Under the pieces are notes generated by a model, which was given only the letters and a program-made list of their open reading frames with translations, did not search any database and had not been told where the DNA came from. Positions 1-59,036 of a stretch of 59,036 nucleotides of DNA are shown here, piece after piece. The first letter of the stretch is position 1. The number at the start of each line of letters is the position of its first letter. This stretch comes from Candidatus Pacearchaeota archaeon. Lineage in GTDB: Archaea > Nanobdellota > Nanobdellia > Pacearchaeales > GW2011-AR1. The stretch spans positions 1 through 59,036 of the forward strand of contig JAGVXA010000003.1 in NCBI GenBank assembly GCA_018304025.1. Reading direction: 5' to 3'. The position numbers and the translations under genes were made by a program.

Positions 1-4
1 ATAT

Positions 5-313
5 TTGAAAGAAAATCTTGGCAGGACGTATCACGAAATTGCTGAAGAAATTTCCAGAGATGACAGAACTGTCTGGACTGCTTATAATAAGGCGAAGAGG
101 AAACAAAAAGAACCTGTTGATACTAACAAAGCGAAAATGATTATATCTATAGAAATATTTAGAAACAGAAAGATGACTGTTTTTGAATCTGTGATTTTGT
201 ATTTGAGAAAGAGGGGAATGAAATACGCTGATATCGCGAGATTATTGGAAAGAGACACCAGGAACGTGCAGACCATTTACTCTAGAGCAATTAAAAAAAG
301 TCAGAAAGTTTAA
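5..313 (+). CDS. Small helix-turn-helix protein with two tandem HTH-like segments; 5' end may be truncated by the window
   Basis: ORF; 'YHEIAEEISRDDRTVWTAYNKAKRK' and 'KYADIARLLERDTRNVQTIYSRAIKK' look like repeated sigma-70 r4-like HTH units; TTG start at the window edge. Confidence 0.55.
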   Translation: MKENLGRTYHEIAEEISRDDRTVWTAYNKAKRKQKEPVDTNKAKMIISIEIFRNRKMTVFESVILYLRKRGMKYADIARLLERDTRNVQTIYSRAIKKSQKV

Positions 314-340
314 AAAGATGAACTTCTTAGAAAACAAAAG

Positions 341-1246
341 ATGGCTGATAAAAAGAGAATTGCGCGTTGCATTGTATTTTTTTTGACGGGCGTAATTTTA
401 ACAAGTTTTTTTGCAACTGCGTTCTGGCCATTTGATAAAGTTGATTTGTCGCCGTCTCAGAATACAGATGTTAGTGTTCAAGTTGGAAATGCTGCGCCGA
501 CTGTTGCTATAACTTCTTTAGAGAGTTCTATTCCTTTAAGCGAGGGAACAACTTATTCAGCAAATATTGATTTTGAAGCTACAGATGCTAATGGAGTTAA
601 TACGCTAGATGACTCGTCGGTATCGATTGTTTTTGCTTTTCCTGCAGGAGGGCCTTATACAGAACAAAGAACTGGAAGTATTTCAGATTGCACGCCTAGC
701 ACTTTAGGAAATGTGAGAACTTATGATTGTGATATAACGATGCAGTATTTTGACTCGGCAGGCACTTGGGATGTCACAGTTAGCGTCAGTGATACTGGTG
801 CTACGCCATTAACAAGCCAAGACACGTCAACTACGACTGTGAATTTATTAAAGGGAATACTTTTAACTGCAGGTTCGCCGATTGGTTTTGGAACAGTTGC
901 TCCGGGCCAAAATGATGTAACCTCTCCCCCAACTACTGTCAAAAACAACGGAAATTATGAGGGAACAATAGATGTTACTGCTTATGCTCTTTATGAAACT
1001 GGCGGAAGCAATATTCCTGCAGCTAATTTCAATGCAGCTGGTTCAAATGAAGCTAATGTTTGCGCTGGAGCTGGAACAACTACTCTTATTCAGGCAACTC
1101 AGACTACTGTAACGAGCACAAATCTTGAAAAGGGCGACGGGGCAAGTGAAAATATGAAATGGTGCCTGGATGTTCCTAGCAGCATAGTTTCTGCAGCGTA
1201 TTCTACATCAATATCTCCAAGTCAACAATGGACAATCGCAATATAA
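341..1246 (+). CDS. Secreted protein with N-terminal signal/TM and beta-rich Ig-like body
   Basis: ORF with hydrophobic N-terminus, Ser/Thr-rich beta-type sequence. Confidence 0.6.
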   Translation: MADKKRIARCIVFFLTGVILTSFFATAFWPFDKVDLSPSQNTDVSVQVGNAAPTVAITSLESSIPLSEGTTYSANIDFEATDANGVNTLDDSSVSIVFAFPAGGPYTEQRTGSISDCTPSTLGNVRTYDCDITMQYFDSAGTWDVTVSVSDTGATPLTSQDTSTTTVNLLKGILLTAGSPIGFGTVAPGQNDVTSPPTTVKNNGNYEGTIDVTAYALYETGGSNIPAANFNAAGSNEANVCAGAGTTTLIQATQTTVTSTNLEKGDGASENMKWCLDVPSSIVSAAYSTSISPSQQWTIAI

Positions 1247-1782
1247 AAATAATAGCGTTGGTATTTGTAAGTTTGCTAGTTAGCACAGGCTATGTTTTGG
1301 CGTTTGGAGTCAGCTCTCCTTACTGGAAAGATAACCCTTTGAAAATGTATCCTGGGGAAACAAAAGAGGTAAGTTTTAATTTGCAAAATTGTCCTTCGCT
1401 ATCAGAAGATTGCGACCAAAAAGAAGCGAATGTTCTTGTTTCATTTGAAGAGGGCAATGAGATAGCGCAAATAACAAATGGTCCAACTTACAAGGTTCCT
1501 TTTGGAAGTTCTGATACGAACGTGATACTGAAAGTGAGTATTCCTGAAAGCGCAAGTGTTGGAGACAGCTATAATGTAAAGCTCTCTATTGGTGCTCCTA
1601 ATGATGAAACTGGCGGAAATATACAATTAGGTGTTGGGTATAATGTAGAATTTCCTGTGAATGTTGTAGAAGAAGAAATTACTGAAAAACCTGGAGTGAG
1701 TACGACCACGATTGTTGTTATCGTGCTACTGGTTCTTATTGCGATAGGCGTGTTGTTCTGGCTGCTGAAAAAAAGAAAGTAA
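1228..1782 (+). CDS. Secreted protein with signal peptide and C-terminal TM anchor
   Basis: N-terminal hydrophobic segment, C-terminal 'TTTIVVIVLLVLIAIGVLFWLLKKRK'; overlaps the previous gene. Confidence 0.65.
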   Translation: MDNRNIKIIALVFVSLLVSTGYVLAFGVSSPYWKDNPLKMYPGETKEVSFNLQNCPSLSEDCDQKEANVLVSFEEGNEIAQITNGPTYKVPFGSSDTNVILKVSIPESASVGDSYNVKLSIGAPNDETGGNIQLGVGYNVEFPVNVVEEEITEKPGVSTTTIVVIVLLVLIAIGVLFWLLKKRK

Positions 1783-1813
1783 TGGACAAGTTTAAATAAA
1801 TAAATCTTTATCT

Positions 1814-2794
1814 TTGTTTATGAAAAGAGCAGTTCTATTGATTTTTGTATTGTTCTTTGTTAGTTTTGTTTCGGGAGCAGAAAAAACATTTAGTCCTGTT
1901 GAAGAAACAGAGGTTTTTGCTATTGTCGACGGTGATGCTCCTGTTATTAATATTTTAAGCCCGAGAAATACAGTTTATAATAATGCGACGGCTATATTAA
2001 TTAATTATAGTGTTTTTGATTTATCCTTGGATTCTATCTGGTATTCTATTAACGGGGGAGAAAACAAGACTATTTCTGAACCTTTCTTGTTAGATTTTAA
2101 CGAGGGTGATTATATTTTAAGGATATTTGCTAACGACAGATTGGGGAGGATTAATTTTTCAGAGGTTTATTTTGAAGTGAACAACTCTGCTCTGTATTGC
2201 GGCGACAAGAATTGCAGTGCTGGAGAAGATTGCGCTAAATGTTCTGCTGATTGCGGGAGCTGTATTTTACCGGGGGCAAGAGATGACGGCGGGGGCGGAG
2301 GAGGCGGTTCTGGCGGCAACAAAAACATAGAAGACGAAAAACAAAGCAATTTTGAGATAAACAAAGAACAATTTGGTGTTGAATTAAACCAGGGAGAAGC
2401 AAAAACAGATTCGTTAGATATTTTAAACAGCGGAGAGACTAATCTAACATTCAAGGTCAATATTGACTTTTCTTCAAACATGATTAGTTTAAGCGAGGAA
2501 GAATTTGAGCTGATGCCTGGCGAGGTGAAAAAAATTTCTTTGGATTTTATTGCTCCGGCGGGGATGAATCCTTCTGTGTATTTTGGCGAGGTAATTATTT
2601 TGGCAGGCGATAAAGAAATAAGAATTCCTGTTGTTATTGAAGTAAAAGAAAGAGAATTTGAAATTGAAATTCCTCTGGTGGTTAAAGACAATCAAATTAT
2701 TTTTTGGATACTGCTTATTATTTTGATTGTTTTAATTATTTTAATTGTTTTGAAGAAATTAAGAAAAGAGGAGCACAAGAGGAAGAAAAAATAG
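1814..2794 (+). CDS. Secreted, membrane-anchored protein with poly-Gly linker and C-terminal TM
   Basis: Signal peptide, Cys cluster, 'DDGGGGGGGSGG' linker, C-terminal TM plus Lys/Arg tail; TATA-like 'tttaaataaataaa' upstream. Confidence 0.65.
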   Translation: MFMKRAVLLIFVLFFVSFVSGAEKTFSPVEETEVFAIVDGDAPVINILSPRNTVYNNATAILINYSVFDLSLDSIWYSINGGENKTISEPFLLDFNEGDYILRIFANDRLGRINFSEVYFEVNNSALYCGDKNCSAGEDCAKCSADCGSCILPGARDDGGGGGGGSGGNKNIEDEKQSNFEINKEQFGVELNQGEAKTDSLDILNSGETNLTFKVNIDFSSNMISLSEEEFELMPGEVKKISLDFIAPAGMNPSVYFGEVIILAGDKEIRIPVVIEVKEREFEIEIPLVVKDNQIIFWILLIILIVLIILIVLKKLRKEEHKRKKK

Positions 2795-2797
2795 TTT

Positions 2798-3586
2798 TTA
2801 TTTCGGAGGAACCAAATCATCCCAGCCTTCGACGAATTCTTGGATTGAAGGAACTTGGACATTTAATTTTCTTTTTTCGACGTAAAGTTTTGTCAAAAGA
2901 TAGAAAATCATTCCCAATGATTTTGCTGACTTGTTGTTTCCAGGAATTATTTTTGTAACGTCCATTGTGTAATTGTTTGTGTCGCAAATTCCCAAAATTG
3001 GAATTTTAATTCGCTTTGCGTCATTGAGCGCGTTTTTGTCTGTCCAAGGGTCGCAAACTAATACTAGCTCTACTTCGAAAAATGTTTCTAAATTTGGATT
3101 TGTCAAAATTCCCGCAGGATATTGTTTTGTGAAACATCTTATTCCAGTTATTTTTGAAAACAGTTCGACGACTTTGTGGCCTGATTCTCTTTTGCAGACA
3201 ACTGCGATTTCTTCCGGAGCAAATTGCGCTAAATATTCTGCGCCTTCTCTTAGTTTTTCGTCTAGCAAAGTTGTGTTAAAGACAGCTAATGAGTCTGCTC
3301 TTCGCTTGTAGACATACGGCTTCATGTCTGGAGTAATTGCTCTTGTGCCGAGATGAATAGAGGATTTAAGATAATCTTGAATTGGAACTAATGTATTTGC
3401 TTCTTCTTCTTTTTTTGGAGAGATTATTTTTACTTCTTCGCCTTTTACTTCTTTAGCTAGCTTTGCTGCTTTTTCTTTTAGCTTTGCTAGTTTTGCAGAT
3501 TTGTCTTCGCTAGTAGAAACTGCTTTTTCTGGAGGTGATTGTTCAGCTTCGATACTTTCAGATTTTGTTTTCTTTGCTCTTGGCAT
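2798..3586 (-). CDS. rpsB: 30S ribosomal protein S2 (uS2) with charged N-terminal extension
   Basis: S2 core 'HLGTRAITPDMKPYVYKRRADSLAVFNTTLLDEKL...VCDPWTDKNALNDAKRIKIPILGICDTNN'. Confidence 0.93.
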   Translation of the reverse strand: MPRAKKTKSESIEAEQSPPEKAVSTSEDKSAKLAKLKEKAAKLAKEVKGEEVKIISPKKEEEANTLVPIQDYLKSSIHLGTRAITPDMKPYVYKRRADSLAVFNTTLLDEKLREGAEYLAQFAPEEIAVVCKRESGHKVVELFSKITGIRCFTKQYPAGILTNPNLETFFEVELVLVCDPWTDKNALNDAKRIKIPILGICDTNNYTMDVTKIIPGNNKSAKSLGMIFYLLTKLYVEKRKLNVQVPSIQEFVEGWDDLVPPK

Positions 3587-3623
3587 TTTAACAGATGAGA
3601 ATTGGGGTTTTTAAAAGTTACTT

Positions 3624-4757
3624 TTAATGGTTTTCAATTTCAATTAATCTTTTTAGTTTAACTTCGCGCCATTTTGTCGAGATTCCGCATTTTATATAAT
3701 CTGCCTGGAAGCCGACGGCTAAGTCGGCTAGAGCGTCGTCGAGAGTTTCGCCGGAGCGGTGAGAGAGAATTGTTTTTATGTTATGCTTTTTGCAAATCTT
3801 GAAAATTTCTGCAAGTTCTAGAAGAGAGCCATTTTGATTGGGTTTGATTATCATCGCATTAATTGAGTTTGATTTAATTGCTTTTTTTAATCTTGAAATT
3901 TGAGTTGCTGTTAAGTCGTCGCCGACGACTAAATTACTTGGGCAATGGATAATTTTACTAAATCCTTTGAAATCTTCTTCTTGAAGAGGGTCTTCTATGT
4001 ACAAGAGATTGTGCTTTTTTATTAATGAATTGGTATGGATGATTTGCTGTTGCTTGTTAAATTTGAAATTTTTATAATTGTAGAAATTGTTTTTATAAAA
4101 TGAAGAAGATGCTATATCTACTCCTAAATTTATTTTTTCTTGGAATTGAGAAAGGATCTGGAGGATTTGTTCGTCGCTAAAAGAAGTCTGCCAGGCGCCT
4201 TCGTCGTTTTTTTCAGATGATTTTAATTTTGTTTTAAGCTGATTGTAAATTTTGTTCATTGTTTTGACGTTTTCTTTGATCGATTTTTGCTTGGGAATTA
4301 TTAAAAATTCCTGGAAGATTGGATGATTGGAATTATGAGAATGCACGCCGCCGCCTATTGCATTTCCTACGGGAATTGGCAAAGATTTTGCATTCAGGTT
4401 TATTATTTGCCATAGTTGGATATTTTTTTCTTTTGCTAATGCTTTTAGGATTGCTATTTCTAAGGATACTAAAGCGTTTGCTCCAAATTGCTTTGGGTCT
4501 TTTAATTTGAATTGCTTTTTTATTTGCTTTTCAATTAGAGATAAATCTTCGAATTGATTAATTTGGATGCCTTGGAGATTTAGACTATTGATGTCTTTGA
4601 TGCTTTGATTTAGGGAGATGTGATATGAAGGAGTTTCTGCTTTGCCTTTTGATTTTCCCGACGGAGATGATGCTTTCTGATTGTTTACTGAGATTTCTAT
4701 TGTTGGTTCGTTTCTTGAATCTTTGATTATACGCGAATTTATCTCTTTTATTTGCAT
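3624..4757 (-). CDS. eno: Enolase (divergent, short)
   Basis: 'QEFLIIPK', 'GVDIASSSF', 'YIEDPLQEEDF', 'VGDDL', 'IIKPNQNGSLLE', 'LSHRSGETLDD'; neighbour of rps2 as in many archaea. Confidence 0.9.
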   Translation of the reverse strand: MQIKEINSRIIKDSRNEPTIEISVNNQKASSPSGKSKGKAETPSYHISLNQSIKDINSLNLQGIQINQFEDLSLIEKQIKKQFKLKDPKQFGANALVSLEIAILKALAKEKNIQLWQIINLNAKSLPIPVGNAIGGGVHSHNSNHPIFQEFLIIPKQKSIKENVKTMNKIYNQLKTKLKSSEKNDEGAWQTSFSDEQILQILSQFQEKINLGVDIASSSFYKNNFYNYKNFKFNKQQQIIHTNSLIKKHNLLYIEDPLQEEDFKGFSKIIHCPSNLVVGDDLTATQISRLKKAIKSNSINAMIIKPNQNGSLLELAEIFKICKKHNIKTILSHRSGETLDDALADLAVGFQADYIKCGISTKWREVKLKRLIEIENH

Positions 4758-4941
4758 GAGATAAATAAGGAGAGAGAGTTTTTAAGATATTTGATTGCTC
4801 TGTGCAAATCTGTGCCTTAAGTACGTTTCCATTTGCGTCCTAGGAGAATTGTTATCTGAATAAACAATGTGGATAAAAGATTAAAAATAAGAAGGTTGAA
4901 GAAGTATTTTTAATTTTCTATTTTCTAATAAATTACTGAAT

Positions 4942-5316
4942 TCACTGCTCTTCAGAACCTTCTTCCTCGACAGATTCATCAGCATCGCCGGCGTTGACAA
5001 AACCTAACTTGTCCGCTTCTTCTGAGATTTCTTTTTCCACTTCTTTTTCTTTTTCAGCCAGCTCTTCGTCTGACACTTTTTCTTCCTTTATTCCTCTTAG
5101 CTTATCTGCTCTTTTTTTTGGAGTCGGACGATGAATTGTTATTGGCAAAACTCCTTCCAGAAATTCTTTTTCTGCAATTTTCAGGGAATCGTATTTTAAT
5201 TCTTTTAATTCCTCTTGTGACATTTTCAAAAGAATTGGCGCGTCCATGGCTATTTGCAAAGCTCTGGCTCCGATTATCCGCGCTGTCTCGTATTTTGTGA
5301 ATTGTTGTTCTGGCAT
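4942..5316 (-). CDS. rpoK: DNA-directed RNA polymerase subunit K (Rpb6/omega)
   Basis: 'TKYETARIIGARALQIAMDAP' signature; acidic C-terminal tail. Confidence 0.9.
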   Translation of the reverse strand: MPEQQFTKYETARIIGARALQIAMDAPILLKMSQEELKELKYDSLKIAEKEFLEGVLPITIHRPTPKKRADKLRGIKEEKVSDEELAEKEKEVEKEISEEADKLGFVNAGDADESVEEEGSEEQ

Positions 5317-5327
5317 TTTGTTAAATG

Positions 5328-6143
5328 TTAAAGGAATTTTTTAAGCTTTTTGTTAAACTCTTCAAATTTCTTTGGGATTATTTCCATAATTTTTTCAATT
5401 TCTTCTGATGTAAGTATCGCTTTTCCTTTTTTCTGGCAGGAGTTAAGCATTATCTGCTTGTTCCAGTTTGAGATGCCGAAAGTTATTCTTGCGTCACACG
5501 CTTCTTCTTCTTCACGCGTCGGGTCCAAGATTATTGAATCTCCGAGCTTGTAAAAGCTAAATGAAATTGGAATTATTTCTTTTGCAAGAGGAAGCTTGTT
5601 CTTTGTTTTTTTGTCGTAGTCTACTTTTCCTTCTTTGTCTATTTCCGGAAAAACTGCGTTCTTTAAAGCTGCAAGAGCTGCGAGAGAAGATGCTTCGATT
5701 ATGTTTCCGTCGTCGTTGATTGGATAAATATCTGCAACTATTGTCCAGACCTTTTTTCCTTCTTCGATTACTAATTTTTTAAAATCAATTATATCAGAAG
5801 CTCTTATCGCTCTGTCTACAAGGCGAGGTAATTCGATTGCATCAAACTTTGGAGGGCCTGATTCATATCTTGGCGACGCCATCGGCAATAAATCGCTTGA
5901 AACCATAAGATTTCCTTCATCCGGCGAATCTGGATATGGCTCGCCAACCTGCATTTTAACACCGACTATAACGTCTGTTTTTCCCATCTTGATTCTTGCT
6001 GAACCTTCTGCTTTATTTGAAACATCATATTCTATTTCAAAATCTCTTGATTCTAATAATTCTCTGCCGTCGAATCTTTTTCCTTCTGCGAACATTTTTC
6101 TTAATTTTTCTTTTGTCAGATTAGATGTTTCCATTCCTGTCAT
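5328..6143 (-). CDS. rrp42: Exosome complex subunit Rrp42
   Basis: RNase PH fold sequence, 'RFDGRELLESRDFEIEYDVSNKAEGSARIKMGKTDVIVGVKMQVGEPYPDSPDEG'; adjacent to rrp41. Confidence 0.93.
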   Translation of the reverse strand: MTGMETSNLTKEKLRKMFAEGKRFDGRELLESRDFEIEYDVSNKAEGSARIKMGKTDVIVGVKMQVGEPYPDSPDEGNLMVSSDLLPMASPRYESGPPKFDAIELPRLVDRAIRASDIIDFKKLVIEEGKKVWTIVADIYPINDDGNIIEASSLAALAALKNAVFPEIDKEGKVDYDKKTKNKLPLAKEIIPISFSFYKLGDSIILDPTREEEEACDARITFGISNWNKQIMLNSCQKKGKAILTSEEIEKIMEIIPKKFEEFNKKLKKFL

Positions 6144-6847
6144 TTTTCGTTTTCCTCCACTACTTCTTTAAGTGCTTTTTTCTGCGCTTCGTAAATGTGC
6201 TTTGATGCTTCTGCTGCAAGCTTGAGAACTTCTTTAACTAATTCCGGCTGGATTTTTCCGTCCATTTGCATTAATGTGAATGCGTCTGAATTTGCTAGTT
6301 TTGCAAGCGCGAAATCTGTTGCTCCTTCTCCCTCTTTGAAGTCTTCTTCTTCTTTGTTTAAGTCCACTATTAATTCCTTGTCGTTTTTTCCGATTGCGAC
6401 TGAGCAGATTAAATCTTTCATCGGGATTCCGGCATGCGCTAACGCCATTGAAGCTGCGTTAATTCCTGCTGTTCTTGTTCCTGCGTCTGCCTGCAAAATG
6501 TAGATTTGCACGTCGATAACGCTGTTTGGGAATGCTTTCAAATCTAAAGCTGGCTCCAACGCCCATTCTGTTACTTTTGAAATTTCACTTGAACGTCTTG
6601 ACGGGCCTGGTTTTTTTCTATCGCCGACTGAAAAACTCAGCAAGTCGTAATTAACTCTTAGAATTCCGGTTGAAGGATCCTGCATGTGCTGGGGATGCAG
6701 TTGTCTTGGGCCGTAAACTGCTGCGATTGCGACGGTTTTTCCGAATGCAAACATTGCTGAACCGTCTGCGTTTGGCACTACGTCTATTTTTGCTTTTATC
6801 TCACGAAGTTCGTGCTGCTTTCTACCGTCGGGTCTTTTGATTGCCAT
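6140..6847 (-). CDS. rrp41: Exosome complex exonuclease Rrp41
   Basis: 'RPDGRKQHELREIKAKIDVVPNADGSAMFAFGKT...YGPRQLHP...DAGTRTAGINAASMALAHAGI'. Confidence 0.95.
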   Translation of the reverse strand: MAIKRPDGRKQHELREIKAKIDVVPNADGSAMFAFGKTVAIAAVYGPRQLHPQHMQDPSTGILRVNYDLLSFSVGDRKKPGPSRRSSEISKVTEWALEPALDLKAFPNSVIDVQIYILQADAGTRTAGINAASMALAHAGIPMKDLICSVAIGKNDKELIVDLNKEEEDFKEGEGATDFALAKLANSDAFTLMQMDGKIQPELVKEVLKLAAEASKHIYEAQKKALKEVVEENEK

Positions 6848-6848
6848 A

Positions 6849-7040
6849 TTATTTTCTTTCCTCTGGAGAAGAATTTTCTCTCACGACATAAACATCGGTA
6901 ATGCATAAATCCGGCCAACTTTTTACTGCTAATCTCCTTGCTTCTTCTTCTGAACTGGCGTTATAAGTAGTAATAACTCTTGCAGGAGTTTCACACTCAT
7001 CTATTAACATTCCTGTTATTCCAAATTTTTTATTTGTCAT
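6849..7040 (-). CDS. Small uncharacterised protein embedded in the exosome operon
   Basis: 63-aa ORF with 1-nt spacing to both neighbours. Confidence 0.55.
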   Translation of the reverse strand: MTNKKFGITGMLIDECETPARVITTYNASSEEEARRLAVKSWPDLCITDVYVVRENSSPEERK

Positions 7041-7041
7041 T

Positions 7042-7752
7042 TTATTTCTGCTCCGCGAACCATTGTTCGACTTTTTCTGTCAGGCCTGAGACGTGAACTT
7101 TGCTTGTTACGAATTCGATTGCGTTTCTTGCTTTGATTTCAGAATCTGTGTCAGGACCTTTTATCCAAATCCACCCGTTCTGGCCGATTGTTATGTTGCA
7201 TCCTGTTTTTTCTTTGATTAAGTTAACCATTGAGCCTTCTCTTCCGATTACTCTTGGAACTCTACTTGGAATTATTTTAAAGATAAATCCGCCTTCTAGT
7301 TTTCCCAACCCTTTTCCTTTCATTACCAAGTCTATTCCTTTTAGTTTTACTGACCAGATTTTTGCTGCGACCACGTCGCCAATGTTTAGGAATTGATCCA
7401 TTTCATTTCTGTTTATGAATCGGGGAGCTTCGTCAATTGGCAAGAAAGCTGAACCAGCTGAATCGATGTTTATCAGCCAGCCTGAAAAAGTTATGTCTGA
7501 AACAGTTCCTATGACTACATTATTTCTTCTTGGTACAAACGCGCCGAAAATTGAAATTACTTTTACAACTCTGCCTGAAATTTCTGCTAATCCAAATCTT
7601 GATGCGACGACGTTTTCTCCTTCTCTTCGAGTGCCTTCGCTTGGAAGATAATCTTCGCCGGAAACAATTGTTTCGCCCGGGACAACTGCCCATCTAGAAG
7701 TAGATTCGCTGTCTTCTTCAGCTTCGTGTGCTTCGTTAATTTCGTTTCTCAT
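7042..7752 (-). CDS. rrp4: Exosome RNA-binding subunit Rrp4 (S1-KH)
   Basis: 'VVPGETIVSGEDYLPSEGTRREGENVVASRFGLAEI...VPRVIGREGSMVNLIKEKTGCNITIGQNGWIWIKG'. Confidence 0.93.
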   Translation of the reverse strand: MRNEINEAHEAEEDSESTSRWAVVPGETIVSGEDYLPSEGTRREGENVVASRFGLAEISGRVVKVISIFGAFVPRRNNVVIGTVSDITFSGWLINIDSAGSAFLPIDEAPRFINRNEMDQFLNIGDVVAAKIWSVKLKGIDLVMKGKGLGKLEGGFIFKIIPSRVPRVIGREGSMVNLIKEKTGCNITIGQNGWIWIKGPDTDSEIKARNAIEFVTSKVHVSGLTEKVEQWFAEQK

Positions 7753-7873
7753 CGTAATTGTAATGTTTGACAGGATAATTGTAATATTCCCGTTTCTTTA
7801 CTTTCGGAAAAGGAAATAAGAGGGGTTTAAAAAGTTTTCGGCGGGTTTTGTTTTTGATAAGTCCAATAATAAA

Positions 7874-8077
7874 TTAATCGGCTTTCTTTTTCGCTTTCGC
7901 AATTGCTTCAAGCATTTTTACCGCAGTTCTGCTGGCGTCAAGAATTTCTATTTCTATCGGCAAACCTTCCCTCGTATAATGAGTAATAATATTTTCCCGC
8001 TGTTCGCCGAAGTCGGGGGATTCGTCGCCTAAAGTTATTACTAAAATATCTGTTTCTTTGTCGTATTTATATTTCAT
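7874..8077 (-). CDS. DUF2283-like protein, putative antitoxin
   Basis: 'MKYKYDKETDILVITLGD...EIEILDASRT' DUF2283 pattern; overlaps a DUF4258-like ORF by 11 nt. Confidence 0.75.
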   Translation of the reverse strand: MKYKYDKETDILVITLGDESPDFGEQRENIITHYTREGLPIEIEILDASRTAVKMLEAIAKAKKKAD

Positions 8078-8297
8078 ATCGTTTTCTCCTCGCTTTGTAG
8101 CATGTTATAACTATATTTATGTCTTTCTCTTCGACGATTACTCTGAGCATATATCCATTAATATTCTTTTGATAAATTTTTCTTTTTTCATATGTATCAA
8201 TTATTTTGTCAGGAGAACTTAGACAATCTTTAATCATTTCTTCAGTTATGAAATACTTCTCCATTCTTTCTTTAGCATGGGAAGTTATGATAAACAT
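8067..8297 (-). CDS. DUF4258-like protein, putative toxin (RelE-like fold)
   Basis: 'SHAKERMEKYFITEEMIKDCLSSPDKIIDTYEKRKIYQKNINGYMLRVIVEE' DUF4258 pattern. Confidence 0.75.
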   Translation of the reverse strand: MFIITSHAKERMEKYFITEEMIKDCLSSPDKIIDTYEKRKIYQKNINGYMLRVIVEEKDINIVITCYKARRKRYEI

Positions 8298-8338
8298 TTA
8301 TTATTGAAGAAAGAGTTGTATTTATTATTTTCTAATTA

Positions 8339-9013
8339 TTACTCGGACTTTAACTCTTCAGATTGAATAGCTCCATGAGTAATATGATTAATCTTGTCGA
8401 AAAAATCCAAGACGATTCCAGCAGGAATGTTCAGAATTATTTGTAGATTTCCGTTAGAAAGCCATTCTTCGCTTTCCTTATAGTCTTGAACCAAACCATA
8501 AGCTTGCCCTGTGAATTGCGCGGGAATTATTAATTTTATTTTTTTGATTTCTATTTTTATCGGAATTATTTCTTTTAATTTTTCTAATAAAGAAGACATT
8601 TGCTGTTCTGGGGGGCGGTTGTCAAAATGAAAATGCACCTCGTCAACTGCTGAGTTTATTCTTGTTTCTGTGTAAGGATTGCCGTGCTGGTCAACTGCGT
8701 TTTTTAGTATGAGATTGATAATCTGTTTTCTCTTTGCTTCTCTTTCGTTATCTCTAAAGTCCTGGGTTTTTTGTATTTCTCCCTTTAGGATAATTTGCTT
8801 TGCTATTTCATACAAATCAATTGTGTTAAACGCGTCTTTCAAATCTGCCTGAGCAACAGAAGTTGCTTTTTTTACGTCGTGATAAATCGCCGGCGATTGA
8901 AGCGCGGACATTACATTTCCTTTTCCGCTTTTAACTTTTAGAGCTTCATCTAAATCAACTTTTATTTCGTATGATTTTCCCCTTACTTTTAGTCTTGCTT
9001 CGACGTTTGGCAT
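8339..9013 (-). CDS. Ribosome maturation protein SBDS/Sdo1 homolog
   Basis: SBDS domain architecture 'EIKVDLDEALKVKSGKG...KDAFNTIDLYEIAKQIILKGEIQ'; upstream of rrp4 as in the archaeal exosome superoperon. Confidence 0.92.
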   Translation of the reverse strand: MPNVEARLKVRGKSYEIKVDLDEALKVKSGKGNVMSALQSPAIYHDVKKATSVAQADLKDAFNTIDLYEIAKQIILKGEIQKTQDFRDNEREAKRKQIINLILKNAVDQHGNPYTETRINSAVDEVHFHFDNRPPEQQMSSLLEKLKEIIPIKIEIKKIKLIIPAQFTGQAYGLVQDYKESEEWLSNGNLQIILNIPAGIVLDFFDKINHITHGAIQSEELKSE

Positions 9014-9089
9014 TTTATTGTTGGGGAGAAGAGGTTAATAAATATTATGCTATATAAATTTTTAAATATAGGTTAGATAATAAAATCCT

Positions 9090-9269
9090 ATGAGAAAATT
9101 AAGCGACTCTGACAGAAAGTTAGCTGAAGAATTTATAGCGAGAAAATATGAGGAAACTTTGAACAGCGCGTTTAGATTATTTGGGCGAATAGGAGAGCCA
9201 TACAACCCCTGTGAAAGTCTTAGAAGGATTAAAAATTACAAAAAGGGATATAAGAGACATGACAGATAG
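9090..9269 (+). CDS. Possible 59-aa small protein (absent from the ORF track)
   Basis: Read directly: ATG at 9090, TAG at 9267-9269, MRKLSDSDRKLAEEFIARKYEETLNSAFRLFGRIGEPYNPCESLRRIKNYKKGYKRHDR; TATA-like 'tttttaaatata' about 25 nt upstream. Confidence 0.4.
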   Translation: MRKLSDSDRKLAEEFIARKYEETLNSAFRLFGRIGEPYNPCESLRRIKNYKKGYKRHDR

Positions 9270-9332
9270 ATTTCAGTAAGACTTAAAAAGACTAGAGAAT
9301 AAAAATAATAACGGGAGTTCTAAAATAATAAA

Positions 9333-10058
9333 ATGGACATGCCAACAGAAATGCAGCATCAGGCAATGGGTTACGACAGAGCAGCGACTATGTTTTCTCC
9401 CGACGGACATTTGCTTCAAGTAGAATATGCTGAAAAAATAATCCGGCTTGGAAGCGCGTCGATAGGAATTGTCTGCAAAGACGGAGTTCTTATTGTTTCT
9501 GACAAAAGAATCAGAGACAAATTGATTGCGCCTGAATCAACCCACAAAATCATGGAAGTTGACAGCCATATTATTGCGGCGTCTGCGGGAATGGTTGCTG
9601 ACGCGAGGGTTTTGATTGACCAGGCGCAGATTTTGGCGCAGCAAAACAGAGTAACTTACGACTCGCCAATTGAACCTATCTCGATTATAAGAATGATATC
9701 TGACAGAAAGCAGCAGTTCACGCAATATGGCGGTGCAAGACCTTACGGCGTTGCGCTATTAATTGCGGGAGTTTACAAAGGAAGAGGCAGCTTGTTTACT
9801 TCAGACGTCACTGGAAATTTCTTTTCATACAGAGCAAATGCTATCGGAGAAAATGATGAAAAGATTAAAGAAATTTTAAGATCAGAGCTCAAGGACGGAA
9901 TTAGCATTGACGAAGGATTAAGATTTTGCTTGAAGATATTCAAAGAAATTTTAGGAAAGAATTTTGAGATTGAAAGATTTGAGGCGGCTTATATCAAGAA
10001 TGACTCTAGGGGAATAGTTAGACTGCAAGGGGAAGATTTGAAGAAATTTGCCAAGTGA
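9333..10058 (+). CDS. psmA: Proteasome alpha subunit
   Basis: 'MGYDRAATMFSPDGHLLQVEYAEKI..G...IGIVCKDGVLIVSDKR...KIMEVDSHIIAASAGMVADARVLIDQAQ'. Confidence 0.96.
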   Translation: MDMPTEMQHQAMGYDRAATMFSPDGHLLQVEYAEKIIRLGSASIGIVCKDGVLIVSDKRIRDKLIAPESTHKIMEVDSHIIAASAGMVADARVLIDQAQILAQQNRVTYDSPIEPISIIRMISDRKQQFTQYGGARPYGVALLIAGVYKGRGSLFTSDVTGNFFSYRANAIGENDEKIKEILRSELKDGISIDEGLRFCLKIFKEILGKNFEIERFEAAYIKNDSRGIVRLQGEDLKKFAK

Positions 10059-10104
10059 TTAATTTATAAGATGGATTTTTAAATAACTTCTTCCTGATTA
10101 TAGA

Positions 10105-10533
10105 ATGAATAAACTAATAAAATTTTCAGGGATTATATTTATTTTTGTTTTTATCTCTGTTTTGTTAATGACTTCTATGCAAATACTTTTAAATAATTGG
10201 CAAAGGTACGGGCTTGAAGTGGCTAAGGAATTTGAGATGGTTCAAGGTATCGGAGGCGTATTGTTTATATTTGGATGTATTGTAACTATAATACTTAGCA
10301 TTTTTTATGTTGCCAAAAATCCAACTTTAAGAGGGTATTTTGAAAGTTTAGTGCTTCCCGTATTATTAATAATTTTAACTTATATTGGTATTTTTTTGAT
10401 TTATTTTAAATTTGATAAACCGAGCGGAGAAAATGGAGTAGGATTTCTTTTTATTGTTATCGGGCAAATCTACATGTTAGTATCTCTTTCTATAGTTAAT
10501 CTTATAATTTTTCTTGTAAAAAGAAGAAGATGA
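10105..10533 (+). CDS. Small multi-TM membrane protein
   Basis: Four hydrophobic segments in 142 aa; TATA-like 'tttttaaataa' upstream. Confidence 0.55.
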   Translation: MNKLIKFSGIIFIFVFISVLLMTSMQILLNNWQRYGLEVAKEFEMVQGIGGVLFIFGCIVTIILSIFYVAKNPTLRGYFESLVLPVLLIILTYIGIFLIYFKFDKPSGENGVGFLFIVIGQIYMLVSLSIVNLIIFLVKRRR

Positions 10534-10579
10534 ATTTTATCTATGGAAGATTAGATATTTTGAATTTTTCAGAATTGAA

Positions 10580-10861
10580 TCATTTATGTGAAATTCTTTT
10601 TTTGTAAATATCCTCTCTGTAACCTGCTTGCAAAACAAGAACAATCAACTTGATATCCTCGACTTTGTAGATAATGCGATAGGTTTCTTCTTCTGTGTCG
10701 ACTCTTAGGCTTCTTAACCCCATCAATTTTCCTTTTAATTCCTTTCCTAAACGAGGATTTTTTTCTAATTCTTCAATTGAGTCTAAAAGTTTTGTTTGCT
10801 CTTGTTTTTTTAAACTTTTAATAAATCTTTGTGCAGGCGGCTGAATAATAGATTCATACAT
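10580..10861 (-). CDS. RelE/ParE-family toxin
   Basis: 'FIKSLKKQEQTKLLDSIEELEKNPRLGKELKGKLMGLRSLRVDTEEETYRIIYKVEDIKLIVLVLQAGYREDIYKK'. Confidence 0.88.
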   Translation of the reverse strand: MYESIIQPPAQRFIKSLKKQEQTKLLDSIEELEKNPRLGKELKGKLMGLRSLRVDTEEETYRIIYKVEDIKLIVLVLQAGYREDIYKKRISHK

Positions 10862-11122
10862 TTAAGCACCTAATTCTTTTCTAAATTGTTTTAGAGATTT
10901 GCCTTTTCCAGACTCATAATCCTCGATTGCTTCTGCAATTTCGCGCATTGTTTCTGGGCTGGATAATATTTCTAAAGTTTCTATCAACTCTTCTGTTCCA
11001 GAATTAGACTGGTGGGCTTTGGCCAAACGTCTTAACAATTCGTTATATGTCTCCCTATGATATATTTTTAACTTGTCTAACAGTTCTTTGGTTCTTTCAT
11101 CTATCTGAATTGTAGTTACCAT
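10862..11122 (-). CDS. RelB/VapB-like antitoxin
   Basis: 'MVTTIQIDERTKELLDKLKIYHRETYNELLRRL' ribbon-helix-helix type N-terminus; abuts the RelE gene. Confidence 0.8.
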   Translation of the reverse strand: MVTTIQIDERTKELLDKLKIYHRETYNELLRRLAKAHQSNSGTEELIETLEILSSPETMREIAEAIEDYESGKGKSLKQFRKELGA

Positions 11123-11164
11123 AGTTATCTATAGACTGCTATAGTATTTAATCTTTTCTATGCA

Positions 11165-11578
11165 TTAGGGCAGATTAAAAATTTTCCTGAAAATCATTGA
11201 GCCTGCGATTGCTGAAACAAGATAATACCAAAACCAAGAACTTGCTATTGTCGTGTCTGCAAAGATATTTCTGACGAATCCGAATAAAAGCAAAATCGGA
11301 ATCATTGTGATAAGCATTGGCTTTAATGAATGTTTCATCATTTCTCCTGTTGAAGAAAAAAGTTCTTTTTGCAGCTCCATCATCTTATCTGTGTTGCCTG
11401 CTCTTTGATGCTCTTTCATCTGTGTCTGAAGTTCTTTTTGCCTTGATTTTATTCCGCGCACTTTATCTTTGTCGAGGAAGAAATAATTAACCAAGGTAAT
11501 CAAAAAGGTAATTGCTAATGAAATTACAACTATGCTTATTTCTGGATTTTGATTAATTATAGAGATGTAGTCTATCAT
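11165..11578 (-). CDS. DUF106 / EMC3-TMCO1-like (YidC superfamily) membrane protein
   Basis: TM plus 'RQKELQTQMKEHQRAGNTDKMMELQKEL' coiled coil plus two C-terminal TMs; next to secY. Confidence 0.85.
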   Translation of the reverse strand: MIDYISIINQNPEISIVVISLAITFLITLVNYFFLDKDKVRGIKSRQKELQTQMKEHQRAGNTDKMMELQKELFSSTGEMMKHSLKPMLITMIPILLLFGFVRNIFADTTIASSWFWYYLVSAIAGSMIFRKIFNLP

Positions 11579-11609
11579 AGTCGGAATATGAAAAAGGGAT
11601 ATTTAAAGT

Positions 11610-13004
11610 TTAGCCAAAAAATTTCTTCATTGCTGGGTGCATGTCCATTGCGTGCTGCTGCGCGATGTTTTGGTACAACTGATACATAATCATGACTGCT
11701 AATAAAATAGATGTTCCGCCTGTTAATGCGCCCAATGAATTTGCAATTGCTGCAAGAGCTCCGATTGCGAGCCCGCCCATTATTGTCAACGGAAGAATGT
11801 ATCTCTTTAAGATTGATTCTAAAACTCTTGGATCTTTTCTAAATCCTGGAATTTGCAGTCCTGAAGAAAGAATATTTTTTGCCTGACTTGCTTCGTCCAT
11901 TCCGGATGTCTTAACCCAGAATACTGCGAAGAGCGCTGAGAATACCATGTAAAACAGCAAATGAATAATTGTTTGCAAGAGAAGAGCTCTCTGGAAGCTT
12001 CCTCGAATTATTGCCTGAAGAATATTAGAGCTGCCGAGCCAAAATGCCAGTCCTGAAACAGCCTGCCCGTTTTGGAAAGTTCCTAGAAAAGTTGCGTGAC
12101 CGAGCCAAGTTTCTAAGAGCGAGCCGAAAAGCTGCAAGTTAGCAACTAATGCTCCTGCTAAAATAACTGGAATAACTGAAGCGTAAAAGAATGCGAGTGG
12201 CCATTTAACTCCGTACCCTCTTAACCTGTCGTATGTCAGAGGGATTTCAATCTTAAGCGCTTGCGCCCAGACAACTGCAAGAAAGATTAAAATTGTTATA
12301 AGTATTGGCAATATTGCAGCAAGTAATTCTGAAATTGGAGAACCTTTGATTATTGACTGCAAAATAACGAGGATGTTACCAGAACACTGCGAAGTTGAAA
12401 AACTTGCCAGGCAGTTTTGTCCTGTTGAATCGATGAACTGGAAAAGCGCGGTGAAAAGAGAACGAGCCACTCCTGCGACGATAAACAGCGAAACTCCTGA
12501 GCCGAATCCCCATTTCTGGCAGACTTCATCCATAAACATGATTGCCAAACCGCCGAGGATTAATTGAGCAATTAAAATTCCGGTGAAGCCTGGAGCTGCC
12601 TGCAAACCACCCATCAGAACATAAACCATTGCTTCAAAAACTATGAAGAAAATAACTCCCACTCTTTGAAGCCCCTGAAAATATCTTTTTCCTTCGTCGG
12701 TTTTTGTGTCTATATTCAGAATTCCGGCGCCGACTAACAACTGCAAGATAATGGAAGCCATGACTATCGGACCGATACCGAGAGAAATTATGGAACCGAA
12801 GTCTGTAGCGAAAATTACCTGGAGAAATTCGAACTGCTCCAGCGCGTTCCGAGAAAGTCCGTAGAGAGTTATGTTCGCCAGAATAAAGAAAGCGCCGAGA
12901 ACAATTAAAGTCCATTTTAGTTTTGTGTTAAAACTAATCTTCTTTTCAATTGGTTTCTTGACCTCTGGGAGATTGTAGAGGATTTGTTTTATATCGAAAG
13001 GCAT
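11610..13004 (-). CDS. secY: Preprotein translocase subunit SecY
   Basis: Multi-TM; 'LGIGPIVMASIILQLLVGAGIL', 'EIPLTYDRLRGYGVKWPLAFFYASVIPVIL'; downstream of L15. Confidence 0.95.
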   Translation of the reverse strand: MPFDIKQILYNLPEVKKPIEKKISFNTKLKWTLIVLGAFFILANITLYGLSRNALEQFEFLQVIFATDFGSIISLGIGPIVMASIILQLLVGAGILNIDTKTDEGKRYFQGLQRVGVIFFIVFEAMVYVLMGGLQAAPGFTGILIAQLILGGLAIMFMDEVCQKWGFGSGVSLFIVAGVARSLFTALFQFIDSTGQNCLASFSTSQCSGNILVILQSIIKGSPISELLAAILPILITILIFLAVVWAQALKIEIPLTYDRLRGYGVKWPLAFFYASVIPVILAGALVANLQLFGSLLETWLGHATFLGTFQNGQAVSGLAFWLGSSNILQAIIRGSFQRALLLQTIIHLLFYMVFSALFAVFWVKTSGMDEASQAKNILSSGLQIPGFRKDPRVLESILKRYILPLTIMGGLAIGALAAIANSLGALTGGTSILLAVMIMYQLYQNIAQQHAMDMHPAMKKFFG

Positions 13005-13005
13005 T

Positions 13006-13398
13006 TTATTCTAAAATAATATCGCTACCTGCTTTTTTAATCTTGTCTATCGCAGATTTTGACGCAGCTGATGCTTTGATTTTTATTTTTTGCTTGAGCT
13101 CGCCTTCAGCGAGAATTTTATATCCCTTCAGATTAATTTCTTTTTTTCCGTCGGGAATGTCTCTTAGATTGATTGTTTTTAATTTGATTGACGGCTTTCT
13201 CCTTAATGTCTTTGACTTGCCGAAATATTCTTCCGGAAGATTCAGAATAAGTGTTTTTTTCTGGTCTGCTCTCTTTCCTGTTCCTGCCATTCCGACTCCT
13301 CCCCTATGCCCTGAACCTCTTGCTTTTTTCTTGAATCCTCTTCCATGAGTGTGAGTTCCTCTGTACCTTGTAGATTTTTTTCTTTTTTTAATCTTCAT
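13006..13398 (-). CDS. 50S ribosomal protein L15 (uL15)
   Basis: 'RYRGTHTHGRGFKKKARGSGHRGGVGMAGTGKR'. Confidence 0.93.
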   Translation of the reverse strand: MKIKKRKKSTRYRGTHTHGRGFKKKARGSGHRGGVGMAGTGKRADQKKTLILNLPEEYFGKSKTLRRKPSIKLKTINLRDIPDGKKEINLKGYKILAEGELKQKIKIKASAASKSAIDKIKKAGSDIILE

Positions 13399-13576
13399 CT
13401 TCTTCGCCCTCCATTTTTGAAAGTATTTCTTCTGCTTCTGCGTCTTCTATTTGGTCCTCTGGTATTTTTTTAAATTTATTCAGTCTTAGACATTTAGGAC
13501 AATCTTCGGGAGGAAATTCTCCGTATTCTATATTCCCGCATTTGCATTGCCAGACAAAATCGTTTGCTTTGGGCAT
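13388..13576 (-). CDS. Small rubredoxin/rubrerythrin-type zinc-ribbon protein inserted between L30 and L15
   Basis: 'WQCKCGNIEYGEFPPEDCPKC' CxC...CxxC; acidic tail. Confidence 0.75.
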   Translation of the reverse strand: MPKANDFVWQCKCGNIEYGEFPPEDCPKCLRLNKFKKIPEDQIEDAEAEEILSKMEGEEDED

Positions 13577-13995
13577 TATAACATTCTCCTTACCAAATCA
13601 TTTATTTTTTCCCTGTTGTCTCCGAGGACTCCCTTGCCGACGCCAAAATGTTTTTTGGATTCGATTCCTTTTCTTGGCGGATGAAGCCTGAAAAAAGGTT
13701 TTACTCCGAGTTCTGCCAGAGATTTTTTGTCTAATCCGTCTACTATTGCCTTAGCATTTATTTTTGTTTTTTTATCTAAGGGAACAGCGCGCTTTTTGAT
13801 TAGTTCTTCCAGAGTCTCTTTATCTATTGTTCCAAATGCGACGTTGTTTCTCAGTTTTTGCAATAGGCTTAGATTTTCTGGAGTTGGTTTAATTAAAACT
13901 GCTGAATATTTTTTTCTGATTCTCAATCTGTGCAGAGCTTCTTCTATGTCTCTGTTTAAATCTACCTGACCTGAGATTCTTATCACTAGCATCAT
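13576..13995 (-). CDS. 50S ribosomal protein L30 (uL30)
   Basis: 'LVIRISGQVDLNRDIEEALHRLRIRKKYSAVLIKPTPENLSLLQKLRNNVAFG...FFRLHPPRKGIESKKHFGVGKGVLGDN'. Confidence 0.93.
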   Translation of the reverse strand: MMLVIRISGQVDLNRDIEEALHRLRIRKKYSAVLIKPTPENLSLLQKLRNNVAFGTIDKETLEELIKKRAVPLDKKTKINAKAIVDGLDKKSLAELGVKPFFRLHPPRKGIESKKHFGVGKGVLGDNREKINDLVRRML

Positions 13996-14810
13996 TCTTT
14001 CAGCTCCGTTGTTTTAGATAATGCGTCAACACATGCTCTTACCAAATTGAAAGTTGTTTTTGTTTTTCCTTCTGATTTTGAGTAGATATCTTTAATTCCT
14101 GCGAGATTTAAAACTTTTTTGCATTCGTCTCCAATTACTAATCCTGTTCCTCTTGCTGCGGGCCACAGCGTTATTCTGACGCTTCCTGATTTTCCTTCGA
14201 CTTTGAAGGGGATTGTGTGGGGAACAGCTTCTTTTGGCTCTGATTCCGGCGATTCAAATCCTAATTTGATTTTTATAAGACTAAGTTTTGCATTTCTCAT
14301 TGATTTTTCCCTTGTCGGAAGTGTTTCTTTTGCTCTTCCGAACCCAACTCCTACGTGTCCTTTTCTGTCGCCGACAATTGCCATTGAAGAAAATGTCAGA
14401 ACATTTCCTTCTTTTGTTTTCTTTTGAGTCTGCCTCCAGGCTCTTCTTTTACCGCCGCCGAATTTTCCTTTCGCCTGCCCGATTAAAATCATGTCTGAGT
14501 CTAAAGAAATTAATTTGTCGACGATTTCCGGCTCGAGAATTCTTTTTCCTGTCTGAAGAATTTTGTCCAAGTCTTTTTCTTTTCCTTCCTTCACAGATTT
14601 TCCAAGTTTTGTTTTTGGGACCCAAGATTCTACTGCGTGAATCGCGTCCTGCCTTAATCTCTCCTGAGGGTCGATTCTTTTTGGCCTTCCTCTTGAAAAT
14701 CCTTCTTCTTTAAACTTCTCTACCTTCTCTTCTTCTTCTAGCTTTAGAATTTCTTCTGGGACGGGCTCAATTAGATCTTTTAGTTTGTGAATTGTTTCTT
14801 TTTCTGCCAT
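13992..14810 (-). CDS. 30S ribosomal protein S5 (uS5)
   Basis: 'RQTQKKTKEGNVLTFSSMAIVGDRKGHVGVGFGRAKETLPTREKSMRNAKLSLIKI'. Confidence 0.95.
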   Translation of the reverse strand: MAEKETIHKLKDLIEPVPEEILKLEEEEKVEKFKEEGFSRGRPKRIDPQERLRQDAIHAVESWVPKTKLGKSVKEGKEKDLDKILQTGKRILEPEIVDKLISLDSDMILIGQAKGKFGGGKRRAWRQTQKKTKEGNVLTFSSMAIVGDRKGHVGVGFGRAKETLPTREKSMRNAKLSLIKIKLGFESPESEPKEAVPHTIPFKVEGKSGSVRITLWPAARGTGLVIGDECKKVLNLAGIKDIYSKSEGKTKTTFNLVRACVDALSKTTELKE

Positions 14811-14811
14811 C

Positions 14812-15279
14812 TTATAATTTCTCCTTGATTTCGTCTATTTTAATTTTTTTGTTTGCGTTTAATCTTTCTTTTGCTGGGAAAGATTCCTTGCTGTGGGCGA
14901 TTTTTAATCCTGCGTCTACGGCGCCGTTCAATGCTGCGAAGATTCTTCCGCCGTGAACATTTCTCTGCATTCCCATGTCAAGAACTACTGCTTTAGGAAT
15001 ACTTTTAATTTTTTTGACTAACAAATATCCTGTTAAATATGCTGCTGGAAGAGATTTTAGAGAACCTTCTGATTCTTTCGGCCAAGATTTTGCTAATAAT
15101 TCTTTTGAATTCGCGCTTGCGATAACTTTATCCTGCGCTATGTCTGATTCTACCAATTGCACGACGATATAACGATTTGTTTTTCTGATTACTAATCTTG
15201 GCTTTTCGGATTTAAGCAGTGCTAATCTCGCCTTGTAATCTGTTTTTGCTGCTTTTCTCCTACGACGAATTGTTTTCAT
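14812..15279 (-). CDS. 50S ribosomal protein L18 (uL18)
   Basis: 'RRRRKAAKTDYKARLALLKSEKPRLVIRKTNRYIVVQLVESDIAQDKVIASANSKEL'. Confidence 0.95.
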   Translation of the reverse strand: MKTIRRRRKAAKTDYKARLALLKSEKPRLVIRKTNRYIVVQLVESDIAQDKVIASANSKELLAKSWPKESEGSLKSLPAAYLTGYLLVKKIKSIPKAVVLDMGMQRNVHGGRIFAALNGAVDAGLKIAHSKESFPAKERLNANKKIKIDEIKEKL

Positions 15280-15683
15280 TTTTGAGTTTCCTTTATGTAT
15301 TCATTTAGATGAGCGAGAGAACGGAATGCTGAGTTTCTTATTTTTTTTCTTAATTGGATAAACTCTTCCTGCGTGATTTTTTTATTTTGCTTGAGATATT
15401 TAAGATGCGCCCTTAATTTTCTTGTGAGAATCACGTATTTTCTTTTTCCGCCTTTGACTTTTTTCTTTATGCTTCCGTATCTTCTTCTTGTTTTTCTTTT
15501 TACGATTGTTCTTCTGCCTTTTACTTCCTTAATTCCGATTGCTCCGGATTCTTTCAAGTCCTTGATGTCTTGTTTTGTGATCGCTTCTTTTATTTCATTC
15601 AGTCTTGATGTGTTGAATACGATTCTGTTTTTTCCGACTTTTAATGTTCTTGCTGCGAGGCTTCGTTTTTTTTCGAGTTTCAT
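15276..15683 (-). CDS. 50S ribosomal protein L19e
   Basis: 'KRSLAARTLKVGKNRIVFNTSRLNEIKEAITKQDIKDL...KRKTRRRYGSIKKKVKGGKRKYVILTRKLRAHLKYLK'. Confidence 0.94.
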   Translation of the reverse strand: MKLEKKRSLAARTLKVGKNRIVFNTSRLNEIKEAITKQDIKDLKESGAIGIKEVKGRRTIVKRKTRRRYGSIKKKVKGGKRKYVILTRKLRAHLKYLKQNKKITQEEFIQLRKKIRNSAFRSLAHLNEYIKETQK

Positions 15684-16027
15684 TTTTTAGTTCCTCTTAC
15701 ATTTAATATCTTGATTTTCTTTTCGTTTAGAATTTTTATTATTTCTAATTTCTTTTTGGCTCCGATTCTTGCTATGATTGCTATTGAGTTTTTTGGGAAG
15801 GTATTTGCTTCTTTTAGATTGTGGACGAGAACAGGAGTCAGATTATTGATTTTTCCTGACTGGCTTTTTTCTCTTTTGTATCCGATTGAAACTGTTTTTG
15901 GATAGCCCCTTAAATTTTGGCGCATTTTGCTGTGCCTTCCTTTTGGCTGCCTCCAGCTGACTTTTCTTTTTTTCTTTCCGAGTTTTAGATGCCTCATCCA
16001 TTCTTGTCTTCTGAATTCTTTTGACAT
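15680..16027 (-). CDS. 50S ribosomal protein L32e
   Basis: 'EWMRHLKLGKKKRKVSWRQPKGRHSKMRQNLRGYPKTVSIGYK'. Confidence 0.94.
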   Translation of the reverse strand: MSKEFRRQEWMRHLKLGKKKRKVSWRQPKGRHSKMRQNLRGYPKTVSIGYKREKSQSGKINNLTPVLVHNLKEANTFPKNSIAIIARIGAKKKLEIIKILNEKKIKILNVRGTKK

Positions 16028-16569
16028 TATTCTGTCCTCCCTGGTTTTTCTGTGAGATAAATTCCGTCCTGGAAAATTCTTCTGTCTCTGCCTGTTACTT
16101 TTGTTGCCTGTTCGAAGTTTGCGGCTGTCTGCCCTGCTGCTGCCTTGTCGTGGGATTCGACGGTGATTTGATTTCCGGCTACTTTGACTTGAACGTTTGG
16201 AAGAATTTTTGCTTTTCTCGGAACTTTTTCTCCGAGGAAATTGTTGATAATTAAAATTTCTTTTTCAACTTTCAGAGACATTGGGAAATGGACGTTTGCA
16301 GATTCTAGTTTATAGACGAATTTTTCTGACAGGCCTTTGAAAAGATTTTTTATGTGGGCTTGGAAAGTCATGATTTTTTTGTATTCTATCTTGTTCCCTT
16401 TTTTGCATTCTAATGTTATTTTGTTGTCTTTCATTTTGACGTCTATAGTCGGAACGTGCATGTGTCTTGTTAGTTCTATTGAACCTTTCTTGCATTTGAC
16501 AAAGTCGTTTTCAAATGTGCAGGTTACGCCTTCAGGGATTTCGATTGATTGGGACAAATGAGATTTCAT
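16027..16569 (-). CDS. 50S ribosomal protein L6 (uL6)
   Basis: 'IEIPEGVTCTFENDFVKCKKGSIELTRHM...FLGEKVPRKAKILPNVQVKVAGNQITVESHDK'. Confidence 0.95.
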   Translation of the reverse strand: MKSHLSQSIEIPEGVTCTFENDFVKCKKGSIELTRHMHVPTIDVKMKDNKITLECKKGNKIEYKKIMTFQAHIKNLFKGLSEKFVYKLESANVHFPMSLKVEKEILIINNFLGEKVPRKAKILPNVQVKVAGNQITVESHDKAAAGQTAANFEQATKVTGRDRRIFQDGIYLTEKPGRTE

Positions 16570-16947
16570 TTAGTACATATAAGCAATCAAGCTTCCTCCG
16601 AGATTTTTATCGAGAGCTGTCTGGTGAGTCATGAGCCCTTGAGAAGTTGAAATAATCAAAACGCCGATGTGTCTTGATGGGAGATATCTTGTGACATATT
16701 TTTCTATGTCTTTAGCTTGGATGAGATATCTTGGCTTGATTGCGCCGCAGGAATTTACTTGTCCTAATGTGATTTTTAGTTCGTTTTCCGGAGTGACTTT
16801 GTATTCTTTGACATAGGATTTCATTTTAGCGATTGCTAAGACAGAGAGCAAAAGTTTTGAATGTCTTTTTATAACTGCTTCTAGTTTTCCTGCTCTTCGG
16901 ATGTTCATGATTTGGTTTAGCGCGTCTGCGACGATATCTTGTGACAT
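16570..16947 (-). CDS. 30S ribosomal protein S8 (uS8)
   Basis: 'DIVADALNQIMNIRRAGKLEAVIKRHSKLLLSVLAIAKMKSYVKEYK...STSQGLMTHQTALDKNLGGSLIAYMY'. Confidence 0.95.
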   Translation of the reverse strand: MSQDIVADALNQIMNIRRAGKLEAVIKRHSKLLLSVLAIAKMKSYVKEYKVTPENELKITLGQVNSCGAIKPRYLIQAKDIEKYVTRYLPSRHIGVLIISTSQGLMTHQTALDKNLGGSLIAYMY

Positions 16948-16948
16948 T

Positions 16949-17179
16949 TTAGCTGTATTTTTTGAAGCCGATTTCTTCTGCGATTTCGCGGAAGCAGTGC
17001 CGGCATAAGTTTAGATTATATTGACTAAGGTGAGCTCCGTGGCGATGGCAACGCTCGCATTTTATTCTTGTAATTCCGGTTGTTCTTTCTTTTGGCTTTG
17101 AATGCTTTAGGAATTTTTGCATTACAGCTGGCTTGGATTTCAGCTGGTTTGCTAGTTTGCGCCAATCGCTTGATGTCAT
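16949..17179 (-). CDS. 30S ribosomal protein S14 (uS14)
   Basis: Zinc motif 'CERCHRHGAHLSQYNLNLCRHCFREIAEEIGFKKYS'. Confidence 0.93.
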   Translation of the reverse strand: MTSSDWRKLANQLKSKPAVMQKFLKHSKPKERTTGITRIKCERCHRHGAHLSQYNLNLCRHCFREIAEEIGFKKYS

Positions 17180-17180
17180 C

Positions 17181-17702
17181 TTATTTGAACTTCGTCGAGA
17201 AGTTTTCCTCCATATGATTGATTATTTCTTCTTTGGGAATTGACTGCTTGTGCGAGACTTTTCCTGCCTTGATTTTTTTTCTTTTTACTCTTAGTCCTGG
17301 GCGTGCGAAAACAACTGTGACATTTAATCCCCTAATTCCAATTTCTCTCTGGTATTCTACTCCTGGAATTTCAATGTACTCGTGAATGCCGAAGGAGAAA
17401 TGATTTTCAGAGATTTGCCTTTTTTTCAGAGTGTTTTCTATTGCGCCAAGTAACTTTTTTAATAATTGAGTTGCTGTTTCTCCCCTTAGTGTTATACTTG
17501 TTCCAACTTCTAAGCCAGGACGAACGCCAAAGTCAGGGATTCTTTTTGTCGACGCGACTCTCTGGGGTTTTCCTTTTGACAAAATTTCCAAAAGTTTTAC
17601 TGACTTGTCCAAATCAACTCCGACAGCTGCGCAGCTAAGAACAACTCTCTCGATTTTTATTTTTCTCATTGGGTTTTCTGTCATTAATTCTTGGGTTGTC
17701 AT
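17181..17702 (-). CDS. 50S ribosomal protein L5 (uL5)
   Basis: 'NPMRKIKIERVVLSCAAVGVDLDKSVKLLEILSKGKPQRVASTKRIPDFGVRPGLEVG'. Confidence 0.94.
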   Translation of the reverse strand: MTTQELMTENPMRKIKIERVVLSCAAVGVDLDKSVKLLEILSKGKPQRVASTKRIPDFGVRPGLEVGTSITLRGETATQLLKKLLGAIENTLKKRQISENHFSFGIHEYIEIPGVEYQREIGIRGLNVTVVFARPGLRVKRKKIKAGKVSHKQSIPKEEIINHMEENFSTKFK

Positions 17703-18316
17703 ATTGCGATTAAATTAGATTTGTTTAGTTCTACTGTTCCTTCTTTGAGTTTGACTTTCACTTTGTTTTCTTCGACTGATTCTATTTTTCCTTTTTTGCC
17801 GACGTATTTTCCGCTTGAGACAAAGCATTCTTTTCCTTCTTCCATCGAAACTGTTTTTATGATTTTATTTTCTGGAGAAAGATAGATTGTGTCGTTTGTG
17901 CTGATTTTTTCTTTTGCCAGGATGTTTGAACCGTCGTGAAGATTTAACTGGATTTTATTTCCGTTGAGAAGAGATTTATTTATGACTTTGCAGATTCTTT
18001 CTTTTGATTTTGAGGGTTCAAGATTGAATCTGTTATTTTCTGTTAATGTTAAAATATACGGCTTGTCTGCTTCGAAAATGTTCAGGAGTTTTATGCTTTC
18101 TCTGTAATCTTTTACTTCCTTGCCGTTGATTTTCAGAGATTTGTTTTTAATCATGTGCTTTACTTCTTTTGAAGTTCTTGCTAGTTTCAGCATGTCTCTT
18201 ATGGCTATTACTACGGGAATAGAATTTTGAATGTGGGACGAGGGCCTTGCTATGTATTTTGTTCCTTTTCTTCTGATTGGTAATTTTTTAGAGGTTTCTG
18301 CTCGCGTTTGGTACAT
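17699..18316 (-). CDS. 30S ribosomal protein S4e
   Basis: 'LPIRRKGTKYIARPSSHIQNSIPVVIAIRDMLKLARTSKEVKHMIKNKSLKINGKEVKDYRESIKLLN'. Confidence 0.94.
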   Translation of the reverse strand: MYQTRAETSKKLPIRRKGTKYIARPSSHIQNSIPVVIAIRDMLKLARTSKEVKHMIKNKSLKINGKEVKDYRESIKLLNIFEADKPYILTLTENNRFNLEPSKSKERICKVINKSLLNGNKIQLNLHDGSNILAKEKISTNDTIYLSPENKIIKTVSMEEGKECFVSSGKYVGKKGKIESVEENKVKVKLKEGTVELNKSNLIAI

Positions 18317-18317
18317 T

Positions 18318-18536
18318 TTATTTACTTCTCCTTTCTGTGATACTTTCTAATCCCGCAATAATTTTTTGTGACTTTTTATGTTCTAATTCTGCGCGTAATT
18401 CTGAGGAATATAGATGAATGTCGCTACCACATGTTAGATATGAAAGTCCAAAACCACAGGTACATATACCATTTTCTGGCCTACCCTTTGCTAATGCATC
18501 ATAAATTGTGCAATTTGTACTATGACCTATATTCAT
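18318..18536 (-). CDS. Small putative metal-binding protein, paralog A (H...C...CTCG)
   Basis: 'MNIGHSTNCTIYDALAKGRPENGICTCGFGLSYL...YSSELRAELEHK'; start set at internal ATG 18536, just downstream of the paralog's stop. Confidence 0.7.
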   Translation of the reverse strand: MNIGHSTNCTIYDALAKGRPENGICTCGFGLSYLTCGSDIHLYSSELRAELEHKKSQKIIAGLESITERRSK

Positions 18537-18537
18537 T

Positions 18538-18735
18538 TTATTTTTCTCCTTGAGCAAGACGATTTAATTTATTTTGAGATTCTAATTTTGCACGCAATTC
18601 TTTTGAATATATTTCTGAATAGTCTTCAAGTCTTGCCTGCTGTAGTGCATAACCACAAGTACATATGCCGTCTTCAGGACTGCCATTGTTTAAAGGGGAA
18701 TAAATTGCACAAGCCCCGTCGTGATTGTATTTCAT
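18538..18735 (-). CDS. Small putative metal-binding protein, paralog B
   Basis: 'NHDGACAIYSPLNNGSPEDGICTCGYALQQ...YSKELRAKLESQ' parallels the adjacent ORF. Confidence 0.7.
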   Translation of the reverse strand: MKYNHDGACAIYSPLNNGSPEDGICTCGYALQQARLEDYSEIYSKELRAKLESQNKLNRLAQGEK

Positions 18736-18802
18736 TTGTTTTCCTATTGGTTTCTTTCTTCGATTCGCTCTTGCTCGCTCTTCCTCGAAACTCGTCGGCT
18801 CG

Positions 18803-19207
18803 CTACGACGAACGAAGAGAAGAAGATTTTTCAGAGCCGAGTTTCTTTAGTCTTTCTTTATCGTCTAAATTCAGGGCTTGGATTTGGAGGGAACTTGGAT
18901 GAAACCAAACTGCAACTTTTGTTCCGTCTTTCTTTGTCCTGTTTATATTTTCAAGGGAAACCCGCGTTCTCTTTAAATCGATTTGCTCGATTTTTGCTTT
19001 CTTCTTCTTGAAGGAACCGCGCATAACAAGCACTTCATCCCCTTTCCTTAGGGGAAGACTACGTTTGCTATGCTTTTGTCTTAATGACTTTGAAAGATTT
19101 GAATTTAAAAACTTATGCCTTGTATGTAATGGTGCGTTGTGTCTGAATTTTCTCTGCTTTCTTGGTTGAACGCTTGATTTCCAGGAGGATGTGAATTTTC
19201 TTTTCAT
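18803..19207 (-). CDS. 50S ribosomal protein L24 (uL24)
   Basis: 'HNAPLHTRHKFLNSNLSKSLRQKHSKRSLPLRKGDEVLVMRGSFKKKKAKIEQIDLKRTRVSLEN'. Confidence 0.93.
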   Translation of the reverse strand: MKRKFTSSWKSSVQPRKQRKFRHNAPLHTRHKFLNSNLSKSLRQKHSKRSLPLRKGDEVLVMRGSFKKKKAKIEQIDLKRTRVSLENINRTKKDGTKVAVWFHPSSLQIQALNLDDKERLKKLGSEKSSSLRSS

Positions 19208-19208
19208 T

Positions 19209-19514
19209 TTACGCTGTTGCCTCCTTCTTTAATTGAATTGCGGATCTGGCTTTCCCCGGCGAGTTGATTTTTGCTTCTATGGACAAGACCTTATTAATTT
19301 CTCTCCGTTCATACTCTCTAAAACCTTCACCGGTAGCACCCTCAAAAACATCTAATGCTCGCAGAATCATCTCTCCGTAAAATTGTCTAATCGATCTTTT
19401 TGTAGAATCTGATAGATTTTCTCTTGAGATTGCGCCCCTATAACATTGATAATAATCATTGATATTTTTTATTACCATAGTTGCTATTTGTATGTCTTGT
19501 TGAGTTGTTTTCAT
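19209..19514 (-). CDS. Small uncharacterised protein between L24 and L14
   Basis: 101-aa ORF, 4-nt overlap with L14 and 1-nt gap to L24. Confidence 0.6.
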   Translation of the reverse strand: MKTTQQDIQIATMVIKNINDYYQCYRGAISRENLSDSTKRSIRQFYGEMILRALDVFEGATGEGFREYERREINKVLSIEAKINSPGKARSAIQLKKEATA

Positions 19515-19912
19515 AATACAAACTGAGCAATCTTAGCCACAGACGGCCAACGCTCCTGGACCTCCCTTGCTACTGGACCTTTAATCTGAGTTCCTTTTGG
19601 GTTTCCTTTTTCGTCTTTTAACAAAGCTACTGCGTTGTCTTCGAAGCAGACTCTTTCTCCAGTTAATCTTCTGTATGGTTTTTTCTGGCGGATAACTATT
19701 GCGTCGAAGACTTGCCCTTTCATGTCTAATTTTCCTGCTCTGACTGAGACTTTGACGTGGTCTGCGACTTTTGCGTATTGCTGTCTTCCTTTTGTTGATT
19801 TTCCGTGCTTCACTCCGGTTATTCTTACAATTCTTGCTCCGCTGTTATCTGCTGCGACGACGTTTGCGCCGAGGTTTAATCCGCGTGTTATTTTTGCTGT
19901 TATTGCTTTCAT
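19511..19912 (-). CDS. 50S ribosomal protein L14 (uL14)
   Basis: 'LNLGANVVAADNSGARIVRITGVKHG...VSVRAGKLDMKGQVFDAIVIRQKKPYRRLTGERVCFEDNAVALLKDEKGNPKGTQIKGPVAREVQERWPSVAKIAQFVL'. Confidence 0.96.
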   Translation of the reverse strand: MKAITAKITRGLNLGANVVAADNSGARIVRITGVKHGKSTKGRQQYAKVADHVKVSVRAGKLDMKGQVFDAIVIRQKKPYRRLTGERVCFEDNAVALLKDEKGNPKGTQIKGPVAREVQERWPSVAKIAQFVL

Positions 19913-20154
19913 GCTCTTGCTCTCCTAGGGATTTCAATTATTCCTGAATCTTGATTAAATATACAGTCGAGATATTTTTGCGGCTGCGAGCAGACAGTAA
20001 AGAATTGATCTTCAGTCAGCCCTTTGGCGCATCCTTCATAAGAAAGAGGGCAGATGCCATAATTATCTTGGATTTGATTTCCTGCTCTTCTACTCTCTTC
20101 CTGCTCTGCTATTGCTGCGCTTTCTAATAACGATTTGTTTGCAAGAGGATTCAT
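19909..20154 (-). CDS. Small four-Cys protein between L14 and S17
   Basis: 'GICPLSYEGCAKGLTEDQFFTVCSQPQKYLDCIF'; 4-nt overlaps with both neighbours. Confidence 0.6.
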   Translation of the reverse strand: MNPLANKSLLESAAIAEQEESRRAGNQIQDNYGICPLSYEGCAKGLTEDQFFTVCSQPQKYLDCIFNQDSGIIEIPRRARA

Positions 20155-20480
20155 TGTTTTTTCTCCGCGGATTTAATTTTTTTGACAACGATAAAATGAA
20201 TTATTTTAGAAAGCGGGCGGCATTCTCGGACTTGGACTAAATCGCCTATTTGAATTTGGTCTGCTAATTCGTCGGGCAGGCGCGCGTGAATTCGCGTTTT
20301 TGTCTTTGCGAATCTTTCGTATTTTTGAATGTAAATTGTTCTCTCGAATTCAATTGCTATTCTCTTTGGGAATTTTCTTGTTACGATTCCCTCGAAAGTT
20401 CTTCCTCTAGATGGCAAGCTAGTTTTAACTAAGTTTGATTCTTTTTTTTCTATTTGTTTCTCTACTTGTTTCTTCTTCAT
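20151..20480 (-). CDS. 30S ribosomal protein S17 (uS17)
   Basis: 'RGRTFEGIVTRKFPKRIAIEFERTIYIQKYERFAKTKTRIHARLPDELADQIQIGDLVQVRECRPLSKIIHFIVVK'. Confidence 0.93.
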   Translation of the reverse strand: MKKKQVEKQIEKKESNLVKTSLPSRGRTFEGIVTRKFPKRIAIEFERTIYIQKYERFAKTKTRIHARLPDELADQIQIGDLVQVRECRPLSKIIHFIVVKKIKSAEKKQ

Positions 20481-20512
20481 TTTTCCATTTTGCCATTTCT
20501 CCTCTTTTCCGG

Positions 20513-20809
20513 TTAATCGCTGATTGTGTCTTCAGAGAAACCGAGTTGGACAAGAAAAGGTTTTACTTTTTTCTTGTGGTCTCCCTGCAGTTCGACGACG
20601 CCGTTTTTCAACGTGCCGCCGCAAGCAAGCTTTTCCTTAAGGCTTTTCGCCACGGACTTGACATCCACGTGCTTGTCAAACCCTTCGACAAGAGTTATTT
20701 TCTTGCCGTAACGCCTTGTTACAAGCGTAACCTTTATCTGCTGCTCGCTTTTCGCGATTTCCTCGAATACATCGGATTCAGTTGGCAAACCGAATTCGTT
20801 TTCATTCAT
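20513..20809 (-). CDS. Translation initiation factor SUI1/eIF1 homolog
   Basis: 'IKVTLVTRRYGKKITLVEGFD...VKSVAKSLKEKLACGGTLKNGVVELQGDHKKKVKPFLVQLGF'. Confidence 0.94.
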   Translation of the reverse strand: MNENEFGLPTESDVFEEIAKSEQQIKVTLVTRRYGKKITLVEGFDKHVDVKSVAKSLKEKLACGGTLKNGVVELQGDHKKKVKPFLVQLGFSEDTISD

Positions 20810-21012
20810 TTATGTTTGTTCAACTCCTCCTCTTTCGAGGTTTTGTTGAATGTTAATAGGCGTGAAATTGCCCTTTTAATTTCTTTGGTTTTTGCATTTG
20901 TTTTATTTGCTGTGACGTTTGCTTTTACAAGTTCTAACTTTAGTTCTTTGAGTTTTTCGCTGCGTTCTTTCTGGGATAATTTTCTTGCTTCTTTGGATTT
21001 TAGGATTGCCAT
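20806..21012 (-). CDS. 50S ribosomal protein L29 (uL29)
   Basis: 'MAILKSKEARKLSQKERSEKLKELKLELVKANV...KTKEIKRAISRLLTF'; start moved to the internal ATG at 21012. Confidence 0.9.
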   Translation of the reverse strand: MAILKSKEARKLSQKERSEKLKELKLELVKANVTANKTNAKTKEIKRAISRLLTFNKTSKEEELNKHK

Positions 21013-21013
21013 T

Positions 21014-21727
21014 TTATTCCTTCTTCTCCTTTTTCTTTGTTGATTTTTTCTTTGCAGTTTCTTTAGATTTTTCTTCTGTTTTTTCAGGAGGATTATGCAT
21101 TTCATGAACGTTTACTTTTATTTCGTCTGTTAATGCTTTGTCTACGATAATTCTGTCGTGAATGTGCGCATTTGGCGGAAGAATAAATACTTTGACTCCG
21201 ACAACTCCGAGTGCTGTTGTTGCCTGCGCCTGCGCTTTGTCGACGACTTTTGCAGGGTCGCCTGTTTTTTTCAAGTATCCCTGCGAGAATCTCCAGGAGC
21301 GGGCTCTTTCGGAAGGAAGTTTTCCTGAGAGAACTAATTCAGCGCCCATTGCGCCTGACTTCATTATCTGCTGAAGCATTTTGTATGCAATAACTTTGAA
21401 TTTCAGCGAGCCTTTTCTTTCGAGCATTAACGCGATGTCGTCTGCTACTAGCTGCGCGTCTAATGAAGAGTCGATAATCTCTTTAATTTCGATGTGCGGG
21501 TTGTCGAGCTTGAATCTTTTTTTAAGAAATCTAGTTAATTGATCTATTTTTTCTCCTTTTCTTCCGATGACTTGCCCTGGCTTGGAAGTTGCCACGACGA
21601 TTTTCTCGCCGACAGGGGTGTATTCAATTGTTACTGAACTGATTCTTCCTTTTCCTAATTCATTTATGATATATTCTTTCACGCCGAATTCTTCTTTCTT
21701 GAATGTTACGAATTTTTTTTCTTCCAT
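21014..21727 (-). CDS. 30S ribosomal protein S3 (uS3)
   Basis: KH region 'TSKPGQVIGRKGEKIDQLTRFLKKRFKLDNPHIEIKEI', 'SGKLPSERARSWRFSQGYLKKTGDPA'. Confidence 0.95.
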   Translation of the reverse strand: MEEKKFVTFKKEEFGVKEYIINELGKGRISSVTIEYTPVGEKIVVATSKPGQVIGRKGEKIDQLTRFLKKRFKLDNPHIEIKEIIDSSLDAQLVADDIALMLERKGSLKFKVIAYKMLQQIMKSGAMGAELVLSGKLPSERARSWRFSQGYLKKTGDPAKVVDKAQAQATTALGVVGVKVFILPPNAHIHDRIIVDKALTDEIKVNVHEMHNPPEKTEEKSKETAKKKSTKKKEKKE

Positions 21728-21728
21728 T

Positions 21729-21980
21729 TTATTCTGATTGGCTCCTTGTTTCTGTTATTGGAAAACGGGCTGGTTTTAGAGTTATCATTCTTCCACCTTT
21801 GCGACGATTGCTGCCCGAAGCGTGGCCTCTGTAATAAATAGTTATCCCGTTATTTGGACCGATTGCTTCGTTGTAGGTTCTTTGATGGATATTTAGATAT
21901 CCTCCGAGCGGACGAGTCATGCAATTAATCCAATTAATCTGCTCGTCGTTAAGTTCTACTGGTCTTTGTTGTGTTTCCAT
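21729..21980 (-). CDS. Small uncharacterised protein between S3 and L22
   Basis: 83-aa ORF with 1-nt spacing on both sides. Confidence 0.6.
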   Translation of the reverse strand: METQQRPVELNDEQINWINCMTRPLGGYLNIHQRTYNEAIGPNNGITIYYRGHASGSNRRKGGRMITLKPARFPITETRSQSE

Positions 21981-21981
21981 T

Positions 21982-22569
21982 TTATTTTCTTACCTCTCTT
22001 GCTTTTAATATTACGTTTGTCCTTTTTCCTTTTACGCTTCCTCTTCGCATTGGGCGAGCTGCCCAGCATGCTGAAGCGAATGTGATTCTTGTGTTTTCTA
22101 ATTCCATCTGATTAACTATTACGTTGCCCTTTAAGGATTTAAGGATGCTGATGAAAAGTTTTGAAGCGTTGACAGGATACCTGCCGGACATTATTCCTTT
22201 TCCTTTTCTGTGGGGAATTTCGCCTTTGAAAGGAATTACTTTTTTTAATTTGATGACTTGCTCTAAATAATTGATTGATTCGTCAATTGATTTGTTTTTT
22301 ATGAAAGAGCAAATATACATCGCGTGTTTTTTTGACATGTGAACCGCAAGTCCTCTTGCAATTGCCTCGTCTTTTTTTGTCAGCTTTGGCTGTTCTTTCT
22401 TTGGCTCTTTCTTTTTTTCGGGGGAAGTCGTTATTTGGGATTCGGGGGAAGTCGTTATTTTAGAAGAATCCTCGACGGGAATTGCTGTTGTTTTAGCTTC
22501 GTTTTTGATTGATTGCCCTGCTACTTTAGATTTTTTTTCTTCTATAGGTTGTGATATTTGTGTTGTCAT
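21982..22569 (-). CDS. 50S ribosomal protein L22 (uL22) with Lys/Glu-rich N-terminal extension
   Basis: 'FKGEIPHRKGKGIMSGRYPVNASKLFISILKSLKGN...ASACWAARPMRRGSVKGKRTNVILKAREV'; start set at ATG 22569. Confidence 0.9.
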   Translation of the reverse strand: MTTQISQPIEEKKSKVAGQSIKNEAKTTAIPVEDSSKITTSPESQITTSPEKKKEPKKEQPKLTKKDEAIARGLAVHMSKKHAMYICSFIKNKSIDESINYLEQVIKLKKVIPFKGEIPHRKGKGIMSGRYPVNASKLFISILKSLKGNVIVNQMELENTRITFASACWAARPMRRGSVKGKRTNVILKAREVRK

Positions 22570-22570
22570 T

Positions 22571-22984
22571 TTATTTCTTTGCGGCTCTGCTTGATTTAGT
22601 TGCTCCGATTCCTGCGCTTCCGTGAGACACTTTTGCTCTGGTTGGCGCGAATTCGCCAAGACGATGCCCAATCATTTCGTGCGTTATGGATATGTCCTGG
22701 AATGTTTTTCCGTTGTGGATTCCGATTGTGAATCCTACTAATTTAGGAACTATGACGATATCTCTCAAATGCGTCTTGATTTTCTTTTTTCTTTCTATTT
22801 TTATTTCGCAGCGCTTGATGAATTTTTCTATTACGCTGAAGTTTCTCAGAACAGAACGCCTTGCTCTTGAATCGAGGAATTTTGCAGATTCTCTTACGTC
22901 TAATTCTTTTAGTTTTTCTACTGGCTGCCCTCGGTAAAATTGTTCTTTTGATTCTACTTCGACTTTGTTTTCTTGTATTGCCAT
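22571..22984 (-). CDS. 30S ribosomal protein S19 (uS19)
   Basis: 'KTHLRDIVIVPKLVGFTIGIHNGKTFQDISITHEMIGHRLGEFAPTRAKVSHGSAGIGATKSSRAAKK'. Confidence 0.95.
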   Translation of the reverse strand: MAIQENKVEVESKEQFYRGQPVEKLKELDVRESAKFLDSRARRSVLRNFSVIEKFIKRCEIKIERKKKIKTHLRDIVIVPKLVGFTIGIHNGKTFQDISITHEMIGHRLGEFAPTRAKVSHGSAGIGATKSSRAAKK

Positions 22985-22985
22985 T

Positions 22986-23681
22986 TTACTTCACGTGTCC
23001 TGTTCTTCTTGGGCGAACGTGCCCGACTTTTCTTCCCGGAGGAGCGTTTCTCTTCGAGATTTTTGGCTTAGGACGCTTTCCTCTACCAGAACCGAAAGGA
23101 TGATCGATTGCGTTAACTTTGACTGCTGATGTTCTAGGCCATAATTTATTCCGAGATTTCATCTTGTGATGTTTCTTGCCTGCTGTGACAAATGGTTTTA
23201 ATCCTCTGCCTTCGCCTGCTACGACGCCGATAATTGCCCTGCAATTTCCGTTTAAGACTGCTTCTTTTCTGTTCGGCATGATTACTATGATTTTGTCTTT
23301 TTGTTTTTTAGATAATAAAGCTGATGTTCCAGCTGCGCGCATCATTTTACCGCCGTCGCCAGGATTTGTTTCAATGTTGTAAATTTGTGATGTTACTGGA
23401 ATGTCTTTTAATTGGAGGATGCTTCCGGTTTCTGGCTTGCCCTGTCCTACTGAAATTTTCTGCCCGACGTATGCGTTGTTGAAGGCAGGCAAAAATGCAA
23501 TTTCATCTTTAAGATGTATTTTCATAAGCGGAGCTGAGTGCGCTGCTGAATGAAGAATTTTTACAATTTCTGCTTCGCCTGTTTTTGTGGGGAATTTTAT
23601 TCTGTAAATGTACGCCTGCTTTCTGACTCTGTAAGTCATTGAACCTGCTCCCCGTGCCTGCTGAATTATTCTCTTTCCCAT
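22986..23681 (-). CDS. 50S ribosomal protein L2 (uL2)
   Basis: 'GKRIIQQARGAGSMTYRVRKQAYIYRIKFPTKTGEAEIVKILHS...AVNAIDHPFGSG' (protein: VKVNAIDHPFGSGRGKRPKPKISKRNAPPGRKVGHVRPRRTGH). Confidence 0.96.
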   Translation of the reverse strand: MGKRIIQQARGAGSMTYRVRKQAYIYRIKFPTKTGEAEIVKILHSAAHSAPLMKIHLKDEIAFLPAFNNAYVGQKISVGQGKPETGSILQLKDIPVTSQIYNIETNPGDGGKMMRAAGTSALLSKKQKDKIIVIMPNRKEAVLNGNCRAIIGVVAGEGRGLKPFVTAGKKHHKMKSRNKLWPRTSAVKVNAIDHPFGSGRGKRPKPKISKRNAPPGRKVGHVRPRRTGHVK

Positions 23682-23682
23682 A

Positions 23683-23946
23683 TTATTTTCTTACTCCATT
23701 TAACAACTGATTTAAATTTACAGCGTAAACTCTTCTGTCTATATCTCTGTCAAGCGGATCGTAAAATCCTGGCTTAGAGTTTGTCAAAAATCCATCGCAA
23801 ACAAGCCGCCCTATAACGCCTTCGCCTGCCTGATAAATAAAGCTCCACTCTCCTCTTGGGTCTTCTTCTGAAGAGATGAATCTCCCTTTAATTTTTCTTT
23901 CTGTTCCGTTTGCTTCAATTACCGGGAGTTCTACATAATTTGCCAT
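23683..23946 (-). CDS. Small uncharacterised protein between L2 and L23
   Basis: 87-aa ORF, 1-nt spacing on both sides. Confidence 0.6.
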   Translation of the reverse strand: MANYVELPVIEANGTERKIKGRFISSEEDPRGEWSFIYQAGEGVIGRLVCDGFLTNSKPGFYDPLDRDIDRRVYAVNLNQLLNGVRK

Positions 23947-23947
23947 T

Positions 23948-24190
23948 TTATATCATCCCCAGCTTTGTAGCGACGTCAATTGCCGGGTTCTCCTTTGTGA
24001 GTTTTATGTATGCTACTTTTTGGTTTCTTCGAATTAATGTTCTGACTGATTCTACTTTTACATTGAAGATATTTTCAAATTCTTTTCTGATTTGGTTTTT
24101 GTCTGCTGTTTTTTCTGTTTCGAATATCAGCGTGTTGTCTATATCGACGAGTTTTACTGCTTTTTCTGAGGTGATTGGTTTGAGAATCAT
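23948..24190 (-). CDS. 50S ribosomal protein L23 (uL23)
   Basis: 'ILKPITSEKAVKLVDIDNTLIFETEKTADKNQIRKEFENIFNVKVESVRTLIRRNQKVAYIKL'. Confidence 0.93.
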   Translation of the reverse strand: MILKPITSEKAVKLVDIDNTLIFETEKTADKNQIRKEFENIFNVKVESVRTLIRRNQKVAYIKLTKENPAIDVATKLGMI

Positions 24191-24540
24191 TTTGTTTGTG
24201 CTAACTCCTGTTCTGCTTTTTTAATTGTATGATAAATTCTTCTTGCTTGAATTCTTTCAGATACATTTCCATAAAATGGATCTAGCCTTTTTTTTCTGGT
24301 TGTGTCGTAACAAGTTATGTCTGTAGGAAGAGCGGCTGAAAATCCGATATCCTCGTTACGTATAAAATATAAAAAGACTCTAAGGTCATCAGTGGAAACT
24401 TGCTGTATATAACGGGCCAAAGCTGTATAACCTTCAGGTATATTTTCTCCCAAATCGGATTCTTTGCAAATATAGTATATTCTTTCCTTTACATCTTTGC
24501 AGAATTTCCCAGGAGTTAAGTCAATTTTTCTGTGTTTCAT
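24187..24540 (-). CDS. Small uncharacterised protein between L23 and L4
   Basis: 117-aa ORF with 4-nt overlaps on both sides. Confidence 0.6.
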   Translation of the reverse strand: MKHRKIDLTPGKFCKDVKERIYYICKESDLGENIPEGYTALARYIQQVSTDDLRVFLYFIRNEDIGFSAALPTDITCYDTTRKKRLDPFYGNVSERIQARRIYHTIKKAEQELAQTK

Positions 24541-25295
24541 TTTAGTTCCTCCAGAGATTTTTTAGTGTAAATTGTTAATCTTCCCAGAGGGAACAAATCT
24601 GAAATTGAAACATCTTCTGTGGATTTTACGTCGAGTCCTTTGAATTTTTGCTTTTCGTCTTTTGATTTGACTATTAAAATTCCTGCATTTGATTTATATT
24701 TTCTTCCCCTTCTGCTTCCTTTTCCTGCTCTGACTACTTTGTTCTTGAAGATTAAATTTTTGAATTCTGGGTAGATTGATTCTAATGTTTGTTTTAACTG
24801 TTTTGTTTTTTCCGGCAGAGATTCGATTACAACTGGGGCGTGAGTTATTTTTTCTATTGAAGAGTATCTTTGTGCGATTAATTCTTTATTTGACGTCGCT
24901 GCTATTGCGGAATTCATTGCTAATTTTATTTCTTTCTGGTTGATTTTCTTTTCCTTGCCGATTCCTTTTGGGGGGTGGGCTCTTCGTCCGCCTCGCGCTC
25001 CTGAAACTTCTGCGCCAACCCAGAAAAATTGAGTTCCTCGACGCCACATTGTTTTTCTCGGCGCTCTTGAAATTCCTCTTCCGTAGTGCCCTTTCCAGTC
25101 GTGTCTTTTGTGGGAGATTGTTCCGGATGCAGAGTGCCTTTTTCCTGCCTTGAAATAATTTGCATACGGCTGGATTAGTTTGTTCACTTCGAAATATTTT
25201 TGGGCTAGGTCCTCTCTAATTTTTGCTGAGAATACTTCTGGAAGTTCTATTTCTGATTTCTTTTTTCCGCTGGAGTCGAAGAGTGTTGTTTTCAT
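24537..25295 (-). CDS. 50S ribosomal protein L4 (uL4)
   Basis: 'AGKRHSASGTISHKRHDWKGHYGRGISRAPRKTMWRRGTQFFWVGAEVSGARGGRRAHPPK'. Confidence 0.95.
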   Translation of the reverse strand: MKTTLFDSSGKKKSEIELPEVFSAKIREDLAQKYFEVNKLIQPYANYFKAGKRHSASGTISHKRHDWKGHYGRGISRAPRKTMWRRGTQFFWVGAEVSGARGGRRAHPPKGIGKEKKINQKEIKLAMNSAIAATSNKELIAQRYSSIEKITHAPVVIESLPEKTKQLKQTLESIYPEFKNLIFKNKVVRAGKGSRRGRKYKSNAGILIVKSKDEKQKFKGLDVKSTEDVSISDLFPLGRLTIYTKKSLEELK

Positions 25296-26233
25296 TTGTT
25301 CAAAACCTCCACGAATTCGTATTTTGCTTTTTGTTTTAATTTTGTCGGGCGGAAGGAAGGAGTAAGCAAGATTTGTCTTTTTGCTGTGCCCTGAACAGAA
25401 CCCTTGAGAATTACATAAGAGGTTTTTATTCTTCCGTAGTGCGGGAAGCCGGATTTTAGATTGATGTCTTTTTCACTTATTTTTCCGAAGTATAATTTTT
25501 TTATGTTGTAATGCGTTCGCGTGAAAAAGCCCATTTGTCCTGCCATCGGAACCCGGAACATAACGTGAGCAGGATGCCAAGGACCGATAGAACCGATTTT
25601 TCTTACGCCTTTCTCTGACTTGTGGAATCTCAGTCCTGCTCCGAATCTTTTTATTGGGCCCTGCATTCCTTTTCCTCTTGTCAAGCCGTGAACATCTAAT
25701 AAGTCGTTTTTGAAGAATTCGTCGGGGGAAATTTCTTTTCCGATTAAAGGCTTGATGAATTCTAACTTATTTTCTGCATTGATTTGAAGTTCGATTAAAT
25801 CAGGTGATTTTTTTACGAAGGTTGTTTTTGGCAGAGAGTATGCTATGATTCTTACGTCGTCGTATTCATTTGGAATTGATTTTTCAAAGTCATTCAGTGT
25901 TTTTGGGATTTTTAGTTTGTGTTTTAGTTCTTTATCCTGCGAGACTATTACGTCTTTCAGAACTTTGCTGTTTTTGTAAAATCTGACTGAGAAGATTTTC
26001 ATGTTAGGAACTTCAAGAATTGTTACGGGAAGTATAAGTTGTTTTTTTTGAGTTAATGATTTGTCTGTCTGGTCTTTTACTGACGCAGAAGCCATTCCTG
26101 CTTTGTATGCGATAAATCCTAGAAGTCCTTTGGCAGAAATATGCTTGAAGTTTGCACTGGGTAAGAGCCTAGATGCTCTCTTTCTGGGCCAGTATTGAAG
26201 TGACCCTTTTCTCGGTCTTGATAATTTTCCCAT
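25292..26233 (-). CDS. 50S ribosomal protein L3 (uL3)
   Basis: 'RPRKGSLQYWPRKRASR...DVHGLTRGKGMQGPIKRFGAGLRFHKSEKGVRKIGSIGPWHPAHVMFRVPMAGQMGFFTRTHYN'. Confidence 0.95.
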   Translation of the reverse strand: MGKLSRPRKGSLQYWPRKRASRLLPSANFKHISAKGLLGFIAYKAGMASASVKDQTDKSLTQKKQLILPVTILEVPNMKIFSVRFYKNSKVLKDVIVSQDKELKHKLKIPKTLNDFEKSIPNEYDDVRIIAYSLPKTTFVKKSPDLIELQINAENKLEFIKPLIGKEISPDEFFKNDLLDVHGLTRGKGMQGPIKRFGAGLRFHKSEKGVRKIGSIGPWHPAHVMFRVPMAGQMGFFTRTHYNIKKLYFGKISEKDINLKSGFPHYGRIKTSYVILKGSVQGTAKRQILLTPSFRPTKLKQKAKYEFVEVLNK

Positions 26234-26346
26234 TTCTTATTTTCATTTTTAGTGCAACTCAACTATTTATCTTCCTTGTTATCAGCAAGGCAGATTCTAC
26301 AAGAAAGATGTGGATTTTTGGTTTATAAAGTTTGCGGGAGTGCAGA

Positions 26347-26544
26347 TTATCCTCTGTGCTTGAAAAATTCGATTTGGCGGAATCTTTTCATTACTTTCTC
26401 ATACGGGCCTTTGTCCACTAGGACTTTTGTCTTGGATTCATTAAGAAGGCGAAAATCGTATTTACTTACAGATTTTTCTAATTTAGCTTTTCCAGGATAT
26501 TTTTTCCACCTATTAGAAGATTTAAGTTTGTATTGAAGAACCAT
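26347..26544 (-). CDS. Small basic protein, uncharacterised
   Basis: 65-aa Lys-rich ORF; 'aaatttaaatatct' TATA-like sequence just upstream on the minus strand. Confidence 0.5.
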   Translation of the reverse strand: MVLQYKLKSSNRWKKYPGKAKLEKSVSKYDFRLLNESKTKVLVDKGPYEKVMKRFRQIEFFKHRG

Positions 26545-26578
26545 TAATTCATTAAGGGGAAGAGATATTTAAATTTTT

Positions 26579-26665
26579 TTAGATTGTTAGCTGGTAGATT
26601 GTTGCGAGATATCCGACTACAAGAATTGATGCTAGAGTGATTATTTCGATTATACGTTTGTTCAT
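26579..26665 (-). CDS. Possible 28-aa single-TM microprotein (absent from the ORF track)
   Basis: Read directly: MNKRIIEIITLASILVVGYLATIYQLTI*; positive N-terminus plus one hydrophobic helix; 'aaaatttaaatacc' TATA-like upstream on the minus strand. Confidence 0.45.
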   Translation of the reverse strand: MNKRIIEIITLASILVVGYLATIYQLTI

Positions 26666-26757
26666 GATTTATTTTTGCAAAAAAGGTATTTAAATTTTAG
26701 GAAGGGTTCAATCATAATTAGAGTTATTTTTTTATAGTCTGGATTATGTGTTTTAGC

Positions 26758-27960
26758 ATGGGATTTTTAGATAAATTGAAAGAATTTTTCAAGGAAGAAG
26801 AAATAGTTCCGGAGATAAAAGAAAATATTAAAGTTGAAGAGATTGATTCTTTCTTGAATGATAAACAGCGAGAGATAGAAGAATTATACCGAGGGAAAAT
26901 CCAAGATTTGCATAAAGAAATTGATTTGGTTTTGGATGAGATTGAAGAGAATATTGGAGAGTTGGAAAGGGTTGATATCAGCGGAAAGAAAGAACAAGAA
27001 AGATTGAAGGATGTTGTCAATTTGAGCAAGAGAGATTATGTTATGGCTTCGAGAAAATTTGTTTCGGAAATGCGAGAGGATAAAACTGATGTGAATGGAA
27101 AGATTGGAAGGTTTGCGAATTTATCCGGCAAGAGTTATATGAAGGCTAATTTTTTAATCGGGGAGGAGCTTGAAAATATCAAAGAGGGGATTGTTAAGAT
27201 AAAAAGGTTGAATGCTGAGTTTTTGAGAGATAATTCTGAATTGATTTTAAAGAGGGAGAAAATTCAAGAATTTTTGAAAAAAAATAGGGAGAAGAAAAAT
27301 AGGGAGAAAGTCAAGTCTGGAATTGAGAAAGATATTTTGGACAGCGAGAAACTTTGCAGGGAATACGAGGAGAAATTGGAGAATTTGGGGAAGGAGATTG
27401 AGAGAGTTAAATCAGGGAAGGAATATGCTGAGAGAGAAAAATTAGTTTTAGAAAAAGAAGAAACTGAGAGGAAATTGAAAGAAATTTCTGAAAAGTTAAA
27501 TGGCTTGCTGGACAAGAAAGTTCTTGAAAAATATATTTATCTGGACTTGGACGGAAAAGGAATTGCAGAGAAATATGCTGATGATTTGATTCAGGCTTTG
27601 ATAGAAGATTCGGAGTTGAAAATTTTATCTGTTATTGCGGAGATTCGGGGGAAAATTTCGAGCGGGGAAATTTCTGTTAAAAATTCTGCGAAAGTTTTTG
27701 AAAAATTAGGAATTAGCAGAGGAGATTTTGCTATTTTGAGAGAAGATTTGATTGGGTTGGGTGACAAGATGAGAGAATTGGACGGAAAGATTTCTGGAAT
27801 TAATCTTGGGCTGGATGATTTTTTCAGGGAGAAAATTGAGATTGAAAATAAAATTGCTGGGTTGAAAAATAATATTGAAAATTTGCGGAGAAAGGGGGAG
27901 AAAGTTGGGGGGATGATTGGGGAATTGGAGGGGGAGTTGGTGGGGGCTGGGAAGATTTAA
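26758..27960 (+). CDS. Long coiled-coil protein
   Basis: Lys/Glu-rich heptad-like sequence over about 380 aa; start 'MGFLDKLKEFF' at 26758. Confidence 0.7.
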   Translation: MGFLDKLKEFFKEEEIVPEIKENIKVEEIDSFLNDKQREIEELYRGKIQDLHKEIDLVLDEIEENIGELERVDISGKKEQERLKDVVNLSKRDYVMASRKFVSEMREDKTDVNGKIGRFANLSGKSYMKANFLIGEELENIKEGIVKIKRLNAEFLRDNSELILKREKIQEFLKKNREKKNREKVKSGIEKDILDSEKLCREYEEKLENLGKEIERVKSGKEYAEREKLVLEKEETERKLKEISEKLNGLLDKKVLEKYIYLDLDGKGIAEKYADDLIQALIEDSELKILSVIAEIRGKISSGEISVKNSAKVFEKLGISRGDFAILREDLIGLGDKMRELDGKISGINLGLDDFFREKIEIENKIAGLKNNIENLRRKGEKVGGMIGELEGELVGAGKI

Positions 27961-27996
27961 TATAAAAAAGATTAAATAGTTGTTAGAATATAAAAT

Positions 27997-28614
27997 ATGA
28001 TGAATAGCGGAGTGAGATGCGTTTCTTTTCCGACGAGGTATTGGGAAGAACGACAACAAAAATTTCCTAACTTTGTTAGCAATGAAGAATATTTTCCCAA
28101 GCCTAAAATAATTGGAGAGTTTGTGGTTAACTGCGAAGCAAAAGAAACTTTGATGAGACTTCTTCCAGTTTATAGAGTGAGAGAGTATAAAGGAGAAAAA
28201 CCTTGGATGGTTAAATTAGCTCAAGGAGGTTTCTTAGATATTTATGAAATCAAAGATGGAGAAATTGATATGGCTCTTGAAGAATTAGCTCGCTCTGAAA
28301 GAATTGCTGCGGCAAAGAGGAAGGAAATACTAACCCAAATCCAGAAGGATAAACTGGCTGAGGAGATATTGTGGGATTTGCAACCTGAAAATTACGACGC
28401 TACTTCAAGGAAACATTTAGTTTATTCTGATGTTCTTCAATCTCTTGGAAGAAATATTTCTGAAGAACAAGTTTATGAAATGGTCTCTAAACAATCTGAA
28501 AGAAGAGAACAAGAGAGACAGGCAGAATGGTTAAGAGAAGCGCAGAACTGGAGTTTTCTTGGGGGAAAAGTTCTTGGTGCTGAAGGAGATTTGGTTGGGG
28601 CTGGGAAGATTTAA
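27997..28614 (+). CDS. Uncharacterised soluble protein
   Basis: 205-aa ORF; C-terminus shares 'LVGAGKI' with the upstream protein. Confidence 0.6.
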   Translation: MMNSGVRCVSFPTRYWEERQQKFPNFVSNEEYFPKPKIIGEFVVNCEAKETLMRLLPVYRVREYKGEKPWMVKLAQGGFLDIYEIKDGEIDMALEELARSERIAAAKRKEILTQIQKDKLAEEILWDLQPENYDATSRKHLVYSDVLQSLGRNISEEQVYEMVSKQSERREQERQAEWLREAQNWSFLGGKVLGAEGDLVGAGKI

Positions 28615-28997
28615 GAGAATGTTTTTTCTTTTATTGGTTCTTTTTCGCTTTCTTCGGAATTATCCCACAAATCAAGATAATCTCGGTACCCTGGAGAATC
28701 TGGCAGATATCTCACTCTCAATGATTCTCTTGGGTCTACAATTAGTTCGCCATCTTTAGTAAATCTAACTGCCCAGTCTCTCACAGAATATCCTTCCATA
28801 AATCTGATTCCGTCTTTCACAGTTGGCTCTAATATTTCGAAAGTGTCTCTTCCAATCCTGGAAATTATTGCTTCGGAATCTCTTTCTGGTGATTCGTCCT
28901 CGACAAAAAGCCCGACTCTTGCTCCACTAGGTTTTTGCCTTAGCTCTTCGAAGTCGTAGAATTTAGTTAAATTTCCACTCATAGGAAGTAGTGGCAT
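28611..28997 (-). CDS. Uncharacterised protein
   Basis: 128-aa ORF. Confidence 0.55.
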   Translation of the reverse strand: MPLLPMSGNLTKFYDFEELRQKPSGARVGLFVEDESPERDSEAIISRIGRDTFEILEPTVKDGIRFMEGYSVRDWAVRFTKDGELIVDPRESLRVRYLPDSPGYRDYLDLWDNSEESEKEPIKEKTFS

Positions 28998-29039
28998 TTT
29001 AGAAGTTATTTAAACCTTTGGGGTTAATCTTTCTGAAAA

Positions 29040-29399
29040 TTATCTATCTTCGAAGCTTCCCTTTGCGAGTATTGCGTCATTAAATTCTTTTTCTTGAAGA
29101 AGCCTGACTTTAAGAAAAGCTATGTGCATTTGCTCGTAAGAGATTTTATTAATTGAAAGGAAATGGGGGATTAGAGGGTTAAGTGCTTCTAAACTTCTTT
29201 GAACAGATTCTGTTGATGAATTTTGATGAGCCAAATCATCCAAACACCTGCTTGGAAGACAGATATAATTATTCCGAATAAAAATATCATAACCATCTGG
29301 AGAGTCGGTTGGACTTTTAACGAATCTGATTCCTAATTCTCTGTCTTCGTAAAAAGGAGTGCGTTCTTCTTGTGCTGGGGAATTTTCTTGATTTGGCAT
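29040..29399 (-). CDS. Uncharacterised protein downstream of PCNA
   Basis: ORF starting MPNQENS at 29399, 1 nt from the pcn stop. Confidence 0.6.
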   Translation of the reverse strand: MPNQENSPAQEERTPFYEDRELGIRFVKSPTDSPDGYDIFIRNNYICLPSRCLDDLAHQNSSTESVQRSLEALNPLIPHFLSINKISYEQMHIAFLKVRLLQEKEFNDAILAKGSFEDR

Positions 29400-29400
29400 T

Positions 29401-30129
29401 TTAATCTTCCTGTTCAATTCTCGGCGCTAATACGAATGAAAGGACAACAGCACCAGTATGAAAATCCAATCTCATAGGATGGTTGTCTGAGAAAGAGAGA
29501 GTTGCTCTGTTGGATATTTTTGCGCCTTTGACAAACTTATTAATGTATTCCAGAGAGAAACGAGCCATGCTATTTCCTGAGTGGACTTCAACTTCGTCTG
29601 AAGAGAATTCTGCTCTTGCTGAGTTTAATCCGTGGGCTTCGACGATGAATTTGTCCGGCTCTGCTATAAATGTGCAGGCGTCTGAAACAACTGTGCAGTC
29701 TTCTATTACTTCAACTAAAGCGTCTGAATTTATATGAACAACAGAATTGAATTCCCATTCTGGCAGGGATTTTTCTTCTGCTTCTATGTCTATCAGCATC
29801 AAAGAAAAATCTCTTTTGATTCTGTCGTGTATTCCTAATTTCAAAATGTTTTCGTATCTTTCTAAAATCAGAGAAGAGCCTGGGCTGCATCTTCGCAAAA
29901 CAGCTTTCAAATTGTCGAGATTAATTCCTATTTCTTCTGCTTTTTCAACTTGAAATTCTGAGAACAACGCGGAGGGAATCTTGAAGTAAATCATCGCAAC
30001 ATTCGCAGGATCGATTGCTGTCAGACTGATTCCTTCTGAATTTATTTTCATCCGGACTTCTGTAACTAATTCTGAAATTATTGTAACTATGTCTGAGAAT
30101 ATCTTTGGGGAGTCTAATTTCAAATGCAT
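29401..30129 (-). CDS. pcn: DNA polymerase sliding clamp (PCNA)
   Basis: 'KINSEGISLTAIDPANVAMIYFKIPSALFSEF...LMLIDIEAEEKSLPEWEFNSVVHINSDAL...FSDNHPMRLDFHTGAVVLSFVLAPRIEQ'. Confidence 0.94.
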   Translation of the reverse strand: MHLKLDSPKIFSDIVTIISELVTEVRMKINSEGISLTAIDPANVAMIYFKIPSALFSEFQVEKAEEIGINLDNLKAVLRRCSPGSSLILERYENILKLGIHDRIKRDFSLMLIDIEAEEKSLPEWEFNSVVHINSDALVEVIEDCTVVSDACTFIAEPDKFIVEAHGLNSARAEFSSDEVEVHSGNSMARFSLEYINKFVKGAKISNRATLSFSDNHPMRLDFHTGAVVLSFVLAPRIEQED

Positions 30130-30216
30130 TTTTTTATCTAGTTGGTTGGACTTTTAAGCATTGTTGTAGTGGATAAAGACAATAAAGAATATATAACTGA
30201 AAGGGTTTGAAATTTC

Positions 30217-31788
30217 ATGGGCAAAGAAGAGAGGATAAGAGCTTTAACGCGATTGTATTATTCGAATCCGAAAGTTCAGGAAGCAATTTTGAAATTTTCT
30301 GCGGGAAGAGAAGTTGTGCCGAAATATTTTGAGGGTTTTGGGAAGAGGCCTGACATGCTGCAGTATGTTTCTGATATTAATGGATTGGTAAAAAAAGGAG
30401 CGACTTCGTTTCACGCTTCTGAAGAAATCTGGAATGATCCTTTAGGATTAAATGCTGAAATAACTGCGAGAGAAATGAATGACCTGAGAAAAAGCTGGGA
30501 CTTGCTGATTGATATAGATTCTGATTATCTTGATGTTTCGAAGGTTTTAGCTTTGCTGATTTTAGATAAATTGGAAGAATACGGAATTATGAATTACGGG
30601 ATTAAATTTTCTGGTTCGAAAGGGTTTCATATAATTGTTTCCGGCGAGGCGTTTCCTTCGGAATTTGAAGGTGTTCGAATGCCTGAATCTTTTCCCGAAT
30701 GGCCTCGGGCTATTTGCGAATATTTGACTTTCCTGACAAGAAAAGATTTTAATAAAAAAATCGGAGAGATTTTTGACGACGCTGGAAAAGTCAAGGAAAG
30801 AGTCGGCAAAGAAGAAATTACAGAAACGCTGTGCCCGAAATGCGGGAGGAGCGCGCGGAAGGGAGTGTTGGTTACATTAAGATGCCCTGTCTGCGGAACA
30901 ACGATACAACGGAAGGACATGAAGATTACAAAGAAAAGATTGAAGTGCGTTCAGGACGACTGCGCCGGAGTTTTTGAAATTGAAAAACAAAAAGATTATT
31001 TTCAATGCGAGTATTGCGACGGATTGAGTTCTATAAATAAGATGGAAACTTCGGGAAGATACGCTGCGACATTCAGCAAGCACGCCAAGGACGCTGATTA
31101 TTCTGACGAGATGAAAGAAGAATTTTCCGGAAATTTTTTTGGGGCGTCGGATTTGGTTTTGGTTGCGCCGCGGCATTTGTTTAGAATGCCTTATAGTTTG
31201 CATGAAAAAACTGCGCTGGCTTCGATTGTTTTGAAAAAAGAAGAGATACAAAATTTCATGCCGCGAGACGCTGATCCTATGAAAATTGAAATTCGGGAGT
31301 TTCTGATTCCCGGAGGAAACGGAGAAGCGAGGAGATTATTGGGAGAGGCGTTGAGATGGAAACAAACTCGGAAAACTGAAGAGGAAAAAATTGAAGGGAA
31401 AAAGTATTCTGGAAAGAAATTTGACGACGTTAAAATGGAAGGCGTTACAGACGACATGTTTCCCAAGCCAATTCAAAAATTACTTCTCGGATTGAAAGAC
31501 GGGCGCAAGAGAGGATTGTTTGTTTTGCTCACTTTTTTGAGATGCTGTGGTTTCTCTCCGGAGGAAATTCAGAAAAGAGTAAAAGAGTGGAATGAAAAAA
31601 ATGAAGTTGCTTTGAAGGAGGGATATGTGCGCTCGCAGATTGACTGGCATTTGAAACAGAAGCGGAAAATTTTGCCGCCGAATTATAATAATGATGCGTT
31701 TTGGAAAGATTTGGGATTATTGGATTCGAAGCCAGATGTGAAAAATCCGCTGGTTGAAGTTGGGAGAAGATTACGAAGAGGAAATTGA
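30217..31788 (+). CDS. DNA primase, PriS catalytic domain plus zinc ribbon(s) plus PriL-CTD-like region (single-chain)
   Basis: 'LLIDIDSDYLD', 'GIKFSGSKGFHIIVSGEAF', CPKCG/CPVCG/CxxC ribbons, C-terminal 'DGRKRGLFVLLTFLRCCGFSPEEI...YVRSQIDWHLKQKRKILPPNYNNDAFWKDLGLL'. Confidence 0.82.
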   Translation: MGKEERIRALTRLYYSNPKVQEAILKFSAGREVVPKYFEGFGKRPDMLQYVSDINGLVKKGATSFHASEEIWNDPLGLNAEITAREMNDLRKSWDLLIDIDSDYLDVSKVLALLILDKLEEYGIMNYGIKFSGSKGFHIIVSGEAFPSEFEGVRMPESFPEWPRAICEYLTFLTRKDFNKKIGEIFDDAGKVKERVGKEEITETLCPKCGRSARKGVLVTLRCPVCGTTIQRKDMKITKKRLKCVQDDCAGVFEIEKQKDYFQCEYCDGLSSINKMETSGRYAATFSKHAKDADYSDEMKEEFSGNFFGASDLVLVAPRHLFRMPYSLHEKTALASIVLKKEEIQNFMPRDADPMKIEIREFLIPGGNGEARRLLGEALRWKQTRKTEEEKIEGKKYSGKKFDDVKMEGVTDDMFPKPIQKLLLGLKDGRKRGLFVLLTFLRCCGFSPEEIQKRVKEWNEKNEVALKEGYVRSQIDWHLKQKRKILPPNYNNDAFWKDLGLLDSKPDVKNPLVEVGRRLRRGN

Positions 31789-31822
31789 GAAGATTTTTAA
31801 ATAAGAGGAACATAAAGACAGG

Positions 31823-33874
31823 ATGAAAAAGGAGTTGTGTTTTGCATTAATTATAATAGGACTAATTATATTCTCTGGAATTGTTATCGCTGAGGAAGAA
31901 ACAGCACAGATTGACAAGGCGTATGGATGCTTGAAAGACAGAATAACTGAAACTACTTCTTTATCTCTGGAAGAATCTGTGTTCAGTGTTTTGGCGCTGG
32001 GAAACAACAACAAAGCTGTCAAGAAAATTGAAGAAATGAAAAGTTCTTCAGAGGCTTGCTGGCCGAAAAGCGGATGCACGATAAAAGAAACTGCGCAGGT
32101 TGCTTTGGCTTACGACAGAATTGGAAAGAATACGAATGACCTAACTAAATGGCTCTTGTCGAAAAATGGGACTGCTTCCGGATTAATCTGGTTCCTGCAA
32201 ATTATAACAGAGGATAATAAACCAGATACTTGCGACGTAAGTTACGACGGCGGGACTTATACTTTTGCAATTGGCGAAGACATGAAATTAAAGGGGGTTG
32301 GGGGAAATTGCTTGAGTGTTGACAGCAAAGGATACTGGCTTCGGATTTCAAATAACTGCGTGAATAAAGAATTTGTAGTTTCCTGCGACAAGGGATTCAA
32401 GACTAATCTTTTATACACTAAAGGAGCTGGAGGAACAATTTATGTTTCTTCTGAAACGCACGGTGCTGCTGCAAAAGGAACTACGACTGAAAAAATCGGG
32501 GCGCAATGTTTCTTAGTTGGGGGAAGCTGTGATTATGAATCAACTTTGTGGGCTGCGACAGCTGTCTATGCTATAACTGGAGAGACAGGCGACTTTATTC
32601 CTTACTTGAAATCGCTGGCTTCTGAATACGAAAAATATTTTCCGAGCGCGTTTTTAGTTTACATGACTCAAGAGAGTGACGAGCATTACCAATATATTAT
32701 TGAAAATAAAAATCGGGGAGGATACTGGCAGTTTGGGGCTGATAAATATTTTGACACTTCTCTGGCGATGCTGGCTTTGAGTGATACTGACATAAGAAGC
32801 CAGGGAACTGTTGATTATTTATTGACGGGGGCGGGGAAACAAACTGAGAAAGGATGCTGGAACAGCGACAACATAAGAGATACTGCGTTTATTTTATATT
32901 CTGGCTCTTGGGTGATGGCTGTCGATGGCAACGGAGGAACTGGTGGAGATGTTCCGGATAATCCTTCTTCTGCAACTTGCAACAACGGAGAAATTGAAAG
33001 CAATGAAGTTTGCGAATGCGGAGACGATGAAGAATGTGGAAATGCTGATGATGATTTAGACGACGAGAATTGCACTTCGTTGGGGTTTGAGTCTGGAGAT
33101 TTGTTCTGCAAAGACGGATGCACGAATTTTGACAAGGGAGATTGTGCTGGAGAAGAAAATTATAATCCTAATACTATTACTGCCTGCGAGCTGGACAACT
33201 ATTGTGTTTCTGGAATATTTGACTGCAGAGACGCCGGCGGAAATATATTGCCGGATGACACTTATCCCTGCGAAACTTGGGATAAAGTTTGCTGTACCGT
33301 GGATGCTGCTGCTAATTTAGAAATGTGCTCTGACTTGGACGGAAGTGTCTGCGGATTCGACGAGGAATGCTCTGGAAGTGCTGTTGAAGCTGCTGACGGA
33401 ACTTGCTGCAAGGGAGTATGTGCTGCTGTTTCCGAAGAAAACGAGTGCGCGAACAGCGGAGGAACTTGCAAGACTGTCTGCGGAAACGACGAAGAAAGCT
33501 CGAGTTATTCGTGTCTGGATTCTGGAAAAATCTGCTGCGCGAGTTCTGGAGGGACAACCACTAGTGAAGGAATTTCAAAATGGTGGATTATAATTTTGAT
33601 TATTTTAATTTTGCTGGTTCTTGCTGCAATTATTTTCAGAAATAAGTTGAGAGTTTGGTGGTTCAAATTCCGAGGGAATGCAAGGTCGCAGAGGATTGGG
33701 GGCGGGGCTCCTCCTGGTTCGCTGGGAAGAATGATGCCGCGTCCTATTCCGAGATTTGGATTTGGGCAGCCGCCGAGAGCGCCGATTGGAAGAGCGCCTG
33801 TCCGGCAAGTTTCTTCTGCAAAAGACAAAGAAATGGAAGAAACGATGAAGAAACTGAAGAAGATGAGCGAGTGA
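31823..33874 (+). CDS. Large secreted Cys-rich membrane-anchored protein (possible alpha/alpha-toroid N-terminal part)
   Basis: Signal peptide, multiple Cys modules, C-terminal TM 'WWIIILIILILLVLAAIIF' plus cytoplasmic basic tail. Confidence 0.7.
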   Translation: MKKELCFALIIIGLIIFSGIVIAEEETAQIDKAYGCLKDRITETTSLSLEESVFSVLALGNNNKAVKKIEEMKSSSEACWPKSGCTIKETAQVALAYDRIGKNTNDLTKWLLSKNGTASGLIWFLQIITEDNKPDTCDVSYDGGTYTFAIGEDMKLKGVGGNCLSVDSKGYWLRISNNCVNKEFVVSCDKGFKTNLLYTKGAGGTIYVSSETHGAAAKGTTTEKIGAQCFLVGGSCDYESTLWAATAVYAITGETGDFIPYLKSLASEYEKYFPSAFLVYMTQESDEHYQYIIENKNRGGYWQFGADKYFDTSLAMLALSDTDIRSQGTVDYLLTGAGKQTEKGCWNSDNIRDTAFILYSGSWVMAVDGNGGTGGDVPDNPSSATCNNGEIESNEVCECGDDEECGNADDDLDDENCTSLGFESGDLFCKDGCTNFDKGDCAGEENYNPNTITACELDNYCVSGIFDCRDAGGNILPDDTYPCETWDKVCCTVDAAANLEMCSDLDGSVCGFDEECSGSAVEAADGTCCKGVCAAVSEENECANSGGTCKTVCGNDEESSSYSCLDSGKICCASSGGTTTSEGISKWWIIILIILILLVLAAIIFRNKLRVWWFKFRGNARSQRIGGGAPPGSLGRMMPRPIPRFGFGQPPRAPIGRAPVRQVSSAKDKEMEETMKKLKKMSE

Positions 33875-33911
33875 TTTTTTTGGGTAAATTTATAAATATT
33901 GAATTGGTGGA

Positions 33912-36146
33912 TTGGGTATGAAAAAGAGCGTGAATATTTCTTTTGGGAAATTGTTTTTTGGAGTGATATTATTTTTTGGAGTGGTTGTTTTGGGCGCGGG
34001 GGGCGTGAGCGGTGCTTGCACTTGCAATGGTGCTATAACTGATTTGACTATAATCGAATCACCAGGTTCTTGTCCTCAAGAATATGGTCTTGTTGGTAAT
34101 TTTTTGGCGTTTGGGAGTAAAAGTTATTACCTATGCTCCAGAGAAAAAAATGTTGTTGAGGGTGGCATTCTTATTAGTGCTTTGTTTTTGTCTGGTCCGT
34201 ATGACTTGGGTAAGGTACCTCTGGATCCGTGCTCTGGCAAAAATTACGAATTTGCCTATCAAGTTTATGAAAAAGTCTATGTTTTATGCAGTTACACAAA
34301 ACAATGCGGCAATACCGTCAGTTATTTTGATAGCTTATCACTTGTGATTCCTCCTAGTTGCCCTTCTGGTTTTTCGCCTTTGTTGACATTTTATTCTGAA
34401 GGTAACAGATTGATGTGCGACAAAAGTTTATGGTCTGCTTGTTCTTCTTGCGGTGACGGAACTTGCAATACCGATGAAACCTGTTCTAGTTGCGTTGCAG
34501 ATTGTGGAAAATGTGATGGGGTAACATGCAGTTCATCAAGCGAATGCAAGGGAGGTTATTGCTGCGGTTCTCCTTTGACTTGTCACTCAAGTTCTTGTTC
34601 TACTCCATGCACAAGCGATTCTCAATGCACTGGTGGTGCGTATAGTGATTTAAGATGCGATGGCACGAAGAAAGTAAACTGCATTGCGTTGGGCGGTTGT
34701 TTCTATTATGTCAGTACTGATTGTGCTGATAATAATGTTTGTACGACGGAGGAGTCTTGCAGCAATCCTGACGGTATTGGTGGTGACGACGCAATTTGTA
34801 CATATACTAATGCAGTAGACGGCACTTCGTGTGATGGCGGTACTAAAATATGTGTGGGCGGAACCTGCATATCTCCTACAGCCTCTTGCTCTGAACCTGC
34901 TGAATGCAAATCGGAGTGCGGAGATGGAGAAAAAGAAATTACTACGATGATTTGCTCAGGATCAGATGAATGCTGTGCAGAAGAAACAGAATGCGTTGGT
35001 GTGGGTCTACAGTGTAAATCAGAATGTGACTCAGAAACAGAAAATATAGTTACTGAGCTAACATGTTCTGGAGAAGACAAATGTTGTGCAAATAAAGCAA
35101 CATGCCCCCGAAATTGCGACGGAAAAGTATGCGGAGATGATGGCTGTGGGGGAATTTGTGGAGATTGTCCTACCGGTCAGTCCTGCGATAATACTCTTGG
35201 GGACTGTGTTGATTGTTCGACAGGTTCAGTTGCGTTGTCTTGGTTAGATGAAGATGGTGATCTAATAGAAGAAGATGAAAAAGCGTATACGGGACAAACA
35301 GTTAATGCGCGTGTTAGTTCGGGAGCTGGGTGCGCGTATACTATTACAAAGTTTGACATCTATGAGGATACGAGTTGGTGGAAAACTTTTGATGACCTTG
35401 TGGTATCTTATTTAGATACAGAAAAAGGAGAAACAGATAGTTCAGGCAGCGATGGGACAGTAAGCAAGGAATGGGAAATTGAAGACGATGCAGATGAAGC
35501 AAATTATTATTTTAAACTTAAATTTTTAAGTGGAGAAGAAGCAACAAGCGAGAATTTAGAAGTTATTCAATGCGCAGAGGGTTATGTTCGCGGGGGAGCT
35601 ACATATGACATAGAAACGTGCGACGATTATAATCGGCTGGGAAATTATGCAAGGGAGCAATGTGAGACGTGCGGCACTGTTAAGATTGCATTGGAAGAAC
35701 TTGAAGAGTACATTCAGAAAAATCCTTCGCTTGCAGATAAAAAAAATTTTGGGACTGCAAGATGTTATTGGGGCGGAGAGGCGGGAGTTGATTCAACTAA
35801 AAAATGTAGGTTTGCTGTAGATGACAATCCAGGGCTTGGAGGAAAGATGTGCTCTTATGAAGTTACTGCCGAAGAATGCAAAGTTGACGACGACATTAGG
35901 ACAATTAGCTATTATGAAAAAGAGATAGATATAGACGGCAATTTTGTAAATCCTAATACATGTGATACGACTGAAATTACAGAAACTATCCCATGTCCGC
36001 GAAGCACAAGGCTTCCTTTCTTTAGCTGGGTTAATCTTATCGCGATTGTAACTCTAATTGCTGTGATTTATTTAATCTGGAATTATTTGGGGAAGCGAAA
36101 GAAGAGATTGGGCAAGAAAAAATCGAGAAATTTGGGGAAGAGATAA
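33912..36146 (+). CDS. Large secreted Cys-rich membrane-anchored protein
   Basis: Signal peptide, many CxxxC repeats, C-terminal 'RLPFFSWVNLIAIVTLIAVIYLIWNYLGKRKKR'. Confidence 0.72.
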   Translation: MGMKKSVNISFGKLFFGVILFFGVVVLGAGGVSGACTCNGAITDLTIIESPGSCPQEYGLVGNFLAFGSKSYYLCSREKNVVEGGILISALFLSGPYDLGKVPLDPCSGKNYEFAYQVYEKVYVLCSYTKQCGNTVSYFDSLSLVIPPSCPSGFSPLLTFYSEGNRLMCDKSLWSACSSCGDGTCNTDETCSSCVADCGKCDGVTCSSSSECKGGYCCGSPLTCHSSSCSTPCTSDSQCTGGAYSDLRCDGTKKVNCIALGGCFYYVSTDCADNNVCTTEESCSNPDGIGGDDAICTYTNAVDGTSCDGGTKICVGGTCISPTASCSEPAECKSECGDGEKEITTMICSGSDECCAEETECVGVGLQCKSECDSETENIVTELTCSGEDKCCANKATCPRNCDGKVCGDDGCGGICGDCPTGQSCDNTLGDCVDCSTGSVALSWLDEDGDLIEEDEKAYTGQTVNARVSSGAGCAYTITKFDIYEDTSWWKTFDDLVVSYLDTEKGETDSSGSDGTVSKEWEIEDDADEANYYFKLKFLSGEEATSENLEVIQCAEGYVRGGATYDIETCDDYNRLGNYAREQCETCGTVKIALEELEEYIQKNPSLADKKNFGTARCYWGGEAGVDSTKKCRFAVDDNPGLGGKMCSYEVTAEECKVDDDIRTISYYEKEIDIDGNFVNPNTCDTTEITETIPCPRSTRLPFFSWVNLIAIVTLIAVIYLIWNYLGKRKKRLGKKKSRNLGKR

Positions 36147-36164
36147 TTAGTGTGATAATATCGA

Positions 36165-36184
36165 GAAATTGCTTGCGCAATTTC
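36165..36184. terminator. 8-bp perfect hairpin GAAATTGC-TTGC-GCAATTTC between convergent genes; putative terminator
   Basis: Read directly; no clear downstream T-run, so terminator function is uncertain. Confidence 0.35.
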
Positions 36185-36358
36185 CGAATATTTCATGATA
36201 ACCATCTACTTGGTTTTATTGGATATTTAAGATTATTATACTGATAACTGACATAATAAAATTTCCGAAAATTTTGATAATTATTAAGACGACGAAGATT
36301 TATGATAATTAATTCTTGGTAATTTAGATGATAATTAGATTTGGTTTGCGAATTTTAA

Positions 36359-36619
36359 TTATTTCTTTTTTGAGAGTTTGGAATTTATTTCTTCGAGATT
36401 GACAACTATTTTGTTTAGGGCTTGGAATAATTTTCTTTGGCTGAAAGCGTTGAAGATTTTTTCTATTATGAGAATTGTGAAATAAATTATCACTAAAATT
36501 GCGATGACTTGAGTGATGCCTGTTACCAAAGAGATTTTTGCAATTAATTCAGGGGGAAGAAGCTGTGATGCGCTGGATGTTACTCCCGACGCAATTTCGT
36601 TTGCTATGGGTTCTGCCAT
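36359..36619 (-). CDS. Small TM plus coiled-coil protein
   Basis: 'ITQVIAILVIIYFTILIIEKIF' then 'LNKIVVNLEEINSKLSKKK'. Confidence 0.6.
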   Translation of the reverse strand: MAEPIANEIASGVTSSASQLLPPELIAKISLVTGITQVIAILVIIYFTILIIEKIFNAFSQRKLFQALNKIVVNLEEINSKLSKKK

Positions 36620-36669
36620 TTTATAGAGTGGGGAAATAGTTTTATATAGTTTCTGATTTTGTTATTTTA

Positions 36670-39066
36670 ATGGGGCAAGGTGGAAAAGAGGAAGTTAGAA
36701 TTTTTGTTATTTTTCTGTTAGGAATAATCTTATTCAGCGGCTGTGTTAGTGCTGCCTGCGACTGGTACAATGCTTTCCCATTTGAGACGGGAAATGCTGC
36801 CTGCGCAAGACACTCTGCAAACAGCATATGCAAACAAACTACATTTAATTTTTTCCGTGGCTGCGACGGGCGCACGCTGACTGGATGTTTAAACTGCGTT
36901 GACTGCTGCACGTGCATCGAAGACAGCGATTGCGGAACAACTCAGTGCGTTCAGAGTGATAGTGGCTGGGAATATGACGTGTATACTTGTTCTGCCGACG
37001 GCAATTGCTTAAGCAGCGGTACGCCATGCGCTGGCACTTGCGACGCAAGCAAGGGCGGATGCTTGGAATGTAAAACTGATGATGACTGCGATACTGGAGA
37101 AACATGCGACGCGACAAATAATTGTGTTGGCGGAGAGGAAGAAGAGACTTGCGATGGATTGAGCTGCACTTCTGCCTGCGAAGATTATTGCGAAAGTTTA
37201 GGCAAGATTTGCTCTAATGGAAATTGTATTGCGCAAGGTGTTTTGCCTTGCCCGAGAACTTGCACGACTGCGGCAGACTGCGTTCCTTGCTGCAACGGGC
37301 TCAAATACGAACACGGCACACCGACTTGTGTTGCAGGAATTTGCAAGTATGCTGGAGAATTTACCTGCCCAACTGGCGGAGGATGCAGTGATGAAAAGGG
37401 CTGCTGCGGGACATTGAGAGAAGACTGCTGCGACGGAAAGATTTGCTATGGAGGTTTGAGCTGCGGTACTGACAGAATCTGCAGGAATACCTGCACTTCA
37501 GAAAAAGAGAGCACGTTTAGATGCAGCGGAAGTCAAAGCCAGAAATGCATTGAAGACAGCGACGGCAATTTTATTTGGAAAGATTATGGGGACTGCGGCG
37601 CACTAAATTCTGAATGCGATCCTTTAACAGGACTTTGCGATTCGCCTATCGGAGGAACATGCAAGGGAAGTTTGGATTGCATGGAAATACAAGCTGCGCC
37701 AGAAAGCCTGATTCCATCTGTTGCCTGCTGCGGTTTAAACAGTTATCAGGTGTGCGAAAAAATTGGAAGCAGATGGGGCGGAATGCCTGCTGAAGGTATT
37801 GCTTGTTCTGAAGGAAAAATATGCAGCGGCGAATCTGGCGTGTGGCAGCCAAGAGAATCTGCGTCGGAAATACCATGCACTTATCCTTGTGACGCAAAAT
37901 CTTATACAAATGGAACTTATTTTAAGTGCAGCGGCTCCCAGCAAATTAATTCCAAATATTCTAAGAACGAGTGTGTTGATGAACCTCCGATTCTCTGCGA
38001 AGAAGGATGCGACGCTGCGACTGGGCAATGCAAGGAAAGCGCGCCTTGCGGAAGCCGTGAAGGAACATCCTGTTGTTCGACAGAACCGAAATGCAGTTCT
38101 GAAATAGATTTGGCTTGCAATAATGACACGGGAAAATGCGAGCACTGCGGAAGAAAGGGGGAAAGGTCCTGCAGTGATGGATGCGGCAGCGGATTAATTA
38201 CTGGAGATGACGGAATATGCGGAGACTGTGATATTCTCGAATTGAGATGGGATGGCGAAAAAAAAGAAAAAATAAACACGAGCGTGGAAAATCAAAAAGT
38301 ATATGCTGTTGTTGAAGGAAGCAGCGCCTGCCATGCATCTGGATTTAAATTAGACAGCCTAACAATTTATGAAAAAAATTCTCTTTTGGAATTTCTAAAT
38401 GACGAAGTTGATTCCGCGTCTGGAGATGAATTATTATTTGACTCAAAGAACCAAGTAAAGTTTGAATGGATTTCTGAAATGGGGCAAAGCACTGAACCGA
38501 AATATTTTTTTGAAATAACTTATGAAAAAAATAAAAAACTGAAGAGTTATGATTTGGGTGTTTTATTCTGCAACAGCTGGTACAGAAAGGGCAGTGATTT
38601 GAAGAAGATAATGGCTTGCGAAGATTACACTAAAGTTGAGGGATACGCTAAAACCCAGTGCCTTGCTGATTGTTCGGGTGTTGGCGTGAAAGAATCTGCG
38701 TCGCTAGGATACGCTGGAATGCAGACTCCTGCGTGCGGGTGGGTTGATGAAAAATGCGCATTGATATATCAAGATGAGAAAGAGGGAGCTGAAGGAACAA
38801 GATATAATTGCGCAATTGAATATGACAAATTAGACGAATGTGATTCAAGCGACTCTCTTAGGACGATTATTTATCGGGGCAAGGAACTGGACAGCAGCGG
38901 AAAAGTTATTGCGGGCAGCACTAAATGCGGCGCTGGATGCGGAACAGATATTTGCACAAAACAAGTTTTATGCCCTGGAATTGTAAAAATGCCTTTCTTT
39001 GGAATTATCAATTTAGTAATTGCCCTGATGCTTATTGGAGCGATTTATTTTATAAAAAGAAAATGA
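36670..39066 (+). CDS. Large secreted Cys-rich membrane-anchored protein, paralog of 33912..36146
   Basis: Signal peptide, Cys repeats, C-terminal 'KMPFFGIINLVIALMLIGAIYFIKRK'; similar C-terminal module layout. Confidence 0.72.
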   Translation: MGQGGKEEVRIFVIFLLGIILFSGCVSAACDWYNAFPFETGNAACARHSANSICKQTTFNFFRGCDGRTLTGCLNCVDCCTCIEDSDCGTTQCVQSDSGWEYDVYTCSADGNCLSSGTPCAGTCDASKGGCLECKTDDDCDTGETCDATNNCVGGEEEETCDGLSCTSACEDYCESLGKICSNGNCIAQGVLPCPRTCTTAADCVPCCNGLKYEHGTPTCVAGICKYAGEFTCPTGGGCSDEKGCCGTLREDCCDGKICYGGLSCGTDRICRNTCTSEKESTFRCSGSQSQKCIEDSDGNFIWKDYGDCGALNSECDPLTGLCDSPIGGTCKGSLDCMEIQAAPESLIPSVACCGLNSYQVCEKIGSRWGGMPAEGIACSEGKICSGESGVWQPRESASEIPCTYPCDAKSYTNGTYFKCSGSQQINSKYSKNECVDEPPILCEEGCDAATGQCKESAPCGSREGTSCCSTEPKCSSEIDLACNNDTGKCEHCGRKGERSCSDGCGSGLITGDDGICGDCDILELRWDGEKKEKINTSVENQKVYAVVEGSSACHASGFKLDSLTIYEKNSLLEFLNDEVDSASGDELLFDSKNQVKFEWISEMGQSTEPKYFFEITYEKNKKLKSYDLGVLFCNSWYRKGSDLKKIMACEDYTKVEGYAKTQCLADCSGVGVKESASLGYAGMQTPACGWVDEKCALIYQDEKEGAEGTRYNCAIEYDKLDECDSSDSLRTIIYRGKELDSSGKVIAGSTKCGAGCGTDICTKQVLCPGIVKMPFFGIINLVIALMLIGAIYFIKRK

Positions 39067-40505
39067 ATAAAAAAATATTTTTGCTGATAATTGCTTGCAT
39101 GCTTTTTTCCAGAGCTGGGGCAATTTCAAGCGATTTGAAAGAAACATACCGTCCGAGCGAGACAGCGATTGTAAAACTTTCCGGGAATATTTTGGAGCCG
39201 ATTTCTCTTTCACAGATTAAAATAAAGAGAGTTAATCAGGCAGTTGGATTCGAGGGAGATGCTGCCAAAATTGGAGATGATTATTACATCTGGTTTATTG
39301 CTCCGCTGAATACAAACAATTATACTTTGGTTGTGGAGGATGTTTATACGACTTATGGGGGAGTTTCAGTGATAGCAGAGTTTTATCAAGAGTTTATTGT
39401 TGCTGGAGAACAGATAGATTATTCTGTAAATCCTGGCGCGATTTTTGAAACAGATAATTTTGAGATTGTTGTGAATCTTTACGAAGATTTTGACAAACTG
39501 ATAAGCATTGATTTTCCGGAAGTCAGAGATTTTGTTTTGAAGCCTGGAATTAATTATGTTGATTTTTCTGTTGAAGATACTGCTGGAACGCAAATAACGA
39601 CGATTAATGTAGGAGATTATACAATTCCAGCTTATATTGTTGGGAAGGGAGTTGAGGAAGAAATTATCGTACCTGACTCTGAAAGCTGCAATAATGGAGA
39701 AATAGAAAACGATGAAGTTTGCGAGTGCGGAGACGATGAAGAATGCGGAAATTCAGATGATGATTTGGACGGGGAGAACTGCACGAGTTTTGGTTTTGAT
39801 TCTGGAAATTTGTTCTGCAAAGACGGATGCACGAATTTTGACAAAGATGATTGCGCTTATGAAGAGGAGGTTACAGCAAAAAATTATTTTTTCAGATTTA
39901 ATCCGCGAATGATTAAAGGAACTGTTTTGATTTCGGAGCAGTCTGGAGAATATAGATTTGGAATTATTAACCTTGGAGAAGAAATTATTGAGAATGTGTC
40001 TTTAGAATATAACGAAGAAATGTTTCTTATTTACCCTGACGGCGGAGTAGATATTGATATTAATGAAACTGTTTATTTTAACTTGAGCTTGAAGGGATTT
40101 AACGACGACATAAGGGAAGTTGTCAAGGCGAGCGCTGGCGGCAAGGAAGATTACCTGCTGATTAAGATTACTGGGACGACTGATGAAGGAGAAACAACAA
40201 CGGAATATATTGGAGAAGAAAGCGCAACTGAGCCGTTATATTACTGCTCTGAACTGAACGGGCTGAAATGCACTGGAGATGAAGCGTGTTCTGAAACTGA
40301 AAAAGTCACGATTGATGAATCTGCCTGCTGTGTCGGAACTTGCGCGGAACCTGAAAGCGGGGGAAGTTATGCGTGGGTAGGTTATTTGATTGCTGGAATT
40401 GTGATTCTAGGATTGATAATTATTTGGGTGAAATACAAAAAGGCAGGGGGAGAAAAAAATCCTTTGGAGAGGCAGGTCAGAGAAATAGAGAAAAAAATGC
40501 GCTAG
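39063..40505 (+). CDS. Secreted membrane-anchored protein sharing a Cys-rich module with 31823..33874
   Basis: Start at internal ATG 39063 (MNKKIFLLIIACMLFSRAGA), ATGA overlap with upstream gene; C-terminal TM. Confidence 0.75.
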   Translation: MNKKIFLLIIACMLFSRAGAISSDLKETYRPSETAIVKLSGNILEPISLSQIKIKRVNQAVGFEGDAAKIGDDYYIWFIAPLNTNNYTLVVEDVYTTYGGVSVIAEFYQEFIVAGEQIDYSVNPGAIFETDNFEIVVNLYEDFDKLISIDFPEVRDFVLKPGINYVDFSVEDTAGTQITTINVGDYTIPAYIVGKGVEEEIIVPDSESCNNGEIENDEVCECGDDEECGNSDDDLDGENCTSFGFDSGNLFCKDGCTNFDKDDCAYEEEVTAKNYFFRFNPRMIKGTVLISEQSGEYRFGIINLGEEIIENVSLEYNEEMFLIYPDGGVDIDINETVYFNLSLKGFNDDIREVVKASAGGKEDYLLIKITGTTDEGETTTEYIGEESATEPLYYCSELNGLKCTGDEACSETEKVTIDESACCVGTCAEPESGGSYAWVGYLIAGIVILGLIIIWVKYKKAGGEKNPLERQVREIEKKMR

Positions 40506-41017
40506 GATTTTTTATTTTTTGATTTTTTCTTAGATGGTTTCTTTTTTATTTGCTTTTTTGCAAAAGATTGAGGGAGATTTTTCTGTTGCTGCTGAAATAA
40601 ATGCGGCGCAATTTCTTTTAATTTTTGCAATAGCGTATTTCTTTCAACGATTGTGTTTTTTGTTACGGCGTCGTAATGGTGCAGTCTCTGCGTGATTGCG
40701 TTTCCTATTTCATTCATTTCAGTGTTGGAGATTGCAATTCTTTCCGGGCTGATTATCTCGACGTGGGAGGGCATGTAGGTAAAAAGAGTCATTACATAAC
40801 TTTGCAGAGAGTCTAATTCCACGTCGACTTCTGCAAACGAAGTGAAAAGCGTTTGAGAATCCTTAACTGGCTGCGGCTCGTGAATAACCTTATTTGTAAT
40901 TTTTACGCCTGCTTCTGAGCCGAGCTTGAGAACCAGTGTTGTCAGTGCCTCCATTACATGCTCTTTGGGGCGGCCTAAAATTTCCAATAAAAGTGTTGCA
41001 TTAATTTTGTAATCCAT
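40502..41017 (-). CDS. Conserved-looking hypothetical protein with Lys-rich tail
   Basis: 171-aa ORF. Confidence 0.6.
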   Translation of the reverse strand: MDYKINATLLLEILGRPKEHVMEALTTLVLKLGSEAGVKITNKVIHEPQPVKDSQTLFTSFAEVDVELDSLQSYVMTLFTYMPSHVEIISPERIAISNTEMNEIGNAITQRLHHYDAVTKNTIVERNTLLQKLKEIAPHLFQQQQKNLPQSFAKKQIKKKPSKKKSKNKKS

Positions 41018-41047
41018 GTTTTAACTTGGCAAGAGGGGTTTTAAAAT

Positions 41048-41731
41048 TTATAGTTTTCTTAAAGCCAACAAAATTATTATTATAACAGTAAATATTGTAA
41101 ACGCGTAAATAATTCCTGTTCTGTTTTTTTCCTGCTTTGATGCAAATGGCTGGGAAGACTGCCCGGCTGGAGAGTTAAGGGTTATTTTTTCCGAAGCATC
41201 TGAAACAACTTGAAAATTTTTATTTTCTGATTGATTAATTTGCTCAGCAAGATGACTTGTTTTTTTGTCTCTGCCGGATTCTGCGATATCTTCAGAAATT
41301 TCTTCGGCTTGCTGCTTTTCTCCTACGCAATTATTTTCATCTTCTTTTGTTGACTCTATGAATAACCACCCGCCCTCGCATTTGTTCCAGGAAAAATCGT
41401 TGTTTTTGTCGTCTTTCAAAAGAATTGTTTCGTCGATTATTTCATCGCCCTTTTTTAAGATTACTTTTTCATCTGAATTGTCGAGCCATTGAGAATCAAA
41501 GCTTACGACTAAATAAGACGTGAATGAGCCGTTTAAGCTGCGCGTTTTTCCGTCGTTATTTTCTAAGAAATAGCTTTCTAAATTTACTTCTTGCTCTGAA
41601 TAGAGCTCTATCCATTCGTTTCCTGTATCGGCGCCAGGAGGATTTGGTTCTACTTCTGATAGTTCTAATGCTAAAATGTTCGGTAAAACGAAGATTAATA
41701 AAATTAATTTAGTAATTGATTTCATAGTCAA
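41048..41731 (-). CDS. Secreted lamin-tail-domain (LTD)-like protein with C-terminal TM
   Basis: 'LSEVEPNPPGADTGNEWIELYSEQEVNLESYFLENNDG' LTD signature; C-terminal hydrophobic helix. Confidence 0.75.
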   Translation of the reverse strand: MTMKSITKLILLIFVLPNILALELSEVEPNPPGADTGNEWIELYSEQEVNLESYFLENNDGKTRSLNGSFTSYLVVSFDSQWLDNSDEKVILKKGDEIIDETILLKDDKNNDFSWNKCEGGWLFIESTKEDENNCVGEKQQAEEISEDIAESGRDKKTSHLAEQINQSENKNFQVVSDASEKITLNSPAGQSSQPFASKQEKNRTGIIYAFTIFTVIIIILLALRKL

Positions 41732-42422
41732 CTAGCCTTTGCTGAGAGTCGAGCAAATAAAATGTATTTTTGGCAGATGGGCTAGATTGCCAAAATAATG
41801 CTGTTTGGTTGTCTGTCCCATTTAAGAGATGGAGAGTTATTTGCCCGAGGGAAATGTCCTGGAAATTATATTTTTTTCTTCCTTCTTCTCTTAGAGTCCA
41901 ATTTTTTAAATTCAATTCCTTGCAATTGTTCTTTATTGAAATTGCTTTTTCTTTTATTTTCAAATTAAAACAGCTGTAATATCCGGAATGATTCCAAATT
42001 CCTTTTTCGTTATCTATCGCGAATTTTTCAGCTTCGATAAATTCGTCTGCGTCTGAATCCAAAAGATATTTTGTTGCAAAGCCTTGCTTGACGAGCTCCA
42101 GATTCAAATATTCCGGCGCGTAAACTTTTGCAAGCGTCCTCCCGTATTTATCTAATCCGTTTTTTTCGATGGTTGCTGTTTTATTTTCAAAATTTTTCAA
42201 GAAATTTTTTGCTTGTTCGTAGCCGTACTCATTTTTTTCCGGAGTGTTTATGTTTTTCAGCCTTATTGCTGTTTTGTCCTGCAACTCCAGAGTATCTCCG
42301 TCTATAACTCTTGAAATTATGACTTGTTGAGTTGAATCATTTGCTGATGAAAGAAGAAAAATGTTGCTGGCGATTAATCCGGTTATCAGAAAGGAAAGAA
42401 GGAACGCGTGTTTTTTATCCAT
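41709..42422 (-). CDS. Secreted thermonuclease (SNase-like)
   Basis: 'VISRVIDGDTLELQDKTAIRLKNINTPEKNEYGYEQAKNFLKN...LDKYGRTLAKVY...NLELVKQGFA'. Confidence 0.88.
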   Translation of the reverse strand: MDKKHAFLLSFLITGLIASNIFLLSSANDSTQQVIISRVIDGDTLELQDKTAIRLKNINTPEKNEYGYEQAKNFLKNFENKTATIEKNGLDKYGRTLAKVYAPEYLNLELVKQGFATKYLLDSDADEFIEAEKFAIDNEKGIWNHSGYYSCFNLKIKEKAISIKNNCKELNLKNWTLREEGRKKYNFQDISLGQITLHLLNGTDNQTALFWQSSPSAKNTFYLLDSQQRLVDYEINY

Positions 42423-42491
42423 TTTAATTTATTGATTCGGGAGTTAAATATTTAGCGAATAATTTATATAATAGGATTTTTTATCTGGGTT

Positions 42492-43433
42492 ATGGAAGAA
42501 TATGATTTTATTATTCTTGGGGCTGGCGTGACAGGGCTTTCGGCTGGAATGTACGGCGCGCGACTCGGAATGAAAACTTTGGTTTTGGGACATTCGTTTG
42601 GAAGCGAGATGCCTGTTGGCGGAACTATCACTACAACAAAAGTTATGGAAAACTGGCCCGGAGAAATCAGGATAAGCGGAAAAGAATTAGCTAACAAGAT
42701 AAAAGAGCACGCGTTGTCTTATGAATTAGTTACGATTAAAGAAGAAAAGGTTGAACGTGTTGAGAAAAGAGGAAAAGAATTTTTTGTTAGAACTTCTAAT
42801 GCAGAGTATTTGGGGAAAACAATTTTGTTTGCTACTGGAACAAAATGGAAAAAGTTGAAAGTTCCAGGAGGGGAAGAATTTGAAAACAGAGGGGTTTTCT
42901 ACTGCGCTTTATGTGATGCGCCGTTGTTTAGAAATAAAATTGTGGCTGTTATTGGCGGGGCTGATTCGGGAGCAAGGGGAGCGTTGCTATTAGCTGAATA
43001 CGCGAAAAAAGTTTACATTGTTGAAGTTTTGGACAGAATAATGGCTGAAAAAAGCAATCTGAAAAAATTAGAACAGAATAAAAAAATTGAAGTTATTACC
43101 GGGCGGAAAGTTGCAGAGATAATCGGAAAAAGTTTTGTTGAAAAAATCGTGCTTGACAAGGAGCATAGTGGAGAGAAGGAAATAAATGTTGATGGTGTTT
43201 TGGTTTCTATTGGGCGGACTGCCTTGTCTGAGCTGGCTAAAGAGCTGGGCGTTAAATTAAACAAGCAAGGGGAAATTTTAACAGACTACAAATCTTCTGA
43301 AACAAATATTCTGGGAGTTTACGCTGCAGGCGATGTTGTTGAGAAGAAATTGAAGCAAGCTATAACTGGGGCGGCGGAAGGATGCATTGCTGCGAGTTCT
43401 GCTTATGATTATTTGAAGATGAATTTTCAATAA
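42492..43433 (+). CDS. trxB: Thioredoxin reductase family FAD-dependent oxidoreductase
   Basis: 'DFIILGAGVTGLSAGMYGARLGMKTLVLG', 'FYCALCDAP' redox CxxC, 'VIGGADSGARGALLLAEYAKKVYIVE', 'GVYAAGDVV'. Confidence 0.9.
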   Translation: MEEYDFIILGAGVTGLSAGMYGARLGMKTLVLGHSFGSEMPVGGTITTTKVMENWPGEIRISGKELANKIKEHALSYELVTIKEEKVERVEKRGKEFFVRTSNAEYLGKTILFATGTKWKKLKVPGGEEFENRGVFYCALCDAPLFRNKIVAVIGGADSGARGALLLAEYAKKVYIVEVLDRIMAEKSNLKKLEQNKKIEVITGRKVAEIIGKSFVEKIVLDKEHSGEKEINVDGVLVSIGRTALSELAKELGVKLNKQGEILTDYKSSETNILGVYAAGDVVEKKLKQAITGAAEGCIAASSAYDYLKMNFQ

Positions 43434-43463
43434 GTTTTTAAATGGAAAGGGACATTTAATAAG

Positions 43464-43922
43464 ATGATTAAAAAGAGGAGAGCTTTGTCGCCAGTTATTG
43501 CAACTATACTTCTTGTTTCAATAGCGCTGGTTTTGGCTGTCATAATATTCTTGTGGGCCAGGTCGTTTATTGGAGAAGGATTGGAAAAAGAAGGGAGGGC
43601 AATAGATAAATCCTGCGAAGAGGTTGTGTTTAGTGCTGAAGCTTTTCCTGGAACATTAACTGTTGAGAATTTAGGAAATGTAGCTATTTATGGCGTTGAG
43701 ATTAAACGTGTTGATAACCAGCTCGGCACAGAAATAAGCCAAGCGGAACAGTTCAAGAGTTCAATTACAATTGGAGCAACAGGAAATGTTGAGTTGCCTT
43801 TAGAAATAGGCGCGAGAGATACAATAATGGTTATTCCTGTTTTGCTTGGCGAAAAAGGAAGCCAGACAGGAACGCATAAATGCGACGACGATTATGGTGT
43901 AGAAATTACTGTGGGAGATTAA
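43464..43922 (+). CDS. Archaeal type IV pilin-like protein
   Basis: Class III-like signal 'KKRRALSPVIATILLVSIALVLAVIIFLWARSF'. Confidence 0.8.
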   Translation: MIKKRRALSPVIATILLVSIALVLAVIIFLWARSFIGEGLEKEGRAIDKSCEEVVFSAEAFPGTLTVENLGNVAIYGVEIKRVDNQLGTEISQAEQFKSSITIGATGNVELPLEIGARDTIMVIPVLLGEKGSQTGTHKCDDDYGVEITVGD

Positions 43923-43923
43923 A

Positions 43924-44517
43924 ATGGGCGACAAAAAAGGAGGTGAGTACACAACCTGCGCTTTCCGTTTAGTAAAACGGAAAAAGGGAATTTCTTCTGT
44001 TATTGCAACAGTGGGATTACTACTGTTAACAGTTGTGGTTGTAGCTGTATTGATTGTGTTTGTTGTTCCTTTTGTCCGAGATAATCTTAATGAAAGCACT
44101 TCGTGCTTGGATTACTCAGAATATTTTAGTTTTAATGAGAAATTTGATAAGTTTAATTGCTACGAGCTTAAGCCTGGAAATTCAAATCAGAAGCTGTATA
44201 AACTTTCTGTCGGCGCTAAAACTGCTGAGGAATTGATTGGAGAACAAATTAAGGGATTTAAATTGGTTTTTTATGGCGACGATGCTTCGATTACTAAAGA
44301 CGTATCTTTGGGAGATTCTGCTTCAAAACTTGGAGGGGGAGTGTACATGACATATAACGAGGAAGAACCAATAAAAATTCCAAAACCAGGGGAAACAATA
44401 ACTTATGTTTATGTCACTGACAAAGCATTTAGCAAGGCAGAGATTTATGTTAAATTAAAATCTGGAAAAGATTGTTCTGACACGAGTGATTTCATAGCGC
44501 TGGGAGTGTGCAACTAA
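43924..44517 (+). CDS. Archaeal type IV pilin-like protein
   Basis: 'VKRKKGISSVIATVGLLLLTVVVVAVLIVFVVPF'. Confidence 0.78.
   Translation: MGDKKGGEYTTCAFRLVKRKKGISSVIATVGLLLLTVVVVAVLIVFVVPFVRDNLNESTSCLDYSEYFSFNEKFDKFNCYELKPGNSNQKLYKLSVGAKTAEELIGEQIKGFKLVFYGDDASITKDVSLGDSASKLGGGVYMTYNEEEPIKIPKPGETITYVYVTDKAFSKAEIYVKLKSGKDCSDTSDFIALGVCN
43945..43983 (+). promoter_or_regulatory. Repeated element copy 1: GAGTACACAACCTGCG followed by hairpin TTTCCGTTT-AGTA-AAACGGAAA
   Basis: 16 nt identical to 51113-51128, followed by a hairpin of similar position and sequence in both copies. Confidence 0.6.
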
Positions 44518-45068
44518 TGAAAAAATCCGGACAAATTTGGATTGAAACTGTTTTGTATACTTTAATCGGATTAGCTTTGATTGGCATAAGCCTTGCAATT
44601 ATCACGCCAAGAATAAATGCTGCGCGAGATAAACTTCTTGTTGAACAAACGATTGAGTCTTTAGGAATTTTAGACGGCAAAATTGACGAAGTTGCGAGAA
44701 ATGGGCATGGAAACAAAAGAGTTGTGGAAGAATTTATTATGAAAAAAGGAGAGATGTATATTAATACTAATGAGAATAAAATCATTTTTAATCTGACTGG
44801 TTTAAGCAAGCCTTATTCTGAGCCGGGAGCATCTATAAACAAAAGCAGAGTAGAAATTATTTCCTGGAATACTAAAAAAGGAGCTGTTGCTTCCTTAACT
44901 CTTAATTATAAAAATATTGTAATAATTGATACAGAAGACAGCGGCGCAAATGAAATTAAAAAATTTAATGCCGCTGCAACACCGTATAGATTCAGTATTG
45001 AGAATATGGGTAAAAACCCTCCAGATACGCTAGAGAGAATAAGAATTGAAGAAACCTCTGGAAGATAG
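44517..45068 (+). CDS. Pilin-like protein
   Basis: 'MKKSGQIWIETVLYTLIGLALIGISLAIITPRI', Glu near +5 of the predicted mature N-terminus; ATGA overlap with upstream gene. Confidence 0.72.
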   Translation: MKKSGQIWIETVLYTLIGLALIGISLAIITPRINAARDKLLVEQTIESLGILDGKIDEVARNGHGNKRVVEEFIMKKGEMYINTNENKIIFNLTGLSKPYSEPGASINKSRVEIISWNTKKGAVASLTLNYKNIVIIDTEDSGANEIKKFNAAATPYRFSIENMGKNPPDTLERIRIEETSGR

Positions 45069-45098
45069 TTTTAAATAAATAATCTGTTTGAGAAACAC

Positions 45099-46619
45099 AT
45101 GGTAACGCGAATTAATTTGAGTCCTACAATCCCTGCATTGCCGAGAAATACTGACAAAAAAAAGGTGGATGTTCGATATATGCTGATTCCCCCGTATGCT
45201 TCTGCTCATATCTACTGGGACGACAAACTGAAAGAAGTTATTTATGATTTGGAAGAACCAATTTTAGACGACTATGAATGGATAACGCTTCAAAAGATTG
45301 AAGACGCGATGCTTGAATTGATAAATGTTAATGTTGCGATAGAAAAAACTTTAGAGGCGACTTCGGATTATATAGACAGAACTGCAAGATTATTAATTGA
45401 CGAGCTGAATATCAAGATCAGCGCGGAAAGTTATGACAAGATATTTTATTTTTTGTTCAGAGATTTTATCGGATTGAATGAGATTGATCCTTTGCTCAGG
45501 GATTATTTTATAGAAGATATAGAATGCAATGGCGTCGAAACGCCGGTTTATCTCGTGCACAGAGTTTACAGAAATTTGAAAACGAATATTGTTTATCAAG
45601 ACATGGACAAACTTGCAAGTTTTATTGAAAAGCTGGCCCAGAGAACTGGGAGATATGTTTCTTACGCGCAGCCGCTTCTTGACGGGACGCTGCCTGACGG
45701 ATCGAGAGTCAATGCTACCTACACAAAAGATATTAGTTCGAGGGGGCCCACATTTACAATCAGAAAATTTACAAAAATTCCGTGGACGCCGGTTCAATTA
45801 ATAGCTATGAATACTTTAAGTCCGGAGATGCTTGCTTACTTTTGGATACTTCTGGAAAACAAATCGAACATCCTGATTGCTGGCGGAACTGCTTCTGGAA
45901 AAACGACTTTGTTAAATGCTTTGGCTTTTTTTATTCCTCCGGAAGCAAGAGTTGTTTCTATCGAGGACACGAGAGAAATTAATTTGCCGAGGGAAAACTG
46001 GCTGCCTTCTGTTGCAAGAACTTCGATTGGAGTTGGAAAAGTTGGAGAGATTGACTTATTCGAAATTTTGAAAAGTTCTTTCAGACAGAATCCGGATTAT
46101 TTGATAGTTGGAGAAGTAAGGGGAAAAGAAGCGTTTGTCTTGTTTCAGGGGATGGCTTCAGGACATAGCTCGATAAGCACGATACACGCTGATTCAGTAG
46201 ACACATTGGTCAGAAGACTTGAAACTCCGCCGATTAGTCTGTCTCCTACATTAATTAATTCGCTGGATTGCGTTGCTGTAATTGCTCATGCTGTTGCAAA
46301 AAAACAGGAGACTAGAAAAGTCAGAGAAATTGTAGAAATTGTTAATGTTGACAAGAGCGGAACCACTTTGGTAAATACGCCATTTAAATGGGACCCGAGC
46401 AAAGATATTTTTTACTACAAAAGGCAAAGCAAGGTTTTTGAAAAAATTTCTATGAGGACTGGAAAAAGCATAGAGGAGCTGCAACAAGATATGATATCTC
46501 GGTCGAAATTGCTGTATTCTTTATATAAAAAGAAAATTTTTGATTTTGACGAGGTTGGAAGAATTGTAAATGAATATCACAAGAATCCTGCGGAGATTTT
46601 GCGGAAATACCTGCTATGA
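45099..46619 (+). CDS. Type II/IV secretion ATPase (TadA/VirB11/archaeal pilus ATPase)
   Basis: Walker A 'GGTASGKTT', 'VVSIEDTREINLPRENW', 'VGEVRGKEAFVLFQGMASGHSSISTIHAD'. Confidence 0.93.
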   Translation: MVTRINLSPTIPALPRNTDKKKVDVRYMLIPPYASAHIYWDDKLKEVIYDLEEPILDDYEWITLQKIEDAMLELINVNVAIEKTLEATSDYIDRTARLLIDELNIKISAESYDKIFYFLFRDFIGLNEIDPLLRDYFIEDIECNGVETPVYLVHRVYRNLKTNIVYQDMDKLASFIEKLAQRTGRYVSYAQPLLDGTLPDGSRVNATYTKDISSRGPTFTIRKFTKIPWTPVQLIAMNTLSPEMLAYFWILLENKSNILIAGGTASGKTTLLNALAFFIPPEARVVSIEDTREINLPRENWLPSVARTSIGVGKVGEIDLFEILKSSFRQNPDYLIVGEVRGKEAFVLFQGMASGHSSISTIHADSVDTLVRRLETPPISLSPTLINSLDCVAVIAHAVAKKQETRKVREIVEIVNVDKSGTTLVNTPFKWDPSKDIFYYKRQSKVFEKISMRTGKSIEELQQDMISRSKLLYSLYKKKIFDFDEVGRIVNEYHKNPAEILRKYLL

Positions 46620-46661
46620 TTAAGTTGAAAAGTATTTAAATCTGATTTTGTTTCTAACGAA

Positions 46662-46826
46662 ATGATTAAAAAAGAGAACATAACGAATTTAGCCCAGCTT
46701 CTTACTGGAATGAAAGACGTTATTCTAAAAATGGAAAAAGCCGAGGCGAAAAAAGATACTGAACAATTAATTCTTGGAAAAAAACAAATATTGGATTTTC
46801 AAAGAGAAATTGACAAACTCCTATGA
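46662..46826 (+). CDS. 54-aa small protein between ATPase and TadC genes (absent from the ORF track)
   Basis: Read directly: MIKKENITNLAQLLTGMKDVILKMEKAEAKKDTEQLILGKKQILDFQREIDKLL*; ATGA overlap with the next gene at 46823; TATA-like 'tatttaaat' upstream. Confidence 0.6.
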   Translation: MIKKENITNLAQLLTGMKDVILKMEKAEAKKDTEQLILGKKQILDFQREIDKLL

Positions 46827-48139
46827 TAGAAGAATTAAAAAAGAATGTTGAAACTGAAATTGAAATTCTCCGCGAGGTTTCGCTCAACCTGAACAAAATA
46901 GATTATTATTCGACGGCGGTTGAACAAAGACTTTTAATCGGCTCTGTCAATGCGTTGAGCAATGCTATTAAAATAATAAATGACTCTATTCCAAGCTTGA
47001 CAAAAGAAATCGTTTCTGAGAAAAAATTGCCTGTTGCTTTTGAAAAATCAAGAGAAGAAAAAGTATTTGAAAATGTTAATTTCCGAGGAATTCGGTCTAA
47101 TATTGATGTTGTAATAAGAAGAGCAGAAAGAGAAAAACTTTTCAAAGAACTAAGCATAAATGAAGAGTTTATCAGAAAACTGAAAAGAAGAAGAAAGGAA
47201 TACGCTGGAGAAAAATACGCGGAATTCAAGGCGGCCCGAGGATATTTGAAATTATCGAACAGATTCTTTCTGGATACTTCGATTAGACTAATAAGGAGAG
47301 GATATTTCAAAAATTTATTAGTTCAGATAAAAAAATCAAATATTGACATTTTATTCGAGGCGTATATTGCAATGATTTTGTTTTCTGTTCTGCTGAGTGT
47401 TTTCCTCGGAATTTTCCTTACTGTTCTTCTTGTTTTGTTTAAAGTTAGTTTTGTTTTTCCGTTTATCAGTTTTTTTGACGGGAATTATCTGCTAAGGCTT
47501 GCTAAAGTAAGCTGGCTGATTTTTGCTGTTCCATTAGGAACGTTTTTGCTGCTGTACTTTTATCCGTCGAGCGAGCAAAAATCTTTGGAGAAAAAGATAA
47601 ACCAGGAATTGCCTTTTGCAGTTATTCATATGAATGCGGTTTCAGGCTCTGGAATTGAACCGAGTGAAATTTTTAAGATAATTGCTCTCAATAAAGAGTA
47701 TCCTTATCTGAGAAAAGAAATAAGAAAAGTTTTGAATCAGATTAACTTGTATGGCTATGATTTGGTAACTGCGCTGAATAATGCTTCAAAAAGCGCGCCA
47801 AGCAAGAAATTAGCTGAGTTGTTTTCAGGACTTTCCACCACGATTACTTCTGGCGCGAAATTATCTGAATTTTTTGAGAAAAGGGCGGAAAGTCTTTTGA
47901 TTAGCTACAGACTGGAAAGAGAAAAATACACGCAACTTGCTGAAACATTTATGGATATTTATATCAGTGTTGTGATTGCAGCACCGATGATACTTTTGCT
48001 CCTTTTAATCATGCTTTCGATAACTGGGGCTGGAGCAACTTTTACGCCCTGGCAAATAAGTTTTTTGATTGTTGGAGGAGTAGCATTATTAAATGTTGTT
48101 TTCCTTTGGTTTTTACAGATAAAACAACCGACATATTAA
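46823..48139 (+). CDS. Type II secretion system F / TadC-like membrane protein
   Basis: T2SF-type 'AVIHMNAVSGSGIEPSEIFKII...', multiple TM segments. Confidence 0.85.
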   Translation: MIEELKKNVETEIEILREVSLNLNKIDYYSTAVEQRLLIGSVNALSNAIKIINDSIPSLTKEIVSEKKLPVAFEKSREEKVFENVNFRGIRSNIDVVIRRAEREKLFKELSINEEFIRKLKRRRKEYAGEKYAEFKAARGYLKLSNRFFLDTSIRLIRRGYFKNLLVQIKKSNIDILFEAYIAMILFSVLLSVFLGIFLTVLLVLFKVSFVFPFISFFDGNYLLRLAKVSWLIFAVPLGTFLLLYFYPSSEQKSLEKKINQELPFAVIHMNAVSGSGIEPSEIFKIIALNKEYPYLRKEIRKVLNQINLYGYDLVTALNNASKSAPSKKLAELFSGLSTTITSGAKLSEFFEKRAESLLISYRLEREKYTQLAETFMDIYISVVIAAPMILLLLLIMLSITGAGATFTPWQISFLIVGGVALLNVVFLWFLQIKQPTY

Positions 48140-48140
48140 A

Positions 48141-49016
48141 ATGAAACTTCAAAAAATGCACTGGATTGGAATTGCGGCTGCGGCAGTAATCCTCGTGTTC
48201 GATATTATTTTTTTCCGCAGTGATGAAAGGATGCTGTTTTTTTTGGGAGGAATTGCGTTTAGCATTGCTGGCTTGCCTTTTATTATAGGACTTGTGATGG
48301 AAGGAAGAACAGAGCAGGGAGTTAATGAAATGTTCTTGGAGTTTGCGAGAAATTTGGCTGAAAGCGTCGGTGCAGGAACTCCTGTAAGCAAAAGTATTGT
48401 CAATATGAAAAACAAAAATTACGGGCTGCTGAGTTCGTATGTTGTAAAGCTATCCAATCAGATAGAGCTCGGAATACCTGTTAATTCTGCGTTCCGCACT
48501 TTTGCCGATGACATTGGAAGTCCTGTTATTCAAAGAGCTGTTTCTTTGATGGGCGAGGCTGAAAGAGCTGGCGGAGAGATTGATTATATTTTAGAGTCTA
48601 CTGCAAAATCTATCGCTGAAGTTGAAAAGCTGAAGAAAGAAAGAAAGGCTGCGATTTACAATCTTGTTGTGCAAGGGTATATTGTCTTTTTTATTTTTCT
48701 AGGGATTATTCTAGTTATGGAATATAAAATAGTTCCAATGACTTCGTCTGTTGGCGGGCTTTCTACAGGAGGTGGTTTTGATATTAATAAAATTAGCGAG
48801 GGAGCAGGAGTTGCCGGGGAAGGATTAACACCAGAACAATTTACAAGGCCTTTTCTTTATTTGCTTTTGGCGCAGGGCTTGTTTGCTGGACTGACTATCG
48901 GCAAGCTGACAGAAGGTTCTATTAAGAAAGGAATTAAACATTCTTTTGTTCTGATGATTAGTTCGTTTTTGGTTTCAACGGGAGCGAGATTGTTTTTGGT
49001 TCCGGCTGCTGCTTAA
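48141..49016 (+). CDS. Second T2SF/TadC-like membrane protein
   Basis: 'FLEFARNLAESVGAGTPVSKSIVNMKNKNYGLLSSYVVKLSNQIELGIPVNSAFRTFADD'. Confidence 0.85.
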   Translation: MKLQKMHWIGIAAAAVILVFDIIFFRSDERMLFFLGGIAFSIAGLPFIIGLVMEGRTEQGVNEMFLEFARNLAESVGAGTPVSKSIVNMKNKNYGLLSSYVVKLSNQIELGIPVNSAFRTFADDIGSPVIQRAVSLMGEAERAGGEIDYILESTAKSIAEVEKLKKERKAAIYNLVVQGYIVFFIFLGIILVMEYKIVPMTSSVGGLSTGGGFDINKISEGAGVAGEGLTPEQFTRPFLYLLLAQGLFAGLTIGKLTEGSIKKGIKHSFVLMISSFLVSTGARLFLVPAAA

Positions 49017-49755
49017 TTAAATAAAAAATTTCGTTTTCTGAATTTATAATTCTGTATTCTAAATTAATCCTCTTCAAAAGATGCTCAAACCAGTATCTTC
49101 TTGGCTGGTTCATTTTTTTATTGGAAAGAGTTTTTGTTGAAAAACTTGCCAAAATGTACTTTGACTTAATTGATTTTAAGATTCTTTCTGCGGCTCTTTT
49201 TTCTATTGTGTCGAGGATTTTAAACAAGAGGCAAATATCTGCTTTGGGGAAAGAAAGATTTATTTTGAGAAGATTGTATGGAAAAACTTTTCCCCTGATA
49301 TCGTTCTTCCGGAAGAATTTTTTGATTAAATCAATTTCGTCTTGCTTTATATCTACGGCGTAATAAATTATTTTTTTATTTGCCAGCGCTATCGGATTGA
49401 TACCGCAACCGATGTCTAGAACGGATTTTATTTTTAACTGAGTTAAAAGTTTTTTTAGTTCGGGATAGAAATTCAAGCGTTCTGCTGTAGAGGTGTGTGT
49501 TTTTAGCAATTCATTGAGCTTATCTCGTTCTAATAATTCCTGCCTATTTTTCTGTTTTTTTTGGAATTGCCCTGCGTAATTTCTTAACTTGGAGCGAATT
49601 TCTTTGATTATTATTTTGGCTTGCTTTGGAGAAAGATTTTCTGAAGAAATTTTATTTTTGTTCAGATAGGACTCAAGAATTTCTTTTACTATCTCTTTTG
49701 AGATGCCGGAGAGTTCTTTTTTTTTGAGAATCTGCAATATTAACTGATTGTTCAT
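48958..49755 (-). CDS. ArmA/RmtB (FmrO)-family 16S rRNA methyltransferase-like protein
   Basis: 'HTSTAERLNFYPELKKLL...SVLDIGCGINPIALANKKIIYYAVDIKQDEIDLIKKFF...ADICLLFKILDTIEKR...LASFSTKTLSNKKMNQPRRYWFEHLL'. Confidence 0.72.
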   Translation of the reverse strand: MNNQLILQILKKKELSGISKEIVKEILESYLNKNKISSENLSPKQAKIIIKEIRSKLRNYAGQFQKKQKNRQELLERDKLNELLKTHTSTAERLNFYPELKKLLTQLKIKSVLDIGCGINPIALANKKIIYYAVDIKQDEIDLIKKFFRKNDIRGKVFPYNLLKINLSFPKADICLLFKILDTIEKRAAERILKSIKSKYILASFSTKTLSNKKMNQPRRYWFEHLLKRINLEYRIINSENEIFYLIKQQPEPKTISLPLKPKTN

Positions 49756-49805
49756 TTTATGTAGAGATTAGAATAATTTATAAAAACTACTAATCTTTTG
49801 ATGTT

Positions 49806-50525
49806 ATGAAAAAAGAAGCGGTAAGCCATATTGAAATGATTTTGGCTTTTGTTTTATTTGCAAGCGCGGTTGGATTCGGGCTGTATTTCCTGAATCCGGT
49901 TAATTCGGAAAGACTGACTGAAACGACGATGGATTATATTTACAGAGAAATTTCCAAGGAAGTTAGCGTTGGGGTGGAGAGTTTTTCTGTAAAGATAGAG
50001 GAAGATCATTCTGGACAAACTATTCTAATTGATGTTGGGAGCATTGGAGATAGAAATGTGAGAGTTGAAGATATGAATGGTAGGGAAATTGATTCTTTGA
50101 TTTTTGATGCTATTCCTCCTAAAAGAATAATGATTAAGGGTAAAACGGGAGGAGATTATTTTGTTTTAGTAAAGTTAAGCGAGGATTTGCCTGTAAGAGC
50201 TTCTCCGATTGAACCGAAAGAAACAGGAGATTATGTTGTGGCTTCTTCGAATTATGAGGAGGTTTTTTCTGAGAATAAAATAAATGATTTAAGAGATTCT
50301 TATAATTCAGATTATCCTGCATTGAAACAAAAATTTAATATACCTGACAGAACAGATTTTGACTTTAAACTTGTCTTTCCTGAAACCTCTCCTCCAAAAG
50401 AAGATATAACGACGGAAGGAAAAATTCCTGAGAGCTTGGAAGTATTTTCTACTGTTCGGAGAGTAGAAGTTTTAACATCGGAAGGAGAAACAGTTTTCGC
50501 GGAGCTTACAATCAGACTATGGTAA
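49806..50525 (+). CDS. Pilin-like membrane-anchored extracellular protein
   Basis: 'MKKEAVSHIEMILAFVLFASAVGFGLYFL' N-terminal helix. Confidence 0.65.
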   Translation: MKKEAVSHIEMILAFVLFASAVGFGLYFLNPVNSERLTETTMDYIYREISKEVSVGVESFSVKIEEDHSGQTILIDVGSIGDRNVRVEDMNGREIDSLIFDAIPPKRIMIKGKTGGDYFVLVKLSEDLPVRASPIEPKETGDYVVASSNYEEVFSENKINDLRDSYNSDYPALKQKFNIPDRTDFDFKLVFPETSPPKEDITTEGKIPESLEVFSTVRRVEVLTSEGETVFAELTIRLW

Positions 50526-51058
50526 ATAAAAGAGAAAAACAAAAGTTTATTTCCGTCTTCCCGATAGTAGACGGGAAAAGAGGATTTTTGAGAATTGTAG
50601 AAGCGAGTATTGCAATTCTGGTTATTCTGGCGGCTGTGTTGTTGCTCTTGTCTCGCGGAGAAGAAAAAGTTGAAACTGATTTTAATGCCTTGCTTACGCC
50701 GATTTTAGAGGAGATGGCTCAAGATACTTCTTTGAGAGAGGATATATTGGAATATAAATTAGGGGAGCAGATAAGTAACAATGAAAAGGTAAATAATGAG
50801 AATATAATTGGGGATTTAAATGATTTTGTTGGAGACAGAATTACAAATCCTTCGCTGGATTATTATGTCGTGATTTGTGATTTGGAAGGAATTTGCCCGA
50901 TTGATTATCCGGTGGATATAAGAGGAAATTTGTATGCGAATGAAAGAGTAATAAGCACAACTCTCGAAGAAGAAATTAAAATTTCTCCTATTACTGGAGA
51001 GGACATTAGTTTTTTTCCTAAAAAAGTCAAGATATTCCTGTGGGAAAAAGAATCTTGA
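50519..51058 (+). CDS. Pilin-like membrane-anchored protein
   Basis: 'GKRGFLRIVEASIAILVILAAVLLLLSRGEE'. Confidence 0.65.
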   Translation: MVNKREKQKFISVFPIVDGKRGFLRIVEASIAILVILAAVLLLLSRGEEKVETDFNALLTPILEEMAQDTSLREDILEYKLGEQISNNEKVNNENIIGDLNDFVGDRITNPSLDYYVVICDLEGICPIDYPVDIRGNLYANERVISTTLEEEIKISPITGEDISFFPKKVKIFLWEKES

Positions 51059-51112
51059 TTAATGTAAGTTTTATAAAGTTGCGGAATTTAATATGGAAAT
51101 GAAAGAGGATGC

Positions 51113-51150
51113 GAGTACACAACCTGCGTTTTCCATTTTAAACATGGAAA
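51113..51150 (+). promoter_or_regulatory. Repeated element copy 2: GAGTACACAACCTGCG followed by hairpin TTTCCAT-TTTAAAC-ATGGAAA, ending 5 nt before the likely start codon
   Basis: Same 16-nt block as 43945-43960; stem differs by a compensatory G-C to A-T pair. Confidence 0.6.
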
Positions 51151-51155
51151 CTAAA

Positions 51156-53912
51156 ATGAAAAAAAGAGCGTGTTTTTTGATTGTTGTTTTAGTGCTAGCG
51201 GGATTAGTTTTGGCAGAGGATTTTACGTTTTACGACGAGGGTTCTTATATTGAAAAAAGCTACAGCGGGGGACAATTTGTCAAGGGCGCTTTGAACATGA
51301 GTTTTGACGGGCAAGAAAACGCAAGATTTGAAAGTAATTTTGAAGGAGGGGTTGAATTGTTCACTCTTTTGACTAAGATGAATTATACCCAGAATGTTGA
51401 TTTTACCTGCGAGCCTGCGAATTGCAAAGAGAGATATGCCTCGAGCGGAGAGGAAATAGGAGACCTAAAAACTCAAAGCTTTTTTCTTGACGGGGAAAAG
51501 ATTTTTGGGTTTGTGGTTGGGGGCGGAACAATGGGCGGAGAATTAGAAGAAAATGGAATTACTTCATTTCAAATAAATATCACAAGCGACAGCAGTGAAA
51601 CGAGCTGCAGCAACCAAATTTCTGTGGATTTATTTAATGACGGAGTAATTGATTTTTATAACACAAAATACGAAAACCAAGACTGCGGTTCAAAGGTGTA
51701 CGGGGGAAGCAGCGGCTGCTATGATGACGGCAATGCTGAGAATTTAGATATAGAAAAAGGCGAACATTACTGCATAAAATTAAAATTGCCTGCGGCACCA
51801 GCTTACAAGCTGGGGGCTAGAATTAAGGCTGGGTGGGATGATCCTGAAGTAGCAATGAAACTTTACGACACTTCTGGCGGAGATAAAAGTTACAAGAAAG
51901 GGTGTTATGTTGTTTTGCCTGCTGCAGGCTCTACTGCTGATGCTGACTGCATTGTTAATTATTCTTCGACAGAAGAATTTGACGCATTTGTATGCATCTG
52001 GGACAAAGGGTACAGGAGTGATAAAACACAACATAAAATTCGAGAGGATGATTCTGGCAGCAAACACTGCGGGGGAGTTGGAATGCCTTCTGAAGAAGAA
52101 ATAGAGATTAACACTGATTTTAACATTTACGCTCTTCCTTTAAAATATGCTGCTGTCGGGACGATTAAATTTGATGAAAGCTTGAACGAAAATTTATATG
52201 ACGATATAGAGGGATATATTGACGAGGTTTATGGGAAAGATTGCGAGGAAGAATGCGTTGTTCCTTTTAAGATTGGAGGTTTAAGCGGACAACAAATAAT
52301 TTTAGATGATGCAAAGATAACGTATGAAATTGACAGAGTTCGAACTAGCAGAAATATTTACGACGTAGAAACAGAACCTTTCACAATTTCTACTGAAAAT
52401 GTTCTTGAATTGGACATAGAAAAAATGAAATTTGAGGTTCCGAACAAAGACAAAGAAGGAGAGACGTTCACGCTGAGTTTTGACGGCGAGGAATTAATCG
52501 ATGACAAGATAAGCATTACGAAGGGATTTGATTTTACAATCGGACCGAGATTTGCTTTGATAGGGCAGAACACGCAGTTTATCGCTTATCCTTCGACGAG
52601 CATGAATATCAGCGGTTCTGTCTGGAAGTTTACAGACAGCGTTAGTTTGATGTCTGCTAACGAAAAGTCGTCGTACACTTATGTCGAAGAAGGAGAACAA
52701 GAGGTTGAAGTTACACTGACTAGTTCGGACGGAAGAACTGCCACAAAAACATTTGTGATTGTTGTAGGAGAACCTCAACTTTCTGCAAGCCTAACAATTA
52801 ACAAATACAAACAGAGAGTGAAGGATATTGAAGGAGATATTGTTGGATTTGACGAATGGATAAAATCTAAAGTAAGTTCTTTGATAAATTTAGAACAAAC
52901 TAAAAATTCGCTGATTGTGATAGAAAATGACTTCAAAAAATTAAAATCGACTGACGCTGACGAGAAATATGTGGAAATTATTAATCGCCTTGTTGCGCTG
53001 GAATTACCCAAATCTATTGACGTTGTGCAGCGCGGAACTCTTCCGGGGGAAATTGGATTTGGAAATATTAATGTGGACCATCTTGCTACAATTTCAAGAA
53101 GAACAGACATAAGCGATATAAGAGAAGAAATTCCTTCTGGAATTGTTTCTTGGTCTGAGTCAAATTATAATTTTGAAATAAGCTTTGAGAATATTGCTGC
53201 TCTGGAAGATTTTGGCATATCTCCCCTGCTGAACGCCTACAAGATTTCTTTAACTCCGAAAGCTGAAGCTGGGAGCGACGAGGCGTATTTGATTATAGAT
53301 CAGTCATTCAGCAGTTTGGAATTCAAGCAGACTTATGGTCAAGAAAAAATTGGTGCTGGAGAAGGAGCTTATATTGCTTTAGGAAGGGACAGAACTCCAA
53401 AAACATTTGAATTCCTGATTGCCGGCGCGACAGCTCCGCAGATACCTGCTTTGGGTGTTTATATTTCTCCGAAAATAGATGACTTAAATGTTGTTAAGAA
53501 GCCGGGAGAAATAGAGATTGCAGGATTTCCGTGGAAGATTTTTGTTATCGCCATGACTATTCTGATTATAATTATCTTTGCAGTTTATATTGCCCTGCAA
53601 GAATGGTATAAAAAATACTATGAAAGAAACTTATTCAAAAACCCCGACAATCTTTACAACATTATCAACTTTATTTATAATTCAAGAGTTTCTGGATTGA
53701 AAGACAGAGAGATTAAGAACAAACTTTTAGAGAAAAACTGGAGCAGGGAAAGAGTAGTCTACGCATTTAGAAAAATTGACGGCAAGAGAACTGGAATGTG
53801 GGAAATACCTATCTTCAAGGGATTTGAAAACAGAAAGGTTAAAATGGAAATCCAGAACAAACACCCTAATAGCGCAATAGACGCAAGATTTATTAAAAGG
53901 CCTAATCTTTAA
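51156..53912 (+). CDS. Large secreted protein with PKD-like domain, TM and cytoplasmic helical domain
   Basis: Signal peptide from M at 51156, PKD-like 'AYPSTSMNISGSVWKFTDSVSLMSANEKSSYTYVEEGEQEVEVTLTSSDGRT', TM 'IFVIAMTILIIIIFAVYIALQ', cytoplasmic 'GLKDREIKNKLLEKNWSRERVVYAFRKIDGKRTGMWEIPIF'. Confidence 0.72.
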   Translation: MKKRACFLIVVLVLAGLVLAEDFTFYDEGSYIEKSYSGGQFVKGALNMSFDGQENARFESNFEGGVELFTLLTKMNYTQNVDFTCEPANCKERYASSGEEIGDLKTQSFFLDGEKIFGFVVGGGTMGGELEENGITSFQINITSDSSETSCSNQISVDLFNDGVIDFYNTKYENQDCGSKVYGGSSGCYDDGNAENLDIEKGEHYCIKLKLPAAPAYKLGARIKAGWDDPEVAMKLYDTSGGDKSYKKGCYVVLPAAGSTADADCIVNYSSTEEFDAFVCIWDKGYRSDKTQHKIREDDSGSKHCGGVGMPSEEEIEINTDFNIYALPLKYAAVGTIKFDESLNENLYDDIEGYIDEVYGKDCEEECVVPFKIGGLSGQQIILDDAKITYEIDRVRTSRNIYDVETEPFTISTENVLELDIEKMKFEVPNKDKEGETFTLSFDGEELIDDKISITKGFDFTIGPRFALIGQNTQFIAYPSTSMNISGSVWKFTDSVSLMSANEKSSYTYVEEGEQEVEVTLTSSDGRTATKTFVIVVGEPQLSASLTINKYKQRVKDIEGDIVGFDEWIKSKVSSLINLEQTKNSLIVIENDFKKLKSTDADEKYVEIINRLVALELPKSIDVVQRGTLPGEIGFGNINVDHLATISRRTDISDIREEIPSGIVSWSESNYNFEISFENIAALEDFGISPLLNAYKISLTPKAEAGSDEAYLIIDQSFSSLEFKQTYGQEKIGAGEGAYIALGRDRTPKTFEFLIAGATAPQIPALGVYISPKIDDLNVVKKPGEIEIAGFPWKIFVIAMTILIIIIFAVYIALQEWYKKYYERNLFKNPDNLYNIINFIYNSRVSGLKDREIKNKLLEKNWSRERVVYAFRKIDGKRTGMWEIPIFKGFENRKVKMEIQNKHPNSAIDARFIKRPNL

Positions 53913-53918
53913 ATTAAC

Positions 53919-54557
53919 ATGTTTCAGATAATCAAGAAATTTACCTCTAAAATTTGGAAAAGTATTTTCAGAAAGAGGGATAATTTAAAGATTGGTTTTT
54001 ACGGGCCGCCGAATGCCGGGAAGACTTCTTTGGCGAATAAAATCTGCAAGGATTGGACAGGAGAAGACATCGGGCAAGTGAGCGCGATTCCGCACGAGAC
54101 GAGAAATGTTCAGATAAAAGAACAAGTTAAAATTGAACATAATGGAAAAGAATTAACTTTCAAAATAATAGACACGCCGGGAATAGCGACGAAGATTGAC
54201 TATGAGAATTTTTTGAAATTTGGCATGAAAAGGGGCTCGGCTAAAAAGCGGGCAAAGCAGGCAACGCAGGGAATTATTGAAGCGATTCAATGGCTTGATG
54301 ATATGGACGCTGTTATTGTTGTTTTAGACGCGACGCAAAATCCATATTCGCAGGTTAATATCACGATTATAGGAAATTTAGTCGCGAGAAAAATTCCTGT
54401 TCTGATTGCGGCGAACAAAACAGATTTAAAGCATGCTGACATAAAGAAAGTAGAATCGGCTTTTCCAGAGTACAGCGTTGTGGGGATTTCAGCTAAAGAA
54501 GGACACAACATGGAAGAGTTTTACGAGTCTTTGTTTACGCTGGCGAAAAAAATTTAA
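53919..54557 (+). CDS. Era-like small GTPase (ArvA/OapA-like)
   Basis: 'GFYGPPNAGKTSLANKI', 'KIIDTPGI', 'ANKTDLK', 'ISAKEG'; followed by a DUF2073 gene. Confidence 0.88.
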   Translation: MFQIIKKFTSKIWKSIFRKRDNLKIGFYGPPNAGKTSLANKICKDWTGEDIGQVSAIPHETRNVQIKEQVKIEHNGKELTFKIIDTPGIATKIDYENFLKFGMKRGSAKKRAKQATQGIIEAIQWLDDMDAVIVVLDATQNPYSQVNITIIGNLVARKIPVLIAANKTDLKHADIKKVESAFPEYSVVGISAKEGHNMEEFYESLFTLAKKI

Positions 54558-54558
54558 A

Positions 54559-54951
54559 ATGATAAAGAAGAAAAAACTAAAGGGGCTGAGTTTGCATGTT
54601 ATTCCTTTTGCAGAAGTAGAGACTCTGGGAATTTCCGAGAGAGTTAAGAAATTATTGAATTTGGTTTTGGGGAATAAAATTGTTATCTTGCACGGGCGCC
54701 TTCGGGCTGAAGAAGAAGCGAGGCTGATTGAAGATACAATGGCGATGGTTGATCACATAAAAAATTTTAAAGGAATTGAGCTGGCAGTTATAGAACCGGA
54801 TTTGAGAGACAGAGGAGTTTTTGTAAAGATGAAGTATGGGCTTTCTAAGAAATTGGTTGGAGATAATAGTGCGTTGACTGTGATAGGGCCTGCTGCGGTT
54901 ATTAAAGACATTAAGAAAGATCCGAAGAAATTGGAATTGTGGCTTAGTTAG
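54559..54951 (+). CDS. DUF2073 family protein (ArvB/OapB-like)
   Basis: 'KGLSLHVIPFAEVETLGISERVKKLLNLVLGNKIVILHGRLRAEEEARLIEDTM'; start set at ATG 54559. Confidence 0.85.
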   Translation: MIKKKKLKGLSLHVIPFAEVETLGISERVKKLLNLVLGNKIVILHGRLRAEEEARLIEDTMAMVDHIKNFKGIELAVIEPDLRDRGVFVKMKYGLSKKLVGDNSALTVIGPAAVIKDIKKDPKKLELWLS

Positions 54952-54982
54952 TTCTTTAGTATAACAATTATTTTAGAAAAAT

Positions 54983-55060
54983 TTTTGCGAATTCGCTTCG
55001 GCGTTGGTAATCCAACGACGTATGGGGATGTATTCAGCACCTACGGCGATTAAGGGAATA
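54983..55060 (-). repeat. 78-bp near-identical repeat copy 1, spanning the 3' end and downstream of the variable gene; contains hairpin CGTTGG-TAAT-CCAACG (55002-55017) and palindrome GCGAATTCGC
   Basis: 77/78 identical to 57527-57604 by direct comparison. Confidence 0.9.
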
Positions 55061-55751
55061 TCCCGAACGCATCGCCATTGCCGCTGCCGAAGACGTTGCT
55101 GCCGCAGAAGTCAAGTCCGCTGCCGGCGCCCTCGTAGAGCGCCGCCACTCTTTGCTCTTCGCCTTCGTTTCCAATACCATAAACAGATGGTTTCTTTAAT
55201 CTGAATTTTGTTGATGCTTCTCCTAATTTTTCAGCGCCTTCGACTCCGCAATTTGCGACGATAACTCCATCTTTTGCGAAAGATTCTGGGGAGTGTTCTC
55301 CCAGCCTATAAGTTTCTTTTGGCGCGAATCTTACTAATTTGTCTTTGCTGAATCTTATTCCGTTAATTTCTTTTCCGCCTTTTAGTTTCTTTTCCAAATC
55401 TTCTGAGTTTAGTGGCTGGCTTCTTCCTACTGCTTTCAAATCTTGGATAACATAAACTCCTTTTCCTGTCCAAAGATTTCTGTTGAAAACCCAAAGCAAT
55501 CTGTTTTTCATTATTTCTCTGACGTTTTGGAATTCTAGCTCGTTTTGGGCTTCTGAACAATATGCTGAATGAATTAGCGATGCTGTGTAATCTCCTGTTG
55601 GAACTTTTTGGTTTTGCGAGAGAATTTTATTGCCTATGTTTCTGTAATTATCTGGGCCTGCTGAAGGGAAAGCAAAAGATATTTCAGTGGATTCGTGGGG
55701 AACCCTTATTTTTGTTGCTGTTTCGATTCTTGGCAAGTTTTTATCAGCCAT
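55050..55751 (-). CDS. Putative DGR variable (target) protein 1
   Basis: Paralog of 57594..58295; C-terminal 'VAALYEGAGSGLDFCGSNVFGSGNGDAFGIFP' hypervariable relative to the paralog, NNY codons. Confidence 0.8.
   Translation of the reverse strand: MADKNLPRIETATKIRVPHESTEISFAFPSAGPDNYRNIGNKILSQNQKVPTGDYTASLIHSAYCSEAQNELEFQNVREIMKNRLLWVFNRNLWTGKGVYVIQDLKAVGRSQPLNSEDLEKKLKGGKEINGIRFSKDKLVRFAPKETYRLGEHSPESFAKDGVIVANCGVEGAEKLGEASTKFRLKKPSVYGIGNEGEEQRVAALYEGAGSGLDFCGSNVFGSGNGDAFGIFP
55071..55136 (-). other. Putative DGR variable region VR1
   Basis: 22-codon stretch, about 65% GC by hand count in an AT-rich locus; differences from VR2 concentrated at codon positions 1 and 2. Confidence 0.8.
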
Positions 55752-55846
55752 AATTTTTTTAGAAATGGTCTGTATATAAAGTTTTGTTTTGTTGTACTAA
55801 TTTAAGAGATATAAATATTTATTAATTGCTAATTGCTTTGTTTGAC

Positions 55847-56233
55847 ATGCCATATAAGTGTATTCACTGCTCGAAGATGTATTCTGACGGGTCGCAGGAA
55901 ATTCTGAGCGGATGCGGGGAGTGCGGGAAGAAGTTTTTCTTTTACATCCGAAAAGACCAGCTTGACAAGATAAAGATTAATGCTGAGGAAAATGTTGATT
56001 TGAGTTCTGAAGAAAAAATTCAGGTTGAGCAGGATGTAAGAGAAATTGCGGGAATAGCTGACGAGGAAATGCCTGTATTTCTTGATTTTGAAAGCGTTAA
56101 AGTGATTCAATCTGGGAAGTATTTATTGGATTTGGGAAAGTTGTTTGCGCAGAACAAGCCGAAAGTTTACAAGCTTGAAGACGGGAAATATATTGTTGAT
56201 TTGAGCGCTATCCGGAAGGAAGGGCAAGTTTAA
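55847..56233 (+). CDS. Zinc-ribbon protein (OapC/ArvC-like)
   Basis: 'MPYKCIHCSKMYSDGSQEILSGCGECGKKFFFYI'; internal start at 55847. Confidence 0.82.
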   Translation: MPYKCIHCSKMYSDGSQEILSGCGECGKKFFFYIRKDQLDKIKINAEENVDLSSEEKIQVEQDVREIAGIADEEMPVFLDFESVKVIQSGKYLLDLGKLFAQNKPKVYKLEDGKYIVDLSAIRKEGQV

Positions 56234-56257
56234 AAGTTCTTTTTGCTTTGTAAATTA

Positions 56258-57511
56258 ATGAATTTGAAGAAATTATTAAGAGAGATGGATTTTTCTGTCA
56301 GTGCTGAAGAGATGAATTATTTGAAAAGCGAGACTGAAAAAATAGTTGGGTTGTTGAAAAAAGAATCTGGCAGAAATGCTGAAGTTTTTGTAGGGGGAAG
56401 TTTTGCCAAGGGAACTTTGACTAAGTCGGAGAATTACGACGTTGATATTTTTGTGAGGTTTTCTAAAAATAAAGATTTGTCGTCGGAGCTGGAGAAGATT
56501 ATTAGAAAAGTTGCTAAGGCGATGAGATTGAATTATGAGAGATTGCATGGGAGCAGGGATTATTTTAGGGTTATGCCTTCTAAGAAATTGACGTTTGAAA
56601 TTATTCCTGTTTTGAAAATACGAAAAGTTAAGGAAGCTGGGAATGTTACTGATTTGAGTTATTTCCATGTTAACTATATTCGGAAGAAACTGGCTGTTGG
56701 ACGGCGCGAGGATGTTGGGCTGGCAAAGCAATTTTGCAAGGCGCTGGGAGTTTATGGAGCTGAATCTTATATCAATGGTTTTTCTGGATATGCTCTTGAA
56801 TGCTTGATTGTTTATTATGGAAGTTTTGAGAAAATGGTTGGGGCGATGACTAAGATAAAAGAGAAAGAAATAATCGATATTGAAAGATTTTATCGGCAGA
56901 AATCAGATGTTTTGGTTGAGCTGAATGAAAGCAAGACATCTGGACCGATTGTTTTGATTGACCCGACGTGGAAGGAGAGAAATGTTTTGGCTGCTTTGAA
57001 TTGGGATTCTTTTAAGAAATTTCAGGAAGGTGCTAGAAAAGTAATTAAGAAACCAACACGAGAAATGTTTTTAGTCAAGAAGATTGATGTTTCTTCTTTA
57101 GAAAAATTTGCCGGGAAAAAAGGCGCGGAGTTTGTTCATGTTCGACTTGAGACAGACAGGCAGGAAGGAGATATTGCGGGGACGAAACTAAAGAAATTTG
57201 CTGGTTTTCTTTCTCGTGAATTAGAGAAATATTTTATTATTATGGCTAACGAATTTTCGTATTCTGGCGGGAAGATCGCTGATGTTTATTTTGTTGTTAA
57301 AACGCGGGGAGAGATTATTCGCAACGGGCCGCCTGTTAAATTAATTCGCGAAGTGCGGGAGTTTAAAAAAAGAAATCGCAGGACGTTTGTTCGAAGCGGG
57401 AAGATTTTTGCGAGGGTTAAGGTTGGGTTTGGTGGGGCTGAATTGGTGGAGAAATTGGGGAGGAGTAATGGGGTGGAGATGGGGATTGTAAAAGTTTTAT
57501 TGGCAGACTAA
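56258..57511 (+). CDS. cca: Archaeal class I CCA-adding tRNA nucleotidyltransferase
   Basis: 'VFVGGSFAKGTLTKSENYDVDIFVRF', 'FRVMPSKKLTFEIIPVLKI'; start set at ATG 56258. Confidence 0.9.
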   Translation: MNLKKLLREMDFSVSAEEMNYLKSETEKIVGLLKKESGRNAEVFVGGSFAKGTLTKSENYDVDIFVRFSKNKDLSSELEKIIRKVAKAMRLNYERLHGSRDYFRVMPSKKLTFEIIPVLKIRKVKEAGNVTDLSYFHVNYIRKKLAVGRREDVGLAKQFCKALGVYGAESYINGFSGYALECLIVYYGSFEKMVGAMTKIKEKEIIDIERFYRQKSDVLVELNESKTSGPIVLIDPTWKERNVLAALNWDSFKKFQEGARKVIKKPTREMFLVKKIDVSSLEKFAGKKGAEFVHVRLETDRQEGDIAGTKLKKFAGFLSRELEKYFIIMANEFSYSGGKIADVYFVVKTRGEIIRNGPPVKLIREVREFKKRNRRTFVRSGKIFARVKVGFGGAELVEKLGRSNGVEMGIVKVLLAD

Positions 57512-57526
57512 ATTATTCTAAACAAA

Positions 57527-57604
57527 TTTTGCGAATTCGCTTCGGCGTTGGTAATCCAACGACGTATGGGGATGTATTCAGCACCTTCGGCGATTAAGGG
57601 AATA
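57527..57604 (-). repeat. 78-bp near-identical repeat copy 2 with hairpin (57546-57561) and palindrome
   Basis: Matches 54983-55060 with a single mismatch. Confidence 0.9.
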
Positions 57605-58295
57605 CTCCAAACGCGTGGCAACCGCCGTAGTCGCCGAAGTCGTCGCCATTGAAGCTGAGTCTGTTGCCGCCATACTCGCCGAGCGCAGCCACTCTTTGTT
57701 CTTCGCCTTCTGTTTCAACACCATCAATGTATGGTTTATTTAATCTGATTTTTTTTGATGCTTCTCCTAATTTTTCAGCGCCTTCAACTCCGCAATTTGC
57801 AATTACAAATCCGTCTTTTGCGAAAGTTTCTGGAGTATGTTTGCCTAATTTGTAAGTTTCTTTTGGCGCGAATCTTACTAATTTGTCTTTGCTGAATCTT
57901 ATTCCATTAACTTCTTTTGCGCCTTTTAATTTTGTTTCTAAATCGTTTACATCTAATGGCTTGCTTCTTCCTACTGCTTTCAAATCTTGGACAACATAAA
58001 CTCCTTTTCCTGTCCAGAGATTTTGGTTAAAGACCCAAAGCCATCTTCTGTTCATTATTTCTCGGACATTTTGAAATTCTAGCTCGTTTTGGGCTTCTGA
58101 ACAATATGCTGAATGAATTAGCGATGCTGTGTAATCTCCTGTTGGAACTTTTTGGTTTTGTTTAAGGATTTCTGCGCCGACAGTTTGATAATTTGCTGGA
58201 CCTATTGAAGGGAAAGCAAAGGCTATTTTACTGGATTCGTGGGGAACCCAAATTTTTGTTGCTCTTTCACTTCTTGGCGTTTTTGCGTTTGTCAT
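57594..58295 (-). CDS. Putative DGR variable (target) protein 2
   Basis: Paralog of 55050..55751 with the same length and conserved body. Confidence 0.8.
   Translation of the reverse strand: MTNAKTPRSERATKIWVPHESSKIAFAFPSIGPANYQTVGAEILKQNQKVPTGDYTASLIHSAYCSEAQNELEFQNVREIMNRRWLWVFNQNLWTGKGVYVVQDLKAVGRSKPLDVNDLETKLKGAKEVNGIRFSKDKLVRFAPKETYKLGKHTPETFAKDGFVIANCGVEGAEKLGEASKKIRLNKPYIDGVETEGEEQRVAALGEYGGNRLSFNGDDFGDYGGCHAFGVFP
57615..57680 (-). other. Putative DGR variable region VR2
   Basis: 22 codons, about 62% GC by hand count; variable codons nearly all NNC/NNT. Confidence 0.8.
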
Positions 58296-58296
58296 T

Positions 58297-58857
58297 TTAT
58301 CCTCTGCGAAGTTTTTCTACAAGTCCGCTAGTCAGAGATTCTGAAAGTGCTTTCTCTAATTCTGGTATGCTGCCTAAAATTTCATGAATGTTTTGTAAGT
58401 TCGCATTTTTAACGTCAGTTAAGCTGTATCCAAAATTTTGCGCGTGCGCTTCGCGCACTCCACGACGCACCCCGAAGGCCCCGTAGTGACCGTCCAAGTC
58501 CCTGTACCTGCAGAGGAAACCGGAGTCGTACTGAGGATGGTCGAACCACAGATAATTAACAATAGCTTGGTTTTTTGAATCTGTAGATAAATTCCAGAGA
58601 GGAATTGTTCCTTGCGTGAATTTTTCAAAATATGGTTTAGTGAATTTTCCGAGAGCAAATTTTGATTCATCCATTTCAGAAGTTAATTGAAAGTCTCCTG
58701 CTTGCGAAAGAATAATTGCTGTTCTGTCTTCTGGTTCTTTTGCTGTTTCTGATTTAGCTAAGTCTCTTGCTGATTCGTAAACTCCCGCGTTGGCTTCAAA
58801 ATATTTTCCATTTCTATGCGCTCTTACTGCAGATGACGCCATAATTGGATTCATCAA
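58297..58857 (-). CDS. Putative third DGR-type variable protein; reading frame stays open upstream of the annotated start
   Basis: 'WFDHPQYDSGFLCRYRDLDGHYGAFGVRRGVREAHAQNFGYSL' CLec-like variable segment rich in NNY codons, GC-rich; in-frame hairpin GTGCGC-GAA-GCGCAC follows it. Confidence 0.65.
   Translation of the reverse strand: MMNPIMASSAVRAHRNGKYFEANAGVYESARDLAKSETAKEPEDRTAIILSQAGDFQLTSEMDESKFALGKFTKPYFEKFTQGTIPLWNLSTDSKNQAIVNYLWFDHPQYDSGFLCRYRDLDGHYGAFGVRRGVREAHAQNFGYSLTDVKNANLQNIHEILGSIPELEKALSESLTSGLVEKLRRG
58444..58458 (-). repeat. 6-bp hairpin GTGCGC-GAA-GCGCAC immediately 3' of the VR-like segment
   Basis: Read directly. Confidence 0.75.
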
Positions 58858-59036
58858 CGGAGAATTTTTAACTAAAACAGTTGGTTCGCCTTTTAGTGCG
58901 ATCGGCGCTATAGATGTTCTTGAAAAATCATTTGAAAGTGTGGTATCCGAAAATTAGTTCTCAACGCTGATTTATATCAGCCTATGAAATTCACAAAAAA
59001 GAGTCTCTTGGAGACTCTACGGCTGAAAGCCGAAGG

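Follow-up and report, generated by a model that had tools for sequence, protein, structure and literature searches.

A virus-shared family of predicted metal-binding microproteins encoded between the L24 and S4e genes of some Pacearchaeota

Comparable small proteins and the gene pair of the window

The closest described systems are small proteins from archaea, phages and plasmids. Most of 16 deletion mutants of haloarchaeal C(P)XCG zinc-finger micro-proteins have phenotypes, with an effect on swarming for HVO_0758 and HVO_2753 (PMC10716476). The Haloferax proteins of this type can bind zinc, another metal or none, and AF2 does not reveal which (PMC11241148); this advises caution in deducing zinc for the proteins described here. 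The F plasmid encodes TraR, a protein of 73 aa that has homologues in phages and reprograms transcription in the host (PMC9239242).

The window, i.e. the whole stretch of 59,036 nucleotides analysed, belongs to a Candidatus Pacearchaeota genome of 0.99 Mb, 88% complete. ORF calling confirmed a minus-strand gene pair, A and B, between the genes for ribosomal proteins L24 and S4e; the flanking genes L24, S4e, L14, L5, S17 and L2 were checked by Pfam. The elements of this region are the following:

17699..18316, minus strand: S4e, downstream neighbour (PF00900, 1.7e-14)
18318..18536, minus strand: gene A, 72 aa from ATG, paralogue of B (MNIGHSTNCTIYDALAKGRPENGICTCGFGLSY...YSSELRAELE)
18318..18340, minus strand: Shine-Dalgarno-like AAGGAG within the 3'-terminal part of gene A, before the S4e start
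18538..18735, minus strand: gene B, 65 aa, ATG start, H-x3-C...C-x-C microprotein (MKYNHDGACAIYSPLNNGSPEDGICTCGYALQQ...YSKELRAKLE)
18541..18560, minus strand: Shine-Dalgarno-like AAGGAG within the 3'-terminal part of gene B, ahead of the ATG of A
18756..18817, boundaries approximate, minus strand: palindromic repeat at the border of L24 and gene B, a divergent copy of one dispersed in the genome
18803..19207, minus strand: L24, upstream neighbour (PF16906, 5.1e-25)

An alternative TTG start at 18557 gives a 79-aa version of A. The two products had been described as tandem paralogues in the sequence-only reading, and BLASTP bears this out, by aligning them without gaps over 54 aa with 24/54 identities (44%, E 6e-16), far above chance. 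The pair is old, since its codons differ at all three positions (30/23/31 changes). B is a typical member, 64% identical to the copy of a related genome, G123, and 58% to that of the viral contig L022. A is the fast-evolving copy, with a long branch in the gene tree; it shares 43-49% identity with the other copies from archaea and with L022, and 26-40% with the remaining viral copies. A and B are the only family copies in their genome, the tandem arrangement was seen in this genome only, and the pair may have come either from a duplication at this site or from two separate arrivals. One nucleotide separates B from A, and A from S4e; as AAGGAG motifs are contained in the tails of B and A, ahead of the starts of A and S4e, translation is likely coupled from B to A and from A to S4e.

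The last residues and the stop codon of L24 are encoded by the palindromic repeat copy. About a dozen copies of this repeat (~45-60 bp, near TCTTCGTTCGCCGACGCGAGTACTCGAGCAAGAGCGAATCGAAGA) are found across the window's genome (G000, loci L243-L258). Several are located at tRNA 3' ends, where 14-24 bp of tRNA 3'-end sequence is duplicated on either side, a pattern such as integration at tRNA genes would leave. The repeat was considered as an insertion vehicle for A and B, and rejected because the corresponding junctions of four other genomes (G067, G115, G118, G123) are tight and lack it.

The pair resembles the C(P)XCG micro-proteins in being archaeal, about 70 aa or less in size, and in combining a CxCG knuckle with a predicted metal site. 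C(P)XCG micro-proteins contain two C(P)XCG motifs (four Cys), whereas A, B and their relatives have one CxCG and one H-x3-C, together with a conserved YS..EL tail and viral relatives; the two-motif, four-cysteine arrangement was not found in A or B. The two groups have no Pfam family in common, and are set apart by their descriptions. Lar-like restriction-alleviation proteins (PF14354, phrog_599) are short Cys-rich accessory domains of phages, and in this they resemble the viral members of the family. Lar is a separate domain: A, B and the standalone viral members match neither model, and the only match, slightly under the cut-off, lies in the N-terminal part of a viral fusion described below. 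DksA/TraR-type mini-regulators are a model, by analogy only, for how a protein of this type could act; no Pfam match links them to A and B, and the ligand pattern is different.

Neither A, B nor the family profile matched any family in Pfam, NCBIfam, PHROG, PADLOC or PDB, the last searched by sequence profile; the best Pfam match of A/B (0.054) was discarded as a chance hit. Since PADLOC models match 0/16 family members, these were not found among known anti-phage defence proteins. Comparison of the G115 and G118 genes gave a dN/dS of about 0.28 (one pair, 60 codons), which supports real coding under purifying selection. The protein family is real, and has no name in the libraries searched.

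Conservation, distribution and viral relatives

Alignment of 15 archaeal and viral members revealed that His5, Cys9, Cys25 and Cys27 (B numbering) are identical in 15/15. Conservation of these residues had been set beforehand as the check on which the claim of a metal site depended, and all four ligands are kept, in copy A as well. The core invariants are H, C, Y, G-I-C-x-C-G and S. Both A and B fit the family definition, consisting of the invariant H, C, C and C, GICxCG and YS..EL. The threonine of GICTCG is dispensable, as G118 has ICICG, and the YSxELRAxLE motif is kept merely as YS..EL, in which Ser alone is invariant.

The compact metal site proposed from A and B is strengthened by the invariant H-x3-C-x(~15)-C-x-C set, metal binding itself being predicted from sequence alone. 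One His and three Cys at this spacing would fit a single tetrahedral site, and the family is probably one of single-metal microproteins. AF2 models, built from 15-16 sequences, show no confident fold, with a pLDDT of 58 for B and of 69 for the copy of G123. They contain two low-confidence helices, one after CxC and one over the YS..EL segment (46-59, local pLDDT about 71); the latter weakly favours the C-terminal helix that had been suggested at YSxELRAxLE, for a motif now reduced to YS..EL. Foldseek comparison of the models against PDB and BFVD gave no match below E 5.

Within the order, 200 genomes were searched. Intact copies were detected in 7, including that of the window, and the gene is absent from about 96%. 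The six further carriers (G002, G061, G067, G115, G118, G123) all belong to one GTDB family of Pacearchaeota, and the named records of the relatives are Candidatus Pacearchaeota. No further members were found in samples of 378 genomes from the class and 371 from the phylum. A scan of genome contigs with a narrow pattern gave three loci; bacterial chromosomal copies may exist beyond its reach.

In G067, G115, G118 and G123 the gene is located between L24 and S4e, as in the window, for a total of five genomes in four scattered lineages. In G002 it separates the alpha gene of a 2-oxoacid:ferredoxin oxidoreductase from the beta gene, and in G061 it is found near the beta gene of such an enzyme, one unknown gene away. 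G061 has no insert at L24-S4e, and in most siblings within the carriers' genera L24 directly abuts S4e. The alpha and beta oxidoreductase genes are also split elsewhere by other genes, GNAT-like or for small membrane proteins as judged by eye (L222, L225, L227, L228, L241). Weak partial matches with stops in G074 and G131 are possible decayed fragments; that of G131 (L275), near a ribosomal protein L10-like ORF, reads NGICICGFAFA with stops (E 6e-4) and is either a decayed copy or a chance match.

The sequence-only reading had advised looking for the family in phages. Relatives were found in environmental viral contigs, while tblastn against isolate phages and plasmids gave nothing credible. 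Nine viral contigs were collected by IMG/VR scans (L028 nearly duplicates L029, and L030 is truncated at its end), and the seven records searched whole all score E 4e-25 or better. The gene is near portal and head-morphogenesis genes in L022, near a large terminase and methyltransferases in L024, and near a primase in L026; the portal, head-morphogenesis, terminase and primase genes are those of tailed viruses. In L023, L025 and L028 the family domain is part of a longer protein: in L025 it forms the C-terminal end of a 300-aa protein, and in L028 a long N-terminal region, coiled-coil-looking by eye, precedes it. The L027 protein is a fusion, whose N-terminal part is a Lar-like restriction-alleviation domain (PF14354 3.9e-6, just under the curated cut-off; phrog_599 1.9e-8).

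The GC content of the viral contigs, which are fragments, is 0.42-0.57 in most cases, suggesting that most are not from Pacearchaeota viruses; several, with GC 0.47-0.57 and methyltransferase-rich regions, appear more like bacterial phages. The L022 and G123 copies are 74% identical, above every archaeal pair except G115-G118, which strongly hints that the gene has moved between viruses and archaea.

Inserts in the ribosomal protein operon

The region around S4e was analysed in 141 genomes of the GTDB family, by locating 12 genes of the operon by tblastn and by recording as an insert any open frame of at least 38 codons; the rule is mechanical, and the resulting counts include some false inserts. 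The median L24-S4e gap is 1 nt in the 141 genomes. Inserts were found at every junction, for about 169 occupied junctions (loci L074-L210). Occupied cases at seven junctions are reported below:

L23-L2: inserts in 31/124
L2-S19: inserts in 19/124
L22-S3: inserts in 14/123
S17-L14: inserts in 30/137
L14-L24: inserts in 31/139
L24-S4e: inserts in 11/141
S4e-L5: inserts in 9/139

A tandem duplication of such a microprotein between S4e and L24 had been considered unusual. As for the position, so many occupied junctions show insertion to be ordinary, and the placing of small genes between core genes is a general feature of this Pacearchaeota family. Most inserts are genome-specific singletons (orphans), and few of 150 match Pfam or PHROGs, the Pfam matches including HAD, NUDIX and HD. 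The CxC family is the most recurrent true insert family, with six copies in five genomes, exclusively at L24-S4e. A 25-member cluster at S3-SUI1 was left out, because it corresponds to L29 missed by tblastn.

Four more inserts are contained in the window:

19209..19514, minus strand: 101-aa orphan, between L14 and L24
19909..20154, minus strand: 81-aa orphan, between S17 and L14; in G002 a relative occupies this junction
21729..21980, minus strand: 83-aa orphan, between L22 and S3
23683..23946, minus strand: 87-aa orphan, between L23 and L2

The 19909-20154 orphan and its G002 relative (L074) share a conserved CP..YE.C pattern; as they come from two members of the genus, some inserts are common within a genus. 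Some insert families also move between junctions of the operon, and a second tandem pair of paralogous inserts, of 147 and 145 aa, is located between S4e and L5 in G116 (L083, 7641-8570). No viral relatives were found for the orphans 19209-19514 and 23683-23946, so that a general viral source of the inserts is unsupported. No earlier report of such operon inserts in DPANN was found in the literature searched, which does not prove that none exists.

Origin and possible function

In a midpoint-rooted tree of nine ribosomal proteins, the five genomes with the gene at L24-S4e represent four lineages that coalesce only at the root of the family sample; parsimony requires 4 gains, or 1 gain and about 20 losses. 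If the gene landed as other inserts do, the probability that four lineages share this junction would, counted after the first landing, be about 5e-5. Such a coincidence is improbable and needs a cause, be it old residence followed by loss, site preference, or exchange among archaea through recombination within the neighbouring L24 and S4e genes. The gene tree is weakly resolved, no branch reaching the strict support cut-off. It groups G002, G061 and the viral L022 (UFBoot/aLRT 93/92, under that cut-off), next to G123 (92/94).

The best reading is that of a virus-shared, metal-binding microprotein, horizontally acquired and probably not ribosomal. Patchy presence, the similarity of L022 to G123 and occurrence in viruses were all counted for horizontal acquisition, viruses being the most likely source for Pacearchaeota. 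The opposite direction, in which a gene ancestral at L24-S4e in this Pacearchaeota family was lost many times and viruses took copies from their hosts, agrees with the shared position in four deeply separated lineages, and one gain with about 20 losses would suffice given the high turnover of operon inserts. Plain parsimony prefers the 4 changes as gains, several viral carriers are bacterial-phage-like in GC and methyltransferase content, as far as this can be deduced, and the G123 copy is closer to L022 than to the other operon copies; host ancestry is considered rather unlikely.

The constant position also agrees with a lineage-specific, dispensable factor, associated with the ribosome or regulating translation, which would owe its place to ribosome assembly or to autogenous control of the operon: recurrence at one identical junction in four lineages is very unlikely by chance, the family is found at no other junction of the operon, and translation is likely coupled with that of S4e. 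Copies at the oxidoreductase locus in two genomes, G002 and G061, and in at least seven viral contigs show that the family has no fixed link to the ribosome. The gene lacks the lineage-wide conservation of a ribosomal protein, with intact copies in 7/200 genomes versus 145/147 for S4e, and unrelated NUDIX, HAD and HD genes occupy neighbouring junctions, making a ribosomal role distinctly unlikely. Sporadic presence, the fast evolution of A and the stop-containing matches of G131 and G074, possibly decayed fragments, would suit a virus-derived passenger, selfish or neutral, with no selected role in the archaeon; four ligands invariant even in A, and the dN/dS of the single 60-codon G115-G118 pair, leave this explanation very unlikely.

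The preferred reading, horizontal gain of a virus-type zinc microprotein that is housed in core operons and acts in trans outside the ribosome, is held as a whole with slightly better than even confidence. Each protein would probably bind one zinc ion through His5-Cys9-Cys25-Cys27 and carry a C-terminal helix. In tailed viruses the domain would serve as an accessory protein, either on its own or joined to other accessory domains, and Pacearchaeota would have gained the gene by horizontal transfer, most likely from viruses. As small accessory genes commonly sit exactly between core-operon genes in this archaeal family, the operon-housed copies would be co-transcribed with their neighbours, with translation presumably coupled through nested Shine-Dalgarno sequences. 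The lineage of the window has two diverged versions of the gene, of which B is typical and A evolves fast. In the weakest step, the product is most likely a trans-acting, non-ribosomal zinc adaptor that would bind protein or nucleic acid, of the host-takeover, anti-restriction or virus-interference type. Methyltransferase-rich regions in viral carriers and the Lar fusion make anti-restriction or virus interference the preferred guess, drawn from context and given on its own well under even odds. A bolder proposal, regarded as rather doubtful, is that a family of metal microproteins exchanged with viruses repeatedly enters, or is exchanged into, the L24-S4e junction of Pacearchaeota, as one case of a wider tendency of these archaea to keep foreign small genes between the genes of core operons, and that the host gains a trans-acting function, e.g. 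virus interference, through expression from the ribosomal operon.

Position in the operon is itself common in these genomes, although the L24-S4e site is constant for the CxC family. What is new is a virus-shared protein family missing from the libraries searched, and an operon, conserved according to textbooks, which is widely broken by small genome-specific genes in about 140 genomes of one Pacearchaeota family. Location within the ribosomal protein operon is consequently a poor guide to function in these genomes. If core operons of DPANN archaea are landing sites for foreign genes, they would be a place where virus-related genes may be sought and their function tested.
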